Translations under genes and position numbers: made by a program
Shown: in pieces, positions 1 to 45,883 of the stretch
Layout of the letters: each line of letters opens with the position of its first letter
Numbering within the stretch: the first letter of the stretch is position 1
Origin: Kiloniellaceae bacterium
GTDB taxonomy: Bacteria; Pseudomonadota; Alphaproteobacteria; Kiloniellales; J153
DNA length: 45,883 nt
Assembly: GCA_021776215.1 (NCBI GenBank)
Contig: JAJFGI010000015.1
Span: 1-45,883, forward strand
Reading direction: 5' to 3'
The notes under the pieces: model-generated
What the model was told of the DNA's origin: nothing
Seen by the model: the letters and a program-made list of their open reading frames with translations, nothing else
Databases searched by the model: none

Positions 1-2
1 AG

Positions 3-437
3 TACACCGTGCGCTTTGAGGAGCGGCAAGTCGAGGATCTCAAATTTGCGCGTCAGGATGCGGCGTTCGAGCACGTCCGTAAGGTCTCCGAGGGAAACGA
101 GGCGTTCTATAGCACCTTCGTTAGCCCTTGGGTCCAAGCGGCTGCGAACCCGTGGTTCGCCGAAACGCTCAAGTGGCTGCACCCGATGCGTACCAGCAGG
201 TACGCGTTCTCCGAGACGATCAATCCGTGGATGCGAGGCGTCGCGGTCCTGGCTGAGATCATGTCCAAGACCCGCAGTCCTCTGCCGGAAAATCACCCAC
301 TGATCGAGGCGGAGCGGAATCTCATCGGTCAAATCTCCGATGCGATAGAAAACGTCCGGACGGTCCGGGATAGCACCTACGAGCAAACGTTCAGCGTGCT
401 CTATGGGACTTCAAGTGAACCGAGCGTCGAAGAATAG
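3..437 (+). CDS. DUF3141-type alpha/beta-hydrolase family protein, C-terminal part (5' end cut by window edge)
   Basis: Frame is open to the left edge; motif SPWVQAAANPWFAETLKWLHPMRTSRYAFSETINPWM resembles DUF3141 C-termini. Confidence 0.6.
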   Translation, partial: YTVRFEERQVEDLKFARQDAAFEHVRKVSEGNEAFYSTFVSPWVQAAANPWFAETLKWLHPMRTSRYAFSETINPWMRGVAVLAEIMSKTRSPLPENHPLIEAERNLIGQISDAIENVRTVRDSTYEQTFSVLYGTSSEPSVEE

Positions 438-616
438 CCGTCGGCAATCCGACATTCGAACCGGCGAACTACGATGGCGTCTGCCGGCACTATGTTGGCC
501 ACCGATTGAGGCTCATCGAACGCGTGTTTTGCGATCTTCGACGAAATGGGGTTACGGACGGAATCGGCTACGTGCGATTTCCGGGAACCTTTTCGCCTCT
601 TCCGCATCCTAGGGGT

Positions 617-1435
617 ATGACAATGAAGCAACAGATGGCCGAACCAGCGCCCGTTCCGGTGCAACCCGATGCGATGGTCCTTGCCGATTCAACCTTGGTA
701 GATCGCGTTCGGGCCGGGGATCCGGTTGCATTCGAACTCATCATGCGCCGCTACAACCGGCGTCTTTTTCGATTGGCGCGAAGCATCCTCAGAAACGACT
801 CCGAGGCCGAAGACGTAGTCCAAGAATCCTATGTGCGGGCTTACGAAAAGCTCGACGATTTCATAGGGCCCACCGGATTCTCGGCCTGGCTCTGCCGAAT
901 CGCGGCCAACGAGGCGCTCGGAAGGTTGCGTAAGCGAGGACGTGTGATCTCGCTTGACGATTACGTGACGGATGCGGACGGAGGCGCCGATGTTCGACGC
1001 ATCGAGACAATGAAGACCCAGCAACCCGATCCCGAAAGACTTGCCGTGAATAGCGAGTTGCGCCGGTTGATCGAAGGTGCCGTTGATGCATTGCCCGATG
1101 ATTTCCGTGCGGTCTTTGTTTTGCGGGCTGTCGAAGGCTTGAGCGTCTCCGAGACGGCCGAGTGCCTATCGATCCGGCCGGAAACGGTCAAGACCCGGTT
1201 CCATCGTGCGCGCCGCCACCTCCAGGACAGCCTCGGCGCGCAGTTCGATGCCCTCTTGCCGTCCGCCTTCGCCTTCGGTGGTCAGCATTGTGACCGCATC
1301 GTCGCGGCCGTGCTCACCCGGCTCGGCCCCTCATACGAAACCGCGCAGCAGCTTGCTGAGGCCTCCCCTGGGCCAATGCCTAGAATTCAACCCAAGGACT
1401 CGACTTCAAACCGCAACTCGAAAAAGGAGGACTAA
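617..1435 (+). CDS. RNA polymerase sigma-70 factor, ECF subfamily
   Basis: Sigma2 (FELIMRRYNRRLFRLARSILRNDSEAEDVVQESYVRAYEKL) and sigma4 (LPDDFRAVFVLRAVEGLSVSETAECLSIRPETVKTRFHRARRHL). ATG 617 preferred over the TTG at 506. Confidence 0.92.
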   Translation: MTMKQQMAEPAPVPVQPDAMVLADSTLVDRVRAGDPVAFELIMRRYNRRLFRLARSILRNDSEAEDVVQESYVRAYEKLDDFIGPTGFSAWLCRIAANEALGRLRKRGRVISLDDYVTDADGGADVRRIETMKTQQPDPERLAVNSELRRLIEGAVDALPDDFRAVFVLRAVEGLSVSETAECLSIRPETVKTRFHRARRHLQDSLGAQFDALLPSAFAFGGQHCDRIVAAVLTRLGPSYETAQQLAEASPGPMPRIQPKDSTSNRNSKKED

Positions 1436-1843
1436 ATGCTCAGACCATTTCTCACCACCGCGGTGGCCTTGTTTGCCCTGACGGGTGCCGCCTGTGCCGC
1501 CGAGGTTACGAAGGCGCCTCCGGGTGGCGACTACCAGCAGGTCAGTAAGCTGGTCGCATTGCCGGACTTCATCCCGGGCCTCGGGACGCTCTACGTCCAG
1601 CCGGCGACGCTGCCGGCCGGGCCGTTCCTCGCCTACGACCGGAGCGGTCGCTTGGTCAGCACGATTTATATGATCCCGATCAAGGATATCGAGGCGCAGA
1701 AGAAATTCGATGAACTCGCGGTCGGAACGGACAAGGTCGTTGATGTCGACATGTACTACAACGCGGGTCATCCGGGCGTTGAGGAGCCGCACTATCACGT
1801 GGTGCTGTGGCATGTCCCCGAAAAAGACGTCGATCTCAAGTAA
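1436..1843 (+). CDS. Secreted protein of unknown function with His-rich motif
   Basis: Signal peptide MLRPFLTTAVALFALTGAACAA; motif YYNAGHPGVEEPHYHVVLWH; immediately follows the sigma factor. Confidence 0.75.
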   Translation: MLRPFLTTAVALFALTGAACAAEVTKAPPGGDYQQVSKLVALPDFIPGLGTLYVQPATLPAGPFLAYDRSGRLVSTIYMIPIKDIEAQKKFDELAVGTDKVVDVDMYYNAGHPGVEEPHYHVVLWHVPEKDVDLK

Positions 1844-1844
1844 C

Positions 1845-2396
1845 ATGGTTACGCGTCGCGATGTAGTACGGACCGGCGGGCTTGTGCTCGCCGGTCTCGC
1901 GACCGGCTTGGTCGGAATCCCGGCGCTGGCGGAACCTGTCGTGGAAATCCGCATGCGCAGCGTCGAGGGCGGCGCTCACGTGGGATTCGACCCTGTGGGC
2001 TTGCTCGTGCGTCCTGGAACCACGGTAAGGTGGATCATTGAGGCCGATGTTCATACGACCACGGCCTACCATCCCGCCAATGACGACCATGCGCTCCGCA
2101 TCCCTGAGGGGGCGGAGCCCTGGGACTCTGACTACCTGGTTAACCCGGGCGATTCCTTCGAGCTCAAGCTGAGTGTGGAAGGCGTCTACGACTATTTCTG
2201 CGCGCCCCACGAATTGGCCGGGATGGTTGGACGGATCATCGTCGGCCGACCCACGGGGCCCGGTTCGCGACCCTTTGATTACTTCAAGAAAGATTCCACG
2301 AAGGCCAACTGGAAGTCAGTTCCCCCTGCTGCACGCACGGCCTTTCCGAGTTTGGAAGAAATCATGCGGAAGAGACTAATACCATGGCCGGGTTAA
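1845..2396 (+). CDS. Cupredoxin-domain (plastocyanin-like) secreted protein, Tat-like leader
   Basis: MVTRRDVVRTGG leader; His in AYH plus C-A-P-H-E-L-A-G-M (CxxHxxxxM) typical of type-1 copper sites. Confidence 0.85.
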   Translation: MVTRRDVVRTGGLVLAGLATGLVGIPALAEPVVEIRMRSVEGGAHVGFDPVGLLVRPGTTVRWIIEADVHTTTAYHPANDDHALRIPEGAEPWDSDYLVNPGDSFELKLSVEGVYDYFCAPHELAGMVGRIIVGRPTGPGSRPFDYFKKDSTKANWKSVPPAARTAFPSLEEIMRKRLIPWPG

Positions 2397-2574
2397 GCGC
2401 GCGGTTGACGTGGGAGCCATGGGCCTGCGATGTCGAGCCGGCAGGCGGGACTAGCCGGAGATGTCAATGAAGCTGTTCCTCTCGGATCGACACCTTCTGC
2501 CCCCGCCCTTTCGGGCGTTCATCGATTGATCGGGCGCCGGAGGCCACTCTCTTTGCGGACCAAAGATCGCCCGG

Positions 2575-3864
2575 CTATCTCAACTCCGGATAATGCTGGC
2601 GCGGCAGCCACAGGGCGAGTTCCGGCACATAGGTAATGACCACCAGGCACAGCAGCGCGATCGCCAGCCACGGTAGGGTTGCGGCCACCACTCTGAAGTA
2701 CGACTTCTCGAACGTTCCGCTCGCAACGAACAGGTTCAGACCAAAGGGCGGGGTGATGTTGCCAATATCCGTGTTCACGGTCATGACGATGCCAAGATGC
2801 GTGCCCGAAATGCCCGCGGCAGTGATCGTCCCGAGAATGATCGGCACCAGAATGAGAATGTTTGAAAACACGTCGACGAACATGCCGGTCACCAGGGTGA
2901 GGACGTTGACGAAGGCCATCATCAATTCGGGGGACGATTGCAGTCCGGCCAGCGGCGCGGCGACCTTGGACGCGGTCCCCGTGACCGTCAAAAGCCAGGA
3001 GAACAGGCTGGCCGCGGCCACCATAATCAGGATACGGGCCGTGGCGAGCGCGGATTCCACGCACGCTTGCCACAGGCCCGCCAGATCCAGCTCCCGGTAG
3101 ATCGCCAAGCAGACGACGGCCGCGTAGACAACCGAAACCGCCGCCGCTTCCGTCGCGGTGAACACGCCGCCGTAGATGCCGCCCAGAATGATGATCGGCA
3201 ATCCGAGGCCCCAGAACACCTCGGCTGCCGCGCGGCCGATCTCGCGGAGCGTCGCGCGCGGCGTGCGCGGCACGTCGTTGGCCGTCGCCCAGACCACGCA
3301 ATAGCCGCAATAGGCGACGGTAAACAACAGGCCGGCACCGATTCCGGACATGAAAAGCGCGCCAATCGACACGTTGGCCACGGCACCGAAGACGATCATG
3401 GCATTGCTCGGCGGGATGATCATGCCGATCAGTGCCGAGCAGGTGACAACGCCAAGCGCGAAGCGCTCCGAATAGCCGGCGGCGATGAGGGCGGGGAAGA
3501 GGATGCTGCCGACCGCGACTATGGTCGAGGCGCTTGAGCCGGTGATCGAGCCGAACATCATACAGGTCAGCACCACCGTAATGCCGAGTCCGCCCGGCAG
3601 ATGGCCGACCAGCGTCTGCACGAATCGGATCAGGCGCGCCGACAGGCCGCCCTTGCTCATGATGTTGGCGGCCAGGAAGAAAAAGGGAATGGCGAGCAGG
3701 GGAAAGCTGTCGAGCCCCGCGAACACGCGCTGTGGCAGGATCGACAGGGGAATCGGCGAGGTCAGAGCGAATGTGGCGAAGGCGGTACCCGACAACGCGA
3801 TGAAGATCGGCAAGCTCAGCGACAGGCCGAGGAACAAAAGCCCGAATGTCAGCGCCAATATCAT
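2575..3864 (-). CDS. TRAP transporter large permease (DctM-like)
   Basis: Multi-TM protein with GSITGSSASTIVAVGSILFPALIAAGY and IIPPSNAMIVFGAVANVSIG motifs; adjacent DctQ and DctP. Confidence 0.93.
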   Translation of the reverse strand: MILALTFGLLFLGLSLSLPIFIALSGTAFATFALTSPIPLSILPQRVFAGLDSFPLLAIPFFFLAANIMSKGGLSARLIRFVQTLVGHLPGGLGITVVLTCMMFGSITGSSASTIVAVGSILFPALIAAGYSERFALGVVTCSALIGMIIPPSNAMIVFGAVANVSIGALFMSGIGAGLLFTVAYCGYCVVWATANDVPRTPRATLREIGRAAAEVFWGLGLPIIILGGIYGGVFTATEAAAVSVVYAAVVCLAIYRELDLAGLWQACVESALATARILIMVAAASLFSWLLTVTGTASKVAAPLAGLQSSPELMMAFVNVLTLVTGMFVDVFSNILILVPIILGTITAAGISGTHLGIVMTVNTDIGNITPPFGLNLFVASGTFEKSYFRVVAATLPWLAIALLCLVVITYVPELALWLPRQHYPELR

Positions 3865-3938
3865 GCGCGTGGCTGGCTTGGGCCAGTCCGCCGAATGCCC
3901 GCGCCGCCGGTCATCGCGGTGGTGCGGCCGGATGGATC

Positions 3939-4478
3939 TCAATCATGGGCCATAGGTCCATGCGCAGAGCGGTCCGGGCCCGCTTGGTATACATGCCAAA
4001 GATTCTGACTGGTGCGCAGGAACATAAGCAGGCTGCCGACCGGCATGGCGAGATAGGTCAGCCACATGGGCGCGAGCATGATCGGGGTCAGCTGCCCGGC
4101 GGAGCGTACGCGCAGTGTATGGATACCGCCATAGTAGAAGAATGTAGCGAAGAACACGAGCGCCAGGCCCAACACCAGAAACTGCAGATAGCGTTGCAGC
4201 CGGGGCGTCAGGGCGAGTGGCAAGAGATCGACGGCGATGTGTCCGCCGGTGCGTATCAGCACGCTGCCGCCGACGAAGACAATCCAAATGATGAGATAAA
4301 TGCTTATTTCCTCGGCCCAGGAAATCGGCGCGAGGAAGATATACCTTAGCACGACGTTGGCGAACAGCAGCAGGCTGGCGAATGCTATCGCTACGCCGAT
4401 GAAGGCGGTTTCGAGAAAGGACAAGGCGGCGTCCGCGCGCGCCGCCATGTCTGTCAGACGAACGGTTAAACCTGCCAT
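3939..4478 (-). CDS. TRAP transporter small permease (DctQ-like)
   Basis: Four-TM protein with ISWAEEISIYLIIWIVFVGGSVLIRTGGHIAVDLL. Confidence 0.9.
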   Translation of the reverse strand: MAGLTVRLTDMAARADAALSFLETAFIGVAIAFASLLLFANVVLRYIFLAPISWAEEISIYLIIWIVFVGGSVLIRTGGHIAVDLLPLALTPRLQRYLQFLVLGLALVFFATFFYYGGIHTLRVRSAGQLTPIMLAPMWLTYLAMPVGSLLMFLRTSQNLWHVYQAGPDRSAHGPMAHD

Positions 4479-4500
4479 CGATCGTGCGCGGAAGGGCGCC

Positions 4501-5517
4501 CTAATTTTGACCGGATAGCTCGGCGACCTTGCTGCGGATCAGGTTCAACGTCTCCCCGCCGTTTTTCTCGGCATACCATACGTAGACTTGCTCCGACGCC
4601 TTGCGGAAGGCATCTCGCTGTTCCGGCGTCAACTCGGAGATTTGCATGCCGGCCTGGCGGAATGTTTCGAGATGGTCACTTTCCGCCGTGGCGATGATTT
4701 CGCGCTCGTAGGCGCCGGCTTCGATAGCGGAATCGACCAGAATCTTGCGGATCTCCGCCGGCTGCTGATCCAGGAACGGCTTATTGAACATGAAGATGTA
4801 GGCCAGGAAGCCGTGATCCGACAGAGTCATGTACTTCTGCACTTCGAAGAAGCGCATAGAGGCGATGGTGGCGATGGGGTTTTCCTGGCCGTCCACGACC
4901 TTTTGCTGGAGCGCCATGTAGAGCTCCTTGAAATCGATCGCCGTCGGTGTGGCGCCGAATGCCTTGAACTGCTCCTGGATGACCGGCGCCGGCATGGTGC
5001 GGATCTTGTGGCCTTTATAGTCATCCGGTGTGGCGATCGGGAAATCGCCGGTGAATTGTTTGAAGCCGCTTTCCCAGAAGGCGACGCCTTCGATATTCAC
5101 TTTATTCAGCGGCGCCAGGATTTTCTTGCCGACGGGTCCGTCGATGACCTGGTAGGCAATCTTGCGGCTGGGAAACAGGAACGGCAGATCGAGCACGCTC
5201 ACGCTGGGTGCCAGCGGTGCCACCCAGCCGGTCGGCAGGATCGCGACCTCAAGGGCGGCAGCCTGCAACTGCTCGACCATCTGTGTTCCGCTGCCGAGCA
5301 GCATGGAAGGGAACAACTGCACCTCGACCTGGCCCTTGGTCCGCTCCTCCACCAGCTCCTTCCATTTCAGGGCGGCTTGGTGGTGCGGGCTTTTTTCCGG
5401 CTGGTCGTGCCCAACCTTGATAAGGGTCTGGGCGGCCAGCGGGCCGTTGGCCATGGCAAGGCCCAGCGCCAGCATGGCCCCAAGGGCCATGAGGCAATGA
5501 CGGAAACCTGTCTTCAT
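4501..5517 (-). CDS. TRAP transporter substrate-binding protein (DctP-like)
   Basis: Signal peptide; KVGHDQPEKSPHHQAALKWKELVEERTKGQVEVQLFPS and YMALQQKVVDGQENP motifs. Confidence 0.93.
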   Translation of the reverse strand: MKTGFRHCLMALGAMLALGLAMANGPLAAQTLIKVGHDQPEKSPHHQAALKWKELVEERTKGQVEVQLFPSMLLGSGTQMVEQLQAAALEVAILPTGWVAPLAPSVSVLDLPFLFPSRKIAYQVIDGPVGKKILAPLNKVNIEGVAFWESGFKQFTGDFPIATPDDYKGHKIRTMPAPVIQEQFKAFGATPTAIDFKELYMALQQKVVDGQENPIATIASMRFFEVQKYMTLSDHGFLAYIFMFNKPFLDQQPAEIRKILVDSAIEAGAYEREIIATAESDHLETFRQAGMQISELTPEQRDAFRKASEQVYVWYAEKNGGETLNLIRSKVAELSGQN

Positions 5518-5592
5518 TTTGTGTCCCTCCCCGTTTGAACAACCAATTCAACCAAAATAAGTTATCCTGTCATACTGTAAATAGAAACATTC

Positions 5593-5606
5593 AAATGGCG
5601 CCATTT
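5593..5606. promoter_or_regulatory. Perfect 14-bp palindrome AAATGGCGCCATTT upstream of dctP
   Basis: Reads identically on both strands; lies 76-89 nt upstream of the dctP start. Confidence 0.45.
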
Positions 5607-5994
5607 CGGCAGAATCACGCTGGACGGGGCCGGGGGACGGGGCCGGGGCGGGTTGGGCCGGTGAAGAACACGGCTTTCTTTTCGGAGGCCGGTTCGAGAG
5701 CACCGCGCCATTGGATCGTGGCGCCGCGTGAATTGCTCGGCTGCCGACAGCCCGGCTGACATTCACGCCCAGGTCGTAAACCAGTAGCGCGCCAAAATAG
5801 GCCGTCGCGGTGATCAAGAGGGCGCCCGCAATCTCGATGGGGGGCACTTTGGACCACCATGCCAGAGGCGGCTCGTTTGCGGCGCCCGTGTTCGAGGAGA
5901 AGATCCGGTTTTCCGGTGCAGCCGTGCGCCGTCGCCCAAGTGCCCGCTGGCCAAGGGACGACCGCACCGCGTGGGGAGTCGAACTTGGGCCGCT

Positions 5995-6445
5995 TCAGTT
6001 GGGCGGTCCGGCCGAGACCTTCGTGAGCAACGCTTCCAGGCTGTTGAAGAACTTGGCCGCGACGTTCTTGGCCGTGCGCTGGACAATGAAGCCGCCGAGC
6101 TGGGCGAGCCGCCCGGTGATCTCCGCTCGAATGTCGTAGTGCAGGCGGGTCGCACCGTCGTCGTCCAACTGCAATTTCGAGCGCGCCTTGACGCGCCCTT
6201 CAGCGCCGCCTTTGCCCTCTCCCTGTACGCTGTAGGAGACCGGCGCGACGATGTCGCTGGTCGTCACCTGTCCCTTGAAGCGGGCCTTCAGTGGGCCGAC
6301 TTTCTGCGCGACCGTCGCCTCGAAGGCCTTATCGGCCGTCCGCTCGAGCGCTTCACAGCCGGGGATCCCCTGTGACAGAATCTCCGGATCGTTCAGCGCG
6401 GCAAAGACACGATCGCGCGGGACGTCGATGAGGATGCGGCCTTAT
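5995..6445 (-). pseudogene. CoxG/SRPBCC-family remnant without a start codon
   Basis: Minus strand reads GRILIDVPRDRVFAALNDPEILSQGIPGCEALERTADKAFEATVAQKVGPLKARFKGQVTTSD...KVSAGPPN*; an in-frame TAA lies immediately upstream. Confidence 0.7.
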
Positions 6446-6497
6446 TCACGACGCCGATATGGGTGACGCCGTCATGCAGGAAACGAGCGAGTTTCAT
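6393..6497 (-). pseudogene. Truncated N-terminus (FAH-like) joined out of frame to the CoxG remnant
   Basis: MKLARFLHDGVTHIGVVN... with an SD-like GGAG upstream; frame runs into the CoxG remnant and stops after 34 codons. Confidence 0.45.
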
Positions 6498-6933
6498 ATG
6501 AGGTCTCCTCACTGACTTTAAAAACTGGGGCATTCAGGAGTGGGCCGGCCGGATCGGCAGGCCTTACGCGCGCGGCGCTGGGGGGCACCTTCCGCCATGG
6601 TCGGCTTCCCGACGTGTCCGATCCCGGCACCGGTGGCCGGCGGCAAGGTCTCTGGGATCCGCCGCAGTCTGCGCTGATGGTCCATACCTGCTTCTCTTTG
6701 ACCTGTGTCGCTGACGGCTGCGTCACCGTTTGGGCAACATCGCCTGGGCGGGCGATGCGTGATTGCCGGCCGAACTGGTTGACAGTAACTTTCGGAACCC
6801 GGTTGTAAGTTTGGCTCCCGTTAAGGTTCTGCGAAGCGGTAGTTACTTGCGAGGTCAGGGGTTCAGTTCCTTGGGAAATTGATCAGAATAAGTAGAAATT
6901 TCCGTTTCGATGATTGTTGGCCCCGGAAGTCAG

Positions 6934-7449
6934 CTAGGCCTTCCGCCGGCGCCAGAGCATCATTCCGCCCAATAGGAAGGGTATGCCGATCGCCACCGGA
7001 AGCACGCGCTGCGACTCGACGACCGGCTTTTGCCGTACCGTGAAGTCGGCGAAGGGGCTTGCGGTCAGGTTGTCGCCGCTGCGGCTTACGGCGCTTACAA
7101 CCACGCGGTATGTTCCGGACTGGATCAACCGCATCGGCCAATCGGTCTCCAACGTCTTACCGGGCGCGAGGCTCGCGGCCGTGACTGCCTTGTGGGCGCT
7201 CCAGTCCTCAAGGTCCACCGGCTGCTCCTTGCCCTTGTCGATCTGCACCAGGCTGATCCAGGCGATCAAGCCGTCGACGGGGATGGATCCATCGTTGCGA
7301 ATAACCGTGTGAAAGCTCAGGTTGTCGCCCATTTGCGGCGAGACCGGATTGCTGGGTGCCGCCGTGAGGTCGACACTGAGTGGAGCGGCCCACGCGCTGG
7401 CGCTCGTCAAAAACAGTGCGCCGGCGAGAATCAGGGTGCGGAGTATCAT
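6934..7449 (-). CDS. Secreted, C-terminally membrane-anchored protein of unknown function
   Basis: Signal peptide, Ig-like beta-rich middle, C-terminal TM followed by WRRRKA; next to ABC-2 permease. Confidence 0.75.
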   Translation of the reverse strand: MILRTLILAGALFLTSASAWAAPLSVDLTAAPSNPVSPQMGDNLSFHTVIRNDGSIPVDGLIAWISLVQIDKGKEQPVDLEDWSAHKAVTAASLAPGKTLETDWPMRLIQSGTYRVVVSAVSRSGDNLTASPFADFTVRQKPVVESQRVLPVAIGIPFLLGGMMLWRRRKA

Positions 7450-7460
7450 AATCGTGCCTC

Positions 7461-8213
7461 CTAACGGGAAACGCGGCTAAAGCCACGCGCGGCAAACCAT
7501 AGGGTCAAGGCCAGCCAGACGAACGTGACCGCGAAATGTGGGACTTGGGCGGCAATCGATTGCGAGTCGATGATCACGGCGTCGTAGGCATTGAGCGCGC
7601 CCGAGAACGGATTGACCGCGTCGAATGCTCGGCCGATGGCGGACTGCCGGAGGCTGGGCCCCAAGAGCAGGGGGCTCGCCGACAGCAGAAGGACGATGAG
7701 CCCGGGCAGCAAGCTCGACCGAGCCGAATCGAGGCGCGCGCCCAGCCCCATGGCCAGGAAGCCGAAGCCGAGCACAACCGGCGTGCCAAGCAAAGCAACA
7801 GAGACCGCGCCATCGACAAGGTTTTGACCGGTACTTCCAACCGCCCAGAAATAAGGCAGGGCGATGGCATACATCACGGCCCAGGCAATCGCCTGGCCAC
7901 CAAGTTTTCCCAAGAGAATGCTGTTGCGCGAGGCTGGAGTAAGCAGGAGCGAGACGAGCGTGCCGCGCTCGCGCTCTCCGGCGACGGCATCGGTCCCGAC
8001 AACGACGGCCAGCAATGCGCCAAGCGCGGTGACAATGCCGCCCATGTCATAAACCACCTGCGCATTGTCGAGCAGGCTGAGTTCGGTATTGCCGACCAGC
8101 AACAGGCCGAACACGGAGAGCACGACCGCCATGGTAAGTAGCCATCCGAGGCCGCGCAGACTGAGCAGGAGGTCGCCGGCTTCCTTGCGGGCGATCAAGC
8201 CGGTCGCGGTCAT
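7461..8213 (-). CDS. ABC-2 type transporter permease
   Basis: MTATGLIARKEAGDLLLSLRGLGW...DAVAGERERGTLVSLLLTPASR motif; starts with 4-nt overlap with the ATPase. Confidence 0.88.
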   Translation of the reverse strand: MTATGLIARKEAGDLLLSLRGLGWLLTMAVVLSVFGLLLVGNTELSLLDNAQVVYDMGGIVTALGALLAVVVGTDAVAGERERGTLVSLLLTPASRNSILLGKLGGQAIAWAVMYAIALPYFWAVGSTGQNLVDGAVSVALLGTPVVLGFGFLAMGLGARLDSARSSLLPGLIVLLLSASPLLLGPSLRQSAIGRAFDAVNPFSGALNAYDAVIIDSQSIAAQVPHFAVTFVWLALTLWFAARGFSRVSR

Positions 8214-9121
8214 GCCGCCCTCCCTTCGGTGAGACCGAGGTAGAGATCCTCGATCCCGCCGCCCTCGTGCCGAATCTCGGTGATGGGCCATCCCATGAAC
8301 AGAAGCTCCCGCCACGCGGTCTGCGGGTCGATCTCGGGTGACAGGGCGACCGAGCACCACTCGCCGTCGCGTGCGACGACCGTGACCGTCGGTGGAACCT
8401 CAGATTTGGAGACATCCCCGTTAACATGGAGTCGAAACCGAACCAGGCGATCATTGCTACGAACGAGATCCGCGATGGTGCCCTCGGCCACGGTTCGGCC
8501 TTCGACGATAACGCCGATCCGCTTGCACAAGCGCTCGACGTCGTCCAAGAGGTGGGTACAGAGCAGTACCCCAACACCGTGATTTTCGCTGAGGTCGATC
8601 AGGATGTCGTGAATCTCGCGCCGCCCACGAGGGTCCAGTCCGTTCGTCGGTTCGTCGAGGATGAGGAGCGCCGGATCGGCGATCAGGGCGCGCGCCAGGC
8701 CTAGCCTTTGGCGCATGCCGCGCGAGAAGGTGCCGATACGCTGACCTGGACGCGGCTCGAGGCCGAAACGGGCCAACCGATCTTGAAGGTCTCCCTCACG
8801 GGGATGCAAGTCGTAAAGCGCGGCGAAGAACCCCAGATAGTCCTCCGCGGTCATCCAATCGTAGAAGCCATTCTGCTCCGGCAGGACACCGAGCTTCGCA
8901 TGGATCGGTTTGGCTTCGGTCTGTGGATCCTTGCCCATAATCCGGACCTGGCCGCCGTCGCGTTTCAAGAGACCGATGGCGGCCGCGATGGTTGTACTTT
9001 TCCCGGCGCCGTTCGGTCCGAGGAGACCGTAGATCTCGCCCTCGCCGAGCGAGAGATTGACGTCGTGCAGGATCGGCGCGCCGCCAAGGCTGACTTTCAG
9101 GTGATCGATTTCCATGATCAT
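8210..9121 (-). CDS. ABC transporter ATP-binding protein
   Basis: Walker A GPNGAGKST, signature FSRGMRQRLGLARAL, Walker B LLILDEPTNGLDP. Confidence 0.95.
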   Translation of the reverse strand: MIMEIDHLKVSLGGAPILHDVNLSLGEGEIYGLLGPNGAGKSTTIAAAIGLLKRDGGQVRIMGKDPQTEAKPIHAKLGVLPEQNGFYDWMTAEDYLGFFAALYDLHPREGDLQDRLARFGLEPRPGQRIGTFSRGMRQRLGLARALIADPALLILDEPTNGLDPRGRREIHDILIDLSENHGVGVLLCTHLLDDVERLCKRIGVIVEGRTVAEGTIADLVRSNDRLVRFRLHVNGDVSKSEVPPTVTVVARDGEWCSVALSPEIDPQTAWRELLFMGWPITEIRHEGGGIEDLYLGLTEGRAA

Positions 9122-9422
9122 TGCGAGTTCTCCTAGGTCACTCAGATCGACATCAACGTCCGCCGGACCGGCGTGTTGCAAAGTACGGCAGGCCGAAGCA
9201 ATTCATTTTCGAGAGTCGTTGGTGAGATCTTCCAGCTAGATTGAGGAAGACTCCAAACGCGTATGCCCAAACCGCAGGTTCGAACGTACAGCCGATCGGA
9301 AGGACCAATACGCCGTAAACTGCCATTGTGATGCCAACGATCTAAGTCCCTCCGAAGTGAAGAAATGCCGGCGGTTCGGAAAAGACTGCAAACTCGGCTT
9401 GGTTCTCGCTCGCGGCGCCGGC

Positions 9423-10043
9423 TCACTGCTTTTCTTGGACCTGTCCGCTCTCTGCGCCGAAGACCGTCGGCGCGATCTTGGCGGCGAGCTTCTGCGCCTC
9501 CTCGATGTCACCCGCGCTCATGGTTTTCAAGAGGTCCCCGCGAAGCTTCTCGGACTCGCGGTCGTAGCCTCTGGCGGCGAAGTCATACCAGACGTAGGCC
9601 CAGATATTGTCCTTGTTTACGCCCAGGCCCTTGGCATAAAGCGTTCCTAGCTCGCGCTGCGCCACCGCGTCACCGTCATTGGCGGCCGCTTCCAGCCACG
9701 TGCGGGCCTTCGCAAAATCCTGGAAGATGCCTTCGCCCTGCAGATACAGAACTCCGAGGGCCCGTTTGGCTGGCACGGAGCCGCCTTGGGCAGCCGTGGT
9801 CCACCATGTGACCGCTTGCGCCGCGTCCCGCTTCACGCCTAGGCCCTGCTCGTACATGTGACCGAGCCAGTACTCCGCGTCCACATCACCGCTTTTGGCG
9901 GACGCCTGCAGCTCTTGCAGCGCATCCGCGTAGTCACCTTGATACATGAGGGATAGTCCGCTCTTCACGTCAGCTCTTGCCGACACGCCCGTGGTCATCA
10001 GGATGCACAGGGCCAGGAGCGGCAAAAGTCGCAAGGTTTTCAT
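9423..10043 (-). CDS. Secreted Sel1-repeat (TPR-like) protein
   Basis: Signal peptide; repeats such as AEYWLGHMYEQGLGVKRDAAQAVTWWTTAAQGGS. Confidence 0.9.
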   Translation of the reverse strand: MKTLRLLPLLALCILMTTGVSARADVKSGLSLMYQGDYADALQELQASAKSGDVDAEYWLGHMYEQGLGVKRDAAQAVTWWTTAAQGGSVPAKRALGVLYLQGEGIFQDFAKARTWLEAAANDGDAVAQRELGTLYAKGLGVNKDNIWAYVWYDFAARGYDRESEKLRGDLLKTMSAGDIEEAQKLAAKIAPTVFGAESGQVQEKQ

Positions 10044-10164
10044 TTTCTCCTCCTCGTAATCTTCAAAATCTCGTCACGATCCGGGGCTCGGAATCCTTGC
10101 CATTTAGACCGCGACTGTGGGTGCGATGGTTACGGCAACCCGGACGCGTAAAGATTCGCGTAAC

Positions 10165-10482
10165 CTATTGCTCGTTGGTTCTATTGCAGGTGCCGTTCCG
10201 CTCCAGCTGTTTCTCACGCTTCAGGGCTTGCGCCTTGGTGTCATAGGGGCCGCCCGCTGTTTGTGCGAACTCGTGCCGGTAAGCGCCATTGACCTCGATC
10301 AGAAGTGCCGTCCAGCAATCCCCTGTCTGTTCATGGCGCAATACGAACCATTTAACGTCCTCTTGTGCGATTGCCGAACCAAACGGTATCGCCCCGGCTA
10401 ACAACGCCGACAGAACTATGAGCCGGAGAGCGTGTATTTTCGACGCGCTGAGCTTTGCGTGAAGTCGTTCTAATTTGCGCAT
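10165..10482 (-). CDS. Small exported protein of unknown function
   Basis: Hydrophobic leader ending GSAIAQ, then a short soluble domain. Confidence 0.6.
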   Translation of the reverse strand: MRKLERLHAKLSASKIHALRLIVLSALLAGAIPFGSAIAQEDVKWFVLRHEQTGDCWTALLIEVNGAYRHEFAQTAGGPYDTKAQALKREKQLERNGTCNRTNEQ

Positions 10483-10617
10483 GTTTTCTACCCTCCTAAC
10501 GATACCTGCTTAGGCAAATGCGAATGATATCCGATGACCCAACAAGCCGGTCGCTGCTGGCCCAGGCACCGCACGGGCGATCCGAGGCGTCAAGGCCAAT
10601 CCGTTGTTCCTGCCCTC

Positions 10618-11400
10618 TCACTCCATGAACCAACCGTGGCTAACCACGAGCGATTGGCCGGTCAGGGCGTTGGTTGGGAACGACGCGAACAGGAGGGCCA
10701 CCTCCGCCACGTCTTCGATGGTCGTGAACTCCTTGTCGACGGTTTCACCGAGCATGATCTTGTTGACCACTTCCTTCTCGGAGATACCAAGTTCCTTGGC
10801 TTGCTCGGGAATCTGCTTCTCCACCAGCGGCGTCTTCACGAAGCCCGGACAGATGACGTTGGCGCGCACGCCGTGCTCGGCGCCTTCCTTCGATATCACA
10901 CGCGCTAGACCGAGCAGGCCGTGCTTGGCAGTGACGTAAGCCGACTTCAACGGCGAGGCTTCCTTGGAATGCACCGAGCCCATGAAGATGATCGAGCCCG
11001 CTTTCCTCTCATACATGTGCGGGATGCACGCCTTGGAGGTCAGGAAGGCGCCGTCGAGGTGAATGGACAGCAGCTTCTTCCAATCCGCAAACGGGAAGTC
11101 TTCGATCTTATGGACAATTTGGATCCCGGCGTTGGAGACCAACACATCGATGCCGCCCCATTCCTTCGCCACGCGAGCGACCCCGTCGTTCACCGCCTGC
11201 TCGTTGGTCACGTCCATCGCGACGCCCATGGCGGTTCCCGGCCCCATTACGGAAAGCTTCTCGGCGGTTTCCTGAGCCACCTCGAGCTTGAGGTCGGCGA
11301 TCACCACCCGCGCACCTTCCTCGACGTAGCGCTTGGCGATCCCTTCGCCGATTCCACGCGCAGCACCGGTGACGATGCAGACTTTGTTTTTCAGTTTCAT
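10618..11400 (-). CDS. bdhA: 3-hydroxybutyrate dehydrogenase (SDR family)
   Basis: [29 protein letters not shown] and HGWFME terminus typical of D-3-hydroxybutyrate dehydrogenases. Confidence 0.88.
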
Positions 11401-11412
11401 TGTGGAACTCCT

Positions 11413-12153
11413 TCAATCCTTCAAATAGTCATGTACGACTTCGCCGAGTCCAAGCGTCAGGTCGGTCACAATGTGAACACCCGATATGACCTCCAGCACC
11501 GGAAGATCGGCCACAGGGGCAAGAGCGTGGTGGTGCAATTCGAGCGCGGCCGGACCCGCCCAGGCGCCCTTGACCGTCAGGTCTTGCAGGTAATAGCGGA
11601 CAAGCTCGCAAACCCTCGGCCCGCAGTCGACGTCGGGTAGGATCTTTAAGAGGAAACTCGGTGCCTCGAGGCTCGCTTTGACCTTTTGAGAATCAAGCAT
11701 CTTATGCTTATAGCCCATGGTGCCCGTGGCGATCCTGACCGAGCCGTAGTCAAGCGTACCGAGCAGCGTGTCCGTTTCGACGCGCAGCGATGGTGATGCA
11801 AGCTTCTTGGGAAAGCCCCAGATTTCCCGCCCGCCGGCGATCGGGGAGTCGTCGTCGAGGTACATGGCGTGCACATAGCCGCCTTGCTGGCCCTTGTATT
11901 CGACCGGGATCACCTGTCCCGACTCCGTATAGTCGCCGAAGCCGGTTGAATCAGGCATTCGGATGAACTCGTACTTCACCAAAGGTTCCACGATTTTCAA
12001 TGGCTCGGGGACCACCGCGTGCAGCGCATTGGGATCGGTCCGGTAGGTGATCACGAAGAACTCTCGGTCGACGAACCGATAAGGGCCCGGCGGGTAGGAT
12101 GGATTGGTCAGCGGCATGGCGAAGGCGCGCTGTCTCACATCATCAATCTTCAT
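11413..12153 (-). CDS. adc: Acetoacetate decarboxylase
   Basis: [35 protein letters not shown] and the overall Adc family pattern; adjacent to bdhA. Confidence 0.92.
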
Positions 12154-12168
12154 ATTTGTTGCCTCAAG

Positions 12169-12459
12169 TCAGTCTTCAGGATCGCGTGTGAGGTCAAAAA
12201 CCGTTACGTCATCTGTCGGCTTGGTCCGCGATTGCCAGGCTTTGTGGCGGAAGGTTCGTCGAAGGTCCCTTTTCCCACTCTCCCAATGCTCGTTTATCGC
12301 CCCGATTGATATCCCTGAGATCCAGTCAGGCATGTGCCCATTGGCGGCCATCACCTCATAGACGCCGGCTTGTTAAGCACCCAGCGCACCGCCGCCCTGC
12401 AATACCAGACCGCCTTTTTTGGCCTCGGCCCTCTGATCCGATCGCTGCTTCCGGCTCAT
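12169..12459 (-). pseudogene. Patatin-like phospholipase (DUF3734-type) remnant: nonsense codon plus large internal deletion
   Basis: Minus strand reads MSRKQRSDQRAEAKKGGLVLQGGGALGA*QAGVYEVMAANGHMPDWISGISIGAIN then directly EHWESGKRDLRRTFRHKAWQSRTKPTDDVTVFDLTRDPED*. Confidence 0.85.
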
Positions 12460-12961
12460 ACCGATTGGGCTCCATTCTTGCGGCTCCATGCTTCCGGCGA
12501 CCGTTCCAAACGCTCCCACGCTCGGCTGGAATGCAGGGGCCGTGTGTCGCCGACATGACTCAGGTGTACCGGCCGCAGCCGTTCCGCAAGGTGGCTGGTT
12601 TTGGTGACAAACCCTCGGTGCGACAGGCCACCTGACCCGGTTGCATCAAAATGACCACGCGTTATCAAAAGGTTGTCGTGAATCATGCGCGAGGTCGACC
12701 GCATCTCGCTGTCCCAATGGTTACGCAAATTTAATACGCGGTGGGCGACCTGCGCGGATTAAACGTGCGCGGTCATGGGCGTGGGTCGCAGAAGTGAAGG
12801 CTATCACCAGATTGCCTTGCGTCAGGGAAGGGTCCGTTTTCCCAAATCGTCTCGCGCAATAGCTCTAGGATAATTGCCATGATGTAATTTTGCCGAAATG
12901 CAACTGGTAGCGGAGACGCCCTATTTTCCTAACCAAGAGCAACCCACTGCTGAGGTGCTCG

Positions 12962-13360
12962 ATGGAACGAAAGGAACGTCAAATGAAAATCCGCTACATG
13001 CTCCCCGCCGCTCTTGGTGCGTTGCTGATCAGCGCACCTGTAGCGTTGGCTCAGCAACATGGTCCAGATAGTCGTGGCACCATGTCAGAGCGTGGCGTTG
13101 GTGCCTCGATCGCAGACTTCGATCTGGTGAATAAAGGCGAGGTGACGATCGCGAAGTTGCAGCAGCCAGCTATTTATCGAATCTGTGCACATCGTCATGG
13201 CTCTTCCATGACGATCATCCACGACAAAAACGAAACGAAACTCGAGGGTGGGCACTGTGTCGATGTGGAGGGTTCGACTATATCCGTGAGGGCCAATGAA
13301 GACGGCTCTGCAGCCAGTGGCTCCTATCAAGTCTTCCACCTAGGCCAACATCACGACTAA
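12962..13360 (+). CDS. Small exported protein of unknown function
   Basis: Signal peptide MKIRYMLPAALGALLISAPVALAQ (likely start 12983); conserved-looking C-terminal domain. Confidence 0.65.
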   Translation: MERKERQMKIRYMLPAALGALLISAPVALAQQHGPDSRGTMSERGVGASIADFDLVNKGEVTIAKLQQPAIYRICAHRHGSSMTIIHDKNETKLEGGHCVDVEGSTISVRANEDGSAASGSYQVFHLGQHHD

Positions 13361-13427
13361 CGACACTTGGTCTCGAATGCTTTCTCTAGCTCTCGGGACT
13401 TAGTCGTGGATGAAAGCCAAACTAGCT

Positions 13428-13456
13428 CGGAACCGCGGTTTGCTGCCGCGGTTCCG
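13428..13456. terminator. Strong hairpin CGGAACCGCGG-TTTGCTG-CCGCGGTTCCG
   Basis: 11-bp perfect stem with 7-nt loop, 68 nt after the stop at 13360; no U-tract. Confidence 0.5.
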
Positions 13457-13687
13457 GGCTGAATTTATCGTTGCCTTTTCCCGCACCCGCCAGCCCGGTT
13501 GGCGCGCGTCGCGGGATGTCGCTTTGTGGAACGGTCGGCATTCACTATGAGAGCTCCAGAGCCCACCGCGACATGACACCGAATTCATGTTCTCGAAAGC
13601 GAACGATTAGATCGGATGCGCCATATCTCTAGATTGCGTGCGGGTTCCGGCCCGCGCAGCGACACAATGGAGATAATGGAGATAATC

Positions 13688-15175
13688 ATGTCGAATATCG
13701 CAGTTCGGGAGCGTCGGCCGGGAGCCCTTCGAGCCGTGGGGCTGGGGCTGGCGGCGGGCTCCCTACTGGTGTGGAGCGGCCTGGCGCATGCCGCTACACC
13801 ACCCGAGAGCTTTTCCGGCTTGGCGAAGAAGGTAACGCCGGCCGTGGTCAACATAGCCTCCGCCCACGAAGTGACCGGGTCGGAGGATCAAACGCCGGAC
13901 ATGCCGTTCAATTTTCCCGAGGGCTCACCCTTCGAGAAGTTCTTCAAGCAGTTCCGCGACCAATCGGGCAAGAACGAGGGCGGCAAGCGCCAGCCTCACA
14001 TGGCGACGGGGCTTGGCTCCGGGTTCATCATCGATCCGACCGGCTACGTGGTAACCAACAATCACGTCGTGGATGGCGGGAAAGATGTAACGGTGCGTCT
14101 GGACGATGACTCCGTCTACCCGGCCAAAGTCGTAGGCACCGATCGGCAGACCGACTTGGCCTTGCTCAAGATCGAGGCGAAACGGCCGCTTCCGACTGTC
14201 CAATTCGGTGACTCGGACAAGGCCGAGGTCGGCGACTGGGTGATGGCCGTGGGCAATCCCTTCGGGCTCGGCGGCACCGTGACCGCGGGCATCGTTTCCG
14301 CGCGCGGCCGCAATATCGACGCCGGTCCCTATGACGATTTCCTGCAAATCGATGCGTCCATTAACCAGGGCAACTCGGGCGGTCCGCTGTTTAATATGGA
14401 CGGCGCGGTTATCGGCGTTAACTCGGCGATCTATTCGCCCAACGGCGGAAGCGTTGGAATCGGCTTTGCGATTCCATCCAATATCGTGAAGTCCGTCATC
14501 GCGCAGCTGAAGGAAAACGGCAAGGTCGAGCGCGGTTGGCTCGGCGTCGAGATCCAGAAAGTGACGCCTGAGATCGCCGGCGCCGTCGGCCTGAAAGAGG
14601 CGCAAGGCGCGATGGTGACCGGGGTTACGCCGGATAGCCCGGCCGCTCAGGCCGGGTTGAAGCAGGGCGATGTCTTGCTAAGCTTCGCCGGGCAGAAGGT
14701 TGGCGGCCCGCGCGAGCTGGCCCGAGCCGTGGCCAAGGAACCGGCCGGAAGCAAGACGAACTTGACCGTCTGGCGCGACCGTAGCGAGAAGACGCTGCCG
14801 GTCATCACCGGTCACCAGCCGGCTCAGATGGAAATGGCCGCGGCTCCGCCCGGGGTCGAGTCGGATGGCAGCTTTCACTCCACCGATCTCAATGCGGATC
14901 TGGCGTCGCTGACGCCCGAACGGCGTGCCGAACTTGGGATCGGAAATGATGTGAACGGCGTCCTGGTGCTGGATGTGAAGGAGGGCTCGGTGTTCGAGCA
15001 GGGATTGCGGGCCGGCGACGTCATCAAGAAAGTCGGCCAAACCTCTGTTGCCTCTCCCCAGGAGGTCGACACTCTCGTTCAGAAGGCCAAGTCGAGCTCT
15101 GAGAAGTCGGTTCTGATGCTGGTCAGCCGCCAGGGCCACGATCTGTTCCTCGGTCTGAAGCTCGGTATCGCCTGA
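13688..15175 (+). CDS. DegP/HtrA (Do) family periplasmic serine endoprotease
   Basis: Catalytic GNSGGPL, TNNHVV and two PDZ-like regions; start uncertain (13616/13667/13688). Confidence 0.94.
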   Translation: MSNIAVRERRPGALRAVGLGLAAGSLLVWSGLAHAATPPESFSGLAKKVTPAVVNIASAHEVTGSEDQTPDMPFNFPEGSPFEKFFKQFRDQSGKNEGGKRQPHMATGLGSGFIIDPTGYVVTNNHVVDGGKDVTVRLDDDSVYPAKVVGTDRQTDLALLKIEAKRPLPTVQFGDSDKAEVGDWVMAVGNPFGLGGTVTAGIVSARGRNIDAGPYDDFLQIDASINQGNSGGPLFNMDGAVIGVNSAIYSPNGGSVGIGFAIPSNIVKSVIAQLKENGKVERGWLGVEIQKVTPEIAGAVGLKEAQGAMVTGVTPDSPAAQAGLKQGDVLLSFAGQKVGGPRELARAVAKEPAGSKTNLTVWRDRSEKTLPVITGHQPAQMEMAAAPPGVESDGSFHSTDLNADLASLTPERRAELGIGNDVNGVLVLDVKEGSVFEQGLRAGDVIKKVGQTSVASPQEVDTLVQKAKSSSEKSVLMLVSRQGHDLFLGLKLGIA

Positions 15176-15198
15176 CGGCGAAGTGAAACGACGCAAGA

Positions 15199-15235
15199 GG
15201 GCGGGCCGGATGGCGATGTGCCGAACGGCCCGCCC
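15199..15235 (+). terminator. Hairpin GGGCGGGCCG...CGGCCCGCCC downstream of HtrA
   Basis: 10-bp perfect GC stem beginning 24 nt after the stop codon. Confidence 0.65.
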
Positions 15236-15573
15236 TTGCTATGCACGGCCGGGGATATCGTTTCTTTGTCTAGCGCGACACGGTAGTGCGCGGCGACTTT
15301 CGCAGAGCATTATGGTCGAATCCCTGATCAAGATTGCCCTGGCCATGGGCGGCATGAAGCACATATACCTTAAGGGCTCTGACACCGAGCTGCGTGGCGG
15401 GTGGCGCGGAACCGACCGGCAACAAGCCGGGCCTGCGCGTCACGCTGATGTTCCCGCACGACCGACGGCTCTGCCCGGTAGGATTGGGCATCTCTGGGCC
15501 CGCTTAACACTACTCGGACCAGATATTCAATCTATGTTCTAATGGCACAAAAGATCCGTGTTGGGGCACCGGT

Positions 15574-18132
15574 TTGACGGGCATCGCCGGGATCAAATGG
15601 CACTATATCGGGGTCGCGGTCAGCCTGCTGCTGTTCACCGCCGCACTTGTGGCGCTGCATCATGTCCTCGCCGAGGTTCGCCTGGCCGACGTGCTCGCCC
15701 GATTTGGCGAGACGCCTCTCGCGTCGGTTCTACTCTCGCTGGCGTGCGTGGCCGGCAGTTATCTCGCGCTCACAGGTTACGACGTGCTGGCGCTGCGCCA
15801 CCTGGGCAAGCAGATGCCCTATGGCAGGGCCGCCTTGGCTTCGTTCACCAGCTACACCTTCAGCCATAACATTGGACTGTCGTTGGTCACCGGCGGTTCG
15901 ATCCGGTACCGCATTTATTCGGCCGTTGGCCTTTCCGCGACCGAGATCGCCACACTCACCGGACTCTGTGCGCTGACATTCGGTCTCGGCGTCAGCCTGT
16001 TGCTCGGTTTCGCCTTGCTGCTGGAACCGGCAGTCCTAAGCGGCGCCGATGCCTTGCCGGCAGCCGTCAATCGGGCGATTGGCGCCGCAATTCTGCTCGT
16101 CGTCATCGGATATGCGATCTGGACGGGTTTCAGGCGGCAACCCTTGCGCCTGAGAAATTGGTCGCTGTCGCTGCCCAGCTTGCCGATGACCCTCGAGCAG
16201 TTCGCCCTCGGCACGGTCGATATCAGTTTCGCCGCCGGGGCGCTCTACCTTGTTCTGCCGCCGGGCGTTGATATCAGTTTCGCAGCTTTCGTCGGCATTT
16301 ATGTCGCGGCGATAACGATCGGTGTGCTCAGTCATTCGCCGGGCGGCTTGGGTGTCTTCGAGGCCGTGATGCTGCTCGCGTTGCCCGAGGCGCAGCAGGG
16401 CGCGTTGTTCGGGTCCCTGTTAGTCTACCGGTGCCTTTACTACCTGCTGCCCCTCGCCATGGCGGCGGTACTGCTGTCGTGGCACGAGGTCCATCTCCGG
16501 CAGGAGGCGCTTGGTCCGACCCTACGGGCGGTTCGGCGGCTGTCTCATGCGGTCGCACCGGTCGTTCTCGGCGCCACCGTTTTCGCCGGTGGCGCGATCC
16601 TGTTGTTTTCGGCAGCTACGCCGGCTGAGGGCGCGCGCGTCGCGGCGCTGCGTCATTTTCTGCCGCTGCCCTTCGTCGAGGCGTCGCACCTGCTTAGCAG
16701 CGTCGTCGGACTTTGGTTGATGATCGTGGCCCGAGGGCTGTTTCGGCGCTTGGACGGCGCCTTTCACATGACGATGTTGCTTCTTTGCGGTGGGATCGTT
16801 TTCTCCTTGTTGAAGGGTTTCGATTACGAGGAGGCCCTGATCCTGAGCGGCGTTTTGATCCTGCTTATTGCCAACCGGCCGGCCTTTTATCGTAAGGCCT
16901 CGCTGCTCAACCAGCCCTTCTCGGCGGCGTGGATCGCGACCATTACGGCGATCATCGCCGGCTCCTTCTGGCTCGGTATCTTCGCTTTCAAGCATGTTGA
17001 ATATTCCGGCGCCTTGTGGTGGGAGTTCACCTATCGGGGAGATGCACCGCGGTTCCTGCGTGCGAGCGTGACGGTCACCGTGCTGGCACTGGGGGTGCTC
17101 GTCTATACGCTTTTGCGCCCGGCCGCGCCCCGGGAAGGCGGGAACCTGCAGGAGTTCGAGGCAGTGCGGCGCATTGTTGCAGACTCGCCGCGCGCCGATG
17201 CAAACCTGGCGCTCACGGGCGATAAGCGGTTTTGCATGTCGGAAGGCGAAGACGCCTTTATCATGTACCAGGTCCAGGGGCGAAGTTGGGTGGCCCTGGG
17301 CGAACCCGTGGGGCCGGAAGCAGCTTGGGAAGGGCTACTCTGGCGATTCCGCGAGATGTGCGACCGGCATGGCGGCTGGCCAGTGTTTTATCAGGTGAGT
17401 GCCGACAAACTTCCGGCCTTTCTTGACCTTGGTTTGTCGTTGATCAAGCTTGGCGAGGAAGCACGCGTCAATCTCGACTCCTTCTCGTTGGAGGGCAGTC
17501 GGTGGCGGGACTTTCGCTACGCCGATCGGCGCGCCGCCAAAGAAGGGGCCGTGTTCGAGATTGTGCCGGCGGCCGAGGTGCCGAGCATTTTGCCGGAGCT
17601 TCACGCCGTTTCCGATGAATGGCTGGCCGACAAGGCGACGCACGAGAAGAGCTTTTCGGTCGGCGCGTTCTCGGAAGCTTACATTAGGAACTTCGATTGT
17701 GCGGTGGTGCGGCGCGACGGAAATATCGTCGCCTTCGCCAACATTCTGCAAGCACCGGCCGGTCAGGAGCTTTCCGTGGATCTCGTGCGCCACCGCAACG
17801 GTGCGCCGCACGGCATCATGGATTTCCTGTTTATCCAGTTGATGCTGTGGGGTAAGGCGCAGGGCTACAAGTGGTTCGATCTTGGTATGGCGCCTCTCTC
17901 CGGCTTGGATACCCATCCCCTTGCCCCGGTATGGAATCGGATTGGCGCCTTTGTCTTTCGCCATGGCGAACACTTCTACAATTTCGAGGGACTGAGGGCC
18001 TACAAGGAAAAGTTCGATCCAATTTGGGCGCCGAAATACCTCGCGGCGCCGGGGGGCTTGGCGTTACCCCGAATCATGCTCGATATCGCGGCGCTCATTT
18101 CGGGCGGCGCCAAGGAGATCGTGCTCAAGTAG
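15574..18132 (+). CDS. mprF: Bifunctional lysylphosphatidylglycerol flippase/synthetase (MprF/LpiA-like)
   Basis: N-terminal multi-TM flippase (LSHSPGGLGVFEAVMLLALP) and C-terminal DUF2156-type synthase domain (GHPLAPVWNRIGAFVFRHGEHFYNFEGLRAYKEKFDPIWAPKYLA region). TTG start. Confidence 0.92.
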   Translation: MTGIAGIKWHYIGVAVSLLLFTAALVALHHVLAEVRLADVLARFGETPLASVLLSLACVAGSYLALTGYDVLALRHLGKQMPYGRAALASFTSYTFSHNIGLSLVTGGSIRYRIYSAVGLSATEIATLTGLCALTFGLGVSLLLGFALLLEPAVLSGADALPAAVNRAIGAAILLVVIGYAIWTGFRRQPLRLRNWSLSLPSLPMTLEQFALGTVDISFAAGALYLVLPPGVDISFAAFVGIYVAAITIGVLSHSPGGLGVFEAVMLLALPEAQQGALFGSLLVYRCLYYLLPLAMAAVLLSWHEVHLRQEALGPTLRAVRRLSHAVAPVVLGATVFAGGAILLFSAATPAEGARVAALRHFLPLPFVEASHLLSSVVGLWLMIVARGLFRRLDGAFHMTMLLLCGGIVFSLLKGFDYEEALILSGVLILLIANRPAFYRKASLLNQPFSAAWIATITAIIAGSFWLGIFAFKHVEYSGALWWEFTYRGDAPRFLRASVTVTVLALGVLVYTLLRPAAPREGGNLQEFEAVRRIVADSPRADANLALTGDKRFCMSEGEDAFIMYQVQGRSWVALGEPVGPEAAWEGLLWRFREMCDRHGGWPVFYQVSADKLPAFLDLGLSLIKLGEEARVNLDSFSLEGSRWRDFRYADRRAAKEGAVFEIVPAAEVPSILPELHAVSDEWLADKATHEKSFSVGAFSEAYIRNFDCAVVRRDGNIVAFANILQAPAGQELSVDLVRHRNGAPHGIMDFLFIQLMLWGKAQGYKWFDLGMAPLSGLDTHPLAPVWNRIGAFVFRHGEHFYNFEGLRAYKEKFDPIWAPKYLAAPGGLALPRIMLDIAALISGGAKEIVLK

Positions 18133-18188
18133 CGATCAGCCGGGGAAACTGGCTATCCACACGGGGCGGTGTGCAGGAAGGAACTCAC

Positions 18189-19565
18189 ATGCGATTTATT
18201 TTCGGGCTTGCGGCGCTCATCATGCTGTCCGCCCCGGCCATCGCCGCCGAGGAGACCTTGTCGTTCGGCCGCTTCGGCACAGTCACGATCTACCGCGGCG
18301 ATGCGGAACCGAACCAAGTTGTTTTGTTTATCTCCGGCGACGGTGGATGGAACAAGGGCGTCGTGGATATGGCGCGGAGCCTGGCCGGCCTTGGCTCCCT
18401 CGTCGTCGGCATCGATATCATTTCCTACCTGAAAAGGGCCGCCGCGGTCGATGACACGTGCACGTACATTGCCGGAGACCTGGAATCGCTCAGCCAATTC
18501 GTGCAGCAAAAATACAAATTCCGCGAATACCGGCGGCCGGTGCTGGTCGGATACTCGTCCGGGGCGACGCTCGTCTATGCCACGCTGGTCCAGGCGCCGG
18601 AGGGCACATTCCTGGGTGGCATAAGCCTCGGTTTTTGCCCGGACCTGAGGACCAGCAAACCGCTGTGCAAGGGGCAGGGCCTCGCTTGGACCAACGATCC
18701 AAAGCTCGGCGCGGTCTACACGCCGGCGCCCAGGCTGGCGACCCCCTGGATCGCGTTGCACGGTGCAATTGACCAGGTCTGTGATGCGGCTGAAACACGG
18801 GCTTTCATGGAGAAAGTCGGCGACGCGGAACTTGTTGAGCTGCCAAAGGTCGGCCACGGTTTCTCTGTGCAGAGGAACTGGTTGCCTCAGTTCAAGGACG
18901 CCTTCGCGAGCATCGTAAAGCGTGCGCGGACCCAAGAGACCCCTAACGCCACGGCCATTTCGAACTTGCCGCTCGTCGAGGTGCCGGCGAAGGGCGGGGA
19001 GGGCGATGCCTTGGCGATATTGGTGACCGGGGACGGTGGCTGGGCCGGCCTCGACCGCGACATCGGCGCGGCCTTGGCCAACCACGGAATTCCCGTGGTC
19101 GGCCTGGACTCGCTCAGCTACTTCTGGACCGCGCGGACCCCGGAGGGGGCGGCGGCCGATCTCGACCGTATCATCGGGCACTACCTGGCAAGCTGGAGAA
19201 AACGGAAGGTCATCCTGGTCGGGTATTCGTTCGGCGCCGATGTGCTGCCGTTCATGACCCGTCGACTTTCGCACGGACAACAGGCCAACATCGCCAAGGT
19301 CGTCTTGCTGGGGCCGTCCGATACCGCGGATTTCGAGTTCCATTTTGCCAGCTGGCTCGGACAAAGTAGCCAGAATGCGCTGCCCGTGCCACCAGAGATC
19401 GAGGCCTTGCAGGGACTTTCCGTGACCTGCCTGTTCGGCACCGAGGAGGAGGACAGCATATGCCGGAAACTCACCGGCCAAAACATAACCAAGCTCGAAA
19501 CGAAAGGAGGACATCACTTCGGCGGCGACGTCGCGACCATCGTGAAGGCGATCGCGGGCCGGTGA
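18189..19565 (+). CDS. AcvB/VirJ-type virulence factor family protein (duplicated alpha/beta-hydrolase)
   Basis: Two copies of the pattern VLFISGDGGWNKG...VLVGYSSGA and AILVTGDGGWAGL...VILVGYSFGAD; directly follows mprF. Confidence 0.88.
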   Translation: MRFIFGLAALIMLSAPAIAAEETLSFGRFGTVTIYRGDAEPNQVVLFISGDGGWNKGVVDMARSLAGLGSLVVGIDIISYLKRAAAVDDTCTYIAGDLESLSQFVQQKYKFREYRRPVLVGYSSGATLVYATLVQAPEGTFLGGISLGFCPDLRTSKPLCKGQGLAWTNDPKLGAVYTPAPRLATPWIALHGAIDQVCDAAETRAFMEKVGDAELVELPKVGHGFSVQRNWLPQFKDAFASIVKRARTQETPNATAISNLPLVEVPAKGGEGDALAILVTGDGGWAGLDRDIGAALANHGIPVVGLDSLSYFWTARTPEGAAADLDRIIGHYLASWRKRKVILVGYSFGADVLPFMTRRLSHGQQANIAKVVLLGPSDTADFEFHFASWLGQSSQNALPVPPEIEALQGLSVTCLFGTEEEDSICRKLTGQNITKLETKGGHHFGGDVATIVKAIAGR

Positions 19566-19644
19566 TTTCTCTGGATTCGGTTTCGGGACATTGCGTCGCT
19601 CCTGGATTAGGATGGGCCAGCGCTAGTACGTTCGACCTTTCCGC

Positions 19645-19662
19645 ACCATGCAATTGTATGGT
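19645..19662. promoter_or_regulatory. Near-perfect palindrome ACCATGCAATTGTATGGT
   Basis: Only one non-complementary pair (G/T); lies about 45 nt upstream of ORF 19707. Confidence 0.3.
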
Positions 19663-19706
19663 GAATCGAGCGGTAGCATATAGTTCAAGAAGGAAGGTGT
19701 GAGCGT

Positions 19707-20288
19707 ATGCAATTGATTGCTCGGCACGCCGTAGTTTGTTTGGTAGTGATCGCTGGCTTCGAAGGCGCGATTGGCACCGCGAAATCCGCCGGCCGCGGTC
19801 ATCTCGTGGCCCGGGCTGCTGGCCTGGTCCCTTCACAATCCACGATTTCCGTGGGCCGGGGCGACGGGGACGAACGGTCCGCCGCCTTGGCCCAGATAAT
19901 CGCGCAATCTCTTGAGAGGCAGGGATTTCATGTTTCGGACGGCAGCGGACTGATCCTTGAGTTCCGCATCGACGACTCCGGCATTACGACGGCGCAGCCG
20001 GAGTCCAACGTTATGCTCCAAGAACAAGGCGAATTGGGCGACGGATCGGCAACCGGAGCTAGAGTGGAGGGCAGGGTCGAACCGCTAAAGGAACGGCACC
20101 AAAGGCCGGGACGTGAATTGCAAATCGAATTCTTCCTTTTCGAGCAAGGGCAGACGCCGATTTGGTCCGCGACCGCTGTTGCCCCCCGGAGCGAGCAGGA
20201 CGAGGATCGTCTGCTCGGTCGCATGGTGGAAGCGGCAATGGACGCATTCGGGAAGACGGAAGACAACTTCTTTGATCCCCTCGAATAG
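19707..20288 (+). CDS. Exported protein of unknown function
   Basis: 193-aa ORF with N-terminal hydrophobic segment; plausible coding pattern, follows acvB. Confidence 0.6.
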   Translation: MQLIARHAVVCLVVIAGFEGAIGTAKSAGRGHLVARAAGLVPSQSTISVGRGDGDERSAALAQIIAQSLERQGFHVSDGSGLILEFRIDDSGITTAQPESNVMLQEQGELGDGSATGARVEGRVEPLKERHQRPGRELQIEFFLFEQGQTPIWSATAVAPRSEQDEDRLLGRMVEAAMDAFGKTEDNFFDPLE

Positions 20289-20719
20289 CCGGCTGTCCAG
20301 CCGTCCTCGAAGTGCCTCCTGGGCGCAGTAAACGCTAGGTCATGGCCACCTTGGTTGCATACGCCGACTGCAGGGCCTTGGTAGAGCCGGGTAAGACCGG
20401 TCAGTGGCCGCGACCGCAATTTAGAACAGGCGCTGCCGGGACGGTGCCGTCTTAGTTGGAGGCGCGGTAGTAGGCGCGTTTGCTGCCTAATACCGATATT
20501 CTGAGGCAAACAATGCCAAAGGTTGAAGCCCAGGGCGAATGGACCATCCGAGCCAAGAACATTCCGAAAGTGAACTGAAGCCGTCATATGTTGCTCCATC
20601 ATCGGCCGCGCCAAGGTCTACGGGCTGCTCCGCAATCCGGCCGCCGCGCCCGGCGACCGCGACGCTCCGTATCCCATGAGCTTGGACGGCCGTGACAGGT
20701 CTCGGATTGAGGAGAAAAC

Positions 20720-21565
20720 ATGAGGCTGGAACCTGTAACAGGTGGGATCGGCGCGGACGTGTTGGAGACGGATTTCTCCGTGCCGTTCGGCGATAGGTCG
20801 GCGGAGCAGCTGCGGCGGGCGTTGGACCAGTATCTGGTGTTGTTCGTCCGCGACCAGAACATCGATCGGATGCGGCAAAAGCAAATAACGGCAATTTTCG
20901 GCCCGCTGTCGCGCTTGCCATACGTCGAACCCCTGGACGATGACCCGGACGTGGTCGCCGTGTTGAAGGAGGCGGACGAGGTCAAAGTCGGTGTCTTCGG
21001 TGGCGATTGGCACTCCGACTTCTCCTTCCTGGAATGTCCGCCGGGAGGATCGGTACTGCATGCGGTGGAGGTTCCGCCCGTTGGCGGCGACACTTTGTGG
21101 GCCAACCAGATTCTGGCCTACGAGGCGCTTCCGGAAGATCTCAAGACCTTCGTGAACCCGCGCCGGGCGGTGCATCTCGGCGCGCCCTATGGGGTGAATT
21201 ACGCCCCGCCGGAGAAGACTCGAAGCGGCCGCTCGATACGCATGACCCGCGGCGATCCAACGGCGGATATCGAGCGGCTGCACCCGGTGGTGCGTACCCA
21301 TCCGCGCTCCGCTCGCAAGGCTTTGTTCCTAAACCCGATATACACGACCCGTTTCGAGGATATGAGTGTCGAGGACAGCGCCCCAATCCTCGCGCGGCTC
21401 TATGCCCACATGACCCGTCCTGAGCTCTGCTGCAGACACCGCTGGCGCGTCGGCGATCTGGTGGTTTGGGACAACCGAACCACCCTGCACTTCGCGGTCA
21501 ACGACTACGACGGATTCCGTCGCCTGCTGTACCGCACCACCTTCGCGGGTGAATCGCCTGTGTGA
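20720..21565 (+). CDS. TauD/TfdA-family Fe(II)/2-oxoglutarate-dependent dioxygenase
   Basis: WHSDFSF (HxD) and TTLHFAVNDY distal His, R in YDGFRRLLYRTT; GGDTLWAN motif. Confidence 0.92.
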   Translation: MRLEPVTGGIGADVLETDFSVPFGDRSAEQLRRALDQYLVLFVRDQNIDRMRQKQITAIFGPLSRLPYVEPLDDDPDVVAVLKEADEVKVGVFGGDWHSDFSFLECPPGGSVLHAVEVPPVGGDTLWANQILAYEALPEDLKTFVNPRRAVHLGAPYGVNYAPPEKTRSGRSIRMTRGDPTADIERLHPVVRTHPRSARKALFLNPIYTTRFEDMSVEDSAPILARLYAHMTRPELCCRHRWRVGDLVVWDNRTTLHFAVNDYDGFRRLLYRTTFAGESPV

Positions 21566-21754
21566 CCGGTGCCTGCGTGCTGATCCATTCCCATGAATGC
21601 CGATTTGCAGCGGCGTCTGAGGCCGGTATTGCGCGACGCCCTGCGGCCCAAGCGTCCGGGAAAACAGCGGATTTCACCGCAGGCCATCGATCTTGGGTGC
21701 CGCGCTGCGGGCCAATCATCGGCTTGCGTTGGCGAATTCGCTGCGATAAGGTAT

Positions 21755-21780
21755 GGTCATACTATTGTTAGTACGATAAG
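21755..21780 (+). promoter_or_regulatory. Putative operator copy 1: GGTCATACTATTGTTAGTACGATAAG
   Basis: Contains an inverted repeat TCATACTA-TTGT-TAGTACGA; matches 20/26 of the element at 44458-44483; ends 69 nt before the ATG at 21850. Confidence 0.6.
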
Positions 21781-21849
21781 TTTTGTGGTGGCGTGTAGCA
21801 ACCGGGCCCGGGCGATGAAGTTCGTGGCCACAAGTGGGGAGGAACCAAA

Positions 21850-23001
21850 ATGAAACGATGGATCAAATCCGCCGTGGTGATGGCGGCGGTGGCTGTTGCC
21901 GGCAGCGGTGCGGGGGCAGCGGAAACGATCAAGATCGGGGTTAACGAGCCCCTGACCGGCGCGGTCGCCGCGTCCGGCAATTACGTCACGGACGGGGCGC
22001 GGATCGCCGCCGACGAAATCAATGCCTCGGGCGGCGTCCTCGGCCAGCAGGTCGAGCTGATCATCGAAGACAACAAGTCGAATCCGAAGGAAGCCGTCTC
22101 CGCGGCGGAGAAGCTGATCGTGCGGGACAAGGTGCCCGTCATGATGGGCGCCTGGAGTTCGACCTATACCCTGGCGGTCATGCCGAAGCTGATGGAATAC
22201 GGCGTGCCGATGGTGGTGGAGACATCCTCCTCGGGCAAGATCACGACCTCGGGGAATCCTTGGATCTTCCGCATCAGCCCGACCTCCGAGATGGAAGCGA
22301 AGGCTTTCGGCGAGAAGGCCGGCGAGCTGGGGATCAAGAAGGCGAATTTCCTGGTCGTGAATAACGATTGGGGCCGCGGCGCCGGTGACGAGTTTGCCAC
22401 CGTACTCAAGGAAAAGGGCATCGACGTCGGGGTTACCGAGACGATGGATGCCAAGGCGACCGATCTGTCGGCACAGCTCGCATCGATCAAGGCGGCCGGT
22501 GGCGATACCCTATTCGTGACAACCGGCGTTGAGCAACTGACTCTGGTGCTTAAGCAGGCGAAGGAACAACAGCTCGACGCGCGGGTCATCACGACGGGCG
22601 GGTCGTCCTCGCCGGATCAGCTGATCGAGCAGGCCGGTGATGCGGCGGAGGGCAGCCAGCACATCCTGTTCTTCTCCCCGTGGTTCCCGGAGACCGCGCC
22701 AAACCCCGAGGTGGCGACCAAGTTCGTCGACGAGTGGAACAAGCGGGGTTACAACTTCGCTGGACTCACCGAGGGATTCCGCGGCTATGACGGCATCATG
22801 ACCATCAAAGCCGGCATCGAGGCGGCCGGCAAGGCGGAACCCAAGGCGATTCAGAAAGCCCTTTGGGGTGTCAAGGTCGCCGGGGTCAACGGCAATATTT
22901 CCTTCATCAAGCAGGGGCCAGAGGGCCAGGAGAGCGCCCAGAATGTGCCGAACGTCTATTTGGTGAAGATCGAAGGCGGCAAGGTTCAGCCCGTTAAGTG
23001 A
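21850..23001 (+). CDS. ABC transporter substrate-binding protein (branched-chain amino acid/amide type)
   Basis: Signal peptide; IKIGVNEPLTGAVAASGNYVTDGARIAADEINASGGVLGQQVELIIEDNKSNP. Confidence 0.94.
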   Translation: MKRWIKSAVVMAAVAVAGSGAGAAETIKIGVNEPLTGAVAASGNYVTDGARIAADEINASGGVLGQQVELIIEDNKSNPKEAVSAAEKLIVRDKVPVMMGAWSSTYTLAVMPKLMEYGVPMVVETSSSGKITTSGNPWIFRISPTSEMEAKAFGEKAGELGIKKANFLVVNNDWGRGAGDEFATVLKEKGIDVGVTETMDAKATDLSAQLASIKAAGGDTLFVTTGVEQLTLVLKQAKEQQLDARVITTGGSSSPDQLIEQAGDAAEGSQHILFFSPWFPETAPNPEVATKFVDEWNKRGYNFAGLTEGFRGYDGIMTIKAGIEAAGKAEPKAIQKALWGVKVAGVNGNISFIKQGPEGQESAQNVPNVYLVKIEGGKVQPVK

Positions 23002-23155
23002 CCGTTCTCAGGACGGTTCAACCGTGACCTGGCGCCGCGGACGGCGGCGCGCGTTGAGATTGAGAGCCGCTGGCTCGTAATATCCCTGGGTTAGATACCC
23101 TTGGGGAGGGCCGGCGGCTTCTTTGTCTATTGGGCCGCGATCGGGGTGTGGATCC

Positions 23156-24028
23156 TTGGAACAGTTTCTCCAGCACGTAATCAACGCGCAGATCCTGGGC
23201 GGCACCTATGCGCTGCTCGGCGTCGGCTTGACGTTGATCTTCGGCATCATGCGCGTCGTCAATTTTACCCATGGCGAGCTCTATACGTTCGGCGCCTACA
23301 TGCTTTTCATGCTTGTTATGCCACTGGGGATGAATTTCTTCGTCGGCCTTGTCCTGGCCATTGTTCTCGGTGTGATCCTCGGCGCGTTGATCGAGATCAC
23401 GCTGTTGCGGCCGATCCGCGGCGCCGACATCGATACCACGATGCTGGTAATGATCGGCGCCTGGATCGCCATGCAGAACCTGGAGCAGCTGACTTGGAGC
23501 GGAGTAGCCAAATCCGTGTCGGCGCCGTTTCCATCGGACCCTCTGGTCATCGGCTCGGTTTCCGTGGGCTGGGACAGGGTCTTTGTCTTTGGCACAGCCA
23601 TATTCCTGATCGTTGGCGCGCATCTGCTGATTCACCGCACGCAGCTCGGCAAGGCCATGCGGGCGACGTTCCAGGATCGCGAGACGGCGGCGCTCATGGG
23701 CGTCAAGATCAACCGGATCTACACCGCGACCTTCGCGCTGGGATCCGGATTGGCCGCCGCCGCCGGTGCCCTGTTGGCGCCGGTCTTCGTGGTCTATCCG
23801 ACGATGGGCGACATGGCCGCGCTCAAGTCGTTCGCCATCGTCATCCTGGGCGGGCTCGGGAATTTCTGGGGTGCGGCGCTGGGCGGCTTCATCCTGGCTT
23901 TCGTTGAGGAATTCGGCGCCGGCTACCTGTCCTCCGGCTATCGCGACGCGATGGGCTTCGTGCTGATTATCATTATCCTGATTTTCCGGCCGACCGGCAT
24001 ATTTGCCCAGAAGGAGCGAATCGGATGA
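23156..24028 (+). CDS. Branched-chain amino acid-type ABC transporter permease (LivH-like)
   Basis: LGGTYALLGVGLTLIFGIMRVVNFTHGELY; probable TTG start. Confidence 0.93.
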   Translation: MEQFLQHVINAQILGGTYALLGVGLTLIFGIMRVVNFTHGELYTFGAYMLFMLVMPLGMNFFVGLVLAIVLGVILGALIEITLLRPIRGADIDTTMLVMIGAWIAMQNLEQLTWSGVAKSVSAPFPSDPLVIGSVSVGWDRVFVFGTAIFLIVGAHLLIHRTQLGKAMRATFQDRETAALMGVKINRIYTATFALGSGLAAAAGALLAPVFVVYPTMGDMAALKSFAIVILGGLGNFWGAALGGFILAFVEEFGAGYLSSGYRDAMGFVLIIIILIFRPTGIFAQKERIG

Positions 24029-25053
24029 GCCGCTTCGCCCCCTGGGCGGTCGCTCTGTTTTTCGCCTCGGTACCGCTGTGGATCGGCGATCAGTATTTCC
24101 TGCACATTCTGATCAGCACCGGGATTTTCATCATTGCGGCGATGAGTCTAAACCTGCTGCTCGGCTATACCGGCCAGCTTTCACTCGGTCATGTCGCCTT
24201 CTTCGGCATCGGCGCCTACACCAGCGCGCTGGTCTCACTCGGCTTCGACGTCAACCTCCTGGGCTGGACGGTGACGCTGGCGCCCAAGCCCGTGTGGGTC
24301 GGGCTCCTCTGCGGCATCGTACTGGCCGGACTCGCCGGCTGGTTCATCGGTAAGGTCTCGTTCAAGGTGCGCGGCGCCTATTTCGTGATCGTGACCATCA
24401 GCTTCGCCGAGGTTGTGCGCCTCGTTGCCCTCAACTGGATCGACCTGACTGAAGGGCCGATGGCCCTGAACAACATTCCACCGTTGACGCTTTGGCTTCC
24501 CTGGCTCGGTGAGACGACCTTCTGGCGTAAGACGCCGAACTACTATCTGATTCTGGTGGTCGGCCTGGTCGCCTTCGAGGTTATCCGTCGCCTCGTGCAG
24601 TCGCGCCTGGGGCGGTCGCTGATCGCTTTGCGTGAAAACGAGCCTCTGGCCATGTCCGTCGGCATCGACGTGACCCGCGCGCTGGTCGTCGCCACGGTCA
24701 TCTCCGCCGCCATCGCCGGCGCCGCCGGCGGCCTTTATGCGCATTACATCCGCATCGTCGACCCCGACGTGTTCCTGTTCATCTACACGGTAACCATGGT
24801 CATCATGGTGGTCGTCGGCGGCAAGGGGACCCTTTGGGGGCCCGTGGTCGGTGGCTTGCTGTTCGGTATTCTGCCGGACTTCCTGCGCGACATGGCGGCG
24901 CCCGAGGTGCAATGGGTCATCTATGGCGCCGTGATGATCGTGATCGTCTTCTTCCTGCCGCAGGGTATCGTGCCGGCGGTCAACGCGTGGCTGCGCGGTC
25001 GCGGCGCGTCGTCGCGCGACGCGGCCGCGACGCCCGGTGAGGACCGGGCATGA
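24025..25053 (+). CDS. Branched-chain amino acid-type ABC transporter permease (LivM-like)
   Basis: MSLNLLLGYTGQLSLGHVAFFGIGAY; 4-nt overlap with the upstream gene. Confidence 0.94.
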   Translation: MSRFAPWAVALFFASVPLWIGDQYFLHILISTGIFIIAAMSLNLLLGYTGQLSLGHVAFFGIGAYTSALVSLGFDVNLLGWTVTLAPKPVWVGLLCGIVLAGLAGWFIGKVSFKVRGAYFVIVTISFAEVVRLVALNWIDLTEGPMALNNIPPLTLWLPWLGETTFWRKTPNYYLILVVGLVAFEVIRRLVQSRLGRSLIALRENEPLAMSVGIDVTRALVVATVISAAIAGAAGGLYAHYIRIVDPDVFLFIYTVTMVIMVVVGGKGTLWGPVVGGLLFGILPDFLRDMAAPEVQWVIYGAVMIVIVFFLPQGIVPAVNAWLRGRGASSRDAAATPGEDRA

Positions 25054-25838
25054 GCGCCGCCTCCCCGGAGCCGCTGCTCGAGATCGAGGGCATCTCCGTG
25101 CGCTTCGGCGGGCTGATCGCGATCGCCGACCTCACGTTCGATGTCGGCGAAGGCGAGATCGTGAGCTTGATCGGGCCCAACGGGGCCGGCAAGACGACGG
25201 CATTCAACGCGATCACCGGCTACCTGCAGCCGACCTCGGGCGAGGTACGTTATCGCAACCGCCGGCTGACCGGGATGAAGCCCAACCAGGTTGCCGGCAT
25301 CGGCGTCGTGCGCACCTTTCAGAAGACCAGCCTGTTCGCGGGCAACACGGTCTTCGAGAACGTCCTGATCGGATTGCACAAAGCGGGCAAGCAGACACTG
25401 GCGGGGATCCTTCTCCGCCTCCCCGGCATGCGTGAGGAGGAGCGCCGACTGCGGGCGCAAGCGCAGGAGGTGCTGGAATTCATCGGCCTGGCGCACCGGG
25501 CGGAAGAACTCGCCTCGGCACTTCCCTACGGCGAGCAGCGGCTGTTGGAGATCGCGGTCGGCTTGGCGGCGCGACCCGAAATGCTGCTCCTCGACGAGCC
25601 AGCGTCCGGCATGAACCCGGCCGAGACGGTCGCCTTCATGAAGATGGTCCAGCAGATTCGGGGTCGGGGCATTACCATCCTTCTGGTCGAACATGACATG
25701 CGCATGGTCATGGGGATCTCGGATCGCGTGGTCGTGCTGAATCAAGGGGTGGTGATCGCGGAGGGCCCGCCGGCGGCGATCCAGCGCGATCCTGAGGTGA
25801 TCCGTGCCTATCTCGGCAGTGGAGCGGCCCGTGCTTGA
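25050..25838 (+). CDS. ABC transporter ATP-binding protein (LivG-like)
   Basis: Walker A GPNGAGKTT, LLLDEPASGMNP, C-terminal LivG extension. Confidence 0.95.
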   Translation: MSAASPEPLLEIEGISVRFGGLIAIADLTFDVGEGEIVSLIGPNGAGKTTAFNAITGYLQPTSGEVRYRNRRLTGMKPNQVAGIGVVRTFQKTSLFAGNTVFENVLIGLHKAGKQTLAGILLRLPGMREEERRLRAQAQEVLEFIGLAHRAEELASALPYGEQRLLEIAVGLAARPEMLLLDEPASGMNPAETVAFMKMVQQIRGRGITILLVEHDMRMVMGISDRVVVLNQGVVIAEGPPAAIQRDPEVIRAYLGSGAARA

Positions 25839-26535
25839 GATCCACGATGTCGAATGCAAATACGGCGGAGTCAGTGCGGTGCGCGGCCTGTCCATCGAGG
25901 TCAAGGCGGGCGAGCTGGTCTCGCTGATCGGCACGAACGGGGCCGGCAAGACCACGACCCTCAAATGCATCTCGGGGTTGGTGCGCGCGGTCCACGGGCG
26001 AATCATTTTCAACGGCAAGGACATCACCAAGGCGGCGCCTGGCGACATCCTGGCCGAGGGCATCGCCCATTGCCCGGAAGGCCGGCGCGTCTTTCCGTAC
26101 ATGACGGTTGAGGAGAACCTGCAGATGGGCTCCTATCTGCGCACTGACAAGGAGCGAGTACAGAGCGATCTCGAGCGCCTCTTCGACCGCTTTCCGATCC
26201 TCAAGGAGCGCCGGCGCCAGGCCGCCGGTACGCTCTCGGGTGGCGAGCAGCAGATGCTGGCGATCAGCCGCGCCCTGATGTCCCGCCCCAAGCTGGTAAT
26301 GTTCGACGAGCCGTCCCTGGGGCTGGCCCCCAACATCATCGAGCGCACCTTCGAGATCATCCAGGAGATCCGCGAGGAGGGTATGACCGTCCTCATGGTC
26401 GAGCAGAACGCCTATGCGGCGCTCGCGCTCTGCGATCGGGCCTATGTGCTGGAATCCGGCGAGGTGGTGCTGCAAGGCAGCGGCACGAAGCTGCTGGAAG
26501 ACCCGACCGTCCGCGAGGCCTATCTCGGCGGCTGA
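25831..26535 (+). CDS. ABC transporter ATP-binding protein (LivF-like)
   Basis: Walker A GTNGAGKTT, LSGGEQQMLAISRALMSRPKL, FDEPSLGLAP; likely GTG start near 25831 (ORF open from 25804). Confidence 0.94.
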   Translation: MLEIHDVECKYGGVSAVRGLSIEVKAGELVSLIGTNGAGKTTTLKCISGLVRAVHGRIIFNGKDITKAAPGDILAEGIAHCPEGRRVFPYMTVEENLQMGSYLRTDKERVQSDLERLFDRFPILKERRRQAAGTLSGGEQQMLAISRALMSRPKLVMFDEPSLGLAPNIIERTFEIIQEIREEGMTVLMVEQNAYAALALCDRAYVLESGEVVLQGSGTKLLEDPTVREAYLGG

Positions 26536-26548
26536 GCCGCGGAGCCCC

Positions 26549-27751
26549 TTACCGGCCCCCGACCAGGCGCCTCAGGGCCGCCTTAAGGCGCTCCCACAGC
26601 ACCGACCAGACCAGCCCGCCGGCATCGAGCGCCGCCGGCGCGCTGCCGTCCGCGGTCTGGGTATCGCCGCCGGCAAGCCGGGTCTTCAAATTTTCGGCGA
26701 AGGCTTGTGTCAGGCGGTTGGCCAGGTCGATCACGATGCCGCCGCGCCCGAAATGCGCCAGGGTGCCGGCCAGGGCATAGCCGATCTCGACCTCGACGCG
26801 CGTGCCCCCGTGCGCGTCGTCATTGACCACGTAGACAATGCGGCCGCGCGCGCGCGAGCCGCTGCGCGTATCACGCCCCTGGCCGACGATGGTGGCGCGC
26901 CGGGCGGCCGCGTCGCGCGTGATCCGGCCCTGACCGGCGAAGGCGGCGGTGATCGGGCCCAACTTGACGCGGATCTCGCCTTCCAGCCGATCCCCGCTGA
27001 CCTTGGTGATGGCGGCGCCGGGCATGCAGCGGGCGACCTGCGGCAGATTACCGAAAAACTCCCACACCTCGGCGGGCGGATGGTCGACGACGAAGCTTTG
27101 CTCCAGCGTGATCAGACCTTCCTCGGAGATCTCCTCCAGATCGGCCGTTGGCACCGCGCGGCGGCTTTCGGCCTCCGCCGCGCGGGCGGGCGCCGACGGT
27201 TGTCGGTCTTGCCCGCTGATCTGCGCCGCCGGGCCGGGCGCCGGGCCAAGGGTCGCCTGTGACGGCGGCAGAGCGGCGAGCTCGGCCCGCTCCGCCATCA
27301 CCTGCTCGACCGCGGCGACGATTCCCATATAGCCGGTGCAACGGCACAGGTTGCCGCTCATTTCCTCGCGGATAAGCCGCGCGTCGGCCTGCTCGAAGCG
27401 GCGCACCAGATCGCGGGCGGCGATCAGCATGCCGGGCGTGCAATAGCCGCATTGCAGGCCATGCTTGGTGGTGAACGCCTCACGCAGCCGCGCCATCAGG
27501 GCATCGTCGTCGAAACCCTCGATGGTTGTTACCTCCGCCCCGTCGCACTGGACCGCATAGGTGATGCAGGAACGCGCGATCTCGCCGTTCACCGCGACGG
27601 TGCAAGCGCCGCACACGCCGTGCTCGCATCCCAGGTGGGTGCCGGTCAGCGCCAGATGCTCGCGCAGGAAATCGGCCAGATGGGTGCGCGGCTCCACCTG
27701 GGCGGTGACGGATTGTCCGTTGACGGTGAGGGTGATGTTCCTCACAGCCAC
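26549..27751 (-). CDS. Molybdenum hydroxylase [2Fe-2S] subunit fused to a C-terminal CoxG/SRPBCC domain
   Basis: CEHGVCGAC...CGYCTPGM...CRCTGY followed by linker and LEQSFVVDHPPAEVWEFFGNLPQVARCMPGAAI...; C-terminal tail LVWSVLWERLKAALRRLVGGR. Confidence 0.93.
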   Translation of the reverse strand: MAVRNITLTVNGQSVTAQVEPRTHLADFLREHLALTGTHLGCEHGVCGACTVAVNGEIARSCITYAVQCDGAEVTTIEGFDDDALMARLREAFTTKHGLQCGYCTPGMLIAARDLVRRFEQADARLIREEMSGNLCRCTGYMGIVAAVEQVMAERAELAALPPSQATLGPAPGPAAQISGQDRQPSAPARAAEAESRRAVPTADLEEISEEGLITLEQSFVVDHPPAEVWEFFGNLPQVARCMPGAAITKVSGDRLEGEIRVKLGPITAAFAGQGRITRDAAARRATIVGQGRDTRSGSRARGRIVYVVNDDAHGGTRVEVEIGYALAGTLAHFGRGGIVIDLANRLTQAFAENLKTRLAGGDTQTADGSAPAALDAGGLVWSVLWERLKAALRRLVGGR

Positions 27752-28551
27752 GCCTCCATCGCCGCCCGCTGCAAGGCGACGGCGTGCAACTGGAGTGAAT
27801 AGGGGTCGGTCAGGCCGTGTTCGCCAAGCCGGGCTTTGACGGCATCGAGGTCGCCGTCCTCTTGCAGGAAAGCAGCGGCATCTTCGATCACGATTGGTGG
27901 CGCCTCTGTCGCGCCGGCCACGGCGCGATGCACACCGCGCTCCGGATCGAACAGAACCGCCCCGATTGCTTCGGCGAACTCGCCGGTCTTGCGGCAGATC
28001 TTGTAGTAACCGAAGCGCGCCTGTTTCGACGGGCGGGGCACGCGCACGCCCTCGAGAATTTCACCCTCGCGAATGGCCGTTTCGAAGACGCCGGTCATCA
28101 ACGTCGCCACGGGCATAGTGCGGCGCCCATGCCCGTCGTACGCGATAACCTCCGCACCGAGGGCGGCCAGGCAGGAAAGCCAGTCGGCGGCGGGGTCGGC
28201 ATGCGCCAGGCTGCCACCGATGGTGCCGCGGGTCCGCACGGCCCGATAGGCGATGCCGCGCGCGACGCGCCGCAGGGCGCCGCCCGCCGGATCCGGGACA
28301 CGGCCGTCCTCGAACGCGGCGTGGGTGACACACGCGCCGAAGACAATCCCGTCGCCGGTCTCCTCGATCCGGGTCAGTTCCGGGATGCGTGTGATATCGA
28401 TCAGCAGCGTCGGCTGCACGAGACGCAGGTTGAGCATGGGGCCAAGCGTCTGCCCCCCGGCGATGAGCTTGGCCGCCGGATCGCCGTTGAGCAAGGCGAC
28501 CGCCTCGTCCAGCGTCCGCGGCACGGCATAGTCGAAGCTAGAGGGTTTCAT
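27742..28551 (-). CDS. Molybdenum hydroxylase FAD-binding subunit (CoxM-like)
   Basis: AGGQTLGPMLNLRL and TRGTIGGSLAHADPAAD FAD motifs; 10-nt overlap with the Fe-S subunit gene. Confidence 0.94.
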   Translation of the reverse strand: MKPSSFDYAVPRTLDEAVALLNGDPAAKLIAGGQTLGPMLNLRLVQPTLLIDITRIPELTRIEETGDGIVFGACVTHAAFEDGRVPDPAGGALRRVARGIAYRAVRTRGTIGGSLAHADPAADWLSCLAALGAEVIAYDGHGRRTMPVATLMTGVFETAIREGEILEGVRVPRPSKQARFGYYKICRKTGEFAEAIGAVLFDPERGVHRAVAGATEAPPIVIEDAAAFLQEDGDLDAVKARLGEHGLTDPYSLQLHAVALQRAAMEAWL

Positions 28552-30890
28552 GCGGCCGTCTCGTCGCGGGCCGCGCGAATGGCGTTGAAGATGCGATGCG
28601 GTGAGACGGGCGACTCGGTCATCTCGACGCCCAAGGGCGCGAGCGCGTCGTTGATCGCATTGGCGATCGCGGCGGGCGGTGCGATCGCCCCACCTTCGCC
28701 GATCCCCTTGATCCCGAACGCGCTCAACGGCGACGGTGTTTCCATGTGCAGGATACGGACGGCGGGAACCTCGGTCGGGCCCGGAATCATGTAATCCGAC
28801 AAGGTTGAGGCCAGCGGCTGGCCGTGCGAGTCGAACGGCATCTCTTCGTACAGCGCGGTCCCGACGCCCTGTGCCACGCCGCCATAGATCTGCCCGTCCA
28901 CGACCATCGGGTTCACCAGGGTGCCGCCATCCTCGACGATGACATAATCGAGGATCTCGACCAAACCGGTGTCGGTGTCGACGGCGAGCGCCACGGCGTG
29001 AGCCGCATAGCTGAAGGTCCCGGTGTCGCGCTCGAGCTTGTAGCCGGCCGTGACTTCAAGGCCGTGCGCGTCCGCGTCCAACGGCAGGTCCTGCGGCGCC
29101 AGATACCAGACCCGGGCGATGTCGGCGATCGAGACGCTGCCCTCCGGCCCGACAACGCGATCGCCGTCGAGCCGCACCGCCGAGGCGGACTGCTGCAGCA
29201 AATGGGCGCCGATACCGAGCAGTCGCGGCACCAGCTCGGTGCAGGCGGCCGCGATGGCGCCACCGGCCATCACCATGGCGCGCGAGCCCCAGGTGCCGGT
29301 CGAATAGGGGGTCAGTGCGGTATCACCGTGGACCAGATGAATCTTTTCCAGCGCAATCCCCAGCACCTCGTGCGCCACTTGGGCGAAGGTCGTCTCGTGG
29401 CTCTGGCCGTGACTATGGGTGCCGACGCGGATTTCCAAGCCGCCGTCGGGCGTGATCCGCAGCGCGGCCTGCTCGAATCCGGGGATCATCGGCACGCCCC
29501 AGGCCGCGTAGACCGAGGTGCCGTGCGCCGCCTGCTCGCAATACATGGAGATGCCGACGCCGATACGCCGCCCATCCGACTCCCCCTGCGCTTGGCGGCG
29601 GCGCCAGGCGTCGACGTCGAGCGCCTCGACGGCGCGGCGCAGGGCCTCGGGATAGTCGCCCGAGTCGAAATATTTCTTGGTGATGTTCTCGAACGGCATC
29701 TGATCGGGGCGAACCAGGTTGCGGCGCCGGAACTCGTGCGGCTCCATCCCAATCTCGCGGGCCAGCGCGTCGATCAGAAGCTCCATCGCAAAGCACACGC
29801 CGGTCCGTCCGACCCCGCGATAGGGCAGGATCGGCGGCTTGTTGGTGGCCACCGCGTAGGCACGGGCGCGGTAGGCCTCGAAGTCGTAGACGCCAGGCAG
29901 AATGCTCGTCACCTGCCCGGCCTCCAGGCAGGCGGAGAAGGGGTAGCTGGAATAGGCGCCACTATCGACGTGCGCCTCCGCCTCGACCGCCAGGAGCCGG
30001 CCGTCGCGGGTCGCATAGCCGGTAATCTTGTAATGATGCTCGCGGCAGTTAGCGTTGGCCGTCAGGTGCTCGCGCCGGTCCTCCAACCAGCGCACCGGGC
30101 GGCCGAGGCGCATGGCCAGCCAGGACAGGCAGACTTCCTCGGGCAGGAGAATGCCCTTGTAGCCGAAGCCGCCGCCGACATCCGGCGGAATGACGCGGAC
30201 TTGCGCCTGGCGCAGGTTCAGGACCTCGGACAGTCCGGTGCGGACGATGTGCGGCATCTGCGCCGACGACCACACGGTCAACTGATCGAGGCGCGCGTTC
30301 CATTCGGCGACCACGCCGCGGCCCTCGATCGGCAGCATGCATTGCCGCGCCGTGCGGATCTCGCGGGTGACCTTGACGTCGGCCCGTGCGGCGGCGCTTT
30401 CGATATCGCCGTCAAAGGAGGAAACGAGATAGATGTTGTCGCCGAAAGCCTCGTGAACCAGCGGCGCCCCCGACCGTCGTGCCGCCAGCATGTCGACCAC
30501 GGCCGGCAGCTCCTCCAGGTCGAGCTCGATCTGGGCCGCCACGTCTTCCGCCTCGGCCCGGGTCGGCGCGACGCACATGGCGACAAGCTCGCCGACTTGC
30601 CGCACCTTGCCGCGCGCCAACGGCCATTGATCGGTCGGCTTGTATCCGGGCAGGGTCGATGTGGCGCGTATCGCGTTTACACCGTCCAGGTCGTCCATCG
30701 TGTAGACCCGGCCTGTAAGCGCTTCGGGGACGTGGATGGCGCGAAGGCGGGCATGGGCCAGCGGGCTGCGGACAAAGGCAACCTCCAACATGCCGGGGCG
30801 CCGGATGTCGCCGACATACTGGCCGCGACCGCGCATGTAGCGGTCGTCCTCCTTGCGCGGCACGGAGGCGCCGATGCCCTGACCGGTCAT
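28548..30890 (-). CDS. Molybdenum hydroxylase large (molybdopterin-binding) subunit
   Basis: GGGFGYKG, PYRGVGRTGVCFAMELLIDALA, GIGEGGAIAPPAAIANAI; xanthine dehydrogenase family, not the AYRCSFR form-I CODH motif. Confidence 0.94.
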   Translation of the reverse strand: MTGQGIGASVPRKEDDRYMRGRGQYVGDIRRPGMLEVAFVRSPLAHARLRAIHVPEALTGRVYTMDDLDGVNAIRATSTLPGYKPTDQWPLARGKVRQVGELVAMCVAPTRAEAEDVAAQIELDLEELPAVVDMLAARRSGAPLVHEAFGDNIYLVSSFDGDIESAAARADVKVTREIRTARQCMLPIEGRGVVAEWNARLDQLTVWSSAQMPHIVRTGLSEVLNLRQAQVRVIPPDVGGGFGYKGILLPEEVCLSWLAMRLGRPVRWLEDRREHLTANANCREHHYKITGYATRDGRLLAVEAEAHVDSGAYSSYPFSACLEAGQVTSILPGVYDFEAYRARAYAVATNKPPILPYRGVGRTGVCFAMELLIDALAREIGMEPHEFRRRNLVRPDQMPFENITKKYFDSGDYPEALRRAVEALDVDAWRRRQAQGESDGRRIGVGISMYCEQAAHGTSVYAAWGVPMIPGFEQAALRITPDGGLEIRVGTHSHGQSHETTFAQVAHEVLGIALEKIHLVHGDTALTPYSTGTWGSRAMVMAGGAIAAACTELVPRLLGIGAHLLQQSASAVRLDGDRVVGPEGSVSIADIARVWYLAPQDLPLDADAHGLEVTAGYKLERDTGTFSYAAHAVALAVDTDTGLVEILDYVIVEDGGTLVNPMVVDGQIYGGVAQGVGTALYEEMPFDSHGQPLASTLSDYMIPGPTEVPAVRILHMETPSPLSAFGIKGIGEGGAIAPPAAIANAINDALAPLGVEMTESPVSPHRIFNAIRAARDETAA

Positions 30891-30893
30891 GTT

Positions 30894-31655
30894 TTACTCG
30901 GTGGTGGTATTGAGGAGGTCGATATCGAACTTCACGCAGTCGCCGCGGTAAACGATATCCGCGACATAGATGGCGACGTCGCGGTCATCGACCACCACGC
31001 AATGGGCTTCCGCGGTTGGCGAGTTCAGCGCGACCCCCAGGCTTTGAGCGGACTCCATCTCTGCCGCGCCGATCACGAAGGTCTGATGGGCGCGCGCGAC
31101 CTTCACATTCTTCAGTGTGGACAGGACATAGAGCGCGGTGTGTGCGCGAAATCGCTCCGGGGCGCGGTCGAAGATTTCCCGCGCAACATGGACCCGGGCA
31201 CAGGCATAGGGCTCGCCGTTGCGCGACTGCAGGCTCTTGAGGAACGCGTACTTCTCCGCCGGTTCGCCGTCGCCCGGATCGAGTTTCGGCGGCGGTGGCG
31301 GACCATCGACCGGCAGCAGGCGCGGTACGTTGTCCTTGATGCTGTCGACCAGCGCTTCCCAGTCGGTGGCCAGGCGCAGCCATCGGCGATCCGGCAGGGT
31401 CCCGATCACGAACGTGCCGCGGCCCTGTTGGCGTTGCACGAGGCCTTCCTTTTCCAGCAGGTCGACGGCTTGACGGACGGTCACGCGGGCGACATGGAAT
31501 TCCTGCTCCAGCTCCTCGAGCGTGGAGATCCGGTCGCCGGGATTCCAGCGTCCTTCCTCGATGCGTCGCCGCAGGGCGGCTGCGACCTGGGCGTAGAGCG
31601 GGATGCGACTGCGCTCATAGGTCTCGGTCAGCTTGTGGGCCGGTTTTCTCGACAT
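30894..31655 (-). CDS. GntR-family transcriptional regulator with UTRA-type C-terminal domain
   Basis: wHTH RIEEGRWNPGDRISTLEELEQEFHVARVTVRQAVDLLEKEGLVQRQQGRGTFV. Confidence 0.93.
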   Translation of the reverse strand: MSRKPAHKLTETYERSRIPLYAQVAAALRRRIEEGRWNPGDRISTLEELEQEFHVARVTVRQAVDLLEKEGLVQRQQGRGTFVIGTLPDRRWLRLATDWEALVDSIKDNVPRLLPVDGPPPPPKLDPGDGEPAEKYAFLKSLQSRNGEPYACARVHVAREIFDRAPERFRAHTALYVLSTLKNVKVARAHQTFVIGAAEMESAQSLGVALNSPTAEAHCVVVDDRDVAIYVADIVYRGDCVKFDIDLLNTTTE

Positions 31656-31701
31656 ATTTTCACCATTCTCCTAGTTCATGTCTCGTGGCCGAAACCCGGC
31701 G

Positions 31702-32751
31702 TCATGGCACGTCATCCGACAGGCAATCGGTAGCGCTTACGATACCGCTCACCAGGTTGGTGGCATAGAGAGCCGCTTCGTTCAATTCGCTGCCTTCGGC
31801 AGCAGGCACCACATTTCGGGCGCGCCGCTCGATGTCGGCCTCGAGCGCGCGGCGCGCCGCTTCGGCTTCGGCGGTGGACACCGCGCGAAAGCGTATCGAA
31901 TCGCCCGGACGCAGACGTCCCACGGCCGGCAGATCGGCCGAAATGACGGTCGCGATCTTCGGATAGCCGCCGGTCGTCTGGTGATCCGCGAGCATGACGA
32001 TCGGATGACCGGATCCCGGCACCTGGATCGCGCCGGTGGCAATACCATCGGACACAATGTTGTACCCTTGGCTATGGGTCAACGCCGGACCCTCAAGGCG
32101 CAGGCCCATGCGGTCCGCGTCCTTGGAGACGACGAACGAGTCCGCCAGAAAGCTGGCGACAGCGGCCTCGGTGAAGTGCGTGTCCTGCGGGCCGAGGACG
32201 ACCCGGATCCGATCCGGTGGCCCTGCGTCCGGCGGTGCCGAGAGACGCACCTCGGTCCGAGTTTCCGCCGCTGGCTGTGCCAGGGGCAGGGCATCCTGGG
32301 CGCCCAAGGCCCGACCCTCGAACCCGCCGATACGGCTTCGCGTGTAAGTCGATTGGCTGCCCAAGACGCTGGCCAGCGCCAAGCCGCCTTGGATGGCGAG
32401 ATAGCCGCAGACCGACCCTTGCGTGGCGCCCAGGCGAAAGCGTGTGCCCTCGGTCAAACGGATGCTTTGCCAAGGGGGAATCCGCCGGGCCGGCTCGCCC
32501 AATACTTCGATGTCGCTCCATGCGGCGGCGACACGGACCGAGTGGGTGTTTACCTGGAGCGTCGGTCCCTGATACAGGAACTCGAGTGCCGCCATCGCCG
32601 GTTCATTGTCGACCAGCGCGTTGACCAGCCGCAAGGCGACGGGGTCGAGGGCCCCGGCGACCGGCACCCCCAACGCCTGATAGCCGACCCGGCCCAAATC
32701 CTGCACCGTCGTCTGGATGCCTGGGGCGATCACGGAAAGCGCCGCGCTCAT
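31702..32751 (-). CDS. pxpC: 5-oxoprolinase subunit C-like / biotin-dependent carboxyltransferase family (PxpC/KipA)
   Basis: PGIQTTVQDLGRVGYQALGVPVAGALDP and VLADHQTTGGYPKIATVISADLP. Confidence 0.92.
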   Translation of the reverse strand: MSAALSVIAPGIQTTVQDLGRVGYQALGVPVAGALDPVALRLVNALVDNEPAMAALEFLYQGPTLQVNTHSVRVAAAWSDIEVLGEPARRIPPWQSIRLTEGTRFRLGATQGSVCGYLAIQGGLALASVLGSQSTYTRSRIGGFEGRALGAQDALPLAQPAAETRTEVRLSAPPDAGPPDRIRVVLGPQDTHFTEAAVASFLADSFVVSKDADRMGLRLEGPALTHSQGYNIVSDGIATGAIQVPGSGHPIVMLADHQTTGGYPKIATVISADLPAVGRLRPGDSIRFRAVSTAEAEAARRALEADIERRARNVVPAAEGSELNEAALYATNLVSGIVSATDCLSDDVP

Positions 32752-33545
32752 GCCGCGGTTTCCGTCGCGAGTTCGAAGTTGCCGTTCGCGACCTCCGCCG
32801 CGAGGCGATCATAGGTTTCGCGTGAGACCGCCTCGAAGCTCACCGAGTCGCCTGGGCGCAGCAGCGCCGGCGGGTCGCGGCGCAGGTCGAAAAACAGAAT
32901 CGGGGTGCGGCCGATCAGGTGCCAGCCTCCTGGACTTTCGTACGTATAGACGGCGGTGAGACCCGTGGCGATGGCGACCGAGCCCGCCGGCACCCGGACC
33001 CGGGGAGACTTCCGCCGCGGCAGCTGCAAGGAGTCCGGCAAATCGCCCATGTAGGGATAGCCGGGCAGGAATCCCAGCATGTAAACGTGATAGGCGGCGG
33101 CCGTATGCTGCTCGATCACCTGCGCGGGAGAAAGACCAGTCCGCTCAGCCACTTCGTCAAGGTCCGGCGCCAGATCGCCCTCGTAGCACGCCGGAATACG
33201 CCATTTCCGGCCATCGGTTTGGCCGCCCGTGCCGGCTTTCGACAGGACACCGATCTGCTCGGTCAGGGCGGCGGCGGAGGTGACGAGCGGGTCGTAGTGG
33301 ACCAGGAGCGATCGGAAGGTGGGAACGATCTCGACCACCCCCGCCAAGGCCGCGCCGTCGATGCGGGCCGCCAGGTCCACGACCGCGGCGCTCAGACGAC
33401 GCTCGACCGTCTCGCCCAGTTCCACTGTCAGGGCGGTGTCGCCGCTTGGCAGGAATCGCAATTTCCACGTTGCCTGATTTTGCTCTTTGCTGCCCATGGT
33501 GAACGTGCTGTTTTCCACAGTCGGCGAGGCCTTATCTGCTTTCAT
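32748..33545 (-). CDS. pxpB: 5-oxoprolinase subunit B-like (PxpB/KipI)
   Basis: FLPSGDTALTVELG, HTAAAYHVYMLGFLPGYPYMGDLP, SPGGWHLIGRTP; ATG at 33545 preferred over TTG 33563. Confidence 0.92.
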   Translation of the reverse strand: MKADKASPTVENSTFTMGSKEQNQATWKLRFLPSGDTALTVELGETVERRLSAAVVDLAARIDGAALAGVVEIVPTFRSLLVHYDPLVTSAAALTEQIGVLSKAGTGGQTDGRKWRIPACYEGDLAPDLDEVAERTGLSPAQVIEQHTAAAYHVYMLGFLPGYPYMGDLPDSLQLPRRKSPRVRVPAGSVAIATGLTAVYTYESPGGWHLIGRTPILFFDLRRDPPALLRPGDSVSFEAVSRETYDRLAAEVANGNFELATETAA

Positions 33546-33552
33546 GTTGTAC

Positions 33553-33590
33553 TGTCTTTCCAATCATAATACAATACAACAAGAAAGACA
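33553..33590. promoter_or_regulatory. Inverted repeat TGTCTTTC-N22-GAAAGACA in the divergent promoter region
   Basis: 8-bp perfect arms; left arm overlaps the probable pxpB Shine-Dalgarno region. Confidence 0.4.
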
Positions 33591-33654
33591 TGGTTTTGTG
33601 GGCCCGTTCGCGACCACGGCGATCAATACCGCAGTGCAAAAATAGAGAAGTTGA

Positions 33655-34431
33655 ATGGTTCATAAGATCAACCTGAATGCCGACATGGGCGAGGGGTTCG
33701 GCGCCTACGATATCGGCAACGACGAGGCATTGCTTAAGATTGTTAGATCGGCCAACGTGGCCTGCGGATTCCATGCCGGCGACCCGCTGGTCATGCGGCG
33801 GCTGACTCTCCGGGCCAAGGAGGAGGGGGTCAGCATCGGGGCCCATCCGGGCTTCAACGACCTGTGGGGGTTCGGCCGGCGCCGCATCGACATGCAGCCC
33901 GAGGACCTGGAATACACGGTCGCGTACCAGATCGGCGCGTTGCAGGCGATGGCCTCCTACGCCGGTCTCCAGGTGACCCATGTTAAGCCGCACGGTGCGC
34001 TCAACAACATGGCCGCGGAGAGCCGCGAGCTGGCGCAAGCGATCGGTCGGGCCATCAAGGTGGTGGATCCGACCCTGATTTATGTGGCCTTGGCGGGATC
34101 GGAAATGCAGAAGGCCGGCGAGGAACTGGGGCTGCGAATTGCGTGCGAGGGATTCGCCGACCGGATGTACGAGGACGACGGCAATCTCACATCGCGCAAG
34201 ATTTCCGGAAGCGTCATCCGTGATCCGGCAGTCGCGCGCGACCACGTTGTCAAGATGGTGACTCAGCAGGTCGTGACCGCGCGCAGCGGCAAGACGATTC
34301 CCCGCCGCATCGACACCATCTGTGTGCACGGCGACGAACCCACCGCCGTCGATGTCGCCCGTGCGGTGCGTGACGGCCTCGAGGCGGCCGGCGTCGAGGT
34401 CGTGCCGTTGACTGAAATGGATCTCGGGTGA
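33655..34431 (+). CDS. pxpA: 5-oxoprolinase subunit A-like (PxpA, LamB/YcsF family)
   Basis: INLNADMGEGFGAYDIGNDEALLKIVRSANVACGFHAGDP; VKPHGALNN. Confidence 0.95.
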   Translation: MVHKINLNADMGEGFGAYDIGNDEALLKIVRSANVACGFHAGDPLVMRRLTLRAKEEGVSIGAHPGFNDLWGFGRRRIDMQPEDLEYTVAYQIGALQAMASYAGLQVTHVKPHGALNNMAAESRELAQAIGRAIKVVDPTLIYVALAGSEMQKAGEELGLRIACEGFADRMYEDDGNLTSRKISGSVIRDPAVARDHVVKMVTQQVVTARSGKTIPRRIDTICVHGDEPTAVDVARAVRDGLEAAGVEVVPLTEMDLG

Positions 34432-34437
34432 GCGGGT

Positions 34438-35130
34438 TTGATGGCACAGTCTCCCAAAGCGGATAAATCGCCGGTTGTCGCTGTCGTCGGCGGCACCGGC
34501 AAGCTCGGTGCCGCTCTGGCCCGCGGTTGGGCCAGGGCCGGATACGCGGTCGTCATCGGCTCACGCGATGCCGGTCGCGCCGCCGCCGCGGCGTCGACCT
34601 TGGCGGCGGAGACCGGCGGTGCGGTCAAAGGTGCCGACAATCTGGCGGCCGCCACCGCCGGCGACATCGTCGTGGTCACCGTTCCCTTCTCGCACCAGCG
34701 CCGGATCCTTGAGGAAATCCGTCCGGTGGTGATAGGCAAGATCGTGGTCGACACCACGGTGCCGTTGGTGCCGCCCAAGGTGGCGCGGGTGCAGCTGCCG
34801 CCGGAGGATTCGGCCGCCGTCGCGGGGCAGGCAATCCTCGGCGAGGGGGTCACCGTGGTGTCCGCGTTTCACAACGTCGCCGCCCACAAGCTGGCGGAAG
34901 ACTCGGTCGACTGCGACGTCCTGGTCTTCGGTGATTCGCAATCCGCGCGCGTCCGTGTCGTGAGACTGGTGGAGGCGTTGGGTCTGCGCGGCCTGCACGG
35001 CGGGGCGCTGGCGAACTCGACCGCCGCGGAGGCGTTGACGTCGGTCCTCGTTTTCATCAATCGGATATATGAGGCGGATGGGGCCGGCCTGCGGATCACC
35101 GGTAAGTTGGCGCAGCCGAAAGACGCCTGA
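34438..35130 (+). CDS. fno: NADPH:F420 oxidoreductase (Fno/NpdG family)
   Basis: VAVVGGTGKLGAALARGWARAGYAVVIGSRD Rossmann motif, SAFHNVAAHKL; next to F420 genes. Confidence 0.88.
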   Translation: MMAQSPKADKSPVVAVVGGTGKLGAALARGWARAGYAVVIGSRDAGRAAAAASTLAAETGGAVKGADNLAAATAGDIVVVTVPFSHQRRILEEIRPVVIGKIVVDTTVPLVPPKVARVQLPPEDSAAVAGQAILGEGVTVVSAFHNVAAHKLAEDSVDCDVLVFGDSQSARVRVVRLVEALGLRGLHGGALANSTAAEALTSVLVFINRIYEADGAGLRITGKLAQPKDA

Positions 35131-35133
35131 GTC

Positions 35134-35898
35134 ATGGCCGGGCGCGTCAGCTTCATGGCGCTCGAGGGCATCCCGGAGATGGAACCCGGCGATGATCTCG
35201 CGACCCTGATTTCCGCGGCGCTGGACGCCGGCGACACCCCGCCCGCCCCGCGCGACATATTCGTCGTGGCGCAGAAGATCGTCTCCAAGGCGGAGGGACG
35301 CTCCGTGGATCTGAGCACGGTGCAGCCGTCGGATCTGGCGCACGATCTGGCCGCCGTGGCCCAGAAGGATCCCCGGTTGGTCGAGTTGATTCTTTCCGAG
35401 TCCGACGAAGTTGTAAGGGTCAAGCCGGGCGTCATCGTGGTCGCCCACCATCTCGGTTTCGTCATGGCGAATGCGGGAATCGACCGTTCGAATCTCGGCC
35501 CGGACGGCGACGACCGGGTGCTGCTACTGCCGCGCGACCCGGACGCCACGGCGGACTCTTTGCGTCGCGCGCTGGAGGCCCGATATGGTATGCCTCTCGG
35601 TGTGATCATCAGTGATAGTTTCGGCCGGGCCTGGCGAAACGGTGTCGTCAACGTGGCGCTTGGTGCAGCCGGCCTGCCGGCGCTGATCGATGCCAGGGGA
35701 CGGCAGGATCGTGATGGCCGTAAGTTGGAGGTCACGCAGATTGCCTTTGCCGATGCCGTGGCGGCCGGTGCCGCCCTGGTCATGGGCGAGGGCGACGAGG
35801 GCACGCCCGTCGTCTTGGCGCGCGGAGCTTTTTCCGACGCGCCGGTGGCGAAAGCGTCGTCGCTAATTCGGCCGAAGACGGAGGATCTGTTCCGATGA
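35134..35898 (+). CDS. cofE: Coenzyme F420-0:L-glutamate ligase
   Basis: VAQKIVSKAEGR, ISDSFGRAWRNGVVNVALGAAGLPALID. Confidence 0.94.
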   Translation: MAGRVSFMALEGIPEMEPGDDLATLISAALDAGDTPPAPRDIFVVAQKIVSKAEGRSVDLSTVQPSDLAHDLAAVAQKDPRLVELILSESDEVVRVKPGVIVVAHHLGFVMANAGIDRSNLGPDGDDRVLLLPRDPDATADSLRRALEARYGMPLGVIISDSFGRAWRNGVVNVALGAAGLPALIDARGRQDRDGRKLEVTQIAFADAVAAGAALVMGEGDEGTPVVLARGAFSDAPVAKASSLIRPKTEDLFR

Positions 35899-36866
35899 GC
35901 CGGCATCGTATCGTGGCCTTGTCGGGTGGAATTGGCGGGGCGAAGCTGGCGCTCGGTCTGTATCATGCGCTGCCGCGTCATGAGCTTTGCGTGGTCGTCA
36001 ATACCGGGGACGATTTCGAGCCCCTCGGTCTGTCCGTTTCGCCGGACCTGGACACAGTGCTTTATGCCCTCGCCGGATTGGACAATTCCGACACCGGCTG
36101 GGGCCGGCGTGACGAAACCTGGACCTTCATGCGCGCCCTGGAGACCCTCGGCGGCGAGACCTGGTTCCAACTCGGCGACGGCGATCTGGCGCTCCATGTC
36201 GAGCGTACACGCCGCCTGAAAGCCGGCGAACCCTTGAGCGCCATTGTGGCCGATGCGGCGCGGCGCTGGGGCGTTGCCGCCAGCATCCTGCCGATGAGCG
36301 ACGATCCGCTGCGGACGATCGTCGAGACCGACGAGGGGACGTTGCCCTTTCAGGAGTATTTCGTGAAGCGCCGCTGCACGCCGCGTGTGGTTGCGGTGCG
36401 TTTCACCGGCATCGAAGCGGCACGGCCGCACCCCGAGGTCTTGGCCGCTTTGTCGGATGAAACGACAGAGGCGATCGTGATCTGTCCCTCCAATCCCTAT
36501 CTAAGCATCGATCCCATCCTCGCGGTTCCGCAGGTGCGCGCGGCGCTCGCCGGGGCGTCGGCGCCAGTGATCGCGGTGGCCCCGATCGTCCGCGGCCGGG
36601 CGATCAAGGGACCGACCGGGAAGATCATGACGGAGCTCGGCTTGCCGGTTTCCGCGGCCGCCGTGGCGGCGCATTATGACGGGTTGCTTGACGGCTTCGT
36701 TCTCGACCGCGCCGATGCGGCCCTGGAACGGGAGATCGCCGTGCCGACACTCGTGACCGATACCATGATGCACGATCGCGACGACAAGGTCCGCCTGGCC
36801 AAGGCCGTGCTCGACTTTGCCCGGAGCCTGACATTGGCGGACGCAGGGCGGAGGGCGCTGCCATGA
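35895..36866 (+). CDS. cofD: 2-phospho-L-lactate transferase family (CofD)
   Basis: ALSGGIGGAKLALGLYHALP, VNTGDDFEPLGLSVSPDLDTVLYALAG. Confidence 0.95.
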   Translation: MSRHRIVALSGGIGGAKLALGLYHALPRHELCVVVNTGDDFEPLGLSVSPDLDTVLYALAGLDNSDTGWGRRDETWTFMRALETLGGETWFQLGDGDLALHVERTRRLKAGEPLSAIVADAARRWGVAASILPMSDDPLRTIVETDEGTLPFQEYFVKRRCTPRVVAVRFTGIEAARPHPEVLAALSDETTEAIVICPSNPYLSIDPILAVPQVRAALAGASAPVIAVAPIVRGRAIKGPTGKIMTELGLPVSAAAVAAHYDGLLDGFVLDRADAALEREIAVPTLVTDTMMHDRDDKVRLAKAVLDFARSLTLADAGRRALP

Positions 36867-37492
36867 GCGTTTGGGCCGTCGTCCCGGTCAAGGCCCTGGA
36901 TCGGGCCAAGCAACGCCTCGCGCCGGCGCTCGACGCGCCGGACCGGCGGCGTCTCGCCCAGGCCATGTGCGATGACGTGCTCGCCACCTTGGGGACGGTG
37001 CGCGGTCTGGCGGGCATCGCCGTGGTGACCAGCGAACGGGACTTGGTGCCCGCCGGGATGCGCCGGATCGAGGATCGGGGCGATGGCCTCAACGCCGCCC
37101 TGGCGTTGGCGGCGGCCGTCCTGGAGAGCGACGGCGCGACGGCGATTCTGGCAATCGCCGCCGACGTTCCCCTGACCAGCCGCGAGGAGATCGAGGATGT
37201 CCTGACGGCCGGGCGCACGGCGCCGATCGTGATCGTGCCGGATCGACAGGAGCGCGGCACCAACGCGCTGCTGCTCTCGCCGCCGACCCGGATGGCGCCG
37301 GCGTTCGGCGCGGCGAGCTTGGTTCGGCACACGGTCATGGCCCGCGCGCGTGGCATTGAGCCGGTGGTCCTGCGCCTGTCGGGCCTGGGCTTCGATGTGG
37401 ACGATGCTGCGGCACTCGACGATCTTCGGCGCGCCACGGCCGGCCGGCCGAACTACCGCTTTCTGACACCGGCCATGGCGGCGGCGCGATGA
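36863..37492 (+). CDS. cofC: 2-phospho-L-lactate guanylyltransferase family (CofC)
   Basis: VVPVKALDRAKQRLAPALDAPDRRRLAQAMCDDVL; RQERGTNALLLSPP. Confidence 0.93.
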   Translation: MSVWAVVPVKALDRAKQRLAPALDAPDRRRLAQAMCDDVLATLGTVRGLAGIAVVTSERDLVPAGMRRIEDRGDGLNAALALAAAVLESDGATAILAIAADVPLTSREEIEDVLTAGRTAPIVIVPDRQERGTNALLLSPPTRMAPAFGAASLVRHTVMARARGIEPVVLRLSGLGFDVDDAAALDDLRRATAGRPNYRFLTPAMAAAR

Positions 37493-39924
37493 GCGACGCG
37501 CGTGCAATCCTGATGCAGACACGAGACGGCCGGCGGCCGTCGCGAGAGGAGGCGCTTGCGTTGGCCGGGTTCGATGATCTCGGCGCCCTCATGGAGGTGG
37601 CCGAGGATCTGACGCTGCGCGGGTTCGGCCGCGATGTCAGCTACTCGCGCAAGGTTTTCGTGCCGCTGACGCAACTCTGCCGCGATGTCTGCCATTACTG
37701 CACCTTCGCGCAACCGCCCCGGAATTCGGCCAAGCCGTTCCTAACGCCCGACGAGGTCTTGGCCATCGCTCGCGCCGGTGCCGCCGCCGGCTGCAAGGAG
37801 ATTCTGTTTACATTGGGCGACAAGCCCGAGCAGCGCTACCGTGTGGCGCGCGAGGCGCTCGCCGAGCTCGGTCACCAGACGACGCTGTCCTACCTAGCGG
37901 CCATGTCGCAACTGGTGCTCGAGGAAACCGGGCTGCTGCCGCATCTCAACCCCGGCCTGATGTCGGAGGCCGAGATGGAGACCCTGCGCCGGGTCTCGGT
38001 TTCCATGGGGATCATGCTCGAATCCTCTGCTGAACGGCTGTGCCGGCGCGGCGGCCCCCATTGGGGTTCTCCCGACAAGAGACCGGCGGCCCGCCTCGAA
38101 ACACTGCGCGCGGCAGGACGGCAAAAAATCCCCTTCACCTCCGGCATCCTGATCGGCATCGGTGAGACGCGCCAAGAGCGCATCGAGTCGCTGCTGGCTT
38201 TGCGCGACGTGCACGACGAGTACCGGCATATTCAAGAGATCATCGTGCAGAACTTCCGCGCCAAGCCGGACACGCGGATGGCGGCGTCCCCGGAACCGAG
38301 CCTGGAGGACCATCTCTGGACCATCGCCGTGGCCCGTATTCTGTTCGGCGCCGACACGACAATTCAGGCGCCGCCGAACTTGCGGCCCGACGCTTGCGCG
38401 GCTTTGATTCGCGCCGGCATCAATGATTGGGGCGGCGTGTCGCCGGTAACCCCAGATCACGTCAACCCCGAAGCGCCCTGGCCGCAGCTTGACGCGCTGG
38501 CCGCGGAAACGGCGGCGGGCGGCCGCATCTTGACGGAGCGCCTGGCGGTTCACCCCGGTTATCTGCGCGATGAGGCGGGGTGGTTGGAGCCGTCCTTGAG
38601 CACGCGCGCGCTGCGCTGGACCGACGGCGGCGGTTACGTACGTACCGACGATTGGTTTGCCGGAACGCGCACCCCTTTGCCGCGAGGCGACGCGGCGGTC
38701 CCGTCGTCGCCGGTCGTGCCTCGGCCGATGCCGGAGGTTCGGCGTTGTCTCGATCATGTCGCGGACGGTCGCGCCCTCTCGGCGGATGAGATCGTGACGC
38801 TGTTCGGCGCGCGCGGCGGCGACTATCAGGCCGTCGTCACGGCAGCCGACCGTCTCCGCCGCGAGGTGGTGGGCGACACGGTCAGCTACGTGGTCAACCG
38901 CAACATAAACTATACCAACGTCTGCCAGTATCGCTGCGCCTTTTGCGCCTTCTCGAAGGGGCGCACCGCGGCGTCTCTGCGCGGCCCGGCCTACGATCTG
39001 GCGGATGACGAGATTGCGCGCCGGGTCGGCGAGGCCTGGGCCCGCGGCGCCACCGAGGTTTGTCTGCAGGGCGGCATCCACCCGCAGTACACGGGGCGCA
39101 CGTATCTGCATGTCCTGGAAGTCGTGAAGGCGGCGGCGCCCGATATGCACGTGCACGCCTTCTCGCCGCTCGAGGTGACCCATGGCGCCCAGACCTTGGG
39201 GTTGTCGCTGCGCGCCTATCTGGCGGAATTGCAGGCGGCGGGACTCGATACCTTGCCGGGCACGGCGGCAGAAGTGCTGGACGACGACGTCCGGAAAATC
39301 ATCTGCCCGGACAAGGTTTCGAGCCAGGAATGGCTCGACGTGATGCGCACGGCGCACGGGCTCGGTCTGCGGACCACCGCGACCATCATGTTCGGCCATG
39401 TCGACGGGCCGGCCCACTGGGCCAACCACCTGCTGCGCGTTCGGGCGCTGCAGGAGGAGACCGGCGGCTTCACCGAATTCGTGCCCCTGCCGTTCGTGCA
39501 CATGGAGGCGCCGCTTTGGCTCAAGGGCAAAGCGCGGTCCGGTCCGACCTACCGCGAGGCCATTCTCATGCACGCGGTCGCCCGGCTGGTTCTGCACCCG
39601 CTGATCGGCAACATCCAGGCCTCGTGGGTCAAGATGGGGCCGGAGGGCGCGGGCGAATGCCTGCGCGCCGGCGCCAACGACCTCGGCGGCGTGCTGATGA
39701 ATGAATCGATCACCCGCGCGGCGGGCGCGGACCACGGGCAGGAGATGAGCCCGGCGCGGCTGGAAGCGCTGATCCGTGCCGCCGGACGCACGCCGCGTCA
39801 GCGGACGACGCTGTATGGAGAAGTCCCGGCGGCACGCTGCGCCGCCGCCTTCGCCGCCGCGCCCGCACAGCCGGTCGTCAACACCCCGTTGCGGCGCGGC
39901 AAGCTGGCGGGTGTTGCCACCTGA
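37489..39924 (+). CDS. fbiC: F0 (7,8-didemethyl-8-hydroxy-5-deazariboflavin) synthase, CofG-CofH fusion
   Basis: Two radical-SAM motifs: CRDVCHYC (CofG half) and CQYRCAFCAF preceded by NRNINYTNV (CofH half). Confidence 0.95.
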   Translation: MSDARAILMQTRDGRRPSREEALALAGFDDLGALMEVAEDLTLRGFGRDVSYSRKVFVPLTQLCRDVCHYCTFAQPPRNSAKPFLTPDEVLAIARAGAAAGCKEILFTLGDKPEQRYRVAREALAELGHQTTLSYLAAMSQLVLEETGLLPHLNPGLMSEAEMETLRRVSVSMGIMLESSAERLCRRGGPHWGSPDKRPAARLETLRAAGRQKIPFTSGILIGIGETRQERIESLLALRDVHDEYRHIQEIIVQNFRAKPDTRMAASPEPSLEDHLWTIAVARILFGADTTIQAPPNLRPDACAALIRAGINDWGGVSPVTPDHVNPEAPWPQLDALAAETAAGGRILTERLAVHPGYLRDEAGWLEPSLSTRALRWTDGGGYVRTDDWFAGTRTPLPRGDAAVPSSPVVPRPMPEVRRCLDHVADGRALSADEIVTLFGARGGDYQAVVTAADRLRREVVGDTVSYVVNRNINYTNVCQYRCAFCAFSKGRTAASLRGPAYDLADDEIARRVGEAWARGATEVCLQGGIHPQYTGRTYLHVLEVVKAAAPDMHVHAFSPLEVTHGAQTLGLSLRAYLAELQAAGLDTLPGTAAEVLDDDVRKIICPDKVSSQEWLDVMRTAHGLGLRTTATIMFGHVDGPAHWANHLLRVRALQEETGGFTEFVPLPFVHMEAPLWLKGKARSGPTYREAILMHAVARLVLHPLIGNIQASWVKMGPEGAGECLRAGANDLGGVLMNESITRAAGADHGQEMSPARLEALIRAAGRTPRQRTTLYGEVPAARCAAAFAAAPAQPVVNTPLRRGKLAGVAT

Positions 39925-39990
39925 GCGGCGCCTAGAGCGGGTGTGCGGCAAATGGCATCGGGATGTGATACGGGCGTGTTCGGTGTGCCA

Positions 39991-40103
39991 TCCTTCGAGA
40001 CGCCGCCTTTGGCGGCTCCTCAGGATGAGGAGATTGAATTTCTTCGATAATTTACACTAACCTCATCCTGAGGAGCGGTGCGAAAGCACCGCGTCTCGAA
40101 GGA
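39991..40103. repeat. Large inverted repeat with two lateral hairpins (cruciform-capable), possible bidirectional terminator
   Basis: Left TCCTTCGAGACGC/CGCCTTTGGCGG/CTCCTCAGGATGAGG; right arm reverse complement TCCTTCGAGACGC/GGTGCTTTCGCACCG/CTCCTCAGGATGAGG; between convergent genes. Confidence 0.85.
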
Positions 40104-40143
40104 GAGGGGATGACGAGTACGATCACACCTCGAACAATACCGC

Positions 40144-41094
40144 CTAGGACGCCTTGAGGCGGGGAATAATCTCTTGCGCGATCGCCTCGACCTGCTCCAT
40201 CTCGTAGCGGTAGGGCACGAAGATGATGCGGTCGATGCCGGTATCGATATGCGCCTGAAGCTGCTCGACGCACTCCTCCGGCGTTCCCATGATGGCGCTG
40301 TCCGGGGTTGATTTGCTCCACTTGGCGAAGTCCCATTCGGTTCTGAGCCATTCGTTCATCGGGCCCTCGACCTTGGCGCGCGGACCGACCACGATGGGAA
40401 GCTGATTGGCGCTGATCAGGGTGGACGGGTCCTTGCCGCCTTCTTCGGCGAAGTTGCAGACCTTGGTCCAATCCGCGGTGAAGGACTCGGCGGTGTAGAA
40501 ATAAGTCAGCCAGCCGTCGCCCTTGAGGGCGGCGCGCTTCAGGACGCGGTCGACGTAGCCGCCGATCAATAGCGGCGGCCGCGGCTTTTGTACAGACTTC
40601 GGAAACATCCGTGCCTGGCGCAGGTTATGCGGCCCGAACTCGCCGGTCACCCAGTCTTCGGTCATCAGCGAATTCAGGATATCCAGATTGAGATCCATGA
40701 TATCGCCGCGCTTGTGGAAGTCGACGCCGACAGCGTCGAACTCGCGCTTGTACCAGCCCGCCGCCATACCGAGCATCAAGCGCCCGTTGGAAATGTGATC
40801 GATGCTGGTCAATTGCTTGGCCAGCGTGACCGGATTGCGCAACGGCAAGACCAGAATGCCCGTGCCCAGTTTGATCGTCTTGGTCGTCGCGGCCACGGCC
40901 GAGAGCAGAGTCAGGGAATCGATGATCGGGAAGCAGGGATCGACGCCAAGTAGGATGTGATCCCATACCCAGAGCGACTCGTACCCCAGTTCCTCGGCGC
41001 GCTGCGCGAATTTGATCAGCTGCTGCGGATCGGGCACATCCGGATAGGCCTGGAAGTTGCGCAATGCAATGCCGAATTCGGTCGTTTTTGCCAT
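40144..41094 (-). CDS. LLM-class (luciferase-like) F420-dependent oxidoreductase
   Basis: FAQRAEELGYESLWVWDHILLG, ISNGRLMLGMAAGWYKREFDAVGVDFHKRGDIMD, PLLIGGYVDRVLKRAALKGDGW. Confidence 0.9.
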   Translation of the reverse strand: MAKTTEFGIALRNFQAYPDVPDPQQLIKFAQRAEELGYESLWVWDHILLGVDPCFPIIDSLTLLSAVAATTKTIKLGTGILVLPLRNPVTLAKQLTSIDHISNGRLMLGMAAGWYKREFDAVGVDFHKRGDIMDLNLDILNSLMTEDWVTGEFGPHNLRQARMFPKSVQKPRPPLLIGGYVDRVLKRAALKGDGWLTYFYTAESFTADWTKVCNFAEEGGKDPSTLISANQLPIVVGPRAKVEGPMNEWLRTEWDFAKWSKSTPDSAIMGTPEECVEQLQAHIDTGIDRIIFVPYRYEMEQVEAIAQEIIPRLKAS

Positions 41095-41119
41095 TTCTGA
41101 TTCCCCTAAACTTTTTTAG

Positions 41120-41887
41120 CTATGCCGTATAGATGCGCTCCGGATCGAGCACCCGCAGCACCGACAGCTCGCGGTCGGTCGGCGGCATCGTTGTTTCAAC
41201 GCCGTTCTCCTTGATGGCGAAGCCGGTGTTGTCACGCACCTGCTGCAACGTGACGCCGGGATGGAGCGCTTCGACCATCATCTCTCGTGTCTGCGGGTCG
41301 AACCCGAGCATCGCCAGGTCGGTGACCACCTTGAACATCCCGCCGGTCGGCAAGCCGGAGTCTGCACGGCTGGTGCCGCCGTCGATGAAGCCGGGGCTGG
41401 TTATGAAATCGACCTTTTCGACGAAGCGGCGTTTCTCGTGCTTCATGGTGACGATCATCTGCGTCAGGCTCGAGATATCGTTGCCGCCACCGGTGCCCGG
41501 CAGGCGGATCTTCGGATTGTCGACGTCGCCGATATAGGAGCTGTTTAAATTGCCGAACTTGTCGATCTGCGCGCCGCCCATGAAACCGACATCGACATAA
41601 CCGCGTTGCAGCAGCAGCAGGACGTCGGTAATCGGCAGCAGCATGTTGGCGCGGCGTGTGCACCGCTGTTCGTTGGTCGATGGGGGAAGCTGTCCCGGCA
41701 CGACGAACGGGCCCAGGACGCCGCCTTCGAAGAGAATCGTCAGCCCCGGAGCGTGCAGGCGCTGGGCCAGTGTCGCAGCTAGCAGGGGCACGCCCACGCC
41801 GGCGAACACGACCTGCCCATCGTGCAGGATGCGGGCGCTCATAACCGCGAGCAACTCAGAGGCGGTGTAATTCTTCCGTTCAGTCAT
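41120..41887 (-). CDS. CoA-transferase subunit beta (GctB/IpdB-like)
   Basis: GVGVPLLAATLAQRLHAPGLTILFEGGVLGP; GYVDVGFMGGAQIDKFGNLNSSYIGD. Confidence 0.9.
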   Translation of the reverse strand: MTERKNYTASELLAVMSARILHDGQVVFAGVGVPLLAATLAQRLHAPGLTILFEGGVLGPFVVPGQLPPSTNEQRCTRRANMLLPITDVLLLLQRGYVDVGFMGGAQIDKFGNLNSSYIGDVDNPKIRLPGTGGGNDISSLTQMIVTMKHEKRRFVEKVDFITSPGFIDGGTSRADSGLPTGGMFKVVTDLAMLGFDPQTREMMVEALHPGVTLQQVRDNTGFAIKENGVETTMPPTDRELSVLRVLDPERIYTA

Positions 41888-42836
41888 TGTAAATGCTCCG
41901 TCCACGGCGGGCCGCATCGAGCATTTCGCCCATGCCCAGGAGGGATAGATAGTCCGCCCAGGTTTTCGGTTCTCGATAGTATCGGTCCAAATAGTCCGTG
42001 ACGCCGGCCACTGGGTCGCGGGTCGTCGCCTTGGCATAGGCGTCGAGATGGGGGAAGAACGGCTCATATAGGCCGTAGCACTCGTGCGGCGCCGAACCGA
42101 ACGGCACCTCGACCACCGCATCCACCGTAAAGAAAGGAATCTTCGTCAGATCGGGCGTTCTGCGGATTTGATCGTTCGAGATGATCCGCTCTGTCGTCAG
42201 GATGACGCGCTTGGCAGCCATGGCAATGTCGATATCCATGAATTGCAGCCCGTCCAGATGGGCGTTGCCGTATTCGTCGGCGCGCGGCACGTGAATCAGG
42301 GCAACGTCCGGATTGAGCGCCGGCAGCAGCAAAAGCTTCTCGCCGGTGAAGGGACAGGTCATGTCCTGGACCGCGTCGCCAATGACGTCGCGCACACCGG
42401 AGCCCAGCATCGAGCGCGTCGGCATGAAGGGCACACCCATGGCGCCGGCGCGATAGCGCAGGCCCATGGACATGTGGCTCCATTCTTCGAACTTTGCCGC
42501 ACCGCTTTCCGTATAGTGACGCATGACCTTGGAAATGCCCCAGACGATGCCTTGGCTGAACCAACTGGTGACGATGTGTTTGCTTACCCCGGACGCATAG
42601 AGGAGATCGCCTTCCGTCGAGACGATGCTGCGCGAAACGGTAAGATCCTTGCGCCCGGCCCGGATCAGGGCCCAGATCATGGCGATCGGCGTCCGCGACA
42701 TGGTGCAGCCGCCCAACGCCACTTGATCGCCATCGTGCACCATCGAGGCCGCCTCCTCGAGCGACATCACCTTCTCGCGCAGGCTGCGGTCACGCGCCGT
42801 CGTTTCCTCGCGCAACTTCTGATAAGGCTTCACCAT
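41880..42836 (-). CDS. CoA-transferase subunit alpha (GctA/IpdA-like)
   Basis: EEAASMVHDGDQVALGGCTMSRTPIAMIWALIRAGRKDLTV; NPDVALIHVPRADEYGNAHLDG. Confidence 0.9.
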   Translation of the reverse strand: MVKPYQKLREETTARDRSLREKVMSLEEAASMVHDGDQVALGGCTMSRTPIAMIWALIRAGRKDLTVSRSIVSTEGDLLYASGVSKHIVTSWFSQGIVWGISKVMRHYTESGAAKFEEWSHMSMGLRYRAGAMGVPFMPTRSMLGSGVRDVIGDAVQDMTCPFTGEKLLLLPALNPDVALIHVPRADEYGNAHLDGLQFMDIDIAMAAKRVILTTERIISNDQIRRTPDLTKIPFFTVDAVVEVPFGSAPHECYGLYEPFFPHLDAYAKATTRDPVAGVTDYLDRYYREPKTWADYLSLLGMGEMLDAARRGRSIYND

Positions 42837-42891
42837 CCCGTCCGGTCTCCCCAACCCGCTGTCCGATTGCCGATGTTCATCCCGGCGGCGC

Positions 42892-44391
<1,500 letters not shown>

Positions 44392-44457
44392 AGGGTCCTC
44401 AAGCTGTAAAAGGCCTCGCGGAGTTCGCCGCGCGACCCGTTATCATACCCGAAAGAT

Positions 44458-44483
44458 CTTATCATTCCAATATTAGTATGATC
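44458..44483 (-). promoter_or_regulatory. Putative operator copy 2: GATCATACTAATATTGGAATGATAAG (minus strand)
   Basis: 20/26 identical to 21755-21780; ends 66 nt before the ATG at 44391, in the same orientation relative to the gene. Confidence 0.6.
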
Positions 44484-44517
44484 TAGGGAAACACCTGCAG
44501 TACGGACCTCCCGAGGG

Positions 44518-45831
44518 TCAATTCATCAAGCCCGGCAGCCACAGCACGATGGCCGGAAACGCGATCATCAGCCCCATGACGAACAGGTTCAGGCCGATGA
44601 AGGGAAGCGCGGCCCGATAGATATCGCCCATGGTCGTGCCCCGCGACGCGATGCCCTTCATGACGAACAGCGACAGACCGAAGGGCGGCGATATGGTGGC
44701 CATCTCCAGGTTCAACATCATGATCGCGCCGAACCATATCGGATCCCATCCCATGGCGCCGACAATCGGCATGAAGATCGGGATCGTGACCAGGATGATC
44801 GACGTCTGCTCGATGAACATGCCGAGAAAGATCACCACGATCTGCATCAATAACAAAACGACGAGGGGGTGAACCGGCAGGCCCGTGGCGAGATTGGTGA
44901 TCGCCGGCGTGACCCCGGAAAAGCTGAGGAGTTGGCTGAAAGCGGCCGAGCTGGTCAGAATGACCAGTACCATGACGGAAAGGGCGGTCGCCGAGCCGAC
45001 CGCCTTCTTGACGATCTCCCAGTTCAACTTCCCATAGACCATCGCGACGACGAAACTGAGCAGGGCCCCCACCGCGGCGGCCTCGGTCGGCGTTGCGATT
45101 CCCCCGAAAATCGTCCCGATCACCAATAAGATGATCGACATCGGCGGCAGCACGTGGACGACGGTATTCTTCAGGCGCTGGGGTATCGCCGTGGGGTCCA
45201 CCGCATAGGGCGGCGCCAGGGACGGCTGCAGGTGGCAGCGAACAACGATGTAGATGATGTAGACGAGGGCCAGCAGAAATCCGGGAATGATGATTCCGAC
45301 GAGCAGCTTGCCCACCGAGAACTTGCCGAAACTGGCCAGGATCACGGCCAAGGCGCTGGGCGGAATCATGATCGCCAGGCTGCCGCTCGCCAGGATCGGT
45401 CCCAGCGACATGGATTTTGCATAGCCCCGGCGCTCCATATCCGGTGCCAAGGTCGACCCCAGCATGGCGACGCTGCCCATGGCGACGCCGGTCAGCGTGG
45501 CGAATAACGCACCGGCCCCGATGGCAAGCACCGCCAGCCTGCCGGCGATGCGCCCCAGCCATTGGTCCAGAACATCGATCATCTTGAAGGCGATGCCGGA
45601 GTGGAACATCACCGTTCCCATCAGAATGAACATGGGAACCGGTACCAAGACGAAGCTGGATACGGAGCTGTCGATGCTCAGGATCAACTGGTGCAGGCCG
45701 ATCGCGCCCCCCCAGAAGACGTAGACCCCGACCAGATTGACCAGCATGAAGGCGAACGCAACGGGCACTCCGATGAGCAGCAGCATGCCCAGGCCGCCGA
45801 AGAAGAAAAGCAGATAGAACCACCACTCCAC
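44518..45831 (-). CDS. TRAP transporter large permease (DctM-like)
   Basis: GSVAMLGSTLAPDMERRGY, IMIPPSALAVILASFGKFSVGKLLVGIIIPG, SPPFGLSLFVMKGI. Confidence 0.93.
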   Translation of the reverse strand: MEWWFYLLFFFGGLGMLLLIGVPVAFAFMLVNLVGVYVFWGGAIGLHQLILSIDSSVSSFVLVPVPMFILMGTVMFHSGIAFKMIDVLDQWLGRIAGRLAVLAIGAGALFATLTGVAMGSVAMLGSTLAPDMERRGYAKSMSLGPILASGSLAIMIPPSALAVILASFGKFSVGKLLVGIIIPGFLLALVYIIYIVVRCHLQPSLAPPYAVDPTAIPQRLKNTVVHVLPPMSIILLVIGTIFGGIATPTEAAAVGALLSFVVAMVYGKLNWEIVKKAVGSATALSVMVLVILTSSAAFSQLLSFSGVTPAITNLATGLPVHPLVVLLLMQIVVIFLGMFIEQTSIILVTIPIFMPIVGAMGWDPIWFGAIMMLNLEMATISPPFGLSLFVMKGIASRGTTMGDIYRAALPFIGLNLFVMGLMIAFPAIVLWLPGLMN

Positions 45832-45883
45832 GGCGCGTCAGTCCTGTCCTGTCGCTGGTGCATGCCTCGGCTCAGCCGGGTCC

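Follow-up and report, generated by a model that had tools for sequence, protein, structure and literature searches.

The palindromic sequence between two convergent genes in this alphaproteobacterium can be drawn as a four-armed cross, and this raises the question of whether it is a single structure maintained as such or something of another kind. The first-pass annotation of the window (the whole stretch of DNA that was analysed, 45,883 nucleotides) had favoured the former, proposing one cruciform-capable element under selection for its structure and possibly acting as a bidirectional terminator. Its placement between convergent fbiC and a luciferase-like monooxygenase (LLM) gene agrees with the gene coordinates, fbiC stopping at 39924 and the stop codon of the LLM gene lying at 40144-40146. 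The region 35895-41094 carries a coenzyme F420 cluster (cofD, cofC and fused fbiC) together with the convergent monooxygenase, in what is apparently an uncultured alphaproteobacterium.

We re-examined the structure at 39991-40103. The perfect outer and inner arms were recovered, the inner arms (40015-40030 and 40061-40076; 16 nt, 100% complementary) being one base longer than annotated, and so were the two lateral hairpins, unlike in sequence and intact in pairing (CCGCC-TTT-GGCGG at 40003-40015 and GGTGC-GAAA-GCACC at 40077-40090). Folded as RNA, the 119-nt region reached -74.5 kcal/mol as compared to a shuffled mean of -32.9 (z -11.7; 0 of 200 shuffles), and DNA parameters gave a similar stability (z -11.3). 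An Rfam search of the window returned no match above the gathering score. What had been described as a single structure turned out to be one repeat unit present twice in inverted orientation, as units A and B, with their tags facing inward (Table 1). The unit is a palindrome of about 42 nt, CCTCATCCTGAGGAGC-(variable stem-loop)-GCGTCTCGAAGGATG, whose stem consists of 6 bp, a 2-nt bulge, 4 bp, an A-G mismatch and a variable stem of 5-7 bp. Unit A has its CCTC tag at 40027-40030, followed by an outer stem, a 2-nt bulge, a middle stem and the inner hairpin CCGCC-TTT-GGCGG, while the outer stem of unit B is shorter because GGATG has become GGAGA. The spacer between the tags is equal in length to that of the copy on contig C296, their likeness in sequence being without significance.

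Table 1. Coordinates of genes, repeat units and flanking features at the fbiC/LLM junction.
Feature	Position	Strand	Remarks
Fused fbiC, left convergent gene	37489..39924	+	811 aa; radical SAM and CofH_C domains
Candidate remnant of a left terminal repeat, CCTAGAGCGG	39931..39940	.	Clear at C296, not significant in window
Repeat unit A	39989..40030	-	Covariance model match 65.9 bits, E 1.5e-16
Left outer arm of between-unit inverted repeat	39991..40003	.	13 nt, 100%
AT-rich spacer between tags	40031..40060	.	30 nt
Repeat unit B	40061..40105	+	Inner hairpin GGTGC-GAAA-GCACC; covariance model match 55.3 bits
Right outer arm of between-unit inverted repeat	40091..40103	.	13 nt, 100%
Right flank, CGAGTACGATCACACCTCGAACAATACCGCCTAGG	40106..40147	.	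Common to contig C296 copy; p 0.0005
LLM, right convergent gene	40144..41094	-	316 aa

A genome-wide search for further copies confirmed that the element is not single-copy and that it is a dispersed palindromic element, as the annotation had suspected, with five loci in this genome and hundreds of units elsewhere. The assembly (3.85 Mb, fragmented into 435 contigs) held a pair at each of the five loci, namely the window and contigs C296, C86, C11 and C216; since the C216 locus reaches the end of its contig and C86 stops less than 20 bases from such an end, copies are probably undercounted. Of 387 genomes sampled from the class, whose identification as Alphaproteobacteria is taken from the named matches, 25 had exact units, with up to 63 per genome, and a reversed control pattern had no occurrence in the same genome samples. 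Every one of the 17 positive genomes in a phylum-wide sample belonged to this class, and 0 of 236 genomes from the other classes of the phylum had an exact unit. Named carriers were Bradyrhizobium, Bosea, Reyranella, Rhodopseudomonas, Microvirga and Afipia, along with many other alphaproteobacterial contigs. A covariance model search gave 1 to 57 matches each in most near relatives. Many short matches (26-29 nt) of equal score in three genomes (G003, G008 and G026) point to a truncated form related to the unit.

The fetched loci (1.03 Mb) contained 309 units as compared to none in shuffled sequence; these loci were fetched by exact pattern, so that one unit per locus looks conserved, and related sequences in the counts and alignments are not independent. 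Close pairs accounted for 275 of the 309 units (89%) and single units for 34. The 141 distinct pairs comprised 88 with tags outward, 45 with tags inward, as in the window, and 8 in tandem. In pairs with tags outward (e.g. L083, L100 and L152) the spacer ends were complementary, at a mean of 2.8 of 5 positions against 1.4 in shuffled sequence, so that the hairpin reaches into the spacer; the same feature, looked for in pairs with tags inward, was not shown there.

We consider it highly probable that the element is an inverted heterodimer of the REP/BIME type, built of a CCTC-tagged palindromic unit of about 42 nt that is patchy across Alphaproteobacteria and probably forms RNA hairpins at 3' ends. 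In common with REP/BIME elements, it has a palindromic unit capable of forming a hairpin (20-40 nt) and numerous copies between genes, both as single units and as inverted pairs, and it lies mainly 3' of genes, in convergent or tandem gaps as judged from crude gene calls. We observed multiple copies, mostly as inverted pairs, covariation in the stem within units, a bias towards convergent gaps, no flanking RAYT, and absence of the unit from the orthologous junction of a relative.

How the pair spreads is the concern of a further proposal, compatible with the REP/BIME reading, in which the REP pair lies inside a MITE-like element of about 215 nt with terminal inverted repeats, mobilised by an unidentified transposase. 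We regard this as possible, though on the unlikely side. The amplified piece in this lineage does appear larger than the interval first annotated, since the right flank common to the window and C296 overlaps the stop codon of the LLM gene. Terminal repeats of 23 nt border the C296 copy (CCTAGAGCGGTAtTGCaTTAGGT, p 0.001), the right flank of the window matches that copy, and a second, different flank pair is common to the other three copies of this genome (C86, C11 and C216) and is present in relatives too. However, the copies with significant terminal repeats were those at C296 and two in G026; the window and most other copies had none that reached significance, and the left and right flanks of the window had no significant match with each other. 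Target duplication was not established, and no larger element with these ends was found in this genome. A larger element with terminal repeats is real at C296 and weak elsewhere, with no autonomous partner found in this genome.

The history of the site was examined in relatives. The monooxygenase ortholog was present in 2 of 20 relatives searched. In genome G005, fbiC adjoins the monooxygenase ortholog and the junction, orthologous to 39925-40143, is without the unit; a RAYT-type gene (L201:721-1392, 223 aa) with flanking inverted repeats CTATTAAAGGGACAGCATACTTAATT lies there instead, and the convergent fbiC/LLM gap has thus received unrelated REP-type elements in two lineages. Among named contigs, L096 has a pair that the orthologous gap in L094 lacks, and there are also filled sites whose orthologs are filled. 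Between L109 and L134, L173 and L191, and L090 and L161, an inner hairpin differs as a block, still paired, with flanks alike; stepwise compensation, copying from another unit or palindrome template switching could each produce this.

To ascertain which fold is kept, we aligned 136 distinct units. The hairpin of the single unit was paired in 96% of cells as compared to 80.6% in shuffled alignments, and double changes occupied 297 cells as compared to 101. Its covariation score was 0.321 against 0.068 (0 of 500 shuffles), with slid versions at or below 0.055. Covariation was thus very strong, and it spoke for a hairpin within each unit. In 71 of 133 inverted pairs at least one position of the outer stem was occupied by unlike Watson-Crick pairs in the two partners, each of which still paired with itself (ATCC/GGAT in one and ATGG/CCAT in the other, for instance), and the inner stem was unlike in 131 of the 133. 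The arms between units, which in a four-way junction or cruciform element would be maintained by compensatory change, behaved otherwise: 117 columns kept only within-unit pairing and none kept only between-unit pairing. Because the partner of a pattern-matched unit was not chosen by sequence, the within-unit pattern was not made by the search. Judged by covariation, the conserved shape is two separate hairpins, one per unit, and not a four-armed cross. The suggestion of selection on structure therefore held for the hairpin inside each unit and was not supported for the four-way junction.

It is accordingly quite improbable that both units together make up one element which was selected to form a four-way junction or cruciform and serves as a bidirectional terminator, in spite of its perfect arms, very low free energy and convergent location, and of one small terminator-like hairpin (40016-40032, plus strand, tail ATTGAATTTC). 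The outer-stem differences between partners keep within-unit pairs and break between-unit pairs, and 34 of the 309 units stand singly. For the free strand of the whole window pair, one junction was about 27 kcal/mol better than two hairpins; being the lowest-energy fold, it could form when DNA or RNA is single-stranded, and transient formation of a four-way junction may occur. Since within-unit pairing is kept where partners differ and the between-unit arms then mismatch, the junction appears to be a by-product of having two inverted copies.

The terminator component was weighed separately. As compared to background, and with gap orientation taken from a crude gene caller, elements were enriched in convergent gaps (45 of 119 versus 60 of 294; p 4e-4) and depleted from divergent gaps (14 of 119 versus 92 of 294; p 2e-5), with 60 of 119 versus 142 of 294 in tandem gaps. 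Neither outer end of the 39991-40103 element has a T-run, and a terminator scan returned one inner hairpin alone, the one at 40016-40032. A T-tract followed 35 of 617 unit ends (about 6%) as compared to 1.1% of random positions, an excess for which intergenic AT content may be the source; at this frequency, an intrinsic U-tract terminator was rejected for most copies, and the junction terminator is disfavoured as well. Hairpins of the REP type in 3' ends accord with this context better than intrinsic terminators do. Thus, of the proposed bidirectional terminator, the 3'-end role fits, but the U-tract expected of it is missing from the ends of this element.

A REP-associated tyrosine transposase (RAYT) had also been suggested as something to look for. 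This genome has two RAYT-type (Y1-type transposase) genes, L198 on contig C72 and L199 on contig C354, whose flanking repeat arrays (ACTGTCCCCAATTTTC and AGCGTCCCCTTTT, respectively) are unrelated to the studied unit; the unit was not found beside either gene. Of 15 carrier genomes, 11 had no RAYT match, several of these with about 26-31 exact units, at a score cut-off below which divergent RAYTs could be missed. None of the 15 had a RAYT gene flanked by the studied repeat, the nearest case being locus L205, where a pair lies about 940 nt from a RAYT with another gene between. RAYT association as a general cause was rejected on these counts. A RAYT-mobilised REP (REPtron) whose transposase resides in these genomes is thus very unlikely, since the two Y1-type genes, the REP-like architecture of the unit and the RAYT in the same fbiC/LLM junction of G005 are outweighed by the lack of units around the genome's own RAYTs, by the many carriers without a match, and by the unrelated terminal repeats that the RAYTs of G005 and of this genome have for themselves.

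The REP/BIME-type unit was compared with known families. A search of the literature text for the unit sequence gave no relevant match, and the REP literature found comprised PMC3733652, PMC5082802 and PMC12306157. As the text of the first (Di Nocera et al. 2013) describes it, the CGTC-tagged REP superfamily is mostly alphaproteobacterial, has a terminal CGTC or TGTC tag with a reported CCTC variant, and occurs as inverted pairs, many of them heterodimeric, within convergent or tandem gaps, reportedly without a dedicated transposase, all of which resembles the present family. Its first stem pairs, A-T then T-A, are found here in 246 and 239 of 276 distinct units, respectively. The CCTC tag is conserved, but in 254 of the 276 units pairing extends to its last C, opposite the terminal G; the superfamily tag is unpaired. 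In contrast to the 8-9 bp stem, 4-5 nt loop and CCA tail given in that text for the superfamily, our unit has a bulge, an A-G mismatch, a variable inner hairpin and a GGC-rich, weakly conserved tail-side flank. Because stem/loop layout and tail do not agree, we did not file the unit in this superfamily. Overlap with CGTC-1 of Bradyrhizobium, which has odd loops, is possible, as is a prior entry for the unit in PMC3733652, our comparison being with its text. The naming in that text (HH for tags outward, TT for tags inward) would make the window element a TT pair, and the same text describes heterodimers, convergent or unidirectional location and variable or conserved spacers in other REP families.

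REP/BIME of E. coli and other GTAG REPs with a RAYT share with our unit a bulged palindrome, a variable GC-rich loop, inverted pairs of unlike unit types and 3'-end location, but here the tag is CCTC, with no GTAG, and no RAYT has the repeat on its flanks. Br-REP1 and Br-REP2 (PMC5082802) are likewise intergenic palindromes of Bradyrhizobium and Rhodopseudomonas, one of them lying between convergent genes with overlapping 3' UTRs. They have their own sequences (CCGGAATCTCGAGATTCCGG; CGAGATTCCGGG...CCCCGGAATGA), exact short matches to which were only occasional near the studied units, and identity with them was rejected. The cyanobacterial and Halothiobacillus REP pairs described in the text of PMC3733652 resemble ours in that a REP pair is nested in a longer imperfect inverted repeat; unlike there, the outer repeat is clear here in some copies only.

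On the REP/BIME reading, pairs would spread by being copied as pairs, via enzymes not found here, and would persist downstream of stop codons, where they may be least harmful or helpful. Upon read-through from either gene, each unit would fold as its own hairpin of 15-17 bp in the 3' end of the mRNA. By analogy with REPs elsewhere, such hairpins could stop 3' exonucleases and, for transcription arriving from either side, retard it or contribute to its termination, and the unlike inner hairpins of the two units would lower long cruciform pairing. A more far-reaching version, which we hold to be improbable, is a class-wide REP family of near-obligate heterodimers without RAYT, which an unrecognised enzyme or the replication machinery of the host would mobilise and whose inner hairpin would be replaced wholesale while the site stays the same (as between L109 and L134, or L173 and L191).

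The one-off 'cruciform terminator' thus gives way to a dispersed repeat family with an identified, kept fold. The rule by which partners in a pair are nearly always unlike poses a question for REPs generally, and the filled, empty and rewritten orthologous sites are places where the origin and change of REP pairs may be studied without a RAYT.
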